Shown here: positions 1 through 64,000 of the stretch, piece by piece
Position numbering within the stretch: the stretch's first letter is position 1
Layout: the number at the start of each line of letters is the position of its first letter
NCBI GenBank assembly: GCA_021324735.1
Contig: JAJPIO010000018.1
Location: forward strand, 186,001-250,000
Reading direction: 5' to 3'
Source of the DNA: Bacteroidota bacterium
GTDB lineage: Bacteria; Bacteroidota; Ignavibacteria; Palsa-1295
DNA: 64,000 nt
Position numbers and translations under genes: made by a program
Notes under the pieces: model-generated
What the model was told of the DNA's origin: nothing
The model's input: the letters and a program-made list of their open reading frames with translations, nothing else
Databases searched by the model: none

Positions 1-300
1 GCCCATCCCGGTCATTGGATCGTCGCAGAAGAGAACGGAGCGATCGTTGGCACCGCTCTCATTTCCCTCGAAGGCAATATCATGCTGTGTTATCTATTGC
101 CCGAGCATATAGGTAGAGGCCTTGGCAAAGCAATGTTGATCGAACTGCTTCGTTTTGCTAAGGAGAAAGGATTGGCAAAAGTTACCCTTGAAAGTACAGC
201 AACCGCCCGAAGCTTTTATAAGCATAACGGATTCGTTGAAATAGCGGAGACCATTAGCTTCGGTGGATTCCCATCTTATCAGATGGAATGTGTTCTCTAA
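1..300 (+). CDS. GNAT family N-acetyltransferase, 5' truncated by window edge
   Basis: The frame is open from base 1 and stops at 298-300, so 99 C-terminal residues are visible and the start lies outside the window. The segment LPEHIGRGLGKAML matches the acetyl-CoA pyrophosphate-binding loop (R/QxxGxG/A) of GNAT enzymes, and ARSFYKHNGF matches the C-terminal strand signature of the fold. The family moves an acetyl group from acetyl-CoA to an amine. The substrate cannot be told. It converges with the minus-strand gene at 352, with a hairpin between them. Confidence 0.85.
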   Translation, partial: AHPGHWIVAEENGAIVGTALISLEGNIMLCYLLPEHIGRGLGKAMLIELLRFAKEKGLAKVTLESTATARSFYKHNGFVEIAETISFGGFPSYQMECVL

Positions 301-305
301 ATAGA

Positions 306-329
306 AAGGCCCGTCAACTGACAGGCCTT
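306..329. terminator. Bidirectional hairpin terminator between convergent genes
   Basis: AAGGCC (306-311) pairs with GGCCTT (324-329) around a 12-base loop, 6 bases after the GNAT stop and 22 bases beyond the stop of the minus-strand gene. Its position between convergent stops suggests it serves both. The U-tracts are poor, so it may be weak. Confidence 0.5.
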
Positions 330-351
330 CGATCTTCTCTAGTAAAAGATG

Positions 352-3300
352 TTATTCGCCCAGTACGAACTTCTTCGTTCGAGCAGTGCCGCTCTGTTCA
401 ATCCTCAAATAATAAGTGCCTTGTTTGAGAATCGAGCAGTCGATGGATTCAACGTGAATGCCCTCATTCCGGAATCCGTTTGAGGCAGTTGTTACCGTTC
501 TGCCTAACCCATCGATGATTTGAATGGAAGTTGGGCCGCTTGCTTTCAGCGAATACTCGATGGTGATCGTTTGCTTTGCAGGATTCGGGTAAACGTCCCG
601 CACCCAGAAGTCCGCATCGTCTGAGAAGCTTTTCACTCCGGAACTCGCCCGAATGTTAACAGGGATTGGCCGCTCCATTTCGAGATTGCCAACATTATCC
701 TTCGCTAAAGCATAGAAACTATAGCTATGCTCGAGTTGAACGATAATTTGTGCCGAATCCGAACTTTGGTTACCGACCGCAACGTATTCCCCGCCATCCT
801 TGGCCATGTAGAGCATTGCGCTTTCGTACCCTGAGCCACCTGAAGGATCGGTCGAATTCCATTTTACTGTCACGATGGTATCGCTTGTATGGGATGGCAA
901 CGCTCGCATTACAGTGACTGGCGCAGCGTAGTCAAGAGTGTTGATGTACCTATTCGTGATAATAGGTGCATTCACATCGAAGACGATCGACGCACGATTA
1001 CCAAGCACGGTACCAGTAGGAAGCCCAGCCTTTGGCATAACCGAGTAAGTAACCCAGCTTTCGCCTTCTGGCGGATTCACGTTTGCCGGAAGATCGATGC
1101 CAGTTATCTCCCATTTCAATACTCGCCCGCTCTGCGAAGCAGTATAGGCGTGGCTCATTCGGCCGAAGACCACCGTATTCTCGTCGAACTCTGGTGCAAG
1201 CGTATCGATAATTACGATTTTGTATGCTGCAGCCGTGGCATTTGGCGCGTTCTCGCATTCGATCATATACTCCATTCGTGCGCTGTTCGCAATGTAGCCT
1301 TGCGTTCCAAAGCCGGGAGGCCCCCATTTTTGATTTGGATCGCGAGAAACAACGGGACGGACTTCCTTTTGCGAACCGTTGCACTCAACATGTGTGAAGA
1401 CATCCTTGATCGGCGTTTGACCAAGATAGCATTGAGCGCCCTTAATAGTATTCTCGATACAGGAGAGAATATTATAGCCAAGCTTTGCAGGCCATATTAG
1501 CTTACCAAGCACGTTATGCTCCAACACTTTTTTAGCACCGTCCTCAGCTAATTGCTTACCTGTTGCTATCGAAGCATCTTTAGCACCTTTTTTCAGCGAT
1601 TCTGAAAGTGTTTGTTTCAGCAACGCTTTATCGCTTTCGGACATATTGGCCGGTAGCCATGCCTTGAAGCAGCCTTCCACCATCTTGTCCGTGATATAGT
1701 CCTCGAGGTAGGCTCCGGCCACATAAACCGCCGCTGCGGCAATAAACCAGATCAATTGCGGATCCTGTCCTTTATTTTTCATCCGAGTGGTACCGGTAGC
1801 AGTGGCATACAGAGTAAAATCTCGCTCTTCACGTGGTCCCAAACTACGAATGAGAAATGATGCTGTTTGGTCAGTGCTATCGGAGGCAAAATCGTTAACG
1901 CCATAGACGCGCAATGTGCCATCCATTTCGTCTTCCGTCTTGAGGTATTGGATCTTCTCGTTTGCTTCCAACTGAAGAAGCAGATCGCCACTTGGAGCAT
2001 CGCTATTATTGTAGAGATTGATCACTTCCCTGTTCGGAGCGCCGACGCGAATATTTGGATTTCCGATCACGGCTACTCGAACGTTCGAGCGAGCCGGCAC
2101 CATAACCGTCCCTGCGGCTGCCAGCACATAGTCACCGGAACATGGCACGTCCTGAATACGAATGTAGTGATTTATCGTATCGTGGTAGAGCACCTTCGCT
2201 TGATCGATCTGCGTCCAGGTTTTACCAGCATCAGTGCTATGAAATAAAGCTAAGCTTCCCTCGTCGATATCCTTTAGATCGCTTTTTGCATAGTAGAGAT
2301 CCAGGTACTGAAGCATGGGTGTATACGCAGGATTTGTACGAATACGCCACCATCTACTTAGCGCGTTGCCGAATGTCTTTGGCGTCTGCTCTCCAAACGA
2401 TTCAACGATCACTGAATCTGGCAATGACCCGGTAAAGAATGTTCCTCCGGAATAGAAATCGTATCTGGTTGTGCCCGATACTGTTTTATGCGGAATCACG
2501 ATACGACCGAGGTTTCCAAGCCCATTCCATCCATAGTTTGTCGTTCCGTCCTCTACGATGAGCGAGCTCTCCGAGCCAACATAGCAAGTACCGATTGATG
2601 ACATCGAAAGAGTCGGTACATTATTATCTCCGCTAAAGATTACTTTCTTTCCCTCAACACTGACAGTACCAGTCGCCCCTCGCAGGTTGATGGTTCGTCT
2701 TGCGGTACCATCAAGAATAACGCCTGCGGCAGTCCATGAGCCGTTATTTGCAATGCTTTTAAATGCACGGATGAACAGCCGATAGCCTGTAACAGGATTA
2801 TTACATATCACTCCATTATTCGTTAGATTTCCATAGACGGAAGGAGTGACCCATCCCAGACCACCGCTGTTATACATAGAATCATTTACAGTGAGGTCTC
2901 CCATGAAATTCACGTAATTATCAATATGTGCGGAGCCACGCAAGGTTACATTGCTTGCAACGGTAGTATTAAAAAAGTAACTGTTATCATAGCAATAGAT
3001 GACAGGTACATTTTCGATCGTCCCATAGCTCAGATTTCCACCTTCGCGTAATGTCAATGCAAAGGAATCCATATCGATCGAACGCCACATTAGGTCGAAT
3101 TTGCCCGTGAAGGTTAAGTCGGATGTGGCAATTAGTGACCCGGTAGTATCGGTATATCCCTGACCGTTTTTGAGAAAGAAGAGACCTTCGAACTTCTTCC
3201 CAGGTGTTTGCGAGATATGCTGGACCTGTGTAGTGGCTATATGAGTTTCGCTAGGTTTCCATATCCCTTCGTTTCTGATATCACCTCGAAAATCGGGATC

Positions 3301-4164
3301 CAAGGCGTAACCTGTTACTGGGTTATTCCGCACCGTGCCCTTATTCGTGAAGTTACCATAAAAGATCGGGATCACCCAACCAAGCGAACCGGAGTGCTGC
3401 ATGACATCATTATTAACAATGTTGGCAGTAAACGAAACCGCGGCATCGATACCAACGGTACCATGCAGTTGTGTGGTCGTGCCAGCTATTGTAATATTAA
3501 AAAAATAAGCACTGTCATTGAAGTAGATATCCGACGCGTTATTGATTGTCCCGTAGCTTACATTTCCAGCGGCGTAAAGCGTGAGACTATTTTGAGCGAG
3601 ATCTATCGAGCGCCACATCAGATCGAACCGGTCCGTAAACGTTAGTCCAGATGTCGCAACGAGGGAGCCGTTCGTATCAGTATATCCATTTGCGTCTTTC
3701 AGATAAAATGGGTTTTCGAACTTCTTTCCTGGACCCTGAGAAATGTGTTGTAGCTGTTTTGTAGGAATGTATGTGCCGGCCGGTTGCCATATTCCATTAT
3801 TGATGAGATCTCCTCTCGATTCAATATAAAATCTATATCCAGTCGGATTATTCCGGATCGTCCCGTTATTATTGAAATTACCGTATATGTGAAGTGTCGT
3901 CCACCCGAGTGAGCCACCATTCTGAAGAATTGCTCCAGAGCTTATCGTTATATTTCGGCATGCCGAGGCGGAAGACGTTACAGAGACAGTCCCATTGATG
4001 ATGACATCATTGTTCTGATTCGGGACCGTCCCGCCAACCCATGTTTGGGCAGATTCCCAATCACCACCGGCTGGTATAGAGGTTATTGTTTGCGCAACGG
4101 TATTAGCAGCGCAGAATAGTATTAGTACCGCTACTAGGTAGCGGTACTGGCTGAATTGCTTCAT
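352..4164 (-). CDS. Large exported repeat protein with T9SS type A C-terminal sorting domain
   Basis: A 1,270-residue protein with a signal peptide (about residues 1-25, ending NTVAQ). Residues 84-257 and 258-433 are two copies of a ~175-residue unit, and a third partial copy starts at 434. Each begins G(S/G)LGW and continues with YGN, NNP, GYTDT and DLMWRSID blocks. A middle segment of about 50 residues (KNKGQDP... onward) is less repetitive. Near residue 1060 is the NRASIVFDVNAPI segment common in large Bacteroidetes surface proteins. The last ~80 residues (VYPNPAKQ..., GTYYLRIE..., KKFVLGE) form a T9SS type A sorting domain, so the protein should cross the outer membrane by T9SS and be anchored or released. 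Its actual job is unknown; adhesion or a surface layer is plausible. It is 18 bases downstream of a lipoprotein gene, probably the same transcript. Confidence 0.85.
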   Translation of the reverse strand: MKQFSQYRYLVAVLILFCAANTVAQTITSIPAGGDWESAQTWVGGTVPNQNNDVIINGTVSVTSSASACRNITISSGAILQNGGSLGWTTLHIYGNFNNNGTIRNNPTGYRFYIESRGDLINNGIWQPAGTYIPTKQLQHISQGPGKKFENPFYLKDANGYTDTNGSLVATSGLTFTDRFDLMWRSIDLAQNSLTLYAAGNVSYGTINNASDIYFNDSAYFFNITIAGTTTQLHGTVGIDAAVSFTANIVNNDVMQHSGSLGWVIPIFYGNFTNKGTVRNNPVTGYALDPDFRGDIRNEGIWKPSETHIATTQVQHISQTPGKKFEGLFFLKNGQGYTDTTGSLIATSDLTFTGKFDLMWRSIDMDSFALTLREGGNLSYGTIENVPVIYCYDNSYFFNTTVASNVTLRGSAHIDNYVNFMGDLTVNDSMYNSGGLGWVTPSVYGNLTNNGVICNNPVTGYRLFIRAFKSIANNGSWTAAGVILDGTARRTINLRGATGTVSVEGKKVIFSGDNNVPTLSMSSIGTCYVGSESSLIVEDGTTNYGWNGLGNLGRIVIPHKTVSGTTRYDFYSGGTFFTGSLPDSVIVESFGEQTPKTFGNALSRWWRIRTNPAYTPMLQYLDLYYAKSDLKDIDEGSLALFHSTDAGKTWTQIDQAKVLYHDTINHYIRIQDVPCSGDYVLAAAGTVMVPARSNVRVAVIGNPNIRVGAPNREVINLYNNSDAPSGDLLLQLEANEKIQYLKTEDEMDGTLRVYGVNDFASDSTDQTASFLIRSLGPREERDFTLYATATGTTRMKNKGQDPQLIWFIAAAAVYVAGAYLEDYITDKMVEGCFKAWLPANMSESDKALLKQTLSESLKKGAKDASIATGKQLAEDGAKKVLEHNVLGKLIWPAKLGYNILSCIENTIKGAQCYLGQTPIKDVFTHVECNGSQKEVRPVVSRDPNQKWGPPGFGTQGYIANSARMEYMIECENAPNATAAAYKIVIIDTLAPEFDENTVVFGRMSHAYTASQSGRVLKWEITGIDLPANVNPPEGESWVTYSVMPKAGLPTGTVLGNRASIVFDVNAPIITNRYINTLDYAAPVTVMRALPSHTSDTIVTVKWNSTDPSGGSGYESAMLYMAKDGGEYVAVGNQSSDSAQIIVQLEHSYSFYALAKDNVGNLEMERPIPVNIRASSGVKSFSDDADFWVRDVYPNPAKQTITIEYSLKASGPTSIQIIDGLGRTVTTASNGFRNEGIHVESIDCSILKQGTYYLRIEQSGTARTKKFVLGE

Positions 4165-4182
4165 TTCGGTATCCTCCTATAC

Positions 4183-4731
4183 TCAAATTATCGACTTCGA
4201 ATACGTTGCCGAAAGATTGAAATGGAAGAGTACCGTAAAGGTAATCGGCGTTTGATTGGTCGTGGCAGTAAAATATAAGAGCGCAGAGCTGGAGCCGCCC
4301 ATTAGCAGGTCCTTAAAGTACTGCTTGCCATCCGCCGTTAACGTAAGTGGCTGTGCTGTACCCATAATACTACCAAGCGATATATCACTGACGGTAGCAA
4401 TAACTTTTGGTGCACTGCCGTTTACATCGCCCACACTTAACGTACCGCTGGTGATCTTTTGCGAAGAAGGACCGGAGAAGTACGTGATCGTATACGTGGC
4501 AGATGAAATGTCGAGTGAAGAGATATCCCCTTTGTACTTATCGAAATCGGAGCTCGACTGTCGTGCATTTACGGTATCGATACTCGAGTACGTGAGTGAA
4601 TTGTAGCCCGTCACCACGAATTGTTTTTCGATCGCGAAGGAAAAATCTTTATTGACGGAACAGGCTGAAAATGAAAATGCTATTAAAACAATAGCTATTA
4701 AGCCGCCGAGCGGCAGAAGGCGTTTATTCAT
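4183..4731 (-). CDS. Small predicted lipoprotein of unknown function
   Basis: A 182-residue protein. The N-terminus is a clear lipoprotein signal: MNKR, a hydrophobic stretch and a lipobox FSAC with Cys24 as lipidation site. The rest is rich in Ser, Thr and beta-prone residues with no motif I recognise. It ends 18 bases before the T9SS cargo gene on the same strand, so the two are likely co-transcribed and may act together at the cell surface. That link is inference. The ATG at 4729-4731 is preceded on its strand by a purine-rich GGGAGGAC stretch that can act as ribosome binding site. Confidence 0.7.
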   Translation of the reverse strand: MNKRLLPLGGLIAIVLIAFSFSACSVNKDFSFAIEKQFVVTGYNSLTYSSIDTVNARQSSSDFDKYKGDISSLDISSATYTITYFSGPSSQKITSGTLSVGDVNGSAPKVIATVSDISLGSIMGTAQPLTLTADGKQYFKDLLMGGSSSALLYFTATTNQTPITFTVLFHFNLSATYSKSII

Positions 4732-4910
4732 ATGTCCTCCCTTAAGATGGTGAGATACCCCGTAAAGCGGATAATTTTATGCCATGACTGAGAAATGCTT
4801 CTTTCGATTCAAAAACCGGGATAATCGGCGACTGTTACGGTAAGGAATAATACCCCGACCGGAAGAACTTATTACCATTTTTTGCCCTGCTCTTTCAGAC
4901 TTTTTAAAAC

Positions 4911-5558
4911 ATGAATCTTCTTTTGCGCGACACCACTATTCAAGCAATCCTCTTCGACCTTGATGGCACGTTGCTCGATACATTCGATTTTATTTATGGT
5001 GCGTTCGAGCATGCCTTCGAAAGACATGGCGTCCCTCCTCTGACACGAGATAAAATTTCAGAACTGATGGGAGGCCCGCTTGAGGAAGTGTATCAAGTGA
5101 TGGCTCCGAATCATGATCCTTCGTTACTGACGGAAACTCATCGCACATTTCAATCAGAGAATATTCACTTGGTCGCGCTCTTTGTCGATACAATACCTGT
5201 ACTCGAGGAGCTTAAGAGACGCGGGTTAAAAATCGCAGCGATAACTACACGCTCGCTGCGTACTTCTCTTCGATCGCTCGAAGCAACTGGAATAGCGAAG
5301 TATTTTGATCTGGTTCTCTCGGCTGAAGACGTATCGAATGTGAAGCCACACCCAGAGCCGATCTTAAAAGCATTGGATGCGCTTGAGTTGAAGCCGGAGC
5401 AAGCCGTAATGGTCGGTGATACGAGCGCGGACATTGAGGCGGGCAAAAACGCAGGAGTCAAAACGATAGCCGCACTCTATGGCTTTGCTGGCAATCGCCT
5501 GCTAAGTCTAAAACCAGATTATGCTATTAAGGAATTGAAAGAGCTTTTAGCTCTCTAA
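4911..5558 (+). CDS. HAD superfamily (subclass IA) hydrolase, phosphoglycolate phosphatase-like
   Basis: A 215-residue cytosolic phosphatase of normal family length. All four HAD motifs are present: FDLDGT with Asp16 (nucleophile) and Asp18 (acid/base), ITTRS near residue 111 (motif II Thr), Lys145 in NVKPHPEP (motif III), and VGDTSAD with Asp170/Asp174 (Mg2+ site, motif IV). An all-alpha cap lies between motifs I and II, as in Gph/PGMB enzymes. The substrate is not decided by sequence; phosphoglycolate, pyrophosphate or a sugar phosphate are possible. It stands alone on the plus strand, divergent from the lipoprotein gene at 4731 and convergent with rpoD. Confidence 0.9.
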   Translation: MNLLLRDTTIQAILFDLDGTLLDTFDFIYGAFEHAFERHGVPPLTRDKISELMGGPLEEVYQVMAPNHDPSLLTETHRTFQSENIHLVALFVDTIPVLEELKRRGLKIAAITTRSLRTSLRSLEATGIAKYFDLVLSAEDVSNVKPHPEPILKALDALELKPEQAVMVGDTSADIEAGKNAGVKTIAALYGFAGNRLLSLKPDYAIKELKELLAL

Positions 5559-5595
5559 TATGAAGCCAAGGGCTCTTAGACTGTAACCTAAGCTA

Positions 5596-6459
5596 TTACC
5601 CCAAATAGGCCTGGAGTGGCTTCGTCTTTGGTGTGTGTCGTAAACGACGGATCGCTTTTTCTTTGATCTGGCGAACACGTTCGCGCGTAAGAGCGAATTT
5701 CTCGCCGATCTCTTCCAGCGTCAACGGATGCACATCGTTAAGACCGTAGTATAGCTCAATAACTTCCCGTTCACGCGTGGAGAGTGCAGTAAGAGCACGC
5801 GAAACTTCCATCTTGAGAGAATCGCTCATCAGGACGGAATCGGGCGGCGTCTGCTGCATATCCTGAAGGATGTCGAGCAAACGATTGTCTTCTCCGACGG
5901 AGAACGGCTGATCGACCGAAAGATGGCGACCGGATATCTTTAAAGTCTCCGCTACTTCCGCCGGGGACATGTCGAGCTTATCGGCAAGCTCTGTAGCCGT
6001 TGGTTCACGTTCGAACTCCTGCTCGAGCTGCGAAAACTTTTTCGAGATCTTGTTAAGAGCACCAACGCGATTGAGCGGAAGCCTTACAATGCGCGACTGC
6101 TCGGCAAGCGCCTGTAAAATGGACTGCCGGATCCACCATACTGCATACGAAATAAACTTGAAACCGCGTGTTTCGTCGAAACGGCGAGCGGCCTTAATGA
6201 GACCGAGATTACCCTCATTAATTAGATCGCCAAGCGAGAGTCCCTGGTTTTGATACTGCTTTGCGACCGATACCACGAATCGCAGATTTGCTTTAACGAG
6301 AATCTCCAACGCCCGCTGTGAATCCGGGCCAGCCTCTTTGATCTTTTTCGCCAGCACGATCTCCGTCTCGGAATTCAGGAGATCGACCCGACCAATTTCC
6401 TGGAGGTACATATCCAGCGATTGGCTTTCTCGGTTCGTGTACTGTTTCGAAATACGCAT
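5596..6459 (-). CDS. rpoD: RNA polymerase primary sigma factor (Bacteroidetes type)
   Basis: A 287-residue sigma-70 protein without region 1.1 or the long non-conserved insert, which is the short form typical of the primary sigma factor in Bacteroidetes and relatives. Regions in order: 1.2 ([15 protein letters not shown]), 2 ([45 protein letters not shown]), 3 ([16 protein letters not shown]) and 4 ([20 protein letters not shown] helix-turn-helix). It directs RNA polymerase to housekeeping promoters. The ATG at 6457-6459 gives the family-standard N-terminus with NRESQSLD. It is probably transcribed alone, since a 403-base gap lies upstream. Confidence 0.97.
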
Positions 6460-6862
6460 GAGCTAGTAGAGGTTAGTGAAGATTGCTTCCGATTGCAGGA
6501 CTTATCAACTGATCGCAACAAAAAAGACGGTTGAACACCGGTTCGAAGAACCCGAACGGGTGGAAAGGACGTCGAAAAGATTTGGAGGTTCTATACTAAT
6601 ATCTAGTGGTATCAATCGACGGTCGTTAAACATCTCCTCTCAAAAATTCTTGTCTGTGGTGGTATCTGCCTCTGAAAAAGATTACAGTTACCCAGTGATC
6701 TCAGATTCAATAAAACGCTTAAAGCAGAACAGAATCGCGAATTTTAGAGATCGCCTCCATGAACGACCCGTAATTTTCGTTCGTTCCGAGTCCGATTTGG
6801 ATTTTACTAAAAAATTTTGTATATTCCGGCAACCTTTTCAAAGCGCTTCAGATGGGTAATCG
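6460..6862. promoter_or_regulatory. 403-base non-coding gap upstream of rpoD
   Basis: This holds no gene I can support. A 127-codon plus-strand frame (6476-6859) has no recognisable protein content. The gap must contain the rpoD promoter and 5' leader on the minus strand, but I could not find an exact TAnnTTTG element there. It does contain a good-looking plus-strand promoter (separate entry). Confidence 0.4.
6797..6825 (+). promoter_or_regulatory. Orphan plus-strand sigma-70-like promoter
   Basis: TTGGAT (6797-6802), a 17-base spacer, then TATATT (6820-6825), followed by CCGG. No plus-strand gene lies downstream, so a transcript would run antisense into the 3' end of the GGDEF gene. It may be a chance match in an AT-rich stretch. 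Confidence 0.3.
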
Positions 6863-9241
6863 TCAGTAAACAATTACGTTATTACCGCCTAACTCACGAG
6901 CGCGTTCGAGTGCCAATTCAGCTCCCTCGATCAACTCATCCACGGACCCATCGCGGCGCGCCCCGGAGACGCCGATCGAAACCGTAACCGAATAACTGCG
7001 CTTACCGATAGCGATAACCTCGCTAACGATCATTTTACGCATTTTTTCGCTCCATAGATACGCCTCTTCATCCGTCATCTTTACAAGCAATACGGCGAAG
7101 GTATGCTCTTCCGTGCGAGCAACGACATCGAACGGCCGCGCGCCAAATTTTAACAGCCGCGTGATCGCAAGAACGATCGTATCCGAATCTTCCTGAGAGA
7201 ACCGCGAAGCGAATTCGGCTGCCCCGTCAATCTCGAACAACGCAAACGTCAGCGGCTCATCGAATTGCATGGCACGAGCGAGTTCTTCGTTCGTGCGGGC
7301 CAGAAGCCCCCGCTTATTATAGACACCTGTCAAAAGATCGGTTAGTGCCCGCTCGCCCACTATTTCGCCAAGTGCTACTATCTCGAGAGCTGTGGCGGCA
7401 CTGCGCGCCAAGTGCTCAAGCGTTTCAAGATCAGCATCGGTAAATCGGGATTTGTCCGAATGTTCGATGGCAAGTGCACCATAATTCTTGGTGGCTGTTC
7501 GGATCGGGATCACCATAAACGAATGCCCGATGGCATTCTGGCGGTCTTCCTCGATATTAAATCGAATACTCTGGGCATTGAGAGCTTCAATATAAACACT
7601 TCGTCCGGAAGTAAGGCATTTACCAACAAGACTTTCCTCCAATGAGACTGGTGTCATTGGAGGCGCGTATGCACCTCCACGCTTCGATTGCAGACTGGTA
7701 ATACTCCACAATCGGCGCGAATCGTCGAAGGAAGCGGCAGCCAACCAATCCCATTCAATAATGTCACCAGCCGCTTCCGTTAAGGCACGGAGAACGTAGT
7801 CCGGGTTACGGCGCTGTTCGCGAAGCACACGAAGCGAGGAATCAGGACTTACAATTTCGTATAGTTTACGGGCTGCGTCCAGCGTTCGTGCACTTGCAAG
7901 CAGATCGTACTTTTCGATGTACGAGCGGACAAGCCCCGAGATAAGCTTCGAGTGATTAGTAAGTATGCGAAGTGTTTCCGCAGTAAAATACTCTGGCTCT
8001 GTCGAGTCGACCGTCAGAACCGCAACCAAGCCATCGCCGAACATAACCGGCATTCCAGCAAACGATGCGATGCCCACAGCATCCCGGTAGTATGGAATAA
8101 GGTCGAGCTCTGCTTGAGGAGCAATTGTAGTATGAAGTTCGGGGCGTCGCTTCGTTACAATTCGGCTAACAGCATCGAGCTCTATCGGAAAGCGTTTATC
8201 TCCGGCCAGAAATTGATAAGCGCGATCATCGAGAGCGGCGGATTCCAACACCAACTCTTGCTTTTTGGCATTGACCCAGAAGAACATCGCGCTCGTAGCA
8301 TCCAACTGATCGCGCAAAATGTCGAGCAGTTCGCCGAGTAGCACTACGAAATCAGTACGAGGGTCACGTGGATCATTTGCACGCCGAGGAAAGGAATCGA
8401 ACGCACGAAGAGCATCGAAAAATGATTTTAGTGCCGGTTCGATCTTAGGTTCGAGCGCCACATCCTCTTCTTCATCCTCCGTGTCTTCTGCCCCTACCAC
8501 ATAAGCATTATGCTCGGAAGCCTGATAGCTCGGTGTTACAATTGTCTGTGCCGGCATGCTTTGCCACGAGGCACTGGCTTCTTCGAGGACCTCTGACATC
8601 GTCTCTTCTTCCTGATACGCATACGACTCATGCTCCGATTCCTCATACGCCATTTCCAGTGCATCCTGCATTGGCTCTGGATGCTCTTCCTCCCCCTCGT
8701 GCATTGCTTCTATGTATTCTTCCTCCAGATCTTCTTTATCGAACGGCTCGTATTCATGCTCGGTGTGCTGTTCTTCATAACGATCGTTCGCGAACTGCTC
8801 CTCTTCCTGAAGATCGTCTTCATTAGAGCGGCGAACGATACGAATTACCGATCGCTCGTGTTCGGCAAAATACGGTGCATTGACCTCTGGCGCTGGCGGA
8901 GCGCCTTGTGCCGTTGGCCGTGGCTCTTCTTTATGACCTTTCTTAAATAACGACAATTTGTTCTGTACTCCGATCATTTCATCGCGCAGTGACTTGAGGC
9001 GCGGAACAGCATATCTAATAAATGCAGGCTTTTCCCGCTCCAGTCGCTCTTCCCGTTCCTTCCAAGCCTGACGCTCCTCGTCCACTTGGTGCTGCTGTTC
9101 GGCACGAGTGATCTGGAAATCGTCGAACGTGATCTTCTTCGGAGTTTTTCGAGTGGAGTTATTCGAGGCAGAGCTACCCTCGAACGGACCGTGGTCCGAA
9201 CTATCATTCATATTAAATTCGTCGCGTACTTCGTCGCTCAT
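6863..9241 (-). CDS. GAF-GAF-degenerate GGDEF protein with long acidic N-terminus
   Basis: A 792-residue protein. Residues 1-~270 are low-complexity and very rich in Glu, probably disordered. Two GAF-like sensory domains follow (roughly 280-430 and 470-620). The C-terminal ~160 residues start with LTDLLTGVYNKRGLL and fit a GGDEF domain, but the signature itself reads TEEHTF (about residues 710-715) where active diguanylate cyclases have GGDEF. It is therefore probably not a c-di-GMP synthase and may act as a sensor, a binding platform or an inactive receptor. No transmembrane segment is seen, so it should be cytosolic. The open frame extends to a TTG at 9247, but the ATG at 9239-9241 (MSDEVRDEF) is the better start. 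Confidence 0.8.
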   Translation of the reverse strand: MSDEVRDEFNMNDSSDHGPFEGSSASNNSTRKTPKKITFDDFQITRAEQQHQVDEERQAWKEREERLEREKPAFIRYAVPRLKSLRDEMIGVQNKLSLFKKGHKEEPRPTAQGAPPAPEVNAPYFAEHERSVIRIVRRSNEDDLQEEEQFANDRYEEQHTEHEYEPFDKEDLEEEYIEAMHEGEEEHPEPMQDALEMAYEESEHESYAYQEEETMSEVLEEASASWQSMPAQTIVTPSYQASEHNAYVVGAEDTEDEEEDVALEPKIEPALKSFFDALRAFDSFPRRANDPRDPRTDFVVLLGELLDILRDQLDATSAMFFWVNAKKQELVLESAALDDRAYQFLAGDKRFPIELDAVSRIVTKRRPELHTTIAPQAELDLIPYYRDAVGIASFAGMPVMFGDGLVAVLTVDSTEPEYFTAETLRILTNHSKLISGLVRSYIEKYDLLASARTLDAARKLYEIVSPDSSLRVLREQRRNPDYVLRALTEAAGDIIEWDWLAAASFDDSRRLWSITSLQSKRGGAYAPPMTPVSLEESLVGKCLTSGRSVYIEALNAQSIRFNIEEDRQNAIGHSFMVIPIRTATKNYGALAIEHSDKSRFTDADLETLEHLARSAATALEIVALGEIVGERALTDLLTGVYNKRGLLARTNEELARAMQFDEPLTFALFEIDGAAEFASRFSQEDSDTIVLAITRLLKFGARPFDVVARTEEHTFAVLLVKMTDEEAYLWSEKMRKMIVSEVIAIGKRSYSVTVSIGVSGARRDGSVDELIEGAELALERARELGGNNVIVY

Positions 9242-9419
9242 TCCCAATGCAACGTTTCGCCGGCAAGACCATGCATTGTGATGCGGGGCTGCGCATGGCC
9301 ATCACAGTCAACACTCGTATCCGAACCTCCAAATCACACGAGGGATTCCACTTTTGACGAGCGTTTCTACTTTTTTTCCTCTATCGAAAGGTAATGAAGC
9401 ATTAACTTTATACTCATAC

Positions 9420-10469
9420 CTACTCGATCATCTCGGTCACCAGTTCTTCCGAGCCATTCTGTTCGACGGTCCTCTTCGCTTCCGGATGCTCCTTGCTTTC
9501 GACGATGAGCGTGACGTTGCGCTTTTCCTGCATCGCACGGTGCGCTAAAAGACCTGTCGCATCTTCAATGCGGACCACACTGTGCGACGTTGCGACGAAA
9601 TTACCGATCGAAGCTTTTGTGGGGCCCTCTTCGAAGACCTTTTTCTTGGGGCTGGTATTCGTATTATCTTCAAGCACTGCTAAAACATGATCATCTCGCT
9701 TTTCCAGGCCACGCACCGTCTCGGTTGCCGTAACGTGCACCGGGAAAGCAAGGCCTGGGGCAATATCGAGGTTCACGTCCGTCTCATTGCGCCACGTAGT
9801 ATCCTTTACGAGAGCACGAGTCGGACTGTGGACGAGCACACGCATAACATAGGCATTGGCAACCTGCTCGGCCTGTTGGCGCGCCATCATCATTACTCGT
9901 GGATTCTTACGAAGCGAATCGGGGACAGAGGAGAGCAGATCATTTGATATAGCGGAGACATCGACCATTGAATCGAGATCGCCCCATTTATTAGCACGAA
10001 CGGAAAAATCCTTGCCAAGAAGCATGTTGAATTCGCGATACTGTTCGTTCATGCGGTCCTTCATATTAGAACTCGCATAATGCACTTTGGAAGTGTCCCG
10101 CTGTGAATCCATCCGCAACGAATCAACGCGAAAGCTTAGTATAACCGAGCTGTCCAGATTCACGGCTTTGACGGTCTGTTGAATAAAGAATTCTGTGGTA
10201 CTCGACGCACTATGCTTTTGTGCAGGGCTATTTCCCTGAACATCGTTCGAATTCATCGCCATTTTATCGACGATATGATAATGCTGTACACTACCCGCTT
10301 TCGGATGAAAATAAAGATGGTGGTTAGTATCGGTGATCGCTACTGGCTCCGCTTTTTGGGTCGTATCGATCGCACCCTTTACGGTGGTCGTCGAGGCAGT
10401 TTCTGTTTTGCTACATGCTACCGCGAGTACGAGCAACGGCAGCAGGAAGATCGGGCGGTTAAAATGCAT
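9420..10469 (-). CDS. Predicted lipoprotein, DUF6263-like
   Basis: A 349-residue protein with a lipoprotein signal (hydrophobic start, lipobox AVAC with Cys19), then a Thr-rich linker. The body has strands such as YFHPKAGSVQHYHIVDKM, a Met/Gln-rich helix near residue 200 and a paired-strand C-terminus. It has the same overall plan as the next gene upstream (10499-11575): the signal, an RDSL/DSFK-type segment, a Gly-rich turn and a closing beta region. I read the two as distant paralogues. The resemblance to DUF6263 is by memory of the family pattern and is unverified. Function is unknown. The gap to the upstream gene is 29 bases, so they are likely one operon. Confidence 0.65.
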   Translation of the reverse strand: MHFNRPIFLLPLLVLAVACSKTETASTTTVKGAIDTTQKAEPVAITDTNHHLYFHPKAGSVQHYHIVDKMAMNSNDVQGNSPAQKHSASSTTEFFIQQTVKAVNLDSSVILSFRVDSLRMDSQRDTSKVHYASSNMKDRMNEQYREFNMLLGKDFSVRANKWGDLDSMVDVSAISNDLLSSVPDSLRKNPRVMMMARQQAEQVANAYVMRVLVHSPTRALVKDTTWRNETDVNLDIAPGLAFPVHVTATETVRGLEKRDDHVLAVLEDNTNTSPKKKVFEEGPTKASIGNFVATSHSVVRIEDATGLLAHRAMQEKRNVTLIVESKEHPEAKRTVEQNGSEELVTEMIE

Positions 10470-10498
10470 TGACTGTGGTGAAATAGAATTGGTAAACT

Positions 10499-11575
10499 TT
10501 ATTGCGATGAGCTATTCTCATCATTTTTTTGCTTGGAATCGGGCTTATCGCTTGCGGCATCACTGCCAGCATTCTTTTTAGCCTCTGCGTCCGTGTCCTT
10601 GGAAACGCCTCGGTGAATTTGCAATTCCTTGATCGAAACCTTCGCACCATGTAAAACAGCAATAGGCGATATATCGGTCGTTACCAACCGAGTGATCTCT
10701 TCCGGTACCGTATCGATGTCAACTTTGAGCAGGACATTAGCCGTATCGCGATAGCTGCCATGTTTTGGAAGCCCGTCTTTCCATAGCACCTCGCCAACGC
10801 CACCGCCTTTAAAATTGAGAATGCCCAGCGGCGTTGCTATGCCCTCCAAATAATCTACTTGTTCGGGTGGGTTCGAATAGACCGCATGAACGTGAAGCGC
10901 CTCTTTCGAACGTTTGACTGTCACCGTCCTGGTGATCGGAATCTCCGTCGCTGTCGACGGAGAGGTATATTCCTTCTCTACGGCGGCTAATCCACCGAAT
11001 CCCCATTCGAGTAATTGCCCCATACGAAGCGAATCGGTAAGCGATAACATCGCATGGACCATATCATAGTCATAACCTTTGCCTACTGCGTTGTTATGAA
11101 AATCCTGAAGATTAACAAAGTACGCGATCGTGCCATCCGGTCGCATATTGAACTTCAACGTATTGCCGAGAAATTGTGCACGCGGCAATACTTTAATGTC
11201 GCGAAGCTCATGCTGAATATCCCAATCACCGGTGGAATTGAAGCGGAAGAAGTTCTCTGCATTCTTCCCTTCACCAAAGTCAATGCCGGTTTTAAAGGAA
11301 TCAAGCGTGGCGCCAATGATCGCAGATCCGTCTGGCAGGACTTTCTCAACTGCTTCTGTAAAGGAATAGGCGGAGGTACGAATACTCGGTCGTGAATCAT
11401 CTGCATCGACTTGCGGAAAGTGCATTCGCAGTCGCAAAACTTCCGTAATATTTACCCGATGAAGATCGCCCTCCTTGAATTGAAGATGATACTCCCTGGC
11501 GGACTGCGCAGACAATACCCGTGCGTGGACGAGCAATGCTACGATGAAAAAGGTATTTCGTAAAAAAGAATGCAT
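10499..11575 (-). CDS. Exported protein of unknown function, possible paralogue of neighbour
   Basis: A 358-residue protein with a cleavable signal peptide (about residues 1-24, ending LSAQS) and no lipobox, so probably periplasmic or surface-exposed. The body is beta-rich. It includes FNMRPDGTIAYFVNLQDF and MVHAMLSLTDSLRMGQLLEWGF, which have counterparts in position and character in the downstream lipoprotein. The last ~35 residues are charged and low-complexity (many Asp, Lys, Ser), probably a flexible tail. No catalytic motif is seen. It lies 9 bases after the Nudix gene on the same strand. Confidence 0.65.
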   Translation of the reverse strand: MHSFLRNTFFIVALLVHARVLSAQSAREYHLQFKEGDLHRVNITEVLRLRMHFPQVDADDSRPSIRTSAYSFTEAVEKVLPDGSAIIGATLDSFKTGIDFGEGKNAENFFRFNSTGDWDIQHELRDIKVLPRAQFLGNTLKFNMRPDGTIAYFVNLQDFHNNAVGKGYDYDMVHAMLSLTDSLRMGQLLEWGFGGLAAVEKEYTSPSTATEIPITRTVTVKRSKEALHVHAVYSNPPEQVDYLEGIATPLGILNFKGGGVGEVLWKDGLPKHGSYRDTANVLLKVDIDTVPEEITRLVTTDISPIAVLHGAKVSIKELQIHRGVSKDTDAEAKKNAGSDAASDKPDSKQKNDENSSSQ

Positions 11576-11584
11576 GGTATAATT

Positions 11585-12133
11585 TTAACGAGAGTGGTTC
11601 GCGAACCTGCTGTTGCAATACAAAGCATAGGCGGCGAGCGTCATTCCATCCCAGATCTTCCCTTCCGCGATCAGCGCATCTAACTCGCTCGGGGTAAGCA
11701 TGACCGGTTCAAATTCTTCCGAAACTTCCGGACGCGCTCCTATTGCTTTCAGGCCTCGCGCAATAAAGACGTAACACTCCTCATCACTCGCTCCGTTCAT
11801 GGGATTGAACCATCCAACTCGAATTAACTCATCTGCCTGAAAGCCAGCCTCCTCCATTAATTCCTCACGCGCGGCTTCTTCATGCGTTAAGTGCGGCTTC
11901 TTGCCTCCTCCGACAAACTCCAGGCTTTCCCGCTGATTTAAGTAGCGGAACATTCGAAGGAGGAACAAACGACCATCCTGCAACTCCGGTATTACGAAAA
12001 CGGCACCATGCGTATGAGCATAGAAGAACTCACCCTTCGATTCGTCCGGATGAAGGTATTCATCACGCCGGTATTCCCACCACGGGTTCTTATGAAGAAT
12101 TTCAGTTGAAAGACGGCGCAAACGTTTTAGCAT
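11585..12133 (-). CDS. Nudix hydrolase, ADP-ribose pyrophosphatase-like
   Basis: A 182-residue cytosolic enzyme. The Nudix box lies at residues 75-98, starting GGGKKP and ending EELMEEAGF. The Gly, the two catalytic Glu (EE) and the GU ending are kept, but the Arg of the REUXEE core is Glu here, with Arg one position earlier (AAREELMEE). The long N-terminal strands with AHTHGAVFVI and RYLNQRESLEF are like ADP-ribose or nucleotide-sugar pyrophosphatases, which split X-diphosphate-Y into phosphates. The frame extends to a TTG at 12163; the ATG at 12131-12133 gives the usual N-terminus. Confidence 0.85.
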   Translation of the reverse strand: MLKRLRRLSTEILHKNPWWEYRRDEYLHPDESKGEFFYAHTHGAVFVIPELQDGRLFLLRMFRYLNQRESLEFVGGGKKPHLTHEEAAREELMEEAGFQADELIRVGWFNPMNGASDEECYVFIARGLKAIGARPEVSEEFEPVMLTPSELDALIAEGKIWDGMTLAAYALYCNSRFANHSR

Positions 12134-12208
12134 TGTGCTGGCTAACGCGACGAATTGACGCAATGTTCGGTGTAATCACGCAGTGCAATTCAAAGCAATC
12201 AAATAAAA

Positions 12209-12232
12209 AGCCCCGCTGTACTGCAGGGCTTT
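12209..12232 (-). terminator. Intrinsic terminator downstream of ndk
   Basis: On the minus strand a hairpin (AAGCCC arm pairing with GGGCTT, with inner GC pairs) is followed by TTTTTATTTG. It sits 22 bases after the ndk stop, which is the right place and orientation. Confidence 0.85.
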
Positions 12233-12254
12233 AATATTCGAAATAAAAGATCTC

Positions 12255-12677
12255 TTAAGCTAGGTCAGCTAACTCCCCTTCCGTAAAGAAGAAGGCGATC
12301 TCACGAAGTCCATTCTCGACAGAGTCCGAGCCATGCACCGCATTTTCGCCTTTATTCTTTGCATAAAGCTTGCGGATCGTCCCTGCAGCAGCTTCAGCCG
12401 GATCGGTCGAGCCGATCACCCGGCGCCATTCCGCAATTGCATTGTCTTTCTCGAGAGCGATCGGCACACACGGGCCGCTTGACATGAATTCCACCAGGCT
12501 GTCATAAAATGGACGACCCTGGTGAACCTCATAAAACTTCGAGGCTGATTTCTTCGAAAGCGTGGTCATTCGCATCGCAAGAATGCGAAAGCCTTCCTTC
12601 TGAATGTGAGCGATAATGTTACCGACATTACCGGCGCTTACGGCATCCGGCTTAATAATGCAAAGTGTGCGTTCCAT
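12255..12677 (-). CDS. ndk: Nucleoside diphosphate kinase
   Basis: A 140-residue protein of standard length. It moves the gamma phosphate from ATP to nucleoside diphosphates through a phosphohistidine, His115, in NAVHGSDS. Other family marks are [10 protein letters not shown] at the N-terminus, the [17 protein letters not shown] nucleotide-head segment and [14 protein letters not shown]. It is cytosolic and keeps NTP pools balanced. It is a single gene with its own terminator. Confidence 0.98.
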
Positions 12678-12737
12678 GTAGTGATAAGTAGGAGTTTATT
12701 CTAACGGGCGCCATTAACGCAATTTCCGAGCGGGTCG

Positions 12738-13337
12738 TTACCGGGATTTAGAAGCCGAAGGCAAAGGCGTATTTACGGCTTCCTTAGAATCCTGAGGATG
12801 ACGAGCAGGTGGGTCGCTTGTTACCCAATCAGGCCACTCTTTAGTGGGATATCGGATCGAATGAGGAATAATATCCGGTGTCACAATACCAAATTTGTCG
12901 ACAAGATTCTCATCCAAATGAGAGATCGTATGGCGGACATCTGAAACCTCGGACCATTTTAGTAAAAACCAGCCAACAATACCGCCAGCCAGCAACCCGA
13001 TATTAAGCCCGAGATTCGGCTTCCCGCCTATCAGGCGAATAGCCCCGACCGTGCCTACTGCCAACGCTCCGAGCCGTGCGGCAGAATACGCAATTCCAGT
13101 ACCTGTTTTATTGACGTACCATTCACCAATAACGGGCAGCATGGCGAACGTCATCCCCCAGTCGTAACTGTAAAACTCCTGATGATAGGCTTCGAGGCGA
13201 CCTTGGTAATTAGCGACAGAATCCCGCCATGCGGGATTCATATAATTGGGTGAATCGACGGCGACCTTGATGACCGTATTAGTCGCCGTCGGGGAAGAAC
13301 TTAAAATCGAGCACGAAAGAAGTATGGCTGCAAGCAT
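12738..13337 (-). CDS. Small exported or membrane protein of unknown function
   Basis: A 199-residue protein. The start MLAAILLSC resembles a very short lipoprotein signal with Cys9, but it lacks the usual basic residues, so lipidation is uncertain. After a polar segment rich in Tyr, two hydrophobic segments follow (about ALAVGTVGAIRLIGG and LNIGLLAGGIVGWFLL) that could span the membrane. The tail is polar. A GGGAG site precedes the ATG at 13335-13337. I do not recognise a family. It lies 47 bases beyond the sucD stop on the same strand and may be read from the sucD transcript. Confidence 0.65.
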   Translation of the reverse strand: MLAAILLSCSILSSSPTATNTVIKVAVDSPNYMNPAWRDSVANYQGRLEAYHQEFYSYDWGMTFAMLPVIGEWYVNKTGTGIAYSAARLGALAVGTVGAIRLIGGKPNLGLNIGLLAGGIVGWFLLKWSEVSDVRHTISHLDENLVDKFGIVTPDIIPHSIRYPTKEWPDWVTSDPPARHPQDSKEAVNTPLPSASKSR

Positions 13338-13384
13338 GATCTCCCGTTCTCAATTCGAATATCTTGCCAATGTCTGGCCTTTTA

Positions 13385-14476
13385 TTAGCGCTTAGCCTTC
13401 GACTTTGGCTTCACCGCGGTACGAACCGGCTTTCGAACAGCTTTCTTGGCCGGCTTTGCAGCCGCCTTTAGTTGCTTTTTCGGCTTAGCCGCTGAACGAG
13501 CCGAAGCTTTCTTTGGCGCAGCTGGTTTTGTCGGGCGCTTTGCTATTGGTTTCTTAGCGGCCTGCTTAGCTGTCGGCTTAAAGCCATTTACTGATATACT
13601 CTTGCGTGCACCGAGTGCTTTCTTAACGGTTTCCCCGATCACCGCTGGGCTATCGACAACCGTAATTCCGTTTGCCTGCATAGCACGCATTTTTTCATCA
13701 GCGGTACCCTTACCACCTGCGATAATAGCACCCGCATGTCCCATACGGCGGCCCGGAGGTGCCGTGCGGCCAGCAATAAAGCCAACGACTGGCTTTTTAA
13801 GATTCTCGCCGATCCACTCCGCTGCTTCTTCTTCAGCCGTTCCACCGATCTCGCCGATCATAACGACGGCATCGGTCTCATCGTCATTTGCGAACAGCTT
13901 GATCGCATCGATAAAACGGGTACCGATGATCGGATCGCCGCCAATACCGATAGCTGTCGATTGACCGAGACCGATATCCGTTAGTTGCTTAACGGCCTCA
14001 TAGGTAAGCGTGCCCGAGCGAGAGATAATACCAATTCTACCCTCTTTATGAATGAAACCAGGCATGATACCGATCTTCGCTTTACCCGGCGAGATAACTC
14101 CCGGACAATTGGGCCCGATAAGGTGGGTCTTGGTATTCTTGATCCGGCTGTAAACTTGGATCATATCACGGACCGGAATGCCTTCGGTAATACACACGAT
14201 CAAAGGTAACTCGCTGTCAGCAGATTCTAAGATCGCATCGGCGGCAAATGGCGGTGGTACAAAGATGCAGGCTGCATTCGCTCCAGTCTCACGGACGGCA
14301 TCAGCAACGGTATTAAATACAGGCACGCCTTCGTGTTTTGTGCCGCCTTTACCGGGCGTAACACCAGCCACGACCTTCGTCCCATATTCCTTCATTTGCT
14401 GTGTATGGAAGGACCCCTCACTACCAGTAATGCCCTGCACGAGCAGGCGCGTGTTTTTATCGACTAAAACGCTCAT
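13385..14476 (-). CDS. sucD: Succinyl-CoA ligase alpha subunit with C-terminal histone-like tail
   Basis: A 363-residue protein. Residues 1-290 are a complete SucD: CoA-binding [12 protein letters not shown] and [18 protein letters not shown]-type loop ([13 protein letters not shown]) and phosphohistidine His247 in MGHAGA, followed by [10 protein letters not shown]. With SucC it couples succinyl-CoA to succinate with formation of ATP or GTP in the TCA cycle. SucC is not in the window. Residues 291-363 (bases 13385-13606) are an extra tail made almost only of Lys, Ala, Pro and Arg, like the C-terminal domain of histone H1 or AlgP/HctB-type proteins. Known SucD proteins end near residue 290. 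The reading frame is continuous, and the tail uses the same codon style as the rest. Confidence 0.95.
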
Positions 14477-14522
14477 CTATAAATTGCTCTTTTCTTACGA
14501 GAAAATAAATCGTAAATCTTTA

Positions 14523-14530
14523 CAAAAATA
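14523..14530 (-). promoter_or_regulatory. Bacteroidetes-type -7 element for sucD
   Basis: On the minus strand TATTTTTG matches TAnnTTTG exactly, 46 bases upstream of the sucD ATG. The CTTG-N8-TTCGTA context before it also occurs upstream of the DUF1761 gene. The -33 TTG is not at the classical spacing. Confidence 0.5.
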
Positions 14531-14618
14531 CGAAGAAGGCGCAAGCTGGACTTGACTTATGGAAAATTTCATCAAGCGACCGTACCAGCCCGGGTTCAAT
14601 CACGAGCCGGTTCAATGA

Positions 14619-15302
14619 CTATTTTTTAGCCAGTTCTGCTACATCTTCGCGAAGGGTCTCACCAATAGTGGCGCCTATATTTATAGCCGCATGGCGAAAA
14701 ACTTCTGCGATCTCCTCTTCGGTCATTTGTGAGAGTGTACCTGCGTTCACCGCGCCAAGTACCATGCCTTGTCCCGCTTGTGGAACGGTGGTAATAAGAG
14801 GTACATCATTGGTAGTACCGTAGGACCAAACGACTTCCCCCGTTGAGCGCTGTATGATCCGCGAAAGGGCAGAAATATGGGCCGAAATACCGGTACTTCC
14901 TGACGTCAGGCTGTAACTTACAAGTTTTGTTTCGGCAATATAGTCCGCCTTCGTTCGTGATTCATCTACCGGCCTCATATCGAGAAACATTGTAATGGCC
15001 TGAGAGAACCCTAACGATACTGCTGAAGCGAGAGAATCAGAATTGGCCGCTCGATTTAGTTTTTGCGCCGTTTCATTCGATATAACACTGCTTCCAAGCG
15101 TGGAGGCAAGGTCAGCGGATCGATGGTGGCTTGAATCGGCTGGAATATTGGCTTCGGCTGTACCGCTTATTCCACCGATAGCATGAACGTTCACCGTTTG
15201 AGCCCGAATATTATGCTCTGCCAGCTTATTGGTATGGCCGCAGCTTGCTACTGCAAAAGCAATAATGATAATCGAAGACAGCTTTAGGGCGGGATATTTC
15301 AT
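14619..15302 (-). CDS. Predicted lipoprotein of unknown function
   Basis: A 227-residue protein with a textbook lipoprotein signal: MKYPALK, hydrophobic core and lipobox VASC with Cys21. The rest is mostly alpha/beta with Ser-rich stretches. A segment SLTSGSTGISAHISALSRIIQRSTGEVVWSYG resembles the strand pair found in envelope lipoproteins that assemble oligomers (CsgG/LPP20-type), but this is a weak impression. It ends with a charged helix. It is transcribed alone with 94 bases of spacing to the Rieske gene. Confidence 0.65.
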   Translation of the reverse strand: MKYPALKLSSIIIIAFAVASCGHTNKLAEHNIRAQTVNVHAIGGISGTAEANIPADSSHHRSADLASTLGSSVISNETAQKLNRAANSDSLASAVSLGFSQAITMFLDMRPVDESRTKADYIAETKLVSYSLTSGSTGISAHISALSRIIQRSTGEVVWSYGTTNDVPLITTVPQAGQGMVLGAVNAGTLSQMTEEEIAEVFRHAAINIGATIGETLREDVAELAKK

Positions 15303-15396
15303 ATACTCTATAAAAATGGATCGGCCATTTGTAGGTCGAATTAAATATGGCGACGCAACATGTAAAAAATTCCAGTCCGTTCCGTTCTGCAGGAGT

Positions 15397-16194
15397 TTAC
15401 AGGCGGATATAAATCCTGTCTTCCGTGATAGTCACAGGATACGTTGCGATCTTTTCTTTTGCTGGTCCGGCTTTTACTTCGCCTGTCGCGCAATCGAACT
15501 GCGATCCATGCCAAGGGCATTGCACGGTACCACAGATCATCGCTCCATCAGCAAGCGAGCCACCACGATGCGAACAGCGATCGTCGAATGCAACGTAACT
15601 GTTTGCCTCCAGGCCTTCTTTACGGCCTAGCACTACTCGCTTACCATTAGCGATTACCAATTTCATTTGATTCGCTTGGAGATCATTCGTTTTTCCAACT
15701 TCTATTTCTCCAGTCCCAGAAACATTCTGCACCTGCCACTTCCCCGCGTCCGCATAGCGGTGATCGACACCGATCTGATTTCGGTATGTAAGAGTACCTC
15801 CCATCCAGCCGGCAGAACAAAGCAGAAGGAATGCGACCAACTCGATCGCTAATGTTGAGATCATTGGCATCATCGTCTGCGGCATTCTGGTAAAATTGGC
15901 AACAACGAAGAGGATGACAACAGTAATATTTAAAAGCATGTGTTTCGTCGCTCGACTCTTTCCTGTGCTATTAGGAGGGACGGTTTTGAAGTAATCGATA
16001 AGGCCGGGCACGGCCGCGATGAGTGCCATTACGATACCGGCGATACTAAGCCAAATAGCGATCACTGCCCAACCAGCATCTTTTACTACTTGAGCAACAA
16101 TATCGGACACGAGCGCACCGGTGAAAAATGCGATCGGAAATGGAATGAGCAACGGGTGAAGCGGATGCCCTTTGATATGGACGGCGGATCTCAT
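15397..16194 (-). CDS. DUF2231 membrane domain fused to Rieske [2Fe-2S] domain
   Basis: A 265-residue fusion. Residues 1-~135 are a DUF2231 domain with four hydrophobic segments, starting with the typical HPLHPLLIPFPIAFF. Residues ~150-265 are a Rieske ferredoxin domain with CSH at 207-209 and CPWH at 226-229; these two Cys and two His bind the cluster. It is therefore an integral membrane protein with a redox domain on one side. Its electron partners are unknown. No oxygenase or cytochrome bc1 partner is next to it, and the nearby cytochrome c (32677) is not linked. Confidence 0.9.
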   Translation of the reverse strand: MRSAVHIKGHPLHPLLIPFPIAFFTGALVSDIVAQVVKDAGWAVIAIWLSIAGIVMALIAAVPGLIDYFKTVPPNSTGKSRATKHMLLNITVVILFVVANFTRMPQTMMPMISTLAIELVAFLLLCSAGWMGGTLTYRNQIGVDHRYADAGKWQVQNVSGTGEIEVGKTNDLQANQMKLVIANGKRVVLGRKEGLEANSYVAFDDRCSHRGGSLADGAMICGTVQCPWHGSQFDCATGEVKAGPAKEKIATYPVTITEDRIYIRL

Positions 16195-16305
16195 GCAGGG
16201 TTGTCTCCAGCAAAGAGCGCGCCGTATATCTTTGCTAAAATATCAACCTCATCCTTTAATAGGGCTTATAGCTGGAAAATCCTTTCGATCGAATGATTTG
16301 CGCTC

Positions 16306-18018
16306 TTATTCAGAGAACCAGCAATACTTCATATCGAGCTGAAACATCGCATTACCAGGGAAATCCCGAACGTTCGGTTGCAGAAGATGATAGTCCTCAT
16401 CATAATAAAGAACGAGATACGGCGCATCTTGAATAGCGATATTCTCTGCTTCAGCGAACAGCTCGTTTATTTTCGAACGATCGACTTCAGCAATAGCCGC
16501 TTCGAACCGCTTATCGAACTCAGGATTTCTATAACGGGTCGAATTGATCGTACTCGGTCCGGATGGCGGGATATTCTTACCGTAAAGAAGATTTAAAAAA
16601 TTCTCTGGATTCGGATAATCAGCGATCCATCCTAATCGAAAGAATGGTGCTTTACCATCATCGATGCGCGGCGTCAATTGCGAAAATTCGAGTAGCTGCA
16701 GATGTACGTTGATGCCGAGGTTTTCTTTGATCTGCGATTGTATCGCTTCCGCCACTTCTGTATTGCGTCCCCCGCCTGCATTAAGATAAAGCGTGAGATC
16801 GGGTATCGCCTCGACGCCTAATTCCTTCTTCGCTAATGCGAGCTCGACGAGTGCACTATCCGGATTGAATGTAAACCCATGCACGCGATCGATGGGATAA
16901 CCCGGCATTGAAGAAGGAACAATGCCATGCACACCTGGTCCTGCAGCTTGCCCTTTTAGAATATACCGAATGATCTTATCTCGATCGACCGCAAACGCGA
17001 TCGCACGCCGTAGATGGCGATTACTGACAACAGGATCCTGAACATTGAATCCGTAGAACTGCACCGCTAATGCTGGCACATGCAGTAGATTGTATTTTTT
17101 CCACTTCCCTTTCAACTCCTTATTCTTATCGACCATATCCTGAAAGAACTCGTTCGGGATACGATAAACATGATCAAGCTTCTTTGCTTGAAATTGTTCG
17201 AGCTCTACTTTATTATCGGGAATAAAGCTGACCATAAATGTATCGATATAGGGCAAGCGATTTCCCGCCGAGTCGAATTTCCAATAATGCTCGTTGCGAA
17301 CCAACCGGCAATATTGAGCTTGCTTATAATCAACGAACTTAAAAGCACCCGTACCGACCGGGTGGAAGACGAAATCACGACCATAGTGTTCGACCGCTTC
17401 ATGCGGATAGATGAAGGCAAAGCCAACCGCTGGATAAAACAGGAATGGCGAAAACGGCTTCTCGAGCGTGATCACAACGGTCGAATCATTCGGGGCCTGT
17501 AAGCCCGGAATCCCACCAGGAGGTAGTTTATTGCTCTCATAGTATGCGGATCCTCCCTTGATGTACTTGAAGTACGGCTCGGCCCCGGTATTTGTGGTCT
17601 TATCGAGCGCACGCGTGAAGCAGTAGATCACATCGGAAGCAACGAACTTTCGTCCCTTCCCTACGGGAAAGCAAGGATCATCATGGAAATAGGCATCCGT
17701 CCGAAGATGATAGGTATAAGTCAAACCATCTTTTGAAATTTCGGGAAGTGAAGAGAGGCCGGGAATAAGATTAAGATTGAGATCGAACTCGAGCAGCCGA
17801 TCATAAACATTTTCCCCCACCTGCACCGACGACTGATCGTTCATCTGGACGGGATCGAGTGAGCGGATGTCCGCCGTCTCGTTGAAGTGAAACGTACCAC
17901 CTAATTTTTTGCCGCCTTTCCCATCTCTCAGCGTGTGCTGAATACCAGCTTTTCGACCACAGGAAGAAATAACAACGCTTAGTACTAGAATGAGGGAAAG
18001 ACCGCGAACATTGCTCAT
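16306..18018 (-). CDS. ABC transporter substrate-binding lipoprotein, family 5 (oligopeptide type)
   Basis: A 570-residue protein with lipobox ISSC (Cys20). It carries the family 5 pattern: GGTFHFNETADIRSLDPVQ near the N-terminus, the paired lobes with KDGLTYTYHLRTDAYFHD, FVASDVIYCFTRALD and the LRRAIAFAVDRDKII segment, then LYLNAGGGRN and the ADYPNPENFLNLLYG block near the end. It should bind peptides or a similar solute in the periplasm and hand it to an OppBC-type permease, which is not in the window. It is a single gene. Confidence 0.93.
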   Translation of the reverse strand: MSNVRGLSLILVLSVVISSCGRKAGIQHTLRDGKGGKKLGGTFHFNETADIRSLDPVQMNDQSSVQVGENVYDRLLEFDLNLNLIPGLSSLPEISKDGLTYTYHLRTDAYFHDDPCFPVGKGRKFVASDVIYCFTRALDKTTNTGAEPYFKYIKGGSAYYESNKLPPGGIPGLQAPNDSTVVITLEKPFSPFLFYPAVGFAFIYPHEAVEHYGRDFVFHPVGTGAFKFVDYKQAQYCRLVRNEHYWKFDSAGNRLPYIDTFMVSFIPDNKVELEQFQAKKLDHVYRIPNEFFQDMVDKNKELKGKWKKYNLLHVPALAVQFYGFNVQDPVVSNRHLRRAIAFAVDRDKIIRYILKGQAAGPGVHGIVPSSMPGYPIDRVHGFTFNPDSALVELALAKKELGVEAIPDLTLYLNAGGGRNTEVAEAIQSQIKENLGINVHLQLLEFSQLTPRIDDGKAPFFRLGWIADYPNPENFLNLLYGKNIPPSGPSTINSTRYRNPEFDKRFEAAIAEVDRSKINELFAEAENIAIQDAPYLVLYYDEDYHLLQPNVRDFPGNAMFQLDMKYCWFSE

Positions 18019-18087
18019 GATGTTGCTTTAAAGTGAAGTATAGGAAACGCAATAAGTAGGGTTAAGGCGTTCCTACTAAAACGGAAA

Positions 18088-18108
18088 GGCCCGGCCAATT
18101 GCCGAGCC
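18088..18108 (-). terminator. Intrinsic terminator downstream of the 18172 gene
   Basis: On the minus strand GGCTCGGC pairs with GCCGGGCC (one G-U pair) around AATTG, followed by TTTCCGTTTTAG. It lies 63 bases after the stop of the exported protein gene at 18172. Confidence 0.75.
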
Positions 18109-18171
18109 CTCCGTGAACTCTCTCTCGCGGTTGTTTAAAACTGCTGGTAATCTTGCATAAAGGCTATAGCC

Positions 18172-20109
18172 TTAGTTGAAGATTATATATTGGATCGTTG
18201 CACCTCTTCCTCCTGGAAGATTTGCACTTGCCTCATGCAAGTGGATATCAAACGAACCTTCGGTAATGCCAGTGATATACGGTACATAGTGATCGGTAGC
18301 GACACTATGTCCATCCAGCACTACGGTCAGCATAATAATGCTGTTTGAAGTTACGGAGGAGTTGTAAACGGTTGCCTGAACTTGTTCTACCGGCTCCGAC
18401 GACCCGTTGCTAAGCGATACTGAACCTGTCATACCCATTTGGGATGGTGGAATGACTGACACGACCGGATTCTGAGCATCGCTGGAATTAACATGGATAC
18501 CGGGGCCTCCCGAGATCGAGTTAACTTGTCCGAACGATACGGATGTTGGTACCCAGGCATTCATTTCAACGTCGTAGCGAAGGAAATCTCCGTTACTGAG
18601 CTCCGCAGCTTCGATGGGTGTACCGCGAAGGGCAGTCACTAATGTTGCTGACTGCGTTCCGGTAACATCACCCTCTAAATTGCCCGTGAAATCCTGAGCG
18701 CGATGAATTGTTACTTCACCGTTATAATCTACGGTCGCATCGCCGCTGATCGACATTGGTCGTGCAACACCACCTTCGTCGCCAATAAAGATGTGACCAG
18801 CCGGAAGCATTAAGGGTTTTGGAACCCAGGCACTTCCTTCTCCTGCTTCGAACTGCAGAAAATCACCATTCTGCGGGGTAATTCCGGCAACGATATTTCC
18901 CTGCAATCCTACTACAGAAACTTCTCCGTGTTCGTTGATCCTCGCGTCGCCGATCATATCTCTTCCCTGAGCCAAATTGGCCACGTTACCGACAAATATT
19001 TGACCAGGAGCCAGCCATGAACGAACCGAATCGACGTACGCCTTATTAACGGCGTCTGCCCAATCGGTTGGAGTAGCAACGTTAAGTATCTTATTGTGAC
19101 CGACATTGATAATATCGTTCACATCGAGTCGGGCGTTAACTGTAACAGCATTGCCCTCACCGCTTCCAAGAACGACATCATCGGTTGCAGTTAACATTCC
19201 AAAAGTACCGGTCGTACCGATCACCGGAACGTCCTGACGCAGATGTAACACATCGCTGACTACGGTGAAGTTTGCAGGATCGACCGAAAGACCAAGATTA
19301 CCATTGACGTCCATGATAAGTCCTGGCCCAGCGATGGCCCTGTTCAGTTGACGACCCGTGATGCTGGCTGGGCTAAGCCAATAGCCCGGGATTTGACCGA
19401 CATCGAGCCCGACTGAAACAGCGCCGTTGTTGCCACCACCAATGAGTCCTGCTCCTACCGTTACCGATGTGACAGAACCGAGAGCGGTCGAAATGACCAA
19501 CTGATTGTTGGTATAGTCCGGGGTCAGTGTTACATTCTGGCCGGCCGACAAATGAAGGTCGTTATTAACTGCCGGGATCCCATTGATCGACGTCGTTGCG
19601 GTCGGAGGTAATAGCGTGGAGCTGATATGTCCGTTCGCATCGAGCGGAATCGGGAAAATGCGATCGTTCTGCGGCGTTGCACTCACGGGAATTCCGTCGA
19701 GTGTATGGGCCGCAAGAGCGTATGGTACGGCGGTGAGTAACGTCCGCGGTAATTCTGTGGCGTTGTTAACACTCACGCCGATCTCGATTGGCTGTGAAAA
19801 GTCAAAGGTCTCGGGAAATCCACCAAGACGAGAACCGAGCAGAATACCAAATACCCCATCGGTCACCGGGACTTCTGGAAAGGTCTCGGTGGCGAGTGGC
19901 GTATTCGCGCCGACGTGATAATACGAGATCGTTAAAAGGACCGTGCCATTCATTGGCGTCGATCCATTCTTTAATTGTCCTTGATACGAGACGGTTCGTA
20001 AGGACTGGGCCGAGGCGCTCGTGATGAGTCCAACCGCAGCCATGATAATGACTATAGCGAGTGTGCGCAGGTTGCGCCCGGCTCGCATGCATGTGGTAAT
20101 CATGTGCAT
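18172..20109 (-). CDS. Exported repeat-containing protein, tail-fibre-like
   Basis: A 645-residue protein. A basic n-region, hydrophobic core and ASAQS site (about residue 35) form a signal peptide; several in-frame Met (1, 3, 8) are possible starts. The N-terminal domain begins VSYQGQLKNGSTPMNG, an opening I associate with exported proteins of this phylum group. The middle is made of Gly/Asn/Val-rich beta repeats. Two units near the C-terminus (GQIFVG..., GHIFIG...) share the order IF(V/I)G, M..GDA, GEV(S/T), NGDFL and AWVP. It has no recognisable T9SS sorting domain, and the chain ends in a beta-rich NLPGGRGATIQYIIF. Such modular chains resemble phage-tail-fibre or surface-fibre proteins. 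Function unknown. Confidence 0.65.
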   Translation of the reverse strand: MHMITTCMRAGRNLRTLAIVIIMAAVGLITSASAQSLRTVSYQGQLKNGSTPMNGTVLLTISYYHVGANTPLATETFPEVPVTDGVFGILLGSRLGGFPETFDFSQPIEIGVSVNNATELPRTLLTAVPYALAAHTLDGIPVSATPQNDRIFPIPLDANGHISSTLLPPTATTSINGIPAVNNDLHLSAGQNVTLTPDYTNNQLVISTALGSVTSVTVGAGLIGGGNNGAVSVGLDVGQIPGYWLSPASITGRQLNRAIAGPGLIMDVNGNLGLSVDPANFTVVSDVLHLRQDVPVIGTTGTFGMLTATDDVVLGSGEGNAVTVNARLDVNDIINVGHNKILNVATPTDWADAVNKAYVDSVRSWLAPGQIFVGNVANLAQGRDMIGDARINEHGEVSVVGLQGNIVAGITPQNGDFLQFEAGEGSAWVPKPLMLPAGHIFIGDEGGVARPMSISGDATVDYNGEVTIHRAQDFTGNLEGDVTGTQSATLVTALRGTPIEAAELSNGDFLRYDVEMNAWVPTSVSFGQVNSISGGPGIHVNSSDAQNPVVSVIPPSQMGMTGSVSLSNGSSEPVEQVQATVYNSSVTSNSIIMLTVVLDGHSVATDHYVPYITGITEGSFDIHLHEASANLPGGRGATIQYIIFN

Positions 20110-20506
20110 GAGAATTTAGAGTTGTGTGATGCGAGAAATGCTGACTTACTCGGGAAGAGAAAAGCAGTCCCCTGCCGCAAAGGCGGCAGGTAGATTATTT
20201 GACGGACCGTGCAGGATGCCTCCCCAATCCTGCCCGATAACCTAATTCAATGCTCCCAAACATTGAATTGAAATTGACGGCTTACGAGTAAAAGTCTTTG
20301 GCCCTGGAAGTTAGCAAGTTCAGCACCATAGAGTGGTATTAAAAGGGACGGTATAATATATCCCGATAAAGAGTACGATTTGGGCAATTATTCTGAATCC
20401 TACATAAACGAGAGAAGAACACTTTTAATGGAACAGAGCAAGAATTCCTTCTTTACGGAAAAATTTGAACCGTAAAAAATGTTTGCTATGTATCAGGATC
20501 ATAGCG
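20110..20506. other. 397-base intergenic region with hairpin cluster
   Basis: No gene is seen. Part of it is the 3' end of the RidA operon, where TTTACGG (20452-20458) and CCGTAAA (20470-20476) can pair, though without a U-tract on the correct side. Part is the leader of the 18172 gene, which holds three hairpins (separate entry). A TATAAT-like patch lies at 20351-20360, but I cannot assign a promoter. Confidence 0.5.
20172..20269 (-). promoter_or_regulatory. Three consecutive hairpins in the leader of the 18172 gene
   Basis: On the minus strand, 5' to 3': a 9-bp stem (20261-20269 with 20244-20252) with loop TTTGGGAG; a 7-bp stem (20227-20233 with 20212-20218) with loop TGGGGAGC; and an 8-bp stem (20184-20191 with 20172-20179) with loop CTTT. 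All three stems are perfect. They start 63 bases before the start codon. Two loops share the core TGGGGAG/TTGGGAG. The last hairpin is followed by GGGGACTGCTTTTCTC, so it could also be a weak terminator. Confidence 0.45.
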
Positions 20507-20905
20507 TTAAATTTCACTACAAGCCTCTGCTTCTATCTCTACCAGCATTCGCGGATCGATCAACCGCGGAACTTCGACCATCGTAGTAGCCGGTTCAATA
20601 TCTCTGAAATATTCTCTATGCGCCCGACCGATCTCGTGCCAATGCCTCTCGATATCAGTCACATAAATTCGAGTGCGTACAACATTTTGCAGGTCACCAC
20701 CGAGCGCCTTCAATGCAAGCTCGATATTGTGAATACACCGTTTTGCTTGAATATAAGGATCACCAATACCTACGATCTCCCCACTCTCATCCGTCGCGGT
20801 GGAGCCGGACACGTAAATGGCGTTTCCGATACGGACCGCACGAGCATAGCCAACGATCGGCTCCCACTTACTGCCGCTCAGATAGTTCTTTCGTTCAATG
20901 CTCAT
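20507..20905 (-). CDS. RidA/YjgF family protein
   Basis: A 132-residue protein of normal length. Typical RidA features are the N-terminal strand VGYARAVRIGNAIYVSGSTATD, the ALKALGG helix, VVRTRIYVTDIERHWHEIGRAHREYF, and the substrate-site Glu and Arg near MVEVPRLIDPRMLVEIEAEA. RidA proteins deaminate reactive enamine/imine intermediates and thus protect PLP enzymes. The frame is open 36 codons further upstream, but that part lacks family character; the ATG at 20903-20905 matches. This start overlaps the stop of the VOC gene by 11 bases. It is the last gene of a four-gene operon. Confidence 0.9.
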   Translation of the reverse strand: MSIERKNYLSGSKWEPIVGYARAVRIGNAIYVSGSTATDESGEIVGIGDPYIQAKRCIHNIELALKALGGDLQNVVRTRIYVTDIERHWHEIGRAHREYFRDIEPATTMVEVPRLIDPRMLVEIEAEACSEI

Positions 20906-21239
20906 TGAATGCGTTTGGATCTTCCCACAGGTTAAATAAAAAACCGAACGGATCGCGAATATAATTTGGCTTACCAGGTCCATCCCATCGCACGACCGTA
21001 CAGCCAGCCGCAATCAATTCCTTTCTAGCCTCTTCCAGATTCGAAACGATAAATTCGAATATGGGGCCGGCAGTAGAAGTATCGCGATCGAAATAGAGCG
21101 TGATATTCCCATCGCTGACCTTTGTCCACTCCGAATTTTGTTCAAACCCGCCCATACCCATTATCCGGTGATAAAACTCGGCTGCGCGATCGGCATCCTC
21201 GGTCGGGAAGTTAATATTCGTACTAAGTTTGGCTTTCAT
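20895..21239 (-). CDS. VOC family (glyoxalase/bleomycin-resistance-like) protein
   Basis: A 114-residue protein with the VOC pattern: NINFPTEDADRAAEFYHRIMG at the start, FEFIVSNLEEARKELIAAGC in the middle and YIRDPFGFLFNLWED at the end, giving the paired beta-alpha-beta-beta-beta units that bind a metal in dioxygenases, glyoxalase I and related proteins. The C-terminal Glu of the usual metal set is not clear, so enzyme class is open. The start (21237-21239) overlaps the cyclase stop by one base (TAATG), and the end overlaps RidA by 11 bases. Confidence 0.88.
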   Translation of the reverse strand: MKAKLSTNINFPTEDADRAAEFYHRIMGMGGFEQNSEWTKVSDGNITLYFDRDTSTAGPIFEFIVSNLEEARKELIAAGCTVVRWDGPGKPNYIRDPFGFLFNLWEDPNAFNEH

Positions 21240-21907
21240 TAGTCCGAAAATATGACCGCTGCGAAAGCACGCACCGGGAATGTTCCAAACGATTTAACTT
21301 TGACGGGCACTGCGAAAAATCGGAAGCTGGCGTCGGGCAATTCGTCCAACGCACACATATGTTCAACGATAGGGATATTTGCGCCGAGAAGCTGCGTATG
21401 AGCGGGACGAGTCCAATCAGCAGTATCGTCGATGTTGTAGGAATCAATGCCAACGATAGCAGCGCCATGTTGGACAAGATACGCTGCAGCTTCCTTCGTC
21501 AGAAAGGGATGTCCTTCAAAATACTGATCGGTCCGCCAGTACCGAGCCCAACCTGTATGTATCAGAACTGCCTTGCCCTTTAAATCAACGCCTGAAAAGA
21601 TCTCTGCATGTATAGCCCGCGAAGCTGCAACATGATGGACAATAACACCTTCCACATCTGCCAGCAACTCCAGCGGCAATTCCGACAGATCTTTACCGTC
21701 AGCAAAACGATGAAATGGGCTATCTACATACGTTCCAGTATTAGCTACCATCTCGATCTTGCCAATATTAAATTCTGTACCTTTCGCATATATGGCTCGA
21801 GAGGCTTCTCGACTCAAGAAATCACAGATGATCGGTGCGGGCAATCCCTTGTAGGTGATCATTCCCGCTTCTACGGTATGACTTAGATCAATAAGCTTTG
21901 AAGCCAT
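21239..21907 (-). CDS. Cyclase family protein (kynurenine formamidase-like) with changed metal ligands
   Basis: A 222-residue protein of the cyclase family (PF04199), whose members are metal-dependent hydrolases such as KynB. The family motif HxGTHxDxPxH reads NTGTYVDSPFH at residues 56-66, so Asp62 and His66 are present but both motif His residues are replaced (Asn56, Tyr60). The rest of the fold is present (DLSHTVEAGM at the start, LIHTGWARYW, HPFLTKEAAAYLVQHG, VGIDSYNIDD). A known subgroup with NTGTY may exist, but I cannot confirm this. It may use another metal geometry or not be an amidase. It is the second gene of the operon, 4 bases after the FMN reductase. Confidence 0.85.
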   Translation of the reverse strand: MASKLIDLSHTVEAGMITYKGLPAPIICDFLSREASRAIYAKGTEFNIGKIEMVANTGTYVDSPFHRFADGKDLSELPLELLADVEGVIVHHVAASRAIHAEIFSGVDLKGKAVLIHTGWARYWRTDQYFEGHPFLTKEAAAYLVQHGAAIVGIDSYNIDDTADWTRPAHTQLLGANIPIVEHMCALDELPDASFRFFAVPVKVKSFGTFPVRAFAAVIFSD

Positions 21908-21911
21908 CGTA

Positions 21912-22460
21912 TTAGCGCTTTATTCTCTCAACCCATTCTTTAAGTGACTGCATAAAGGTGGACAAGATCTTTCGAGTCGCTTCGTCTGTCAACTTACCCT
22001 TGGCATCGAACTTCTCCGTAGCCTTACTTATCATTACTTCGGGCTTATTCATCGGATGCATATTAACAAAGACACACGTTTGACGAAGATGATATTGGAC
22101 GCGCGCTCCCCCTAAAAGCCCCGTTGAAGCACTTATAATACCACATGGTTTGTCATTGAAGGCATTCTCTTTCGGCGGACGCGATGCCCAGTCGATCGCA
22201 TTCTTTAGCACGCCTGGCATCGAATAATTATATTCCGGCGTCAGGAAAAGAATACCATCGGCGCTTCTAATTTCTTCCTTCAAGCGAACAACTGACGGAG
22301 GATCGCCCGCATCCTGCACATCTTGATTATACGGCGGTAAATCCCCGATCTCAGCAACGCTGATCTCTAATCCCTCGGGCGCCACTTCCATTGCCGTATT
22401 AAGTGCCATCCGATTATAAGACGCCTTTCGCAAACTTCCAACAATTGCAAGTATTTTCAT
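21912..22460 (-). CDS. NADPH-dependent FMN reductase (flavodoxin-like)
   Basis: A 182-residue protein. The phosphate-binding loop GSLRKASYNR follows the first strand, and TPEYNYSMPGVLKNAIDWASRP is the FMN-isoalloxazine loop of the FMN_red/ChrR-type family. Such enzymes reduce FMN or quinones/chromate with NAD(P)H. The frame extends to a TTG at 22478, but the ATG at 22458-22460 (MKILAIVGS) gives the correct family start. It is the first gene of the operon FMN reductase-cyclase-VOC-RidA, all within 1-11 base overlaps or a 4-base gap. Confidence 0.92.
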   Translation of the reverse strand: MKILAIVGSLRKASYNRMALNTAMEVAPEGLEISVAEIGDLPPYNQDVQDAGDPPSVVRLKEEIRSADGILFLTPEYNYSMPGVLKNAIDWASRPPKENAFNDKPCGIISASTGLLGGARVQYHLRQTCVFVNMHPMNKPEVMISKATEKFDAKGKLTDEATRKILSTFMQSLKEWVERIKR

Positions 22461-22508
22461 TTGGTTTGTTATCAGCAAAGTCTATTCCGCTAAACCACTA
22501 TTATGCTA

Positions 22509-23393
22509 TTAGCGCGTAATAAACTGAAGAAGTGCGGTTGAATAATTCTGAAATCCCCAGGTTTGAGGCACAGTGGAATGATCAGCTCCCGGAATTCTGT
22601 GCGCCTCCTTATACGATCCATGATAATTTCTATACACGACTTCCCCATTTGTGTTGATATTTAGGAAGGAATCGTCGATACCGTGCATCCAAAAGAATGG
22701 CTGGGTAACGGACTTGATCTGTTGCGCATTATCGAGCTTAAGAGTGGTAACTGCCGAAGCCGGCAGATTCAAATGCGTTGCATCATCCGTGATAGAGGTC
22801 GTCGAAGCAAAGGGCGACTCCAGTATAAGCTTCTGGGCCCGAAGTGTGCGCGGATTCGCGGCCGTATAGGTAGCAGGAGCACAACCGAGGCTAAATCCAT
22901 AGAGCACAAAACGATCACCCGTTAAACCGCGTGACTTTAGCCACGATACCGCTGCATCGACATCAGCATAGAGGCCTTCTTCAGTCGGCGTACCTGATGA
23001 GAGCCCGAAGCCTCTATAATCCAACATCATTACTCCATAACGTTCTTTACCACCGACGTTCGCAAGAAGCTGTGCACGAGGATAATAAAAATCCATATGA
23101 TGATGGCCATGACAATAGACGATCACCGTGTCCTTCGAGATTCGGGATGTATCGCCTAAGTATGCGGCGTAGATCGTTGTCGGAGACGTCTCTCCGACTC
23201 CCTGACTTTGCAGTGTGAAGACATGGACGTCAGTCATTGGTAATGCGTAAGAGGAATCGAGATGGAAATCGACATCCCCGGTATAAGCAGCCATTTGATA
23301 CGATGTGATCTTATCGCCGGGATCGAGCAAATTCGCATCGAGATTCATGCATCCCGAGAGAGCAACTAATACAAAAATTAAACTTATGCGCAT
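22509..23393 (-). CDS. Lipoprotein alpha/beta hydrolase
   Basis: A 294-residue protein with lipobox LSGC (Cys15) and an alpha/beta-hydrolase core. Oxyanion segment YCHGHHHMDFYYP, nucleophile Ser168 in GFSLG, acid near 240-241 in HGIDDSFLN and His272 in GADHS make a full triad. The shape is like serine aminopeptidase S33 / BD-FAE type envelope hydrolases. It should be anchored at the inner or outer membrane. The substrate is not known. It is the last gene of a co-directional group with the 23396 and 24083 genes, 2 bases after the first of them. Confidence 0.88.
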   Translation of the reverse strand: MRISLIFVLVALSGCMNLDANLLDPGDKITSYQMAAYTGDVDFHLDSSYALPMTDVHVFTLQSQGVGETSPTTIYAAYLGDTSRISKDTVIVYCHGHHHMDFYYPRAQLLANVGGKERYGVMMLDYRGFGLSSGTPTEEGLYADVDAAVSWLKSRGLTGDRFVLYGFSLGCAPATYTAANPRTLRAQKLILESPFASTTSITDDATHLNLPASAVTTLKLDNAQQIKSVTQPFFWMHGIDDSFLNINTNGEVVYRNYHGSYKEAHRIPGADHSTVPQTWGFQNYSTALLQFITR

Positions 23394-23395
23394 GA

Positions 23396-24052
23396 TCAGA
23401 ATTTTCGAGTAAATGCGAGATAGATCCCAAACGTACCGTTGCCACCGATGCCATGATAACCTACAGCATTTGGAGTATTTGCGATACCTAGTGCCAGATA
23501 TTTTAACTCAGTCGTATACTCCCAATTCGCACCTTCGAATCGGTGCCCGAGACCAACGTTTGCTATCCAATGGTCTTGCTGCGGTTCACCATCCGCTCGT
23601 GTGGAAGAAAGCTCGAACCAATTGCCACTCGTCAGGTAGATCATGTTGCCACTCTTGCCATAGTGCCAGTATGCGTTCACATCCACCTCGGGCCATACAC
23701 GAAAGCTACCGTCCCGCATTGCAAGAAAGACGTTTGCAACTGGCGATATAGACATTCCTGGTGCCAGATGATCTTGCCTCAGCACTTCCTTCAGCCCACC
23801 CAGATCGAGCTGAAGATCTTTGAATAACAAAGCCGTCGTGTGAAGCCCAGCAAAAAGTGTGGTTTGATCGGTCAATCCATACCCTGCAGCGACAGACGAA
23901 AGCGGCATGGGAATCGTCGTGTTCGCAAAATCGAATAATGGCCCGCCGAGTGCAACAGTCACATTAATGTGTTCTTTCGGCACCGGCTCTACGAAACGAG
24001 TCGGCGCGCAAGCCACGAGCAGCGGCAAGAGAAGTAGAGCGCACTTTGTCAT
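23396..24052 (-). CDS. Predicted outer-membrane lipoprotein
   Basis: A 218-residue protein with lipobox LVAC (Cys15) from the start MTKCALLLLPLLVAC. The body is beta-rich with alternating aromatic and polar residues, and it ends in FGIYLAFTRKF, with a terminal Phe as in outer-membrane beta-barrels. It may be a small barrel or a barrel-associated lipoprotein. The frame is open to a TTG at 24082; the ATG at 24050-24052 fits the signal. It is 2 bases before the hydrolase gene and 30 bases after the 24083 gene. Confidence 0.65.
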   Translation of the reverse strand: MTKCALLLLPLLVACAPTRFVEPVPKEHINVTVALGGPLFDFANTTIPMPLSSVAAGYGLTDQTTLFAGLHTTALLFKDLQLDLGGLKEVLRQDHLAPGMSISPVANVFLAMRDGSFRVWPEVDVNAYWHYGKSGNMIYLTSGNWFELSSTRADGEPQQDHWIANVGLGHRFEGANWEYTTELKYLALGIANTPNAVGYHGIGGNGTFGIYLAFTRKF

Positions 24053-24082
24053 AAGAACAGGATAAAGAAGCTGGAGGCGCAA

Positions 24083-25027
24083 TTAGAACGACACAAGATC
24101 GCTTCCCGTAACACGTAGTCCAAGCAACGCAAAATCAGCGTTGCGAGGTATTGGTGTTTGGCCGTCGTCCTGCCAATCTTCCCAACCAGCATAAAGTTGC
24201 AGTCGCCCGGCACGTCCATGAAATTCATATCCGAACTCATAATGCCCGTCATAGGTCGTCTGTGCAACATCGATAAATCGATTGAAAAAGCCGGTGTTGT
24301 GGCTGAATGCACTGAAGTCCGTGTAAACCATCAGATAGATTGAGCTATTCGCCCACTCTGCAAACTTCGATTGAAATGCCTCGCCAAACGACCACGCCAA
24401 ATGGTTGAATTCCGTACCGATGCCAACATCCGATTCGGGAATGCGATAATCTTCTCGAATGAGATACGCATCGGTATGCAGCCACGCGGTTGTGGGAATA
24501 TGCAGACCAAAGAGCTTTTCACTTCTCCAGATCGTCTTGCCCGATAGAGAGCAATAAATAAGTGTACGCTGCTGACCGATATCGCTATAACCACGAGGAT
24601 CGATATTATCGAGATCGTGCCGGCAGCGATATATCGTACCGAGCTGCCAATCGAATCGATCGCTTTCGTGTACGGCATAGATAAGGCCCTCTTCCCAATC
24701 CGCTCCCTTCGGCTTAAATGAGATGTCGTTGTGTGTATTCGCGAGCAACTCCATGCCCGTAAATCCGATAAGCGACTTGTTGCCGCTCCATCTTGCAAAT
24801 TCCCACATCGCTCCCATCATAACAGACCAGCCCCATCGGTCGCTATCGCTGTCGAAGCCGCGTTGTACCTGCGCCCAATAGCCGCCATGATCGAAGACCG
24901 CTGTCGTATCTGTAGGCGCCGACCACTTTGGATGGAGTAAAAATCCGCGCGTGGGGAATATAGGACCAGCAACCGCTAAGGATAAGGGGAAAAGGGAGAA
25001 TATAAACGCAAGAAGAATCTTCCTCAT
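24083..25027 (-). CDS. Predicted outer-membrane beta-barrel protein
   Basis: A 314-residue protein with a signal peptide (MRKILLAF..., cleavage near AVAGPIF). It consists of many alternating aromatic strands (GWSVMMGAMWEFARW, FDWQLGTIYRCRHDLD, GHYEFGYEFHGRAGRLQLYAGW) and ends SDLVSF with a C-terminal Phe, so I call it a beta-barrel. A weak resemblance to DUF1207-type barrels is a guess. The GTG further upstream (25045) is not needed: the ATG at 25025-25027 starts the signal. It leads the envelope operon with the 23396 and 22509 genes. Confidence 0.68.
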   Translation of the reverse strand: MRKILLAFIFSLFPLSLAVAGPIFPTRGFLLHPKWSAPTDTTAVFDHGGYWAQVQRGFDSDSDRWGWSVMMGAMWEFARWSGNKSLIGFTGMELLANTHNDISFKPKGADWEEGLIYAVHESDRFDWQLGTIYRCRHDLDNIDPRGYSDIGQQRTLIYCSLSGKTIWRSEKLFGLHIPTTAWLHTDAYLIREDYRIPESDVGIGTEFNHLAWSFGEAFQSKFAEWANSSIYLMVYTDFSAFSHNTGFFNRFIDVAQTTYDGHYEFGYEFHGRAGRLQLYAGWEDWQDDGQTPIPRNADFALLGLRVTGSDLVSF

Positions 25028-25070
25028 ATTATGAGAACACAACACTCACTACTAGTAAAAGTAACAATGA

Positions 25071-26903
25071 CTACCGCTCAGCAGCATTGAGGCCAGTGTC
25101 ACCAAAGGTGGGCATCGTAGCAGCGCTCTGATAATCGGAATACTTAAATCCGGCAAGCGCCTCGACCACTTTATCCTGCTCCCGTTTGTACGCCCACGGA
25201 CCACCTCGAAAGTGTTGCATGGTCATAAAATAAGCGGCGAGTTGACCGTCGCCGGTTACTACATAGCCAGCCAATGCCGTCACTCCATTAAGAGTACCGG
25301 TCTTACCGTGTGCGTTGTATTGTGCCGGCGTACCGATCATACGATGACGGAGCGTGCCATCATAACCAGCGACCGAAAGCGTATGGGTAAACAACTCGAA
25401 CATTCCCTGCTGCCTGATCGCAGCCAGAAGGTTGACGACCGTGTTCGCATTAGTCCGGTTAGATTTCGATAGTCCGGAGCCGTCGATAAATGTGCAAGAG
25501 GTGCCATCTACGTTACAGACTTGGAGCCAGGAGCGCATTAGCTTACGGGCACGCTCATCCGGAGCGGTTGCAGCAACCTGCGCAATAGTGGAAAGCTTGC
25601 GGAACATGCTCTCAGCAAGATAATTATCACTGCGCTTGTTCATATAGCTGAGCAAGTCGATAAGGCTTGTGGTCTTTTGAGCGACCGTTTCCCCATTACT
25701 CGTTGACGCACGTTCAACGCGAGGTTGACCGCTTACCGAAACCCCATCCTGCTGCAAACGCCATTTCATCACTGCCGCCATCGCCATCGGGACGTTATGA
25801 ATGGCAAACTGATAGGTACGTTGTTGACGCGCCGGTATTTGACCCACCACGGTGATCGTTTGTTCGGGGTCCATCGGTCCGCCATCAGAATTAACGTGCA
25901 GCGTCATCGTTCCTCGGCTGATCGAACGAACGGTTCGTCTGTGCCGTCCTCGACCAACCGTTCTGACGCGTACGCTTGATGGTGCGCTCGATGTACCGTG
26001 ATTGATAACAACGACCGATGCGATCGGCGGAAAAACCCGGACGCTAACCGGTGAACCCTTACTATATCCTCCGGCAACGGTTACCGTAACGATATTACGG
26101 TCGAGGGAAAAATTTGGAAATGTTGAAAGAGCGCCGGCTTCATTCTCGTCTTCATCCTCATCATCGCTGGAGGTCGTGTCTGCGCTCGCAAGCGCCCCAT
26201 TGTCGGATTGGACCGAATCATGCACAGACATATCCCAGGAGCCATGCTCGGCCATATACTCTTTCGCTTCCGGGCTCAACGGATTTTCGCCATCGAGATC
26301 GCTAATAATGTCCCCCTGAATTCGTGTGATACCCTTCGAGCGCAATTGATTCGCTAACAAGTCCAGGTCGCTCGAGCGAAGCGTTGGATCGCCACTCGGT
26401 CGAAGATAGACATTCCCGAAAATCGTATTGCCGTCGATACGCGCTCCAGGAGCAAGGTCGAGCTTCGTTGTAAACGCATATTTCGAACCTAACGCCCAAA
26501 TGGTCGAGGACGAAGTGAATAGCTTCTCGACAGAAGCAGGCAAGACGCTCGCATCAGGATTAAGCGAAAAAATATCATGGACAGTATTATTCGGCTCGAA
26601 GAAAATGATCTTTGCCGAGGTTACACCACGTCCATTATCGCCAAGAATATCGTCAATCTGCTGGCGGAGGTTGTTCAGAGCTTTTGCGGTATCGCCTGAC
26701 CATCCCTTAAAGGTAGGATGCATCGGATACGCAGAAGTATCGACATAGTGCTCGAAGGAGGTCGAATGCCGCTCGGTCGCCATTGCGGGTTCACCCGCCT
26801 TACGTGCCCCACAAGAAAGCACAAAGAGCGCCAGCAAAATCGCCATTGGCGATGCCGCCGTACACCAATCACGAAACGAAAGATTTTTTAGTAGCTTCAG
26901 CAA
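25071..26903 (-). CDS. dacB: D-alanyl-D-alanine carboxypeptidase/endopeptidase (PBP4 family, S13)
   Basis: A ~610-residue lipoprotein with the three penicillin-binding motifs: Ser124-Val-Glu-Lys127 (SxxK), SDN (SxN) and KTG in HGKTGTLNGV. It cuts terminal D-Ala and peptidoglycan cross-links in the periplasm. It is longer than E. coli DacB (~477 residues) owing to inserts, one of them an acidic run (DDEDEDENEAG) near residue 250, perhaps the domain II linker. The lipobox is VLSC. The frame is open to a TTG at 26942. I prefer the TTG at 26901-26903, which has a GGAG site and gives a basic n-region (LLKLLKNLSFR). It follows alaS by about 45 bases. Confidence 0.9.
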   Translation of the reverse strand: MLKLLKNLSFRDWCTAASPMAILLALFVLSCGARKAGEPAMATERHSTSFEHYVDTSAYPMHPTFKGWSGDTAKALNNLRQQIDDILGDNGRGVTSAKIIFFEPNNTVHDIFSLNPDASVLPASVEKLFTSSSTIWALGSKYAFTTKLDLAPGARIDGNTIFGNVYLRPSGDPTLRSSDLDLLANQLRSKGITRIQGDIISDLDGENPLSPEAKEYMAEHGSWDMSVHDSVQSDNGALASADTTSSDDEDEDENEAGALSTFPNFSLDRNIVTVTVAGGYSKGSPVSVRVFPPIASVVVINHGTSSAPSSVRVRTVGRGRHRRTVRSISRGTMTLHVNSDGGPMDPEQTITVVGQIPARQQRTYQFAIHNVPMAMAAVMKWRLQQDGVSVSGQPRVERASTSNGETVAQKTTSLIDLLSYMNKRSDNYLAESMFRKLSTIAQVAATAPDERARKLMRSWLQVCNVDGTSCTFIDGSGLSKSNRTNANTVVNLLAAIRQQGMFELFTHTLSVAGYDGTLRHRMIGTPAQYNAHGKTGTLNGVTALAGYVVTGDGQLAAYFMTMQHFRGGPWAYKREQDKVVEALAGFKYSDYQSAATMPTFGDTGLNAAER

Positions 26904-26947
26904 CGATATAACTCCAGACTCCTTCAGCCGATGACAAGCCAAGAAGT

Positions 26948-29518
26948 TTACTTTAAACTATCACGCACAAGTGACTCTGCATTCGTGAGCGCTTCGCGCA
27001 ATCGGTCTGGGTAGCGCCCGCCAGCTTGTGCTAATTGTGGTCGGCCGCCACCACGGCCACCAACTATTTCCGCAATCTTTCCGATGAGCTCGCCCGCCTT
27101 TAACTTCTTCTCTTTTACAAGGTCGTCCGAGACCATCGAAACCAGCGATACTTTGTCTTCCGCAAGCTTCGCGCCAAGAATAGCAACCGCTCCCTGCTTC
27201 AGTTCTTCACGAAGCATTTCCCCGAGCGACTGAAGTTCGCCAGAATCACGGACCAGTATCTCTGAAGAAATAAAGCGGACCGTTGTGCCATCGAGCGGGT
27301 GGGCCGCGTCTGCAAGACGCCGCATTTCTTCCCGACGAGCTTCCAGCCGCAATTTTGTCAGCTCCTTCTCGAGCTTTTGCTTTTCGGCGAGGAGTGCCTC
27401 GTGCTCCCGGCTGAGGTCGGAGTGTTTCTTCTCCTGTTCCTGCAACCAGTGTTCGATACCACGGCCAGTCACCGCCTCGATACGTCGCACACCGCTCGCA
27501 ATACTCGATTCGCTCGTGAATTTGAATAACCCTATCTCGGCCGTATTGGCAACGTGCGTACCGCCGCAGAACTCGCGGGAGAACGAACCAAAATCGACGA
27601 CGTTCACGCGCGCTCCGTACTTGTCACCAAAAAACATGAGCGCACCCATCTTTTTCGCCTCTTCGAACGGAATGTTTCGATGGTGAATGAGTCGAATAGA
27701 TTCACGTATCTTTTCATTCACGATCGCTTCGATCTCTCGAAGCTCTTCGGGAGTGACCTTTTGATAATGACTAAAATCGAAGCGCAAATGATCCGGCGTA
27801 ACCAGCGAGCCAGCCTGATGCACATGTTCGCCCAGCACTTTTCGTAATGCCGAGTGCATCAGGTGCGTAGCGGAGTGATTCCGCATGATATCGATGCGGC
27901 GAGATCGGTCGATCGAAGCATGAGCGACAGCATTCTGCGGTGCATCGATCGTCTCCTCTTCCAGAATATGCGCGATCGCAGAGCCGGCTTTCCGCACATC
28001 CTTTACACGATGTGGATTGCCTTCGATCACTAATACACCAGTATCGGATATCTGACCACCCGACTCCGCATAGAATGGTGTGCGATTTAAGATCACCGTG
28101 TTTCCTTCAACGACCAGTGTTCTGCCGGTATCTTCGAAGACATCGTAGCCTGTAAAGAGCGATTCGACATCGGCAAGCTCGGTCACGGCAGTGATCACCT
28201 GCTTTTTCGAAGCATGCACTAGCAACGAGCGGTCTTTCTGCTCCTGCAAAAGCTCTTCGAAACGCGGCATATCTACCGTTAGGCCGCGCTCGCGAGCGAG
28301 CACTTGAGTAAGATCGATCGGGAAGCCGAACGTATCATACAGCTTGAACGCATCTTCTCCGGCGATCGAAGGCGATTCAGAATCCTCCGCGATCTTAGCG
28401 ATCTCTTCGAAAAGCGCAAGCCCACGATCGAGCGTGACATTAAAGCTTTCTTCTTCGGCACGAATAACTTTCTGTACTAACTCGAGCCGATCTTTCATTT
28501 CCGGGAAAATGCTTCCCATCTGCTCGGCAACCGTGCCGGCCAATTGATATAAGAAAGGCTCTTTAAATCCAAGATTGCGTCCGTATCGGCACGCGCGGCG
28601 TAACAAGCGACGCAATACATAACCACGACCTTCATTGCCGGGCAAGGCACCATCAGCGATTGCGGCAGTCAGCGTGCGAACATGGTCCGCAACCACGCGC
28701 ATCGCAATGTCAACGTCTGGCGCTCCGCCGTAGGAGAGTTTGGGACCAATGCGGCTTATCGCAGAGAAGTAGGGTTGAAAAACATCCGTATCATAATTCG
28801 ATTTCTTGCCCTGCAATACTGCGCAGATGCGCTCGAAGCCCATGCCGGTATCGACATGCTTCATCGGCAGTTCTTCGAGTGAGCCATCAGGGTTACGATT
28901 ATACTGGATAAAGACGAGATTCCAGATCTCGATCACCTCCGGCACTCCGGCATTGACGAGCTTGCCACCGCTTTTATCAGGAGTGTGATCGTAGTGGATC
29001 TCCGAGCACGGTCCGCACGGACCGGTCTCTCCCATTTCCCAGAAATTATCCTTTGCACCAAAGCGAAGAATATGGGTGGGGTCAATATCGGTTACATCCT
29101 TCCAGAGCTCAAATGCTTCATCGTCCGTCTCGTAGACGGTAGCATAAAGCCGCGATTTATCAAGCCCCCACACTTTGGTGAGTAGCTCCCATGCCCATCC
29201 GATCGCTTCCTTCTTATAATAGTCCCCGAACGACCAGTTACCGAGCATTTCGAAGAAAGTATGATGATAGGTATCATGCCCTACCTCTTCGAGATCGTTA
29301 TGCTTACCGGAGACGCGAATGACTTTTTGCGTATCCGCCGCTCGGCTATAGGAACGGGAGCCTTCGCCAAGGAAGACGTCCTTGAACTGGTTCATACCCG
29401 CATTGGTAAAGAGCAGCGTTTTATCCCCATGCGGAATCACTGGCGCGCTCGGCACGATCTCATGCCCGCGCTCACGGAAAAAATCAAGAAAGCTTTGTCG
29501 GATCTCTTTGGAAGTCAT
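26948..29518 (-). CDS. alaS: Alanyl-tRNA synthetase
   Basis: An 856-residue class II synthetase of normal length. Motif 1 is near residue 15 (GHEIVPSAPVIP), FFEMLGNWSFGDYYKKEAI is the aminoacylation core, CGGTHVANT is the zinc/editing-site Cys segment, and GGGRPQLAQAGG is the C-Ala tail. It charges tRNA-Ala and edits mis-charged Ser/Gly. The ATG at 29516-29518 matches family starts (MTSKEIRQSFLDFFRERGHE). It is divergent from the AT-rich T9SS cargo at 29647. Confidence 0.98.
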   Translation of the reverse strand: MTSKEIRQSFLDFFRERGHEIVPSAPVIPHGDKTLLFTNAGMNQFKDVFLGEGSRSYSRAADTQKVIRVSGKHNDLEEVGHDTYHHTFFEMLGNWSFGDYYKKEAIGWAWELLTKVWGLDKSRLYATVYETDDEAFELWKDVTDIDPTHILRFGAKDNFWEMGETGPCGPCSEIHYDHTPDKSGGKLVNAGVPEVIEIWNLVFIQYNRNPDGSLEELPMKHVDTGMGFERICAVLQGKKSNYDTDVFQPYFSAISRIGPKLSYGGAPDVDIAMRVVADHVRTLTAAIADGALPGNEGRGYVLRRLLRRACRYGRNLGFKEPFLYQLAGTVAEQMGSIFPEMKDRLELVQKVIRAEEESFNVTLDRGLALFEEIAKIAEDSESPSIAGEDAFKLYDTFGFPIDLTQVLARERGLTVDMPRFEELLQEQKDRSLLVHASKKQVITAVTELADVESLFTGYDVFEDTGRTLVVEGNTVILNRTPFYAESGGQISDTGVLVIEGNPHRVKDVRKAGSAIAHILEEETIDAPQNAVAHASIDRSRRIDIMRNHSATHLMHSALRKVLGEHVHQAGSLVTPDHLRFDFSHYQKVTPEELREIEAIVNEKIRESIRLIHHRNIPFEEAKKMGALMFFGDKYGARVNVVDFGSFSREFCGGTHVANTAEIGLFKFTSESSIASGVRRIEAVTGRGIEHWLQEQEKKHSDLSREHEALLAEKQKLEKELTKLRLEARREEMRRLADAAHPLDGTTVRFISSEILVRDSGELQSLGEMLREELKQGAVAILGAKLAEDKVSLVSMVSDDLVKEKKLKAGELIGKIAEIVGGRGGGRPQLAQAGGRYPDRLREALTNAESLVRDSLK

Positions 29519-29646
29519 GTGGCAGGGAAAAACAACAATGCACGGGGAATGTTCAAACGTGTGACCTTATAATGGAGGCTTTCGATGGGCTGGGTCAGTT
29601 TTCAATCTCTTTCGAACGGCTCACAAATTTGCTCCGTTAGACCGGC

Positions 29647-30522
29647 ATGAAGATTCTAGTTGCAGTTCTTCTAAGCTTCCTTGCGGGTAACGCACTCGCT
29701 TCTTCGGCGGATAGCGGAAAGTGTCCGTGGAAGATGCCGTTTATGATAAGCATTCACGGTACAGGAATTACGCATCAATATGCTGTTGATGCCTTCCAAA
29801 AAAGCCTAACCTTTCGAGATACAGATTATGGATATTTTTCTTCATCTTTAGATTTTAATTTTAGTTTAGATACTTCCTGGGCTTCCCAGCACGCAGGAGG
29901 ATTCCATTATTCTTTAAAACAGGACACTCTTCGTTTTTCCTATAAATGGTTCGATACAGTATCAATTCTTATTGCCTTTGCTCCAGGGACTGATTCGATA
30001 CTCTCCTTAAATTGCTACCAACATGATAGCACCGGTGATATAGAAAATGTCAGAACTTGGAATTTTAATATTTCTTCGCTCGCGTTCAATGACACTTCGA
30101 TCTTCATGTCCGATTCTTCAATGTCTCAGCATCATATCGAAGCGTCATATCAAGAAGTACATGTGACGTATGTCTATGCATCCCCAGATTACTTTGAAAC
30201 TCGTTATTCGGATTTCACTGCGTCATCTGTTAAACTCTCAGGAATTTTCCTGCCTACCACTTTATCAAATGAACCCGCGATGGTTCAAGCCCCACCTCAG
30301 CCACAGAATTTGGTGATTGCTCCTTCGTGCGGTTCAGTCTCATGCTCCTTTAATAAATCCGATCAGGATAGGTCATTGGAAGTTTATTCGCTCATCGGTA
30401 TTCGAATTAATTCGCTCTTAATCCCTGCAAAAGAAAGCACAGTATTGCTGCCCCCGCTCCCTGCGGGATCTTATTTTATTAAGCTAGGTAATTCACTAGC
30501 GAAAATAGCAGTCGCGAAATAG
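29647..30522 (+). CDS. Small exported protein with T9SS-like C-terminal sorting domain, AT-rich
   Basis: A 291-residue protein with signal peptide (MKILVAVLLSFLAGNALASS). The body is beta-rich and has no known motif. The last ~60 residues (LEVYSLIGIRI..., LPAGSYFIKLG..., KIAVAK) match the type A sorting-domain pattern, so it should be a T9SS client. The coding DNA is visibly richer in A/T than its neighbours, and the codons (TTT, AAT, GAT) differ from most genes here. That suggests recent transfer or weak selection. A minus-strand terminator hairpin at 30597-30620 lies downstream of the stop. Confidence 0.72.
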   Translation: MKILVAVLLSFLAGNALASSADSGKCPWKMPFMISIHGTGITHQYAVDAFQKSLTFRDTDYGYFSSSLDFNFSLDTSWASQHAGGFHYSLKQDTLRFSYKWFDTVSILIAFAPGTDSILSLNCYQHDSTGDIENVRTWNFNISSLAFNDTSIFMSDSSMSQHHIEASYQEVHVTYVYASPDYFETRYSDFTASSVKLSGIFLPTTLSNEPAMVQAPPQPQNLVIAPSCGSVSCSFNKSDQDRSLEVYSLIGIRINSLLIPAKESTVLLPPLPAGSYFIKLGNSLAKIAVAK

Positions 30523-30596
30523 GCAAAAGGCTTATCTTTTTGCGAATAAAAACTCATTGGATTTTTATCCTTTGACAGTCCGAATTCAAAAACAAA

Positions 30597-30620
30597 AAGA
30601 GCAGCCAAAGAGCTGCTCTT
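30597..30620. terminator. Intrinsic terminator for clpS, also usable by the cargo gene
   Basis: AAGAGCAGC (30597-30605) pairs with GCTGCTCTT (30612-30620) around CAAAGA. On the minus strand TTTTTGTTTTTG follows, giving a good terminator 24 bases beyond the clpS stop. On the plus strand it follows the AT-rich cargo gene, with a shorter U-run. Confidence 0.85.
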
Positions 30621-30643
30621 ACTTAAACACAAATCTTGTTTAA

Positions 30644-30994
30644 TTAGGTCAAAACCTGCGTGTGCAACGCGATCTCTTCGAGTACTGAACTGACCTTCAG
30701 GCACTCGAACATATCACCCTCGAAAACGAGCGACTGTCCGCGAGTATGAACTTCCCATGCAACGCTCGCGGCATGATCTTCGGAGCATCCAACAGCTTTA
30801 CAAACCTGGGAAATTACCTCGTCAAACGTATGCACGTTATCATTGTAGAGAATAACACGCGAAACGAGGTCCTGTAGGACATCAACGTCCTCGGCAAATC
30901 CGATCTCAGGCATGTCGACATTCGAGAGAGTGACCGGCCAGAGTTCAGAAGCAAGATCGACTAACATAGTTGGCATAGATGACTTTCGGCTCAT
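30644..30994 (-). CDS. clpS: ClpS adaptor for the Clp protease
   Basis: A 116-residue protein. It has the ClpS pattern RVILYNDNVHTFDEVISQVCKAVGC (Asn/Asp pocket for N-end-rule residues), ASVAWEVHTRGQSLVFEGDMFECLKV and a C-terminal LEEIALH. ClpS delivers N-end-rule substrates to ClpAP. The frame starts at a GTG (31003); the ATG at 30992-30994 gives MSRKSSMPTM, which I prefer, though a start at 30976 (MPTML) is possible. The N-terminal ~25 residues are longer than usual. It lies 57 bases after the NifU-type gene and may be co-transcribed. Confidence 0.93.
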   Translation of the reverse strand: MSRKSSMPTMLVDLASELWPVTLSNVDMPEIGFAEDVDVLQDLVSRVILYNDNVHTFDEVISQVCKAVGCSEDHAASVAWEVHTRGQSLVFEGDMFECLKVSSVLEEIALHTQVLT

Positions 30995-31051
30995 GTATAA
31001 CACACGAAATCGAAAAAAGGCTTACGTAAAAAGCTGAAAAATTGAGAAGAA

Positions 31052-31369
31052 TCAGAGCTTCTTCAATTCGAAAAGCTGCTCTATTTCTGGACGAGATACG
31101 GCCTCGACCCGCCGAAGTTCCGGAGCTTCGTGAAGAATTGCCCGTTCTACCCCGGCCCGAAGGGTCATTGGGAGCATGGAGCAGGTTCGGCAGGCCCCCA
31201 TGAAACACACTTCGGCCACCATTGCCTCATAATCGATACGGACCAGCTCAACACTACCGCCATCTACCAAGAGGTATGGCCGCACATGCTCCAGCGCCCT
31301 GCGAACGCGGATCTCGATATCCCCGCCATTCACTGTAACTTCCGCCTTTATGACGGCTTCGACTTCCAT
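31052..31369 (-). CDS. NifU C-terminal-domain Fe-S carrier (Nfu type)
   Basis: A 105-residue protein consisting only of a NifU-like domain. The CxxC in GACRTCSMLPMTL holds a [4Fe-4S] cluster that is passed to apo-proteins. The N-terminus has the typical DIEIRVRRALEHVRPYLLVDGGSVELV. It sits 6 bases downstream of the Mrp-type ATPase, which shares the same pathway, so the two probably act as one Fe-S delivery unit in the cytosol. Confidence 0.93.
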   Translation of the reverse strand: MEVEAVIKAEVTVNGGDIEIRVRRALEHVRPYLLVDGGSVELVRIDYEAMVAEVCFMGACRTCSMLPMTLRAGVERAILHEAPELRRVEAVSRPEIEQLFELKKL

Positions 31370-31375
31370 GGTGGC

Positions 31376-32509
31376 TTAAAGTTCGATCTGAACCGGTGCG
31401 TGCTGTGGCGAATAGGCAAGAATGGAAATTTGCCGAGCCATTTCACAAGCAATAGTTTCAAATGCTTTTGCCGCCGGAGAATTCGGCTCGCTCGAAACGA
31501 TCGGATGTCCGGTATCTCCTCCAACTCGAACGGCTGTCACGAGCGGTAGCTCACCAAGGAATGGAACTTCAAAATTATCTGCAGCTTTGCGTCCTCCGCC
31601 GTGAGCGAAGATCTCTTCACGCTCGCCGCAATGCGAACAGATGAAGTAGCTCATATTCTCGACGATACCAAGAACCGGTACATGTACCTTCTCGAACATG
31701 CGAATACCCTTGCGAGCATCTGCAAGGGCAACGTCCTGCGGAGTCGTAACGATCACTGCACCGGTAAGAGAGATCGACTGCACGAGCGTAAGTTGAATAT
31801 CACCGGTACCTGGGGGCAGATCAAAAATGAGATAATCAAGCTCGCCCCAATCGACATCCGTCATAAACTGCTTCAGCGCGCCAGATGCCATCGGTCCGCG
31901 CCACACAACGGCTGTATCCGGATCGACGAGAAAGCCGATCGACATGATCTTAATGCCTTCGGCTTCGAGCGGAATCATCTTGACTTTATTCTCCCCTGCC
32001 TGGCGTGCTGATGGCTTAGCATTCTCGAGACCGAACATTAAGGGAATGCTCGGGCCGTAAATATCGGCATCGAGCAAGCCAACTTTGGCACCATCACGAG
32101 CAAGCTGAACCGCGAGGTTAGCAGCAACGGTCGATTTACCTACACCACCTTTACCAGAAGCAACAGCGATCGTATTCTTCACACCCGACAGAACTTCACC
32201 CTGTTGCTTATGCGGAGCCTGGGGTATCTTCGCAGTCATATTGACTTTCACGTTACCTTCACCGGCGATCAGCTCGACCGCCTGCTGAGCTTGGCGCTCG
32301 AGAGTGTCCCGGACGGGACACGATGGAGTGGTCAGTTCAAATGTAAAACTTACGTTGCCACCTTCGATCCTGACATCGCGAATCATTCCAAGACTCACAA
32401 TATCTCTATGAAGATCGGGGTCATTAACGGTGCGAAGTGCCTCGAGAACAGACGACTCGGTAAGGGAGGTCTTACCATTGGAGCCAGAAAATTTTGACAG
32501 TAATCCCAT
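31376..32509 (-). CDS. mrp: Mrp/ApbC-family Fe-S cluster carrier ATPase
   Basis: A 377-residue protein. The N-terminal ~90 residues are a MIP18/DUF59 domain (VLEALRTVNDPDLHRDIVSLG). Then follows a P-loop ATPase: deviant Walker A GKGGVGKST, LLDADIYGPSIPLMF and a CxxC (CSHCGE) that binds the bridging [4Fe-4S]. ApbC-type proteins load clusters onto targets with ATP hydrolysis. It is the first gene of the run Mrp-Nfu-ClpS, 6 bases before Nfu. ATG at 32507-32509. Confidence 0.96.
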   Translation of the reverse strand: MGLLSKFSGSNGKTSLTESSVLEALRTVNDPDLHRDIVSLGMIRDVRIEGGNVSFTFELTTPSCPVRDTLERQAQQAVELIAGEGNVKVNMTAKIPQAPHKQQGEVLSGVKNTIAVASGKGGVGKSTVAANLAVQLARDGAKVGLLDADIYGPSIPLMFGLENAKPSARQAGENKVKMIPLEAEGIKIMSIGFLVDPDTAVVWRGPMASGALKQFMTDVDWGELDYLIFDLPPGTGDIQLTLVQSISLTGAVIVTTPQDVALADARKGIRMFEKVHVPVLGIVENMSYFICSHCGEREEIFAHGGGRKAADNFEVPFLGELPLVTAVRVGGDTGHPIVSSEPNSPAAKAFETIACEMARQISILAYSPQHAPVQIEL

Positions 32510-32676
32510 TTCTATACGTATCCTAATACTTCGTGAAGCGGCCCGAAAAACGAGCAGCTATGGGTATAAGTTCGTAGCATTCGGCACTGATTCCGGCCGC
32601 TTCTATGTTGGCTCCATTCCGTTTTGTCGTCTAACAAATTGTCTTTTTCGACCGCCATTTTCTTGGAAAGCCTCTA

Positions 32677-33114
32677 ATGAAAATCTTCACTCTTTGCTTC
32701 GCATTGCTTGCTTGTGTTTTGATCGGATGCAGCGATGAAAAGCTCAATCAGGACAGTACTCAGTCATCCGTAGCCTCGATCGCTACACCTAATTCGACAA
32801 TGGCAATCCCGATGACAGCTGAGGCCATCACAAAAGGAAAATCTATTTATGCGACAAGCTGCTCAGCGTGCCACGGTTCAAGCGGAAAAGGCGACGGTCC
32901 TGCAGCCGCTTCACTCAACCCTAAGCCGCGCGACCATACCAATGGTGCATATATGGATAAGCTGACTAACGATCACATCTTCAAGGTCATCCGCTATGGA
33001 GGCAGCATGTTCGGCTACCCAACGATGCCGGCCCAGCCGAACTTATCCGACGACGAAATAAAGGAAGTTGTTGCCTATGTGCGAACACTAAGCAATACTT
33101 ATAAACGACAATAA
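32677..33114 (+). CDS. Lipoprotein cytochrome c (monohaem)
   Basis: A 145-residue protein. Lipobox IGC with Cys18 anchors it. The haem site CSACH is at 62-66 and the probable distal Met is Met117 in YPTMPAQPNLSDDEI, the usual class I ending. The linker between residues 20 and 45 is Ser/Thr-rich and flexible. It should carry electrons in the periplasm from a membrane anchor, to an oxidase or another acceptor. It is transcribed alone, and its stop is 2 bases before the stop of the convergent pirin gene. Confidence 0.95.
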   Translation: MKIFTLCFALLACVLIGCSDEKLNQDSTQSSVASIATPNSTMAIPMTAEAITKGKSIYATSCSACHGSSGKGDGPAAASLNPKPRDHTNGAYMDKLTNDHIFKVIRYGGSMFGYPTMPAQPNLSDDEIKEVVAYVRTLSNTYKRQ

Positions 33115-33115
33115 G

Positions 33116-33820
33116 CTACGCTACGTCGAATAGCAGGAATTCTGCCCGATCATTCGATGCATTGGTGATCGTGATCGCGGGTTCGTTCTCTATAGCCACA
33201 CTATCGCCCGCCTGAAGCGGCACGCCGTTTACGGTTAGCGCGCCTGTTGCTACTTGCAGGTAGCCTCCACGACCGAGTCCGAATGCATGCTGAAGTGCCG
33301 AACCGGTCGTTAGAAGCGAGGCATATACGTCGGCATCCTGATGGATAGTTGTAGACTCGTTGCGGCCATCATGCGAGGCGACTAACCGAAGCGTGTTCGT
33401 TCGTTCAGCTTCCGAAAAGTGCTTTTGCTCGTACGTCGGTGGAAATCCATGACGCTCGGGAAAGATCCATATCTGCAACAAATGCACTCCCTCGTTCTCT
33501 GATGGATTATACTCGCTGTGGAATACGCCAGTACCGGCGCTCATTCGTTGTACATCCCCAGGACGAATTACTCCGCCATTACCCATCGAATCCTTGTGCT
33601 CCAGAGCACCCGAAAGAATATAGGTAATGATCTCCATATCACGGTGTGGATGCATTCCGAATCCCATTCCGGGCGCAACGCGGTCCTCGTTGATAACGCG
33701 CAACGTACGGAAGTTCATATGCTGAACATCGTGATAATCCGCAAAGGAAAAGGTGTGATAGGTATCGAGCCATCCGTGATCGAAATGGCCGCGTTCAAAA
33801 GCTGGTCGTTTGGTAAGCAT
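33116..33820 (-). CDS. Pirin family protein (cupin, quercetin-dioxygenase-like)
   Basis: A 234-residue bicupin of normal length. The N-terminal cupin has the metal ligands His in MHPHRDMEIITYILSG and Glu/His in SAGTGVFHSEYNPSE. The remaining part is the second cupin with LGRGGYLQVATGALTVNGVPLQAGDSVAI. Pirins bind iron; some have quercetin 2,3-dioxygenase activity and some act as regulators. The role here is not known. It is convergent with the cytochrome gene. Confidence 0.93.
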   Translation of the reverse strand: MLTKRPAFERGHFDHGWLDTYHTFSFADYHDVQHMNFRTLRVINEDRVAPGMGFGMHPHRDMEIITYILSGALEHKDSMGNGGVIRPGDVQRMSAGTGVFHSEYNPSENEGVHLLQIWIFPERHGFPPTYEQKHFSEAERTNTLRLVASHDGRNESTTIHQDADVYASLLTTGSALQHAFGLGRGGYLQVATGALTVNGVPLQAGDSVAIENEPAITITNASNDRAEFLLFDVA

Positions 33821-33888
33821 AAATCGGCGATCTTTTGGAGCAAAGATACGGCCAGCTACTCAAAGTGTTCCGAACGTAGAGAAAACGA

Positions 33889-33913
33889 AAAAGCCTGCTT
33901 ACAGCAGGCTTTT
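33889..33913 (-). terminator. Intrinsic terminator for tRNA-Asn
   Basis: AAAAGCCTGCT (33889-33899) pairs with AGCAGGCTTTT (33903-33913) around a 3-base loop. On the minus strand it is followed by TTTCGTTTTC. It lies just beyond the 3' end of the tRNA. Confidence 0.85.
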
Positions 33914-33922
33914 TATTGTGGC

Positions 33923-33999
33923 TGGCTCCTGAGGTAGGACTTGAACCTACGACCCTCTGATTAACAGTCAGATGCTCTAACCAACTGAGCTACTCAGGA
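33923..33999 (-). tRNA. tRNA-Asn (GTT)
   Basis: On the minus strand a 74-base cloverleaf plus encoded CCA. Acceptor arms TCCTGAG/CTCAGGA with discriminator G pair fully. The D arm reads AGCTCAGTTGGTTAGAGC, the anticodon loop CTGTTAA holds GTT (33963-33965), and the T arm has GGTTCAAGTC. It decodes AAC/AAT. A separate terminator follows. Confidence 0.98.
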
Positions 34000-34142
34000 A
34001 TATCATTTTTGAAGCGCGGGAAGAACGCCTAAGACGGCGAACGCGGTTCCGTTGCCCGAAAGAATTACGGAGAATATTTTCTGGCCGATTAAGAGTAACT
34101 GGTAAATGACCTCCGGACGGTAGACCCCGAGTTTGCAACGGA

Positions 34143-35483
34143 TCACAATGAATATTTCTTACGCTTGCGCCACAGCGTTGCACTATCAATCTTGAGGACC
34201 CGCGCTGCTTCTTCCAGGCTCGAAGTCTTGCTGATAACCTGCGCGATATAATCCCGTTCGACCTCATCCAGCGACTTGAGTTGCATACCATTGGATGATG
34301 GCTTGTAATCGTCGTAAGACGAAGCTGATTTAAGACCGATATGGTCGGGAAGATCCGCGCGCTCGACACTCGCGCGCGAACCTGCCAACACAGTAGCTCG
34401 AAGCATAGCATTCTCGAGTTCACGAACATTGCCGCGCCAATCGTACTCCAGCAAGGCTGTTTTAACGGTTTCAGAAAGTTTAGGAGCTATACCATTCTGC
34501 GAAGCACTGGCGATAAAGTGTTCGGCGAGTGGAATAATGTCTTCCCGGCGCAGGCGAAGCGGCGGAATGAGTAACCGCACTCCGCTCAAGCGATAGAACA
34601 GATCTTCCCGAAATTCTCCCCGCTCGATCGCTTCTTCTAAATTGCGATTCGTCGCTGCAATAATCCGGACATCGGCATAGCGCGTCTCATTTTCGCCGAC
34701 ACGTTGAAACTCATGACTTTGTAAAAAACGGAGCAGCTTGGCTTGCATCGATGGTGACATTTCGCCGATCTCGTCGAGGAACAGGGTTCCTCCATTGGCC
34801 GCTTCCACTCTCCCTTCTCTATCTTTGAGTGCCCCGGTAAATGCGCCTTTCACATGACCGAACAACTCGGATTCTATCAACTCCTCTGTTAAAGCAGCAC
34901 AGTTGAGCTTTACGATCGGCCTCTCGGCCCGCTCGCTATGACGGTGGATAAAATCGGCAACGAGTTCTTTGCCAGTGCCAGTCTCGCCTTCTATTAGCAC
35001 AGTCAACTGCGAGTTAGCCACTCGCTCGGCCATGCGTAGCACACCAAGATAGGTAGTGTTTGTTGTCAGGATCTCGTTGGTACGATGTGTTGCCTCTTGC
35101 AGTTTATGGGAGGCTACCACTCGTTCGACAAAGGCGGCAAGCTCTTTTAGTTCGAACGGCTTCTGCAAATAATCATACGCGCCGAGCTTCATTGCCGTCA
35201 CCGCGGTGTCGACGGTGCCGTGTGCAGTAATGATGACCACTGTCAGTTCTGGCAAACGCCGATGCAATTCCTGCATCAGAGTAATACCATTCATCGGAAA
35301 CATCATGAGATCGATGAACGCAACATCAAATTGCTTCTCACCAAACACATCTTTATCGATCTCCTTGAGGGCTGTTTCTGCGTCCTCGAACGCGGTTACT
35401 TCGTAGCCGAGCGCCTTCAGACCTATCGTCATTGTTTTGACGATATGCGGCTCATCATCGACGATCAGTAATCTGCCCTTCAT
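34143..35483 (-). CDS. NtrC-family sigma-54-dependent response regulator
   Basis: A 446-residue protein with three domains. The receiver (1-~125) has acidic pocket DDEP, phospho-acceptor Asp58 and Lys108. The AAA+ domain has Walker A GETGTGKE (166-173), the sigma-54 contact loop GAFTGA (213-218) and [11 protein letters not shown] (Walker B). A Fis-type helix-turn-helix ends the chain ([19 protein letters not shown]). It should open sigma-54 promoters when phosphorylated. It overlaps the sensor kinase gene by 4 bases (ATGA), so it was translated together with it. Its partner is damaged (next entry). Confidence 0.96.
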
Positions 35484-37435
35484 GCTTCTTTCTGCGATGA
35501 AATAGTAATTGCCGGTTCCGAAACCGGGATGCGCTCAACACGAAAACGAACGGTAAAAGCACTTCCCTTTCCAACTGCACTTTCAAGTTCCACTCGCCCG
35601 CCATAGCGCGCGGCAATTTCACGAACGATCGCCAAGCCAAGACCTACCGAGCCAGGTGTACTGGAATCGCGATGCTTGATCTGGACAAACTTCTCGAAAA
35701 TTCTCTCCTGGTCTGCGGGCGCGATCCCAACACCAGTATCTCGAACGATAAGTGAAAGTTCACTCGTCTGCTCATTCCACTTAGTTGAGATAGAAACAGA
35801 ACCACCTGAAGGCGTATACTTCAGCGCATTGGAAAGCAGGTTTGAAAGTACGCTTACGTAATGCTCCTGCGTGATCTTGAATCGTCCGCTTACCATTCCA
35901 TCGACATCCAACCGCAGCTTCCTCTCTCGATACATGGGCTGCATCGAGCGAACGAGCTGTTCGGTCGCCTGCTGAACATCGATAACCTCTTCTGTCGCTT
36001 TCGTATCGGCAGAGCTCTCCAGTCGCGAAAGTGTTAACAGATCGCGAATGAGCTTCGAAAGACGGCGAGCATCATCCTTGGACGTATCGATGATATCGTG
36101 CTGCTCGCGATTCAATGCTCCGACTAACTCGTCGCCTAGGATGTCCAGCGACATCGTCATGGAAGTAAGCGGTGTCCGGAATTCATGCGAGACCTTCGCA
36201 ATGAAGTCCGATTTCATCTGGTCCAGCTCCTTAAAGTGAGTAATGTCTGTAAAAAGAACGAGGACCCCAGCAACAGGCATTTCCCGGGTTGCAGAACCGC
36301 CATTTTGACCCGCAACAATACGTGCAACCCGGATACGAAAATGCCGTGTATGCCCTCCCGATGTAAGTGACACGATCGGTGGCGCAGCAGAGATCATCTC
36401 TTCGAGTGTTGCAGCAGGACGCACAAGTTCTTTCGCGGCACGCTCGATCGCATGTTCAACATTACGTCGAACGTCTTTGCTGCGGAAGAGATCAGACAAG
36501 GATCGTCCCAATGCCGACTCATGGCTATGGCCTGTTATGACCTCCGCAGCTTTATTCAAATGGAGTAATCGTCCCTCGGCATCGAATAAAAGCAGCGGAT
36601 CATCGATCGATTCAATGATCGCTTCGGACTTCTGCTTCTCGCGAACGATCTCATTAACGTTCATCTCCTCGAAAGCTCGGAGGCGCTCTGTCATTCGATT
36701 GAATTCAAATCCCAGGTCCGCTATCTCATCAGCACCATGAATAGGAATGTGTGTATCGAGATGCCCAGCTTTTAGCTCCTTTACGCTGTCGGTCAGATCT
36801 CGCAACGGCTGGATCGCACGCCGGGAAATAGCATAGCTACCAATTAGCCCCACTGCCAATGCTACAGCAGCCACAAGCATGACACCGAGCGTCGATTGTT
36901 TTGCCCTGTTCTTCGCCTGTAACTTCGCCGTTTGAAATGCTGCAAAGTTTAGCTCTTGCAACGTCAGACTTCGTGCACGAAGCGTGCTGATCTCGTGCTC
37001 TAACGTATCTTCATAAAACCGGCGAGCTTTGGGAGGATGATGGAGTGCTAAGCTGTAAAAAAGATCGAGATGCGATTTATAATCATCCCACCGAGATTCT
37101 ATATCATTGAGGAGTGCAGAGGAGCTATCCTGGGTACCCACCGCTCGCCATGCGTTTTGAAGTGCATAGTTGAAGTGAGCCGGCTCTTAAACGAGCACCG
37201 GACCTGCATCCACCGTGTCGCCTGCGAGCATACGAAGTTCTGCCTCATCCAGCCGGACAAGGCTTTCATACATGCTGGTATTGGCGAGATTTTGTTCGGC
37301 ACTTTGCTCGAGAGCTTCGCTGGTTACATCCGCCAGAGAAGCCAGCGAATAAATAGCATATCCTCCAAGCCCAACAAGGAGCAATAGAATCAATAAAAAG
37401 CCAACAAAAACCTTGGCTCGGAGGGTAGTGAACAT
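35480..37435 (-). pseudogene. Sensor histidine kinase broken by an in-frame TAA (or split gene)
   Basis: From the ATG at 37433-37435 one reading frame covers the whole kinase, but codon 83 (37187-37189) is TAA. Domains in frame order: TM1 (~residues 8-29), periplasmic part interrupted by the stop, TM2 (~182-203), HAMP, PAS (~270-400), HisKA with His417 in KVSHEFRTPLTSM, and HATPase with NALKYTPSGG, DTGVGIAP and GLGLAIV. The frame is not shifted, so a single base change such as CAA to TAA explains it. The downstream part (from GTG at 37141, 553 codons) retains TM2 and all kinase motifs but loses TM1. It may be a pseudogene, readthrough, restart or a base-calling error. Confidence 0.85.
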
Positions 37436-37498
37436 CTAAACAGCCCAACCGTGAGGGACCAGGAATATATTCCCGGCCTGTTCCACTATGAGATTTTC

Positions 37499-39802
37499 TT
37501 ATTCGACCGGTTCTCCTTCTCCCAAAAGCGCAGGAATGGTGCTGGTATAGATTGAATACAGCTCGGCAATCGACTCGTCGATAAGGTCCCGAACGATCAG
37601 CCTATCGCCTGTCACTTCACCGATCACATGAGCATCGAGGCCAAAGCTACGAGCGATGAGTGAAATTTCATCTACGTTGGATCGATCGGCAGAAAGTACA
37701 ACGACACCTTGCCGTTCCGCAAAGAGCGTAGTATCGACGCGGTTCGCACCATTCGCCACTAACGGGAAATGAACCTTCGCTCCAAGCTGCTTTTCAGTGC
37801 CTTGGGCAAAGCAGCACTCGGCAAGCGCTACAGCAATGCCTCCTTCACTTACGTCATGCGCGGAATTCAATAACCGTCTATCGGCTAATTCCACGAGAGC
37901 TTTAACAAGTGCGGCTTGCTTATCGAGATCACACTCTGGAGCATGACCCGCCACGACTCCTGCCTGCTGAAATAAATATTCGCTTCCGCCAAGCCCATCA
38001 AATTTATCATTCGACTCACCGACAGAAAGCAGAATGATGGCATCGCTTTCTTTCTTAAAGTCGCTGGAAACAACCTTCGAGATGTCTTCGATAAGACCGA
38101 TCATACCGATCGTCGGCGTTGGATAGATAGCACCATCCGGACTTTCGTTGTAGAAACTGACGTTTCCGCCGGTCACCGGTGTATCGAATGCGTTACAGGC
38201 ATCGCCCATGCCTCGAACTGCTTCCTTAAACTGGTAGTAAACCTCCGGATCATACGGATTACCAAAGTTCAGACAGTTCGTAACTCCTAGCGGAGTTGCA
38301 CCGGTGCAAGCGATGTTGCGCGCCGTTTCTGCTACTGCAATGGCACCACCACGATAAGGATCGAGATAAACGTAGCGCGAATTACAGTCCGTCTTCATCG
38401 CTAAACCTTTGGTGGTCGATTTTATACGCACCACAGCAGCATCACTACCAGTCAGATACATCGAGTTCGTGCGAACCATCGAATCGTACTGCTCGAAGAC
38501 CCATTTTTTCGATGCGATATTGGGTGACCCCAATAATTCTTTGAGAGTGCCAGCCGGATCATCATCGTCCGGCAGCTTGGAAAGAACGAAGGAATGAACT
38601 TCCTTTAGATATGCTGGCTCCTTGGTAGCACGATGATAGACCGGCGTCATATCACCGCCCAGCGCAAGACCTTTTGCCGGAATATCCGCGACACGTTCAC
38701 CATGATAATCGATCACAACTCTTCCGGTATCCGTAACTTCCCCGATAATCGCTGCCTGCAAGTCCCACTTCGTAAAGATAGCTTGAATCGCTTTAACATC
38801 TTCCGGTTTTACGACGACGAGCATTCGCTCCTGCGACTCGGAAAGCATGATCTCGTAAGCCGACATACTCGCCTCTCGTAACGGCACTTTGTCAAGATCG
38901 ATCTTCATACCAGTGCCGGCTTTGAAGCTCATCTCAGAAGTCGAGCAGCTAATACCAGCGGCACCCATATCCTGCATGCCAACGACGACCCCGGCAGCGA
39001 TCGCTTCGAGCGTTGCTTCGAGTAATAATTTTTCGGCAAAAGGATCCCCCACTTGTACCGTAGGTCTAAGCGATTCCGCGGCTTCGCTAAAAACGGCGCT
39101 TGCAAGTAAACTCGCACCATGAATTCCATCGCGTCCGGTACGTGAGCCCACGATCATCACCACGTTGCCAACACCACTTGCCGAGGCGCTGACCGTCTTG
39201 CCATGCTCCACAATGCCGACCGCCATCGCATTTACCAGCGGATTCCCTTGATAGCAACTATCGAAATAAACTTCCCCGGCTACGGTCGGCACACCGAAGG
39301 AATTTCCGTAATCGCCAATACCATGCACTACACCACGCACGAGATACTTAGTGCGGCCGGTATTCGCGTCATCGCTATCGAGTTCGCCAAAGCGAAGCGA
39401 ATCGAGGGCGGCAATAGGCCGGGCGCCCATAGTGAAGATATCGCGAAGTATTCCACCAACACCGGTTGCAGCTCCCTGGTACGGCTCGACGGCCGATGGA
39501 TGATTGTGCGATTCGATCTTAAAGGCTACAGCAAGACCGTCGCCAATATCCATCAAGCCGGCATTCTCTTCCCCGGCTTCCACAAGTAATCGCCCACCTT
39601 TTCGAGGAAGTGTCTTGATGACAGAGATACTGTTCTTGTAGGAGCAATGCTCGCTCCACATTACCGAGAAGATACCAAGTTCGGTATAGGTGGGAATACG
39701 TCCATCGAGAATGGAAACGATCGTATCAAATTCTTCTTCGAGGAGACCTAATTCAATGGCAACGCGGCGAGCGTCTTCGAGCGTGGAAATCTTATCGTGC
39801 AT
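37499..39802 (-). CDS. purL: Phosphoribosylformylglycinamidine synthase, large (PurL) subunit, PurS/PurQ-dependent type
   Basis: A 767-residue protein of the small-PurL type. The start ([18 protein letters not shown]) and [10 protein letters not shown] are typical, and there are two ATPase-like domains: [18 protein letters not shown] in the first and [21 protein letters not shown] in the second. It makes FGAM from FGAR, ATP and Gln-derived ammonia, the fourth step of purine synthesis. The PurQ/PurS partners are not in the window. It is 63 bases upstream of the kinase gene on the same strand. Confidence 0.97.
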
Positions 39803-39887
39803 TATCTATGGAGTGGAGCATACAAGCTCGTGCCGTAAAACAAATTCGCGGCGCAAAAGTGACAACGCTATCCCAACAATAGATCGA

Positions 39888-40160
39888 TCAGGCCGGATGT
39901 AAACTGTCGTGGATAACGCCATATAGCTGGATCGCAACCACTACGAGCACCGAATACATCAGGACGTTAAGGGCAGCATTGAGTCGTGAATGACGCACGA
40001 GGGACATACGCCCCATCATTCCTCTCCAATTGCAGGCAGAACAACGGAACGGATGTATAAAGGGTACAAGAACCATCATAAATGTCTCCTGCGCATTACG
40101 GACGTGGGAGGCACTCAGGGTCCCGACGGATAGGCAAACGGGGCACTGTCTAGCAACCAT
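39888..40160 (-). CDS. Small membrane protein with N-terminal zinc ribbon
   Basis: A 90-residue protein from the ATG at 40158-40160 (MVARQCPVC). Two CxxC pairs (CPVC and CSAC about 35 residues apart) form a probable zinc ribbon. A hydrophobic segment (ALNVLMYSVLVVVAIQLYGV) near the C-terminus can cross the membrane. No family recognised. It is a single gene, 85 bases from purL. Confidence 0.6.
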   Translation of the reverse strand: MVARQCPVCLSVGTLSASHVRNAQETFMMVLVPFIHPFRCSACNWRGMMGRMSLVRHSRLNAALNVLMYSVLVVVAIQLYGVIHDSLHPA

Positions 40161-40258
40161 ATTTTGCAACGGACCTATACGCCACCAACCATTAAGCGGC
40201 AGTATAGAAGCGAGAACAATTTCTTAATATTGTTCTTTCGCTAATTGTTCCGATGCCG

Positions 40259-41725
40259 TTAGTGCTTTTCGCCCATTAGAAAACGTGACTTAGAAGCCTT
40301 CTCTTCAAGCGCGTTTGTTGCAGCGATAAAAAAGGGCAATGCGTGGTCAGTCCTGCGTTTCAACTCACGAGCGCGGATTTCTGCGGTAAATTCTTCCTCT
40401 ATGAATGCCGTAGATAACTCCCCCTTTGCGAATCGGCCATTTTCCATTACAAATTGCCCAAATGGAATGGTCGTTGCCACACCAACGACTCGCATTTCTT
40501 CAAGCGCCCGTTTCATTCGCAGAATTGCACCGGATCGGTCGCGGTCCCAAACAATAAGTTTGGAAAGCAACGAATCATAGAACCCAGAAACTTCGAGGCC
40601 TGCGAATAGCGCACTATCATTTCGGACAAACGCTCCGGCGGGATGCCGAACATAGGAAACGGTACCCAGGCTCGGCATAAAGTCGTTCCAGATATCTTCC
40701 GCTTGAATTCGAAGTTCTATTGCATGGCCGTTGCGAGTTATATCGTTTTGCCCATACCCCAGTTTCTCTCCCTCCGCGATCCGGAATTGCTCACGAACGA
40801 GGTCCATCCCGGTGACAAACTCGGTAACCGGGTGCTCGACTTGCAAACGCGTATTTACTTCGAGAAAATAAAATTTGCGGTCCTGCGAGACCAAAAACTC
40901 TACGGTGCCGGCACCTTCATATTTCGCATGTTTTACGAGCTCAACGGCTGCTTCGCCCATCTCATGCCGGAGCTCCTCCGTCATGATCGCCGAGGGTGAC
41001 TCTTCCACTAATTTCTGATGCCGACGTTGGATCGAGCACTCGCGCTCTCCTAAATGCACCACATTACCGTGGGAATCAGAAAGGATCTGAAATTCAATGT
41101 GCCTCGGCTGAAGCACATATTTTTCGACATACACCCTATCATCACCGAACGCGCTTTTGGCTTCGCCTTTCGCGCGTTCGAGGCTGGAGAGAAGCTCTTC
41201 TTCTCGGTCAACACGTCGCATTCCTTTGCCGCCACCGCCAGCCGCAGCTTTCAGCAAAACCGGATATCCAACCGAGCGGGCTGTTTCTATCGCCTCTTTA
41301 TCGCTAGTCAATGCTGTCGTCGTGCCTTCCGGCGTTGGGATGCCCAGTTTACGGGCAAGCGTTCGAGCCTTGGTCTTATCGCCGAGGAGGTCGATAGCCT
41401 CCGGGCTGGGACCGATGAATTTTATTCCAGCTTTTGTCACTGCTGCGCTGAATTCTGCATTCTCGCTTAGGAAGCCATAGCCAGGATGAATTGCATCAGC
41501 ACCGGCGCTTATCGCTGAACCTAAGACTTGTTCAAGATCGAGATACGAATCGCGTGGTGCATTACCTCGGAGCGGAAAAGCTAGATCCGCTTCGCGCACA
41601 AACAGAGCGGTTCGATCGTGAGGTGAATGTGCAACGCTCGTTCTGTACCCACATTCTTTTGCAGATCGGATCACTCGTCGTGCGATCTCACTGCGGTTAG
41701 CGATAAAAATATTTTTAAAGCTCAC
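40259..41725 (-). CDS. accC: Biotin carboxylase subunit of an acyl-CoA carboxylase
   Basis: A 488-residue ATP-grasp enzyme. It has NRSEIARRVIRSAKE at the start, HPGYGFLSENAEFS, the Gly-rich loop KAAAGGGGKGMR, YVEKYVLQPRHIEFQI, the catalytic ECSIQRRHQKLVEESPS and EVNTRLQVEHPVTE. It carboxylates biotin on a carrier with ATP and bicarbonate. It is slightly longer than E. coli AccC (449), as in propionyl/acetyl-CoA carboxylase subunits. No accB or carboxyltransferase is nearby. The start is GTG (41723-41725); no ATG is close. It is 3 bases after mutS2. Confidence 0.95.
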   Translation of the reverse strand: MSFKNIFIANRSEIARRVIRSAKECGYRTSVAHSPHDRTALFVREADLAFPLRGNAPRDSYLDLEQVLGSAISAGADAIHPGYGFLSENAEFSAAVTKAGIKFIGPSPEAIDLLGDKTKARTLARKLGIPTPEGTTTALTSDKEAIETARSVGYPVLLKAAAGGGGKGMRRVDREEELLSSLERAKGEAKSAFGDDRVYVEKYVLQPRHIEFQILSDSHGNVVHLGERECSIQRRHQKLVEESPSAIMTEELRHEMGEAAVELVKHAKYEGAGTVEFLVSQDRKFYFLEVNTRLQVEHPVTEFVTGMDLVREQFRIAEGEKLGYGQNDITRNGHAIELRIQAEDIWNDFMPSLGTVSYVRHPAGAFVRNDSALFAGLEVSGFYDSLLSKLIVWDRDRSGAILRMKRALEEMRVVGVATTIPFGQFVMENGRFAKGELSTAFIEEEFTAEIRARELKRRTDHALPFFIAATNALEEKASKSRFLMGEKH

Positions 41726-41728
41726 TGG

Positions 41729-44272
41729 TTATTTTAATTCTACGATCGTAACTCCGCTTCCGCCCTCTTGCGGCTCACCGAATCGAAAAGTGGCAACGGC
41801 CGGGTGTCCTTTTAGGTGCTGGCTAATACGACGGCCTAAGGCCCCGGTACCAATTCCATGAATGATCTCTACTCGATCGAGACCATGCGCTAATGCATCG
41901 GCCAGGAAACGATCCACTTGGATAACTGCATCATCACCATACTGGCCTCGCAAGTCTATTCGACGTTCCGGCGTAGCCGATAGATACTGAGTCGCTTGCG
42001 ATACATTTTTCGAAGCAGCTTTCTTTTGCTCTTTTGCCACCGCAGCACTGACCACTTCCAGTTGGTCGCGTTTCGTGCGCATCCGGAGAGAACCGATCTC
42101 GATCTCAACATCATTGCCCTTTACTGAAACGACTTTACCGACTTGCGAAGGGTTTGATTTGAGCTTTACGTTGGCTCCAACAGAAACTTCTTGTTCTGAT
42201 CTTGCAACAAGCGGCGCTTCAGGAGCAGCAAGCTCCGCCAGCATCTTCTTTCGCTCTTGCTCCTGAGAAGCTCGCAGAGCCCTAAGGTCCTGCTCAGACT
42301 TTACGGGTATCTGGCTTTGTCGCGCTTCTATCGTTGCAGCTTCTTTGGCTTCACGAACCGCTCGTTCAACAAACGTATTGGCACGTTTGAGGATTTGCTC
42401 TGCCTCCTCGCTCGCTTTCTTTTTAGCATTACGACGAATTTCTTCTACCTCGTCTCGCTTTCGCTCGAAATCGATTTTCGCGACTCGTGCAGCTCCTAAT
42501 TCCCGCTCTGCTTCCACTTTTCGCTGGCGTGCGTCCTGCTGAAGCGATTCCAGCGATGCAACCAGGTCTTCGATGCGGGCCCCTTCTTCTCCCCGAAGTT
42601 CGCGAGCACGATTGACAAGTCCAGACTTTAAACCATATCGCTCGGCGATCTCAAAGGCATGGGAGCTACCCGGTAGCCCCATACGGAATCGGAAGGTAGG
42701 TGTAAGGGTCTGCCGATCAAATTCCATCGAGCCGTTAGCCGCGCCGGGTGAGGACTCGGCGTAAGCCGCAAGCCTTCCGTAATGCGTCGTGGCGATCGTG
42801 AACGTGCCAATGCGGGTAAGATGCTCAAGAATACTTTCGGCCAGCGCACCGCCTTCTTCCGGCGCGGTACCTCCTCCGATTTCATCTAAGAGTACCAGGC
42901 TCTCGCGTGTAACCTCTTTCAATATTCCTGCGAGCGAGGTGATATGTGAGCTGAAGGTACTCAGGTCATCAGCGATCGATTGCGCGTCACCGATCTCCAC
43001 ATAGATACCGTCCATCATTGGAATTCGGCATTCGGGCGACGCCGGGATTGGGATACCAGCGTGTGCCATCAGAGCAAGTAATCCGGTGGTCTTTAGCAAG
43101 ACGGTTTTACCACCGGCATTGGGTCCTGTGAGAACCAGCGTATGATGATCTTCTTCCAGCTCAAGAGTAAGCGGTACGGTTCTGTCACGTCCGAGCTTCT
43201 CCAGGAGCAACGGGTGCCGCGCTGCAATAAGCGATAGCGTTCTTGGCCGTTTCGCAACTTGTTGCTCGATCTGCGCTTCATTGGAATCGAGTTGCAATGC
43301 GTAGGAAGCTTTCGCATGAACGGCATCCAAGTGACCTGCAACGTCGAGCGATGTCCGAATTTTCGGCACCGATGCGCGCGCCTGATCCGCCAAACCGCGA
43401 AGAATGCGATCGATCTCCCGTTGTTCGGCAAATTCCAGTGAACGAAGCTCGTTATTGAGTTCGAGCGTTTCGCTTGGCTCGACAAATACGGTCTGCCCCG
43501 TTTGTGAGACCGAATGAATAAAGCCGGGCACGCGTCGCTTGTGTTCGACCTTTACAGGAACGACGAATCGGCCTTCGCGCTGCGTGATGATCTCTTCCTG
43601 GACAAACTCATCCTCGGAGAGCTTGCGTAAGATCGAGCTTAAGCGAGCACGAAGTAGATCAGACGTCTGAATGATCTCCCGACGTATTCGATTGAGCTCG
43701 GCACTTGCTGAATCTTTTATTTTTCCAGCATCATCGAACACTGCGTCGAAATGCATCTCCAGAATACGGTCCTCGAAAAGAAGAACGCCAGCTTTCCAGA
43801 GTGTCGGAGCACTGGAAGCCCTGCGGGAAAGAAAATCGCGCAACGATCGCATCGCTTTGAGAGCGCTCAGGAAACGCGCTCCTTCCTCCATATAGAGCGT
43901 GCTTCCTGCAATTTCAAGCTTTCTTAGCGTGCCGGAAATATCCTCGAGGCCACCCAATCGGGGCGCATCGCCGGCGATCAGGAAGGTCCGCATTTCGCGC
44001 GTCTCAGTAAGAGAGCGATCTATAGCCAGCAGATCTGATTTCGGCAAAAGCTCCTGCTGAAGTGCAAGCTTACCCAACACCGTCTGGGCTTTGCGGACGT
44101 GCGCGAAGAATATCTTATCATACTCCAGCTCGCGAGCAGCATGACGAAACGAGACTGGAATACCACGTAAGAAATCAATTACCAGCCGTTCGTGAAATAG
44201 CTTTGCTTCCTCGAGCAAACGCTTGTCTTCGGATTGAGTAAGATTTACTTGTTCTAGTTCGGCCACGACCAT
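41729..44272 (-). CDS. mutS2: MutS2 family DNA-binding ATPase with Smr domain
   Basis: An 847-residue MutS2. The middle has the P-loop GPNAGGKTVLLKT, LLDEIGGGTAPEEGGAL (Walker B) and ATTHYGRLAAYAE. A coiled-coil, Lys/Glu-rich segment (about 530-640) follows. The C-terminal Smr domain reads IDLRGQYGDDAVIQVDRFLADAL and EIIHGIGTGALGRRI, with the nuclease-type DLRG and HGxG marks. MutS2 proteins act at ribosome collisions or in recombination suppression rather than mismatch repair. The gene starts at 44270-44272, overlapping the CvpA stop by one base. Confidence 0.95.
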   Translation of the reverse strand: MVVAELEQVNLTQSEDKRLLEEAKLFHERLVIDFLRGIPVSFRHAARELEYDKIFFAHVRKAQTVLGKLALQQELLPKSDLLAIDRSLTETREMRTFLIAGDAPRLGGLEDISGTLRKLEIAGSTLYMEEGARFLSALKAMRSLRDFLSRRASSAPTLWKAGVLLFEDRILEMHFDAVFDDAGKIKDSASAELNRIRREIIQTSDLLRARLSSILRKLSEDEFVQEEIITQREGRFVVPVKVEHKRRVPGFIHSVSQTGQTVFVEPSETLELNNELRSLEFAEQREIDRILRGLADQARASVPKIRTSLDVAGHLDAVHAKASYALQLDSNEAQIEQQVAKRPRTLSLIAARHPLLLEKLGRDRTVPLTLELEEDHHTLVLTGPNAGGKTVLLKTTGLLALMAHAGIPIPASPECRIPMMDGIYVEIGDAQSIADDLSTFSSHITSLAGILKEVTRESLVLLDEIGGGTAPEEGGALAESILEHLTRIGTFTIATTHYGRLAAYAESSPGAANGSMEFDRQTLTPTFRFRMGLPGSSHAFEIAERYGLKSGLVNRARELRGEEGARIEDLVASLESLQQDARQRKVEAERELGAARVAKIDFERKRDEVEEIRRNAKKKASEEAEQILKRANTFVERAVREAKEAATIEARQSQIPVKSEQDLRALRASQEQERKKMLAELAAPEAPLVARSEQEVSVGANVKLKSNPSQVGKVVSVKGNDVEIEIGSLRMRTKRDQLEVVSAAVAKEQKKAASKNVSQATQYLSATPERRIDLRGQYGDDAVIQVDRFLADALAHGLDRVEIIHGIGTGALGRRISQHLKGHPAVATFRFGEPQEGGSGVTIVELK

Positions 44273-44760
44273 TAAATTGGAACGCCCCCACCCTCGGAGG
44301 GCAAATGCATGTAGGGCTTTAGAACAGCTATAAACGAGGTTGAGGTTTTGATGAGTATCGGATAGAGCCGCGATTGCTGTACCGTCGACTCCGGCGGTAA
44401 GTGAACGAGGTTAAAAAGCGCGAGCAGTAATCCAAGAATAACAGCACCGCGAATAAAACCAAGTACTGCACCCACTAGTCCGTCCAGACCACGAAAGAGG
44501 CCATGCTTTGGCCGCACGAGCCTTCGCAGCCAGCTTCCTATAATGAGCAGTACAATAAACGCAAGCAGAAATCCAACGATCGGCCTAAGCCATGTTGAGC
44601 CAATATGTACCATATTGCCGACTTCCGGCCCAAAGGCTGAGGCGATAATACCTGCCGCAACAAAGATCGCGACAGCCAGAAACATTGAAAGCGCTCCTGA
44701 TCGCCACCCTTTGTACGTCGAGAGGGCAAGCAAAAGTAATAGGATGAGGTCGAACGTCAC
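44272..44760 (-). CDS. CvpA family membrane protein
   Basis: A 162-residue protein with four hydrophobic segments and the CvpA start FDLILLLLLALSTYKGWRSG, plus LRRLVRPKHGLFRGLDGLVGAVLGFIRGAVI. CvpA proteins are needed for colicin V secretion in E. coli and for envelope stress tolerance in others; the molecular role is not settled. The start is GTG (44758-44760), 6 bases after yqeY. Genes overlap by one base with mutS2. Confidence 0.85.
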   Translation of the reverse strand: MTFDLILLLLLALSTYKGWRSGALSMFLAVAIFVAAGIIASAFGPEVGNMVHIGSTWLRPIVGFLLAFIVLLIIGSWLRRLVRPKHGLFRGLDGLVGAVLGFIRGAVILGLLLALFNLVHLPPESTVQQSRLYPILIKTSTSFIAVLKPYMHLPSEGGGVPI

Positions 44761-44766
44761 GAGCGA

Positions 44767-45219
44767 TCAGAGCGCAGCAAGCTGTTCTTTGACTATCTCC
44801 TGCACGAGCTTGCCATCGGCCTTTCCTTTCATCTCCTTCATCAGGGTAGGAATAACCTTGTTGGTATCCTGCGGACCCGCGGCTCCCGCTTCCTTAATTA
44901 CCGCACGCACTCGTTCGGCTATTTCTTCTCTGGAAAGTTGCTGCGGCAAATAGCTTTGGATGATCTCGAGCTCCGCTCGCTCTTTCTCTGCCAATTCCGG
45001 TCGGTTATTCTGATCGTACAACTCGATAGCTTCGCGGCGCTTTTTGGCAGCACTGGTGAGCACTTTGATCTCCTCATCGGGAGTCATTTCCCGACCGGCG
45101 CCGCTTTTCTCGAACTCGATTATGGAAGCGCGGAGACTTCGAACGGTCTCGGTCCGCACCCTCTCGCCAGCCTTCATGGCCGACTTCAAATCCTCGTTAA
45201 CTCGCTCCTTTAAGCTCAT
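44767..45219 (-). CDS. GatB/YqeY domain protein
   Basis: A 150-residue protein, the stand-alone YqeY form. The start SLKERVNEDLKSAMKAGERVRTETVRSLRA and the central LTSAAKKRREAIELYDQNNRPELAEKERAEL are typical, and the end has the Gly-containing PTLMKEMKGKADGKLVQEIVKEQL. It resembles the GatB tail that binds tRNA-like structures. It leads into cvpA (6 bases). Confidence 0.93.
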   Translation of the reverse strand: MSLKERVNEDLKSAMKAGERVRTETVRSLRASIIEFEKSGAGREMTPDEEIKVLTSAAKKRREAIELYDQNNRPELAEKERAELEIIQSYLPQQLSREEIAERVRAVIKEAGAAGPQDTNKVIPTLMKEMKGKADGKLVQEIVKEQLAAL

Positions 45220-45256
45220 GATATTAAATAATTTAGCGTTTGCTGATTAATGCCAC

Positions 45257-45925
45257 TTACATTCGGTTGGGCATTCTAATTACTGCGCCATTTACCGACT
45301 TCCCAGGCTCACTGGTGAGGAAAAAACACATGGCCGCCATGTCCTCTGGCGGCGTCCATTTTGAAAAATCGTCCGGGTTGCCCCACTCCTCATTTCCCTT
45401 CGATCGAATGATCGTTGGCACCAGACAATTGGCAGTGATGCCGCTCGACTTGCCTTCCTCAGCGATCACTCTCGTAAGAGCAATAACACCAGCTTTGGAG
45501 GCAACGTATCCACCTTTCCTGGCTGAAGGGTCGAGCGCCGATTCTGCTCCGATCGACACTATTGCGCCTCCTTTGTCCATCAGTTTCAACGCCTGCTTAG
45601 CCGAAACAAAAAAGCTGACGAGATTGAGATCGAGCAAAGCTCGAAAATCATCCACCGAAGTTTCTGCTACGGGTTTCCACGAACGGATACCTCCAACAGT
45701 GGCTACCAGGGCGTCAGGCACCCCCATCTCACTCGCGGCCTTTTGGAATGCTTCTTCTGTACTTGATTCACTCGTTATGTCTACTGCATAGAATCGGTAT
45801 TGTTTACTGGTAAAAGAATCATCCGAATACGAAAATCCGGCAACGCTCCAGCCTGCATTCAAATAATGCGAGCGAATTGCACTGCCGAGAGCACCCGTTG
45901 AACCCGTAAGGAAAAGAGTAGGCAT
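45257..45925 (-). CDS. Short-chain dehydrogenase/reductase (SDR)
   Basis: A 222-residue protein. The cofactor loop is TGSTGALG, with VDITSE after strand 3, VATVGG (NAG-equivalent), SIGAESA (Ser) and YVASK (YxxxK: Tyr and Lys of the catalytic set). An NAD(P)-dependent oxidoreductase; substrate unknown. It lies 37 bases upstream of yqeY on the same strand, so it probably belongs to this operon, and is 121 bases from the end of the thiamine operon. Confidence 0.9.
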   Translation of the reverse strand: MPTLFLTGSTGALGSAIRSHYLNAGWSVAGFSYSDDSFTSKQYRFYAVDITSESSTEEAFQKAASEMGVPDALVATVGGIRSWKPVAETSVDDFRALLDLNLVSFFVSAKQALKLMDKGGAIVSIGAESALDPSARKGGYVASKAGVIALTRVIAEEGKSSGITANCLVPTIIRSKGNEEWGNPDDFSKWTPPEDMAAMCFFLTSEPGKSVNGAVIRMPNRM

Positions 45926-46046
45926 GACTCACCCATAAACGAAGACCCTGGGCGGAGCGTTTTCACCGAGCGCTAATTTATTGCTCTCTTTCGCTCGCCG
46001 CTAATATATGCACTAAGCTATTTAAAGGCGAGCTAACAACGTAGCT

Positions 46047-47114
46047 TCAGGGACGCGCCTTCATTCCGCCATGAATACTCTTGGCGCGAATACCTTGCGA
46101 GCGAAGCAATGCTGCAGCCGTCAGGCTGCGTGAACCGCTGGCGCAAACAATGCAAAACTCTTGCACCGGCAATTCGCCTAATTTTGAAAGCAATGTACCG
46201 AGCGGTATCAACCTACCTCCTGAGGGCAAAGAGGCATTCTCCCACTCTTCACGAACATCTATAAGCGGCATGCCGGATTTAAGAAAGTCAGGCCACGTAG
46301 TCTCCAGGGCGTTATCCGTACAAGTATCGAAGTCGTAGGAATCGAGAAGTCGGCGTTCATCATGAGGTTTACCGCAAAGCGAACACATCGAATCGCGTTT
46401 CACCTTGATCTCTCGGAAGTGACCTTTCAAAGCATTGTAAAGTAAGAGCCGGCCCGTGAGTGGCTCTCCAATTTCGGCAATGATCTTCACCGTTTCCATC
46501 GCCATCATTGTACCCATGACACCAGCCAACGCGCCAATGACCCCAGCCTGGGCACACGAAGGAACGCTCTCAGGTGCAGGCGGCTCCGGAAACAGACAAC
46601 GATAGCATGGCCCATCCTTATAATTAAGGACCACTACTTGACCTTCGAACCGAAGGATTGAAGCCGAGACAAGAGGCACGCCCAGGATCGAGCATGCATC
46701 GTTGACAAGATACCGTGTTGAAAAATTATCCGAGCCGTCCAACACGACATCGTAGCTGCGAATGATCTCAAGAACGTTGCTGCGAGTAAGCCGCTCGTTG
46801 ATGCCTTCAACGGTAATATTGGAATTAGCTTCGGACAGCTTCTCGCTTGCCAGTAATGCCTTCGAACTGCCGGCATCGTTCTCGCCGTAGATGATCTGCC
46901 GGTGAAGATTCGAAACCGCTACTTTATCGTCGTCAATAATTCCGATCGTACCGATGCCCATCGCAGCAAGATAGAGTGCTGCAGGCGAACCGAGCCCGCC
47001 CGCTCCAACAATAAGCACTTTGGCGGATTTCAGATGCTCCTGTCCTTCCGTACCAAACTCCTCGAGAATGATTTGACGCGAATACCGCTCGCGCTCCTTA
47101 GCTGATAGCGACAT
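46047..47114 (-). CDS. thiF: ThiF/MoeB-type adenylyltransferase with C-terminal rhodanese domain
   Basis: A 355-residue protein. Residues 1-~245 are an E1-like domain (GAGGLGSPAALYLAAMG nucleotide loop, NLHRQIIY, a zinc site with CYRC and CSLC). The C-terminal ~90 residues are a rhodanese domain with Cys in CASGSRS. It adenylates the ThiS C-terminus, and the rhodanese domain probably delivers sulfur as a persulfide to form the thiocarboxylate. The start overlaps thiE by 17 bases. It is the last gene of the operon. Confidence 0.93.
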   Translation of the reverse strand: MSLSAKERERYSRQIILEEFGTEGQEHLKSAKVLIVGAGGLGSPAALYLAAMGIGTIGIIDDDKVAVSNLHRQIIYGENDAGSSKALLASEKLSEANSNITVEGINERLTRSNVLEIIRSYDVVLDGSDNFSTRYLVNDACSILGVPLVSASILRFEGQVVVLNYKDGPCYRCLFPEPPAPESVPSCAQAGVIGALAGVMGTMMAMETVKIIAEIGEPLTGRLLLYNALKGHFREIKVKRDSMCSLCGKPHDERRLLDSYDFDTCTDNALETTWPDFLKSGMPLIDVREEWENASLPSGGRLIPLGTLLSKLGELPVQEFCIVCASGSRSLTAAALLRSQGIRAKSIHGGMKARP

Positions 47115-47727
47115 TCTGCTTCTCCAATATTTTTACAAACTCGCTCACTACCATTCTCGGGTTTTTAGCCTGTGAAATTGCGCTAATTACTGCCACGCCA
47201 CCAAGGACCGACACAGCGATCTCTCTGACGTTAGTGCTAGTAATTCCACCGATCGCGATTACCGGAAGAGATACTGCGGCTGTAACCGCACTCAATTCAG
47301 AAACCGTGCGTGGAGGCGTTTGCTTCTCTTTAGAGCGAGTCGGAAACATGTGACCAAAACCGAGATAATTTGCACCTCTGCGTTCGGCGGCCAAGGCCTC
47401 CTCAACATTTGAAGTTGAGGCGCCAATGATCATATCCGCTCCAAGTAACTCACGCGCCGCTTCAATAGGCAGATCATCTTGTCCTAAGTGCACTCCATTG
47501 GCACCAACAGCGAGTGCAATATCGGCGCGATCGTTTATTATAAAGGTCGTACGATGCAGGACATTGCGGAGGGAGTCAGCGATCTTAATAATTTCCCCTG
47601 TTGGCAGCGTCTTTTCGCGGAGTTGCACGACCGCTGCGCCTTCCTCTTCAGCAATTCGTGCAAGTTCAAGAAGGCGTACTCGTTCAAGACCACCCAAGAT
47701 CACGTGCAGACCGATTACATTCTTCAT
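47098..47727 (-). CDS. thiE: Thiamine-phosphate synthase
   Basis: A 209-residue TIM barrel. It has [33 protein letters not shown] and GFGHMFPTRSKE, the ThiE set that binds HMP-PP and the thiazole phosphate. It joins the two halves into thiamine phosphate. GxHLGQ identifies ThiE rather than TenI. It starts 4 bases inside the tenI end (ATGA type) and ends 17 bases inside thiF. Confidence 0.95.
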   Translation of the reverse strand: MKNVIGLHVILGGLERVRLLELARIAEEEGAAVVQLREKTLPTGEIIKIADSLRNVLHRTTFIINDRADIALAVGANGVHLGQDDLPIEAARELLGADMIIGASTSNVEEALAAERRGANYLGFGHMFPTRSKEKQTPPRTVSELSAVTAAVSLPVIAIGGITSTNVREIAVSVLGGVAVISAISQAKNPRMVVSEFVKILEKQNVAIS

Positions 47728-48320
47728 AGAGAGCCAAGCACCTCCTTGTACTCATGCAAACGCTCTGAGATATTCGAAGCCTGGAGCAGGTCCCGGATCG
47801 CCGCGACACCCCATGCACCCTGCTCAATACATTGTCTGGCACGTTCCGGAGTCATACCGCCTACTGCAAAGACCGGAAGCTTCACCGCACTTACAATTTC
47901 TTTGAGGGCTTTCAATCCCTTCGTCTCTTTTAGAGGCGTTTCAAAGACAGGACCGAAGAGAAGAAAGTCAGCGCCACCTTCTTCTGCTTCCTGGGCTGTG
48001 CGAGCAGAATGGACGCTGGCTCCGACCAATAGATTGGAAAAGGATGATTTCAGCCTCTTGGGCGACCAGCTATTTTCTGGCAAATGAATACCCCATGCGC
48101 CTGAACTCACAGCTATATCCGCTCGATCATTTATAAACAGCTGGCATTCTGACGCCGCGGAGCGAATACCACTTGCAAGTTCGAATAAGCTCTTGCCCGG
48201 CAAATCCTTTTCACGAAGTTGAAACGCTCGAAGTCCAGCCTTCGAAGCTTGTGTAACAAATTCCGGTATGTCCGGCACAAGCTTTCGGTCGCTGATCGCA
48301 TACAGCTTGAAATCAAGCAT
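47724..48320 (-). CDS. tenI: ThiE-like protein, probably TenI thiazole tautomerase
   Basis: A 198-residue TIM barrel of the ThiE/TenI superfamily. [17 protein letters not shown] are shared with ThiE, but the thiazole-site reads GIHLPENS where ThiE has GVHLGQDD. HLPxNS is the TenI type, which isomerises the thiazole carboxylate-phosphate tautomer. This split from the adjacent true ThiE supports a tautomerase role. It overlaps thiG by 8 bases. Confidence 0.85.
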
Positions 48321-49092
48321 GCGAAATCATTCCACCGATCGGACTTGACCGCTCCGCGAGCAATCGCTCGGGGATACGTCCCGCAAGACGCGCCGTGCGG
48401 CCTGCTTCAACCGCGAGCTTCATCGCGCGCGCCATCTTCACTGGATGCTCCGCGCACGAGATCGCAGTGTTAAGCAAAATTCCATCGGCCCCTAATTCCA
48501 TTGCCTGCGCGGCATGGGAAGCCGTACCAATACCGGCATCGATGATCATTGGTATCGAGACTAGTTCTCGAATGATCGAGATGTTCGCAGGATTACGAAT
48601 ACCGCCTCCTGAACCAATGGGAGCACCGAGTGGCATAACCGACGCACAGCCCATGTCGGCAAGTTTGCGAGCCGTTACGGGATCATCGTTCGTATATGGC
48701 ATTACGATAAACCCAAGGTTCACAAGCTGCGATGCGGCTTTAAGAAGCTCCGGTACATCGGGCATGAGCGTTTCATCGTCGCCAATAACCTCGAGCTTGA
48801 TCCAACTGGTCTCGAGTGCTTCACGGGCGAGTTCTGCAACGAGTACCGCTTCTTTTGCCGTATAGCAGCCAGCCGTATTCGGAAGGATATGAAACGCTCC
48901 GCTCTTGAGCAATCCAAGAATACTCTCACTCGAGTTATCCTGCAAGTTATAGCGCCGCACGGCTACCGTAACCATCTCGGTCCCGCTGGCAGCGATGGAC
49001 TCGAGCATCGTTTCCGGGTTCGGGTAGCGTGCTGTCCCCAGGATCAACCGTGAAGTCAATACTCGATCTGCGATCTTTAAAACATCTTCCAT
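48313..49092 (-). CDS. thiG: Thiazole synthase ThiG
   Basis: A 259-residue TIM barrel. It has [37 protein letters not shown] with the Schiff-base Lys, [17 protein letters not shown] and [21 protein letters not shown]. It builds the thiazole from DXP, the glycine imine and ThiS thiocarboxylate. It follows thiS after 2 bases. Confidence 0.97.
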
Positions 49093-49094
49093 AA

Positions 49095-49307
49095 TTATCC
49101 TCCCTGTACCGCTTTTACGATCTCGATACTATCACCGTCTTTTAGCTCGTGCTCCGACCACCGCGATTTCGAAACTACGGAGTCATTCACTGCAATAGCA
49201 ATACCGCGACTCTCCTGGGAAAGCGACAGCTCGGTAAGCAATTCGGAGATCGATCTTGCTTTTACAAACTTGGTTTCACCACTTATCTTAAGACCAATCG
49301 GGCTCAT
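49095..49307 (-). CDS. thiS: Sulfur carrier protein ThiS
   Basis: A 70-residue ubiquitin-like protein that ends in QGG, the Gly-Gly that is adenylated by ThiF and converted to thiocarboxylate. [27 protein letters not shown] is typical. It overlaps thiO by 4 bases. Confidence 0.95.
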
Positions 49308-50425
49308 AGAACCGCTCCTGCAGTGGAAACGAAATGAGTTTGAGTATGTCTATGCTTCAATATCGCCTCCGTTACCTTCTTCGCTGCTAATGGCATCATC
49401 AAAATACCGTGGCGATAATGTCCGGTGGCATAGTACAGACCGTTGGTCTCTGAATCGCCCACGATCGGTCGATGATCCTTTGTCGCAGGACGGAAGCTGG
49501 CCATTAACTCTTCGATCTCTAATTCGAAGACTGCCGGGAATACATCCCACGCATAATGCAATAGCTCCATAACTGGCCCCGCGGTAACGCGTTTGTCATA
49601 ACCCACCTCTTCCGAAGTTGCACCTACGAGCAAGCGGCCGTCATCCTTCGGCACGATATAAACTCGCGGCGTTCGGATCGGCTGCTTCAGTTTTGCAAAT
49701 GGCTGTATACGTAGACCGATAACTTGTCCTTTAACAGGACGAATGCTAAGATTTGGCCACAAGCCGCCGACCTTTGAAGACCAAGCGCCTGCTGCTACCG
49801 TGATGCTCGATGCTTCGTGCTCAACATCACCACATAATACGGCAACCGCTCGGCCATTCCGTATCACAATTTCCGAGACTGGCTCTTGCTCATGAAGCGT
49901 GCCGCCGCGATTTCGAAACGCCTGCCGGAGCGCCAATACCAATTTGCGATTATTGATCTGGGCATCCTTTGCCAGCCACATCGCTGACTTTACTTTGGCG
50001 CTTAAGAGTGGTTCTCGCTCGCGTGCTTCTTCACCAGTGATAAGTTCGACCGGCACACCTTCGCGCTTGCGAAATTCAAATTGGCGATGAAGTTCGCGTA
50101 CCTCGTCGGCATTGGTAGCAAGCATCATCGTGCCGCAATTGTCGATCGCCGGAGCAACGTCACCTGCATCCTCGCGTAATTCATTGAGAAGCAAAGGATA
50201 GAGATTGAGGCTTTCGACCCCCTCTTCATAGACGTCCATATCCTCGAAGCCGGCTTCGGCGCGCGGGCAGAGCATACCGCCCGCAACCCACGCAGCCCCC
50301 GAACGACCAGCTTCACCGGCCTCAAAAATTTCGACCTGCTCTATACCATTTCGTAATAGCTTCCAGCCAACGGCGAGTCCCATAATGCCGCCGCCAACGA
50401 CGATGTGTGGTTTTGATCGATGCAT
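49304..50425 (-). CDS. thiO: Glycine oxidase ThiO
   Basis: A 373-residue FAD oxidoreductase. The dinucleotide loop VVGGGIMGLAVGWKL is near the N-terminus, and a DAO-type end holds GATSEEVGYDKRVT and RPATKDHRPIVGDSETNGLYYATGHYRHGI. It makes the iminoacetate needed by ThiG from glycine and O2, giving H2O2. Its presence in place of ThiH means an oxygen-using thiazole route. It lies 19 bases after thiC. Confidence 0.94.
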   Translation of the reverse strand: MHRSKPHIVVGGGIMGLAVGWKLLRNGIEQVEIFEAGEAGRSGAAWVAGGMLCPRAEAGFEDMDVYEEGVESLNLYPLLLNELREDAGDVAPAIDNCGTMMLATNADEVRELHRQFEFRKREGVPVELITGEEAREREPLLSAKVKSAMWLAKDAQINNRKLVLALRQAFRNRGGTLHEQEPVSEIVIRNGRAVAVLCGDVEHEASSITVAAGAWSSKVGGLWPNLSIRPVKGQVIGLRIQPFAKLKQPIRTPRVYIVPKDDGRLLVGATSEEVGYDKRVTAGPVMELLHYAWDVFPAVFELEIEELMASFRPATKDHRPIVGDSETNGLYYATGHYRHGILMMPLAAKKVTEAILKHRHTQTHFVSTAGAVL

Positions 50426-50444
50426 TGTTATTATTGACGCATTG

Positions 50445-52397
<1,953 letters not shown>

Positions 52398-53249
52398 TTA
52401 AAGCTGCTCATGAGAGAGTTCAAGTTGCGGGTGTTGAAAAATTGCTCGGCCCGAGCCGACCGCCACGGCGGCGTCGATCATCGACGAAATAAATTCTTTA
52501 GAAAGGTGAATAGCCTCACGCAGTGAATATCCTTTTGCGAGCAGGCTCGCGATAGAAGCAGAAAGCAGGCATCCGGTGCCATGTACGCTCTTCGCCCTGC
52601 GAGGCGATGAAAACCATACGACTTCACTGCCATCATAAAACAGATCATCCGAATACTCACCACTGGCGTGCCCACCTTTGATCAAGATATTCTTTACGCC
52701 GCAATCATACAATGCTTTTGCTGCAGCAATAATATTCTCTTCGGAGTTCAGAGAAATACCTGTTAGTAATGATGCTTCTCCTAAGTTGGGAGTAACGATC
52801 GTGCAGTGAGGCAAAAGCTTTGTCTTCAACTTCTCTATGGCCTCACCCTCCAAAAATGGAATTCCGTTAGAAGAGGCAATGATGGGATCCAGTATGATCG
52901 GAACAGCTGTCTCTTTCGCAAAGCGGGCCACAACGTCCACCGCATCCATTGATAACATTCCGATCTTAACTGCATCCATTGGAATATCTCTTCGAAGTAC
53001 CTGCAACTGCTCGGCGATCGTAAAGGCTTCGACAGGATTGGTAGAAAATACTCCAGAAGTGTTCTGAACCGTTACAGCAGTAACAACGCTCAGTCCATAG
53101 ACGCCAAAGTACTGGAATGTCTTGATGTCCGAGGTGATGCCAGCACCACCCGTTGGGTCGTGACCTGCGATCGTAAGAACGATACGCGGACGCTCGACTA
53201 TGCGGCCGTTCGAATTGGAGGAGATTGGAAGCTCTTGGGTAGGATACAT
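52398..53249 (-). CDS. thiD: HMP/HMP-phosphate kinase ThiD
   Basis: A 283-residue ribokinase-fold kinase with TIAGHDPTGGAGITSDIKTFQ, QNTSGV, VKIGMLSMD and VHGTGCLLSASIASLLAKG (catalytic GTGC). It phosphorylates HMP twice to HMP-PP. The frame extends to a GTG at 53264, but that lies inside the conserved 3' part of the TPP riboswitch. The ATG at 53247-53249, 5 bases beyond the riboswitch P1 helix, is the real start. It is the first gene of the operon. Confidence 0.95.
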   Translation of the reverse strand: MYPTQELPISSNSNGRIVERPRIVLTIAGHDPTGGAGITSDIKTFQYFGVYGLSVVTAVTVQNTSGVFSTNPVEAFTIAEQLQVLRRDIPMDAVKIGMLSMDAVDVVARFAKETAVPIILDPIIASSNGIPFLEGEAIEKLKTKLLPHCTIVTPNLGEASLLTGISLNSEENIIAAAKALYDCGVKNILIKGGHASGEYSDDLFYDGSEVVWFSSPRRAKSVHGTGCLLSASIASLLAKGYSLREAIHLSKEFISSMIDAAVAVGSGRAIFQHPQLELSHEQL

Positions 53250-53254
53250 TTTCG

Positions 53255-53339
53255 CTTTCCCCACGCTGGCATTATCCAGATCAGGTCCTCGGGTATATTC
53301 TCAGCCAAGAGCGTTTCTCTTAAGCACCCCGATCGAAAG
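53255..53339 (-). promoter_or_regulatory. TPP riboswitch (THI element)
   Basis: The minus strand contains the conserved THI pattern: GGGGTGC, GGCTGAGAATATACCC, then ACCTGATCTGGATAATGCC and AGCGTGGGGAA. P1 is closed by CTTTC (53335-53339) with GAAAG (53255-53259). The thiD ATG is only 5 bases beyond P1, with GGGG (53259-53262) as a possible ribosome site 9 bases before it. TPP binding should stop translation directly, with no separate expression platform. Confidence 0.95.
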
Positions 53340-53380
53340 TTGTGAGTGATAAACGGGTCGCTTATCTAAAGAATGCCCGC

Positions 53381-53449
53381 CTATTGGATTTTCAGGAAAA
53401 TCCTTATTGGATTCTTAGGAGAATGCTTATTGGATCTTCAAGCGAACAT
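53381..53449. repeat. Three 23-bp imperfect tandem repeats across the sprA stop
   Basis: Copies at 53381-53403, 53404-53426 and 53427-53449 share the core TATTGGAT. Copies 1 and 2 match at 18 of 23 positions, and copies 2 and 3 at 15. Copy 3 is the sprA 3' end with its TAA. Copy 1 contains a palindrome GGATTTTC-AG-GAAAATCC at 53386-53403. No U-tract follows it, so a terminator role is doubtful. Confidence 0.75.
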
Positions 53450-56400
53450 CGAATCCTGCTTCGATAAGGCGCGTCGGAGGGCTGATAAGTCCGCTGGCTG
53501 CCGGCGTCGTACGCTCGTAGCGGTAGAACGCTTCCATCGTAAGCTGGGAGCTGACATCGTAGCGGACGCGCGGCTCGATCGTCGTCTTGGTGAGTCCGCC
53601 GTTACTGATGCCGTCGGCACCTACCTGATCGATCGACCAGAAATTGTAATAGCTATCGGCCGAGATCGTTTGGCTAAGGGTGAAGCTTGCACCAAATTGA
53701 TTTTTAAGGTTGAGCTTGAAGAACGGTATGGAAAGACCTTCGCGAGTGAAGTTCGCGGTAATACCGAACGTTGTTGAAAGTCGCTTAGTAATACGCGTCG
53801 AGGCATAGTCAGCGGCCCACTCCGTTTGAGTATCATAGTTGAGGCTCGAGGTCAGTCGTCCACCCCACAATTTATCCCACGACATATCGAATGCGATAAG
53901 CGGACGGAATCCGTAGACGATCGTTTGCAGCGATGTAAGCGTCAAAGAGTCGCCAGGGTCCTGCCTAAACGAGCGGCGATACGTACCGTTGTATGCATTA
54001 CGAATACTCGCATGATCGGCAAAGCTGAAGAACGGCAGCTTTTCAAGACCAGACCAGCTAAACGAATAGTTAAGCCGTGGCAAATACTCACGGAGCATAC
54101 TAGTAAAGAGTGGAAGCGTTTCGAATCCTTGCATGAACGCCTCGCGCTCGATACGATTATGCACTTCCGGCGCTAGCGAATCGCGAGCATTCTGATAATT
54201 AACTAGATTGCGGCCTTCTGCCGCTGCTTCCGCATCAACTTTTTCTTTATAGAGTTCGCCCACTCGTATGATCCCGCTCTGCAATACGCTCGAACCAATG
54301 AACGGGAGCGGTGGGATCGAGAAGAACGTACGTGAGACATCGCCACCCTTCGCTGCATACATGAGCGAATCCTGACCGAAGCTATTGATATGGAGAGCAT
54401 CATGCTCATCATAGCCGAACGAGACTTTCCAGTTCAGGTTGATCGAAGCGCCGTTCCATAAGGGGCGGCTCGTCGAGAGTTCAAAGTTATTTGTCTCGTT
54501 GAACGCATCAGTTACATCGGTCGAACCACCGAACGGATCGGCAGCGCGAAGACCATGTCGTACCGAGAACGACAGGAATGGAAATGTCGGAAGCCAATGG
54601 AAGAGTAAACGACCAGCGGGATCAGTAATGAGCCCTAACTGATACGCACGTGAGGGTCCATTCTGATCGTCCTCGGGCGCGAAAAATCCGCGAGCAAGGA
54701 AGTTCGTAATGCCCGACCCTGTCCCGGCAAGCGCATTATTCAAACTCGAATTCGTCTGCGTAAAATTGAACCGCGTACCGTTCCAATCGAAGAGCGGCTT
54801 TTGAATGATATCCTGAGCCAGCTCTTTAAGTGTGATCGGCGGCTTCGATTCTGCCATTTCCGTGGGCACTTCTACTGGCGGCGCCTCCGGCGTAATGACC
54901 GTATCGACGACAAACTCGCGATCGGGCATACCGGCTGTACCAACACCACGGCTGTGTACTTTGCCGACCGTATCCAGTGGCGCTGTTACTGCCGGACGGT
55001 GAAGAGTATCCGTAATGTACTTATTACGTCCGAGAGGATTCGGTTGCATTTGCGGGCGCATCTCTTCTCCACGCTCCACTGGATTACGAGGTTCGTTACG
55101 TGGACGCGGCATCGGCGACTCGCGCTCCTCTGCGCCATGCTCTGGAATTTCTTCCGGCACCATACCGAGCTGCGTACGATCCCGGCCACGAACCCCACGC
55201 TGCGGCTGCTCCTCTGCCACCGGCTTACCGAATAGCATCACGCCCAGATCGCGTACGTTAAGTTCAAGTCCCGTAGTAATAGTATTATTCCATGCTCCCT
55301 GCTTGGCATTCTGCAGGTTCGTTTGTGCATTCAGCCACCGGTACTCAACACGATAATCGAACACAGGCCGCACCAATTTTTCGAGACCGAACAAGCCCGG
55401 CAAGCGTGGGAATGTGCTCATGTGAAGCTTCTGGCTTGCATTGTAATCAACGCCTGGCCGAACGAGCGCGCCATCTTTGAAAAAGATATCGCGCATAATA
55501 TCGCTCACATTACGCTGGTAATAATAGATGCTATCGTAGTTATAGATCGGATTCCCGTTCGCATCCAGTGTTGTCGGCTGATTGAACTGGCCGTAGGTTT
55601 CGAGGCCAGCAAGATTGCTCGAGACGTCGAGCGAATAATCGAAGTTCGGCGAAAGCATACCACCTTCGAACGGCTTCCAATTGATCTGCATACCACGCGT
55701 TGCCGTGAATACACGGTTGATGAGCGGCACCCGGCTCCTCAAAACATCCAACGTATCTTCTGTTGTAGATCCTTCTGGAGGAAGCGTGAGCGTTGTGATC
55801 CTGCTTAACTGATGGTCGCGGCCACGAGTAGCAGCAACGGCAAAGGAGACGTTATTCGGTAATAAGTTTACGGTCCAATTGGCATAGGGACCGATCAGGA
55901 TCGTTGTATTCCCAAACCATCGGAATGGAGTGAGCCCAAGACCAGGCAATTGCGGCAGTGAATACCGTGCGGAAGCCGTCCACGACCACGTTCGATCGAA
56001 CTCGAGCTGTGGCGAGCGCAAGAATGCCTCTCCATAGCCGAAGCCAAACGTCAGGCGATTAACAAGCGCAGGAATAAGAAAGAACGTACCCGGAAAGCGA
56101 AGTTCGATATCACTGAGACCAATAGAATTCTTGATCTGCAGCGTCTCATTATTGACATTGAGTGAATCGATAATGGCCTGCTTTTGCGTCGCGTTTAGGG
56201 TATCAGTGGCATTCACTGCCGCGATCGCGTCATCGAGCGCGACATCCGTATTAACGATATACTTTGGACGCAGGATCGACTCCGCGTGCGAAATGGTGAG
56301 CGGCAATTTCGATTGCTTATCCTCCATCCATTTCGGTAGCAGCTTCTCCATCGAGAATTCGCCAGTGACGTTCCAATTAATGTTGGTTGAGCGAGTGGTA

Positions 56401-59400
56401 TTAAAGCGCTCATCCACACGATGGAAATCGGCGCTTTCGTCGATCATACCGGCCGTGATGCGGCCAAACTCCGCGAGCTTTAGCTGCGTCGAGCCATTCC
56501 ACGCAAGCCCCGGCTTATCGTTCGCATCGAGCAACCGGAGCTCATCCCACCAGATGTCGGTATTGAGATCATTTTTGCCTGTCTCGTTTTGCATTCCGAG
56601 TACAAAGTAGGGAGCATTGGTAACCGTTGGGCGACCAACAACATGATACTCTGCACCCGGCACATCATTCTGAACCGCAATGTACTTCGATTCATACTGA
56701 TTCGCGCCCATTTGCGACTTGATGTTGATCAGGGTGCTAAAATCGATATGTATGTTCTGCCAACCTCCAACCAACGGACGTCGATACTCGTAATAGTCAT
56801 ATTGATCGGTACCAAAACGAACATACACCCATACCCGATTAATAGTATCTTTTACCGAACCTAAGGAAGCCGTGGGAAGCGTTGCGGAATCCCCGTGTAC
56901 CCATATCGCCATTGAACGATAATTAAAAATATCGTTCGGTGTTGGAAAGATACGCTGTGCTTCGCGGCGCCCCGTATCTTCAATATGGGAAAGCTGCATG
57001 TTAAGCGATTGCTCGTTACCCTGTATATATCCTTGTCCGGCTGGGATCGTCGCTGCCGCTGCTCCGGGTGGTGTATGGTAAAAGGTCGGGCTGCCTCCGT
57101 TTTCTTCAATATTAACGTAGTTGACCTTGAGCGATGTATCCGCAATGGGATTTTGTGCATTCAATCCTACCGTACCACGAGTCCACTGACTGCCGACGAG
57201 CATGAATTCATATAGCCGGAAGCTTACGGACTTTTGCACGCCCTTCATCCACAAGCGATAGTACGAAATATTACTGAATGTACTATCCTGCGTACCAACG
57301 ATCCGCTTGAAATCCGCTAACGGTACCCGAAGTTGATACCATGTATTATTCGTATTACCGATGATGTACTTATTCTTCGCCATATTGAGTGGAATCTCGT
57401 ACTCATAGTATCCATCCTGCAAGTCGACCGTGCCGTTTCCATTCAAGTCCTCATTATCGGGCTTGAGGCCAGAGTTTGCATCATTTTCGTTGCCCTCCTG
57501 TCCGTTGACGAAATTTGGATACGCATTATCGATGCTATAATCGTCGTTGCTCGGATCGGATGTATTGAACGCGGTCTGCTTTCCCGGACCGTTCTGGCTA
57601 AAGAATACCCTTTCCGAATCGTCGGTCATACCATCGAGGCCAATATCTTCGCCCGGATCGTAACGGCCGTTACCATTCTTATCTTCGTTCTCGAGGCGTT
57701 TATCCGGGATAATGTCTTCCGACATTTGACCTAGATCGAAGCGAACGGTCGCACTATCGAGATCACCAGGATCGATACCGCGAACCTGTATCCAGAACTC
57801 CACCGCATCGGTGTTCGTAGCAGGCACGTTGAGACCCGGAGCATATTGCATGAGCCCGCCCCACATCTCCTTACTATTTAAGTAGGTCGCATCGGGATAG
57901 GGATTGTAAATACCAGGCTTGCTGGGATCGAACGTAATGTCCATGACCTGCGCGGTCTCGCTTGCCGTCGCCGTTTGTTTATTCGGTTTGATCTCGTGAA
58001 TATCCGGCAACTGCTGCGGTACGGACCAGATCGTCTTCATCTTCAACCGGTTCAACTCGTTATTCCAATAGAGTGAATCGGGATTACTTAGCGAGGGATG
58101 CATCGCCTGAAAAACGCTATCTCCCGGTTGCGATGAAGGCACCCAACGGCCGTAATTAAGGTAGAGAGGAAATTCGTTAAGACCACCTTCAAAATCATCC
58201 AGGTACGCAATGGAAGCCCCATTATCCACGTCCATCGGCGATTTCTCCGTATTCGGATTCGGGATCGAAAGTGCAGCATCGCCGCGAATGCTTAGCTCGG
58301 ATTTATCCTTCAGATTGAAGAACGGCAAGACATTCAACGCATCGGTGACGAACGGCGCATCGAACTTATAGCTGCCATCGGCGCCCCAGATCCAATTCGA
58401 GAGTGGTTCTTCGCCTTGCCGTGTCTTGAGCGTCGGCAAGTGCATCGAGTAATTCATCAGGGTTGTACCGATGACGCCTCGCGGGTTCGCGCCTGCATCG
58501 AAGAGCGGCACTTCGGCACGAAGACCAAGAATATTCTTCGTTGCATTCGTAAAAATATCGTGAACGTCGTACTCGACGTTGATCGCACCGGTATTGATAA
58601 GATCGGAGCGAAGAATAGTGACGGTACCAGAGTTATAATCGACACGGAAATCCTGCCCTTCAGCGAGCGGCGTGCCGCCGATCGTCACTCGTACGCTTCC
58701 CTCTACCAGATTGAACGCGTTGAGATTAAGCGTTGAGGAGATACCACCTGTGAATGTGACGTTGATCGAAACAAGCTTTGTTTCCCGTTGACGAAGCACA
58801 TCCTGAATTTGAGTGTATATCTCGGGCAAATAGAAGCTGGTATCGAACTGAAATTTCTGATCTCCTTCTGCTCGCGCTTTTGCTAACTGGGCATTTTCGT
58901 AGGCGGCCATTGTTTTGCCGAAGGGCTCCAGATAGGGAAAGATAAGGGTACCCGTTCTCTTATCTACAATATAGCCTTGCCCGAATTGGCTGTTGAAATT
59001 ACTTCCAAAATCTACCAATCCATCCGGTGTTTTGTCTGCTGGAGCCGAATTGTTATATCGGTCGAGGCCAGTTACAGAAATGGCCTTGAGCGCTTTTTGA
59101 CGAGGGGCAAACGCCGGATATTCTGCCTGATGACCTCCCGGTTTTTGATCGATGATTCTCGCAGAGAATCCTTTGTCGTCGAAATTGACACCACCAATAT
59201 AGTAGGTGTTCTTAACAATATTTGCCCATCCCTGAGAACCTGAGTTTTTAAACGTCCCTACGGGCTTGATCAATTTTAAAACAATGGAAGTATCGGACGT
59301 CCCTTGTTCACCATATTGTAAATATGGTGCCGTTCCATTCTTAGCCGTTTGATAGCTAACTGCGAGATCCGAGTTAATGTCGTCCGGCTCCTGACTAAGC

Positions 59401-60860
59401 ACCAAGATGCCGGTATACTGATCTACATAATAGCGATTGGTATCTAATTGAAGCCAATACCCCGGGACTCCACCGGGAGGAGGATTCGCACTTTGTGTAC
59501 GATAGTTGGCTGGATAGGTTGTGTTTGCCAGAATTCCCTTTAGATCATAATATGCAATTCCATACCGCCGTCTTGGATCGGTCAAGTTAGTTGTTCGTAC
59601 CCAAACTTGAACACTCTTTGGATCACCTATATACTCGCTTCCGGTCCCAGTAACAGCATTAACATTCGGAGGCAACGTCGAGTAGTAAGGTTCGTAGAAT
59701 TTGATGAATGAGGTATCGAGCCAGAACCTGTTACGTCGATATTCCCACGGCTTGATAATATGTTCGCTGGTGGTACCGGAGCCACCGCCAAACGATTTGC
59801 TTTGGCGCTCCCCTTTCTTCTGAGCTGCGAGCGTTGTAATATATACCGGTCCGAACCGCGAGACTGCTTTTAATCCGAAGAGGTCCTGCTGTGAGCCAAT
59901 ATATTGCGAAGGTACATTCCACGTTACGTTACCGGCGTCGAACTCCTGAATGATCTCATCGGGGAAACCGGTGTAATTGAATTTAAGAAGATTATCGAAC
60001 TGGAACATTCGGTCCGAACCCCAGTCAGCACCGATCTTCAGTTTATCACCGATGGTCCCGTTGGTCGAGACGTTGATCTCCTGTTTGAAGTTAAGTCCCG
60101 TTTCAGAGCCGAAAAAGTTTGCGCCAGCCGTTGCATAGGTTTGCTGATCGCGGTACGCCAGGTGCACCGCCACATCACCATTGATTCGGAGATTGATCGA
60201 AGGCCGCCCAAAGATCGTTGGTACCACGCTGGGTGGTATCGGAATTTGGATCGTGTTATAATCGCCGAGAATTCCCGTCGTTGCCTCGACGCTCTTACCG
60301 GTATCGTACTGCTTGTGCATCGCAGCGCGGTAGCCGTTCTCTAACTGTTCTTCCTCTTGCTGCTTTAAATAGACATCCAGAGCGTTCTCACTGGGAATGC
60401 GAGTATCGCCTCCTAAAAATTGATCGTGCTGGATCACATTACCGGCAGAATCGAATTCGACCGTCCGTTTAACAGGCGAATTCAGAAATCCGGGAAGTTC
60501 TGGTCGCTCGGGTGATACCGCTGGTGAAGGCTCTTCAGGCGGCGGCGGCGTAACGACGATCTGCCCTTTGGTCGTATCCGGCCCTTGGAATAATTTTGAG
60601 AACTGGCCGAATAAATTAGTGACCTTGTGAGAAACAGAATCGTATTGCGTTGAAAGAAAACCCTTGGAGGTATCCTGGGCGGCGAGTGAGGTATCGCGGA
60701 GACCCGGGTTCGTCTCGTTTTTTTCGATGTTCTTCGGCTTGCGGCAGGAATCAAGCGACGCGAGTGTAAACACGAGGACCATGGCGAGGCCAATGCTTTG
60801 GTACCCCGTCATACGGCGCCACGCGTTGCGTCTAGTGGATAAGTTCGGAATCCCTCTCAC
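53427..60860 (-). CDS. sprA: T9SS outer-membrane translocon SprA
   Basis: A ~2,477-residue protein, the usual size for SprA/Sov, which forms the giant beta-barrel pore of the type IX secretion system. Recognised marks: RPSINLRINGDVAVHLAYRD near the plug, RAEVPLFDAG..., GASIAYLDDFEGG, and long stretches of alternating aromatic strands up to the end (SGLISPPTRLIEAGFDVRLKIQ). A signal region (RRNAWRRMTGYQSIGLAMVLVFTLASLDSC) with Arg-rich n-region precedes the chain, with a possible lipidation site at the Cys. Starts: the ATG at 60812 lacks the basic n-region; I prefer the GTG at 60858-60860. A Pro/Arg/Glu-rich, low-complexity insert (about base 55000-55200) is unusual for the barrel. It runs toward the thiamine operon. 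Confidence 0.95.
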   Translation of the reverse strand: MRGIPNLSTRRNAWRRMTGYQSIGLAMVLVFTLASLDSCRKPKNIEKNETNPGLRDTSLAAQDTSKGFLSTQYDSVSHKVTNLFGQFSKLFQGPDTTKGQIVVTPPPPEEPSPAVSPERPELPGFLNSPVKRTVEFDSAGNVIQHDQFLGGDTRIPSENALDVYLKQQEEEQLENGYRAAMHKQYDTGKSVEATTGILGDYNTIQIPIPPSVVPTIFGRPSINLRINGDVAVHLAYRDQQTYATAGANFFGSETGLNFKQEINVSTNGTIGDKLKIGADWGSDRMFQFDNLLKFNYTGFPDEIIQEFDAGNVTWNVPSQYIGSQQDLFGLKAVSRFGPVYITTLAAQKKGERQSKSFGGGSGTTSEHIIKPWEYRRNRFWLDTSFIKFYEPYYSTLPPNVNAVTGTGSEYIGDPKSVQVWVRTTNLTDPRRRYGIAYYDLKGILANTTYPANYRTQSANPPPGGVPGYWLQLDTNRYYVDQYTGILVLSQEPDDINSDLAVSYQTAKNGTAPYLQYGEQGTSDTSIVLKLIKPVGTFKNSGSQGWANIVKNTYYIGGVNFDDKGFSARIIDQKPGGHQAEYPAFAPRQKALKAISVTGLDRYNNSAPADKTPDGLVDFGSNFNSQFGQGYIVDKRTGTLIFPYLEPFGKTMAAYENAQLAKARAEGDQKFQFDTSFYLPEIYTQIQDVLRQRETKLVSINVTFTGGISSTLNLNAFNLVEGSVRVTIGGTPLAEGQDFRVDYNSGTVTILRSDLINTGAINVEYDVHDIFTNATKNILGLRAEVPLFDAGANPRGVIGTTLMNYSMHLPTLKTRQGEEPLSNWIWGADGSYKFDAPFVTDALNVLPFFNLKDKSELSIRGDAALSIPNPNTEKSPMDVDNGASIAYLDDFEGGLNEFPLYLNYGRWVPSSQPGDSVFQAMHPSLSNPDSLYWNNELNRLKMKTIWSVPQQLPDIHEIKPNKQTATASETAQVMDITFDPSKPGIYNPYPDATYLNSKEMWGGLMQYAPGLNVPATNTDAVEFWIQVRGIDPGDLDSATVRFDLGQMSEDIIPDKRLENEDKNGNGRYDPGEDIGLDGMTDDSERVFFSQNGPGKQTAFNTSDPSNDDYSIDNAYPNFVNGQEGNENDANSGLKPDNEDLNGNGTVDLQDGYYEYEIPLNMAKNKYIIGNTNNTWYQLRVPLADFKRIVGTQDSTFSNISYYRLWMKGVQKSVSFRLYEFMLVGSQWTRGTVGLNAQNPIADTSLKVNYVNIEENGGSPTFYHTPPGAAAATIPAGQGYIQGNEQSLNMQLSHIEDTGRREAQRIFPTPNDIFNYRSMAIWVHGDSATLPTASLGSVKDTINRVWVYVRFGTDQYDYYEYRRPLVGGWQNIHIDFSTLINIKSQMGANQYESKYIAVQNDVPGAEYHVVGRPTVTNAPYFVLGMQNETGKNDLNTDIWWDELRLLDANDKPGLAWNGSTQLKLAEFGRITAGMIDESADFHRVDERFNTTRSTNINWNVTGEFSMEKLLPKWMEDKQSKLPLTISHAESILRPKYIVNTDVALDDAIAAVNATDTLNATQKQAIIDSLNVNNETLQIKNSIGLSDIELRFPGTFFLIPALVNRLTFGFGYGEAFLRSPQLEFDRTWSWTASARYSLPQLPGLGLTPFRWFGNTTILIGPYANWTVNLLPNNVSFAVAATRGRDHQLSRITTLTLPPEGSTTEDTLDVLRSRVPLINRVFTATRGMQINWKPFEGGMLSPNFDYSLDVSSNLAGLETYGQFNQPTTLDANGNPIYNYDSIYYYQRNVSDIMRDIFFKDGALVRPGVDYNASQKLHMSTFPRLPGLFGLEKLVRPVFDYRVEYRWLNAQTNLQNAKQGAWNNTITTGLELNVRDLGVMLFGKPVAEEQPQRGVRGRDRTQLGMVPEEIPEHGAEERESPMPRPRNEPRNPVERGEEMRPQMQPNPLGRNKYITDTLHRPAVTAPLDTVGKVHSRGVGTAGMPDREFVVDTVITPEAPPVEVPTEMAESKPPITLKELAQDIIQKPLFDWNGTRFNFTQTNSSLNNALAGTGSGITNFLARGFFAPEDDQNGPSRAYQLGLITDPAGRLLFHWLPTFPFLSFSVRHGLRAADPFGGSTDVTDAFNETNNFELSTSRPLWNGASINLNWKVSFGYDEHDALHINSFGQDSLMYAAKGGDVSRTFFSIPPLPFIGSSVLQSGIIRVGELYKEKVDAEAAAEGRNLVNYQNARDSLAPEVHNRIEREAFMQGFETLPLFTSMLREYLPRLNYSFSWSGLEKLPFFSFADHASIRNAYNGTYRRSFRQDPGDSLTLTSLQTIVYGFRPLIAFDMSWDKLWGGRLTSSLNYDTQTEWAADYASTRITKRLSTTFGITANFTREGLSIPFFKLNLKNQFGASFTLSQTISADSYYNFWSIDQVGADGISNGGLTKTTIEPRVRYDVSSQLTMEAFYRYERTTPAASGLISPPTRLIEAGFDVRLKIQ

Positions 60861-61031
60861 CAACGATACGATCGACTCACTTGCAGGATTATCATCCTAA
60901 TACGCCACACTGCGTCCGCCAGGCTCTTATAGCCCGAACGGACACTCCGCGCACGAACCGTGCACGGCATTTTTCTTCTTACATCAAGGTGCCCAGCCAA
61001 GTATGGGATGGGCGTTAAACGGTCACAAGGA

Positions 61032-61073
61032 GTCGATAGCAGTCAGAATTAAGTCGTTAGCAGCCAGAATTAT
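61032..61073. repeat. Two 21-bp imperfect tandem repeats
   Basis: GTCGATAGCAGTCAGAATTA (61032-61051) is followed by GTCGTTAGCAGCCAGAATTA (61053-61072), offset 21 bases and differing at two positions in these 20. The second copy runs into TATAAT (61071-61076). Confidence 0.8.
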
Positions 61074-61082
61074 AATAGATGA

Positions 61083-61213
61083 GCGCGATAACCGAGAACG
61101 AAGGATAATCCATTGAGGCAGTGTCGGATTCCCAAAAAATGTGCTTCACGAGAGTACGAGAGGCTTCACTGCCAGTTTCAACGCCACCCTACCCGAGCGG
61201 CGTTCCTTTTTTT
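61083..61213 (+). ncRNA. Candidate small RNA with long-range stem and terminator
   Basis: TATAAT lies at 61071-61076, giving a predicted start near 61083. Inside, GGCAGTG (61117-61123) can pair with CACTGCC (61167-61173). The 3' end is AACGCC (61180-61185) with GGCGTT (61199-61204) followed by CC and seven T, a good intrinsic terminator in the plus direction. No plus-strand gene is upstream. The -35 box is poor (TTAAGT near 61049). It could be a 6S-like or trans-acting RNA, but this is unproven. Confidence 0.35.
61180..61213 (+). terminator. Plus-strand intrinsic terminator without an upstream gene
   Basis: A 6-bp stem AACGCC/GGCGTT, a 13-base loop and then CCTTTTTTT. It is complete in the plus direction. 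It separates the intergenic sequence from the DUF1761 promoter. Confidence 0.6.
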
Positions 61214-61217
61214 GTGA

Positions 61218-61261
61218 CCTAACCGATCATTTCATGGGACTTAGCCGATGATTTCATGGGA
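61218..61261. repeat. Two 22-bp imperfect tandem repeats
   Basis: CCTAACCGATCATTTCATGG (61218-61237) and CTTAGCCGATGATTTCATGG (61240-61259) head two 22-base copies that end in GA; 19 of 22 positions match. They lie ~70 bases before the DUF1761 promoter and could be a regulator site. Confidence 0.8.
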
Positions 61262-61330
61262 TTCGCGCGGCACATGATCGCATGCCGGCACACTTGAACT
61301 TGACCTCATGACCGCTTGATCCATTTTTCG

Positions 61331-61338
61331 TACTTTTG
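61331..61338 (+). promoter_or_regulatory. Bacteroidetes-type -7 element for the DUF1761 gene
   Basis: TACTTTTG matches TAnnTTTG exactly, giving a start near 61344 and a leader of about 58 bases. The context CTTGATCC...TTCG before it resembles that of sucD. A TTG 12 bases upstream is closer than the classical spacing. Confidence 0.55.
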
Positions 61339-61401
61339 CCCGGTATTAGTTGTGCGGGCATACCCACGCCCTGTTCATTCATTTTCTACACCGTTCTTAC
61401 T

Positions 61402-61806
61402 ATGTCAAACATTAACTGGCTTGCAGTACTTGTCGGAGCGTTAGCGTACTTTTTTCTCGGATTCCTGTGGTTTCAGGTTCTTTTTGGCAAGACCTGGTCT
61501 CGGGAGCACGGAATGAAAATGGACACCCCACCCAGCGGATCCCAGATGGGCAAGCTTCTTTTCAAGAGCTTCTTAGGTAACTTATTGGCAGTAATTGCTT
61601 TAGCGCTTCTGATCAGCTATGCCCATGGCGGCGGCTGGATGCGTTGCGCGAAGATCGGGGCCGTCGCTGGGTTCGGCGTTGCCGGCGGTTCCTTCTGGAT
61701 GAATTACAACTGGCTCGGCAAATCCTTCCTTCTCTGGACGATCGATACTGCGTATTACACGCTTGGCGCCGCTATTGCCGGAGCCATTATAGGCGCCTGG
61801 GGCTAA
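61402..61806 (+). CDS. DUF1761 family membrane protein
   Basis: A 134-residue protein with four hydrophobic segments: NWLAVLVGALAYFFLGFLWF, NLLAVIALALLISYA, GAVAGFGVAGGSFWMNYN and TLGAAIAGAIIGAWG. The pattern with WLGKSFLLWTIDTAYY matches DUF1761. Function unknown. The frame is open 22 codons further upstream (to 61336), but the ATG at 61402 has the family N-terminus and follows the promoter. It is 80 bases before arsR. Confidence 0.8.
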   Translation: MSNINWLAVLVGALAYFFLGFLWFQVLFGKTWSREHGMKMDTPPSGSQMGKLLFKSFLGNLLAVIALALLISYAHGGGWMRCAKIGAVAGFGVAGGSFWMNYNWLGKSFLLWTIDTAYYTLGAAIAGAIIGAWG

Positions 61807-61852
61807 TCGTCCGATCGGTCTGACTCCTAAGAGCAAAAAACGCTTTTTAAAC

Positions 61853-61899
61853 ATGTAACCAAAAAGTTACATATATTTGTAACCAGATGGTTACAAATA
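61853..61899. promoter_or_regulatory. Double palindromic operator overlapping the arsR promoter and start codon
   Basis: Palindrome 1 (61853-61872) has 7-bp arms ATGTAAC/GTTACAT around 6 bases. Palindrome 2 (61874-61899) has perfect 11-bp arms TATTTGTAACC/GGTTACAAATA around AGAT. Centres are 24 bp apart. The -7 element TATATTTG (61872-61879) and the arsR ATG (61887-61889) both lie within it, so a bound ArsR dimer would block the promoter and the start. Confidence 0.85.
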
Positions 61900-62282
61900 C
61901 ACTCCGACGAGACCCCTTCCACGCGATCGCCGATCCGCATCGCCGCGCGATCCTGAGTCTGGTGGCGAAGGAACGTCTCACGCTCAATCGTGTGGCCGAG
62001 CACTTTACGATCAGCCGGCCCGCTATTTCCAAGCACATCAAAATTTTATCCGAAGCCGGACTTATCCGCATTGACCAACGCGGACGCGAGCGCTATTGCG
62101 AAGCAAAACTCGATGGACTGAATGAAGTCACCGATTGGATCGAAGAGTACAGAAAGCTTTGGGAAGCCCGCTTCGATCGGCTCGAACAGTATTTAGCAGA
62201 ACTTCAGGCGAAAGAAGCTAAGTCCCCTGCTCCGAAGAACATATCACCAATAACTCCTAAGAAACATGGCCGCCGAACATAA
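61887..62282 (+). CDS. ArsR-family transcriptional regulator
   Basis: A 131-residue winged-helix protein. The ArsR start DPFHAIADPHRRAILSLVAK, the recognition helix TISRPAISKHIKIL and a basic wing (RIDQRGRERYCEAKLD) are present. Only one Cys is present and no CxC/metal site is seen, so it belongs to the non-metal SdpR-like group that often pairs with SRPBCC proteins. The only in-frame ATG is at 61887; no SD is visible before it, and the predicted transcript starts within a few bases, so the message may be leaderless. It overlaps the next gene by 17 bases (or 4-base gap if the later start is used). Confidence 0.93.
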   Translation: MVTNTLRRDPFHAIADPHRRAILSLVAKERLTLNRVAEHFTISRPAISKHIKILSEAGLIRIDQRGRERYCEAKLDGLNEVTDWIEEYRKLWEARFDRLEQYLAELQAKEAKSPAPKNISPITPKKHGRRT

Positions 62283-62838
62283 TAAAATGAGTGTCGAACA
62301 AAATAAGATGACCATTGAAATTGCAGATCGAGAAGTAATTATGACTCGAGTCGTCAATGCTCCTCGAGAATTAGTATTCGAGGTATGGACAAATGCAGAA
62401 CACCTCTCTCGGTGGTTTGCCCCCCAGGGATTCGAGACCACGGCCGAAACCGATCCGCGACCTGGTGGCGCCTTTCGCATCGTGATGCACGCAACCGAAG
62501 CATTACCACCGGAATTTGCTGGCGATTATCCAATGAAAGGTATCTATCAGGAGTTTGTACCTCCTGAACGCATCGTCTTTACCAGCGATCTTTCCGAGCA
62601 CTCCGAGAAGTGGAAAGAACAATTGTTCGAACACTGTGGAACGAGAGGTGACGATGCCCTACTATCGGTGGCAACGGTAACGTTCGATGATCTTGGTGGC
62701 AAAACAAAGATCACCGTACGATCGAGATTTGCCTCCAACGCAATTCGAGATGGCTACGTAAAGACTGGCATGAACGAGGGATGGGAGCAGACCTTCGATC
62801 GACTTGCCTCATTGGTAAACGATCTTGCACGGCAATGA
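62266..62838 (+). CDS. SRPBCC (AHSA1-type) protein
   Basis: A 190-residue protein of the START-like SRPBCC fold: MTRVVNAPRELVFEVWTNAEHLSRWFAPQGFETTAE, RPGGAFRIVMH, VPPERIVFTSD, KTKITVRSRF, MNEGWEQTFDRLA. The fold forms a hydrophobic cavity for a small ligand. A second start, the ATG at 62287 (7 codons in), is also possible and lies 4 bases after arsR's stop. The ArsR-SRPBCC pair suggests a ligand-sensing detoxification role, as is common in such pairs. It overlaps the methyltransferase-like gene by 4 bases (ATGA). Confidence 0.92.
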   Translation: MAAEHNKMSVEQNKMTIEIADREVIMTRVVNAPRELVFEVWTNAEHLSRWFAPQGFETTAETDPRPGGAFRIVMHATEALPPEFAGDYPMKGIYQEFVPPERIVFTSDLSEHSEKWKEQLFEHCGTRGDDALLSVATVTFDDLGGKTKITVRSRFASNAIRDGYVKTGMNEGWEQTFDRLASLVNDLARQ

Positions 62839-63305
62839 GCGTAAAAAGCTGGCTGCATAACGAGCGTGGCGAGTGGTACGTGATCGTACAAATCGTACTA
62901 TTAACAATAGTTATGGCCTCGCCAAAGTGGGATGCGCAGCGCCTTGAAACGCCGATCGTCATTGTTGGCGGAATACTTTGCGTTATCGGCGCGTGCTTCT
63001 CACTCATCGGTGTGGCCGGTCTTGGCAAGAATTTATCGCCCTATCCAAAACCAAAAGAGGAATCGGAATTGATCGAACGTGGAGTCTACTCCATCGTGCG
63101 TCATCCGATCTATTGTGGCCTTATTCTTTTCGCATTTGGGTGGTCGTTCGCATGGGGCAGTTGGAGCGCTTTCTTTTTCGCGGTCGCGCTTTTTATCTTT
63201 TTCGATCTTAAATCACGAAAAGAAGAAGTGTGGCTCGATAAAAAATTCTCAACGTACCAGGACTACCGTCATCGGGTAAGAAAGCTTATTCCCTTTATCT
63301 ATTGA
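62835..63305 (+). CDS. Isoprenylcysteine carboxyl methyltransferase-like membrane protein
   Basis: A 156-residue protein. Three hydrophobic segments (IVQIVLLTIVMA, IVIVGGILCVIGACFSLIGVAGLG, FAFGWSFAWGSWSAFFFAVALFIFFDLK) and the family end VRHPIYCGLILFAFGWS...RKEEVWLDKKFSTYQDYRHRVRKLIP with RHPxY match the ICMT/PEMT group. Bacterial members methylate phospholipids or other lipids; the substrate is not known. The frame starts 18 codons earlier (62781), but the ATG at 62835 overlaps the SRPBCC stop (ATGA) and is preferred. Confidence 0.88.
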   Translation: MSVKSWLHNERGEWYVIVQIVLLTIVMASPKWDAQRLETPIVIVGGILCVIGACFSLIGVAGLGKNLSPYPKPKEESELIERGVYSIVRHPIYCGLILFAFGWSFAWGSWSAFFFAVALFIFFDLKSRKEEVWLDKKFSTYQDYRHRVRKLIPFIY

Positions 63306-63335
63306 TTAGTCGCTTAACTTTTTCGCTATATAAAT

Positions 63336-63788
63336 ATGGGTAATAGCAATCGCGAGATCCGTTCGTCACGTTTGCTCGATGCACCGCGCGAGCTTGTGTG
63401 GAAAGCATTCACCGATCCCGAGCACATTAAACAATGGTGGGGGCCGAACGGCTTTACGAATACCATTCACAAAATGGATGTACGGCGCGGAGGCGAATGG
63501 AATTTTATTATGCACGGGCCCGATGGCACTAATTATAGAAATGAGATCCATTACGTTGAAGTAACGGCTCCCGAGCGGCTCGTACTCTCTCACGGACCGA
63601 CTCCTCGGTTTCAAATGACCATTGAACTGTTCGACCGAGGTTCTAAGACAGAAGTACACTGGTGCAATCTCTTCGAGACCGAAGAAGATTATAAGCGGGC
63701 TGTCGAGGTATTTCACGCTATCGAGGGACAGAAACAGACGATCGACCGATTGGAAAGCTATCTCAGTTCTAATTTTCAACCACACTAA
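63336..63788 (+). CDS. Second SRPBCC (AHSA1-type) protein
   Basis: A 150-residue SRPBCC protein, with SRLLDAPRELVWKAFTDPEHIKQWWGPNGF, RRGGEWNFIMHGPDG and APERLVLSHG. It resembles the 62266 protein at the same positions, so a paralogue pair flanks the methyltransferase-like gene. It is 30 bases after that gene; no own promoter is obvious. Confidence 0.93.
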   Translation: MGNSNREIRSSRLLDAPRELVWKAFTDPEHIKQWWGPNGFTNTIHKMDVRRGGEWNFIMHGPDGTNYRNEIHYVEVTAPERLVLSHGPTPRFQMTIELFDRGSKTEVHWCNLFETEEDYKRAVEVFHAIEGQKQTIDRLESYLSSNFQPH

Positions 63789-63799
63789 TACACAGCAAT

Positions 63800-64000
63800 A
63801 TGGCAAAAGTACGAGTAAACGGATTTACGTTATCGATCGATGGATATGGCGCAGGACCGAACCAGGACCTAAAAAATCCGCTCGGTATCGGCGGTCAAGG
63901 GTTGCACACCTGGATGATCGAGACGAAAACATTTCGGGAGGGCCACCTCGGAGAAGTCGGTGGGACGACCGGGACGGACAACGACATTACAATTCGCAGT
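63800..64000 (+). CDS. Dihydrofolate reductase / RibD C-terminal-like protein, 3' truncated by window
   Basis: The first 67 codons are visible from the ATG at 63800. VRVNGFTLSIDGYGAGPNQ and HTWMIETKTFREGH match the start of the DHFR-family / RibD-C proteins (YyaP type) that bind NADPH. It lies 11 bases after the SRPBCC gene, probably in the same transcript. Confidence 0.85.
   Translation, partial: MAKVRVNGFTLSIDGYGAGPNQDLKNPLGIGGQGLHTWMIETKTFREGHLGEVGGTTGTDNDITIRS

Follow-up and report, generated by a model that had tools for sequence, protein, structure and literature searches.

Two described self-repressors offer the closest comparisons for the arsR-family gene considered here, which lies in a 64,000-nucleotide stretch of DNA (the window). 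The first is the Rv2034-Rv2035 system of Mycobacterium tuberculosis, composed of an ArsR autorepressor and a partner with a polyketide_cyc2 domain (PMC3338718). The DNase footprint of Rv2034 extends from -30 to +3 on the coding strand, and the printed sequence ends in GTG (PMC3338718). The second is the acuR-acuI-dddL operon of Rhodobacter sphaeroides, which is leaderless, with a transcript that starts exactly at the AUG (PMC3017554). Together, these systems provide precedents for self-repressor sites that extend as far as the start codon and for self-repressor messages that lack a leader.

The window locus resembles Rv2034-Rv2035 in that a putative ArsR self-repressor shares an operon with a START/SRPBCC-type gene, and in having a palindrome with an N4 spacer, but Rv2034 has one palindrome, CCGTAAGT-N4-ACTTACGG, located before the start, uses a different half-site, and belongs to another phylum. 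With acuR, our locus shares a self-repressor operator that overlaps the promoter and the lack of a Shine-Dalgarno (SD) sequence. In contrast, AcuR is a TetR-family protein whose operator lies upstream of the ATG, and its message has no leader, versus the 2-3 nt predicted for the window arsR gene. ArsR double-operator promoters found throughout Bacteroidota (e.g. L047, L054 and L057 among the loci collected below) have the same protein family, the same half-sites, and a promoter box fused to the second operator. In these promoters, however, the start codon is downstream of the second operator rather than inside it, and a -33 TTTG is usually present. A partial literature search, which is a weak basis for claiming novelty, found no published ArsR gene whose start codon resides inside the operator core.

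The arsR locus and its double operator

The window gene (61887-62282, + strand) encodes a 131-aa product that scores above the curated cut-offs of the Pfam model HTH_5 (39.4 bits; cut-off 22) and of the NCBIfam ArsR/SmtB model NF033788 (65.8 bits; cut-off 55), which places it in the ArsR/SmtB family. Its score against the SdpR-type autorepressor model NF033789 (63.4 bits) is below the cut-off of 100 for that model. The protein has a single Cys (in RERYC), with no Cys-x-Cys and no Cys-rich metal-binding motif, and so the classic metal site is missing. The closest solved sequence is 3f6o, an uncharacterized ArsR protein.

Three genes follow arsR on the + strand, tightly spaced or overlapping: an AHSA1/SRPBCC-domain gene (62266-62838) that overlaps the 3′ end of arsR and is its presumed operon partner, a PEMT/ICMT-type membrane methyltransferase gene (62835-63305) that shares an ATGA overlap with the preceding AHSA1 gene, and a second AHSA1/SRPBCC-domain gene (63336-63788). 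Almost every relative examined likewise has AHSA1 genes downstream of the repressor. On the other side, a DUF1761 gene (61402-61806, + strand) ends 80 bp upstream of arsR. The window also carries, on the - strand, an ORF of 2478 aa (53427-60863) that we take to resemble the gliding/type IX secretion protein SprA.

Two palindromes of the GTAACC-N4-(G)GTTAC type lie on either side of the element TATATTTG (61872-61879, + strand), which fits the consensus TAHHTTTG for the -7 box of Bacteroidota sigma-ABfr promoters (PMC6847099). Operator 1 (op1; GTAACCAAAAAGTTAC, 61855-61870) is upstream of this box and has a single mismatch to GTAACC-N4-GGTTAC. The 16-bp core of operator 2 (op2; GTAACCAGATGGTTAC, 61879-61894) has perfect half-sites, and neither operator is assigned a strand. 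The pattern GTAACC-N3-8-GTTAC gives three strand-matches in the window versus a shuffle mean of 0.06, and at least three matches were found in 0 of 100 shuffles. The positions of the two palindromes, of TATATTTG and of the ATG agree with a preliminary description of this DNA. That description had also assigned perfect 11-bp arms to the second palindrome; the repeat is indeed perfect, but its arms are 12 nt long (61874-61885 and 61888-61899) around a 2-nt center, forming an extended inverted repeat at 61874-61899 (again with no strand). The -33 TTTG of a sigma-ABfr promoter is absent from the window locus, where 61850-61853 reads AACA at the place of TTTG in relatives. A scan for sigma-70-type promoters was uninformative (three sites versus 2.7 in shuffles).

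Conservation of both palindromes in related genomes had been proposed as a check, and this expectation was borne out. We collected relatives from the family and class of the window organism and from GTDB genomes, yielding 106 non-redundant loci with the window locus counted. Op2 is present in 100 of these, and 74 of the 106 carry both operators, with op1 found 20-32 bp upstream of op2, most commonly at a spacing of 26 bp (24 at the window locus). In 68 of the 106 loci, a TAnnTTTG sequence ends on the first G of op2. The consensus over loci is TTTG-C-GTAACCgAatGGTTtC followed by TATATTTGTAACCgAttGGTTACAtAa, and the -33 TTTG appears beside op1 in most relatives. Two loci (L015 and L018) retain op2 without a recognizable op1. 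In three divergent paralogues (L025-L027), related palindromes are seen in an altered form, of the GTAGCC/GTAGTC type, as expected if protein and site had changed jointly.

Given its conservation across Bacteroidota, we regard the double operator as a real regulatory element and as part of an ancient ArsR promoter distributed throughout this phylum. A palindromic operator is located at the promoter of arsR itself and is conserved with the gene, as in a self-repressing ArsR operon. Judging by this phylogenetic footprinting, the promoter is probably self-repressed through binding of ArsR to op1 and op2.

Other palindromes were encountered during these searches. An ArsR paralogue in the same genome (near 7528 of L171, equal to L002; C8:97552) has a palindrome, ATATAAGT-TATT-ACTTATAT, that ends right at its ATG, and a nearly identical palindrome is found about 10 nt farther upstream in L028 and L029. 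Separately, the 16-mer GTAACCTTTAGGTTAC, which differs from the ArsR operator, occurs in clusters in this genome (e.g. C5:2514-3415, C16:218803-219106 and C7:262469, the C7 copy being in an ORF). We set it aside as a candidate regulon, given its clustering, its nearly fixed spacer, and the position of the inspected copy in an ORF near its start.

A start codon inside operator 2

As had been claimed earlier, ATG 61887 is the only possible conventional start and is not preceded by an SD: there is no in-frame ATG, GTG or TTG between the upstream stop codon TAA 61848 and ATG 61887, and no SD-like sequence is seen 5′ of this ATG. The op2 core spans codons 1 and 2 of arsR plus two bases of codon 3. 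The claim that the operator covers the first five codons was overstated, since even the extended repeat ends one base past the fourth codon.

In most relatives, translation starts at an ATG immediately 5′ of R-R-D and downstream of op2. The equivalent position in the window gene is codon 6 (61902-61904, + strand), which reads CTC and offers no start codon; in three members of the same family (G004, G007 and G008) it reads GCA. In all four of these genes, an ATG or GTG begins at op2 position 9, 7 nt past the box, and at the remaining box-bearing loci the start nearest R-R-D is 17-51 nt past the box. A class-wide pattern search for a start inside op2 matched four of 294 genomes, all from one family, with no match in the remaining 290 class genomes searched. 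Three further relatives (G011, G012 and G002) have the same op2-to-R-R-D distance as the window locus, 26 nt, and still carry the ancestral ATG, and thus substitutions without indels suffice to move the start. The protein tree is too poorly resolved to tell one origin of the op2 start from two. A start inside op2 is therefore supported, because the ancestral start codon has been lost and because the arrangement recurs in three relatives.

Initiation might instead use a non-canonical codon, with ATT 61875 and CTC 61902 as examples, the latter occupying the exact position of the ATG in relatives. We consider this very improbable. ATT 61875 is within the -7 box and upstream of the predicted transcription start, and the relatives that lack the ancestral ATG have GCA rather than a near-cognate codon at its position, while all of them carry ATG or GTG in op2.

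A separate question is whether the overlap matters, for the operator may simply happen to carry an in-frame RTG, with regulation unaffected. This neutral reading is compatible with a start inside op2, and we hold the chances to be evenly balanced. The ATG is built on a fixed G of the half-site, the spacing from op2 to R-R-D is the same as in relatives with the old start, and the arrangement is present in just four genomes of one family. Loss of the ancestral ATG in all four speaks against neutrality, but as there may be one or two shared origins, it is weak evidence for selection.

Leader length and probable leaderless genes

In Flavobacterium johnsoniae, transcription starts 4-5 nt past the TAHHTTTG -7 box, and the -33 element is likewise weak (PMC6847099). 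This spacing predicts transcription of arsR from 61884 or 61885 (+ strand), and hence a leader of 3 or 2 nt. The message, proposed earlier as possibly leaderless, would be approximately so: its start codon is indeed close to the predicted transcription start, but the 7 nt between box and ATG speak against a strictly leaderless message in this genome.

We surveyed box positions in a 2.265-Mb sample of the same genome (G000; loci between L129 and L248, plus the window) containing 1698 ORFs. TAnnTTTG ends 4, 5 or 6 nt before the start of 17, 10 and 9 genes, respectively (36 in total versus approximately 3 expected from a background of about one per position), and this excess makes it probable that many messages of this Kapaibacterium-related genome are leaderless. 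The genes with these spacings include what we presume, from N-terminal sequences, to be pheT, gatA, gatB and pyrF. At 7 nt, just outside the peak, arsR is the only gene among the 1698 ORFs. TAHHTTTG-N4-ATG likewise outnumbers TAHHTTTG-N9-ATG in most genomes of the genus and family, with little difference in G003 and none in G012, although ATGs that are not starts are included in these counts. Only a minority of mRNAs have very short leaders in the Bacteroidota that have been studied, with published figures of 5.5% leaderless mRNAs in F. psychrophilum and approximately 3.7% of leaders below 10 nt in B. thetaiotaomicron. A partial literature search found no study of leaderless genes in the Kapaibacterium-related lineage.

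Alternatively, arsR might be expressed mainly from a leadered transcript, through read-through from the DUF1761 gene or from another promoter, with the -7 box beside the ATG playing a minor role. The DUF1761 gene is on the same strand, no + strand terminator was found by scanning between it and arsR, and the -33 element is missing. Nevertheless, we judge this alternative unlikely: the locus retains a complete TAHHTTTG box at its conserved position, no SD precedes ATG 61887, and read-through RNA would place the ATG partly within a hairpin formed by op2. Folding predictions for such a longer transcript pair 61874-61884 with 61889-61899; the resulting hairpin of 11 bp (-12.2 kcal/mol, z -5.2) holds the first two bases of the AUG in its loop and the third in its stem, whereas the 5′ end of a transcript starting at 61885 is predicted to be unfolded. 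Op2 might then act at two levels, as a repressor site in DNA and as a fold around the AUG in read-through RNA, leaving the nearly leaderless mRNA made from the arsR promoter itself as the sole well-translated message. This dual role seems doubtful to us. The RNA hairpin follows from the DNA palindrome and provides no independent evidence of RNA function.

Relocation of the start under a fixed promoter

Our preferred explanation, to which we assign a probability of roughly 0.75, is a self-repressed arsR promoter that has remained in place while the start codon moved into op2, yielding a nearly leaderless mRNA. The promoter would serve an arsR-AHSA1-methyltransferase-AHSA1 operon that represses itself. 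ArsR dimers would occupy both operators: op1, on the upstream side of the -7 box, and op2, whose first base is the final G of that box and which extends over the predicted transcription start. The bound repressor would block RNA polymerase. In this lineage, substitutions abolished the ATG before R-R-D, and an ATG or GTG arose in the op2 spacer; this new start takes its G from the right half-site, where that base is fixed (GTAACCNN-RTG-GTTAC). With the start moved and the promoter still in place, the leader would now be only about 2-3 nt long, and the gene would be translated as a nearly leaderless message. Counting against this explanation are the 7-nt spacing, which is off the 4-6 nt peak of the genome, the missing -33 TTTG, the rarity of short leaders in studied Bacteroidota, and the lack of a recognizable op1 in L015 and L018.

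If this explanation is correct, the arsR case is a variant of ordinary self-repression, and the intermediate relatives document how a start codon can enter an operator by point substitutions under a fixed promoter, thereby leaving a formerly leadered gene with almost no leader. The same case pointed us to a strong signature of leaderless promoters in this Kapaibacterium-related genome.
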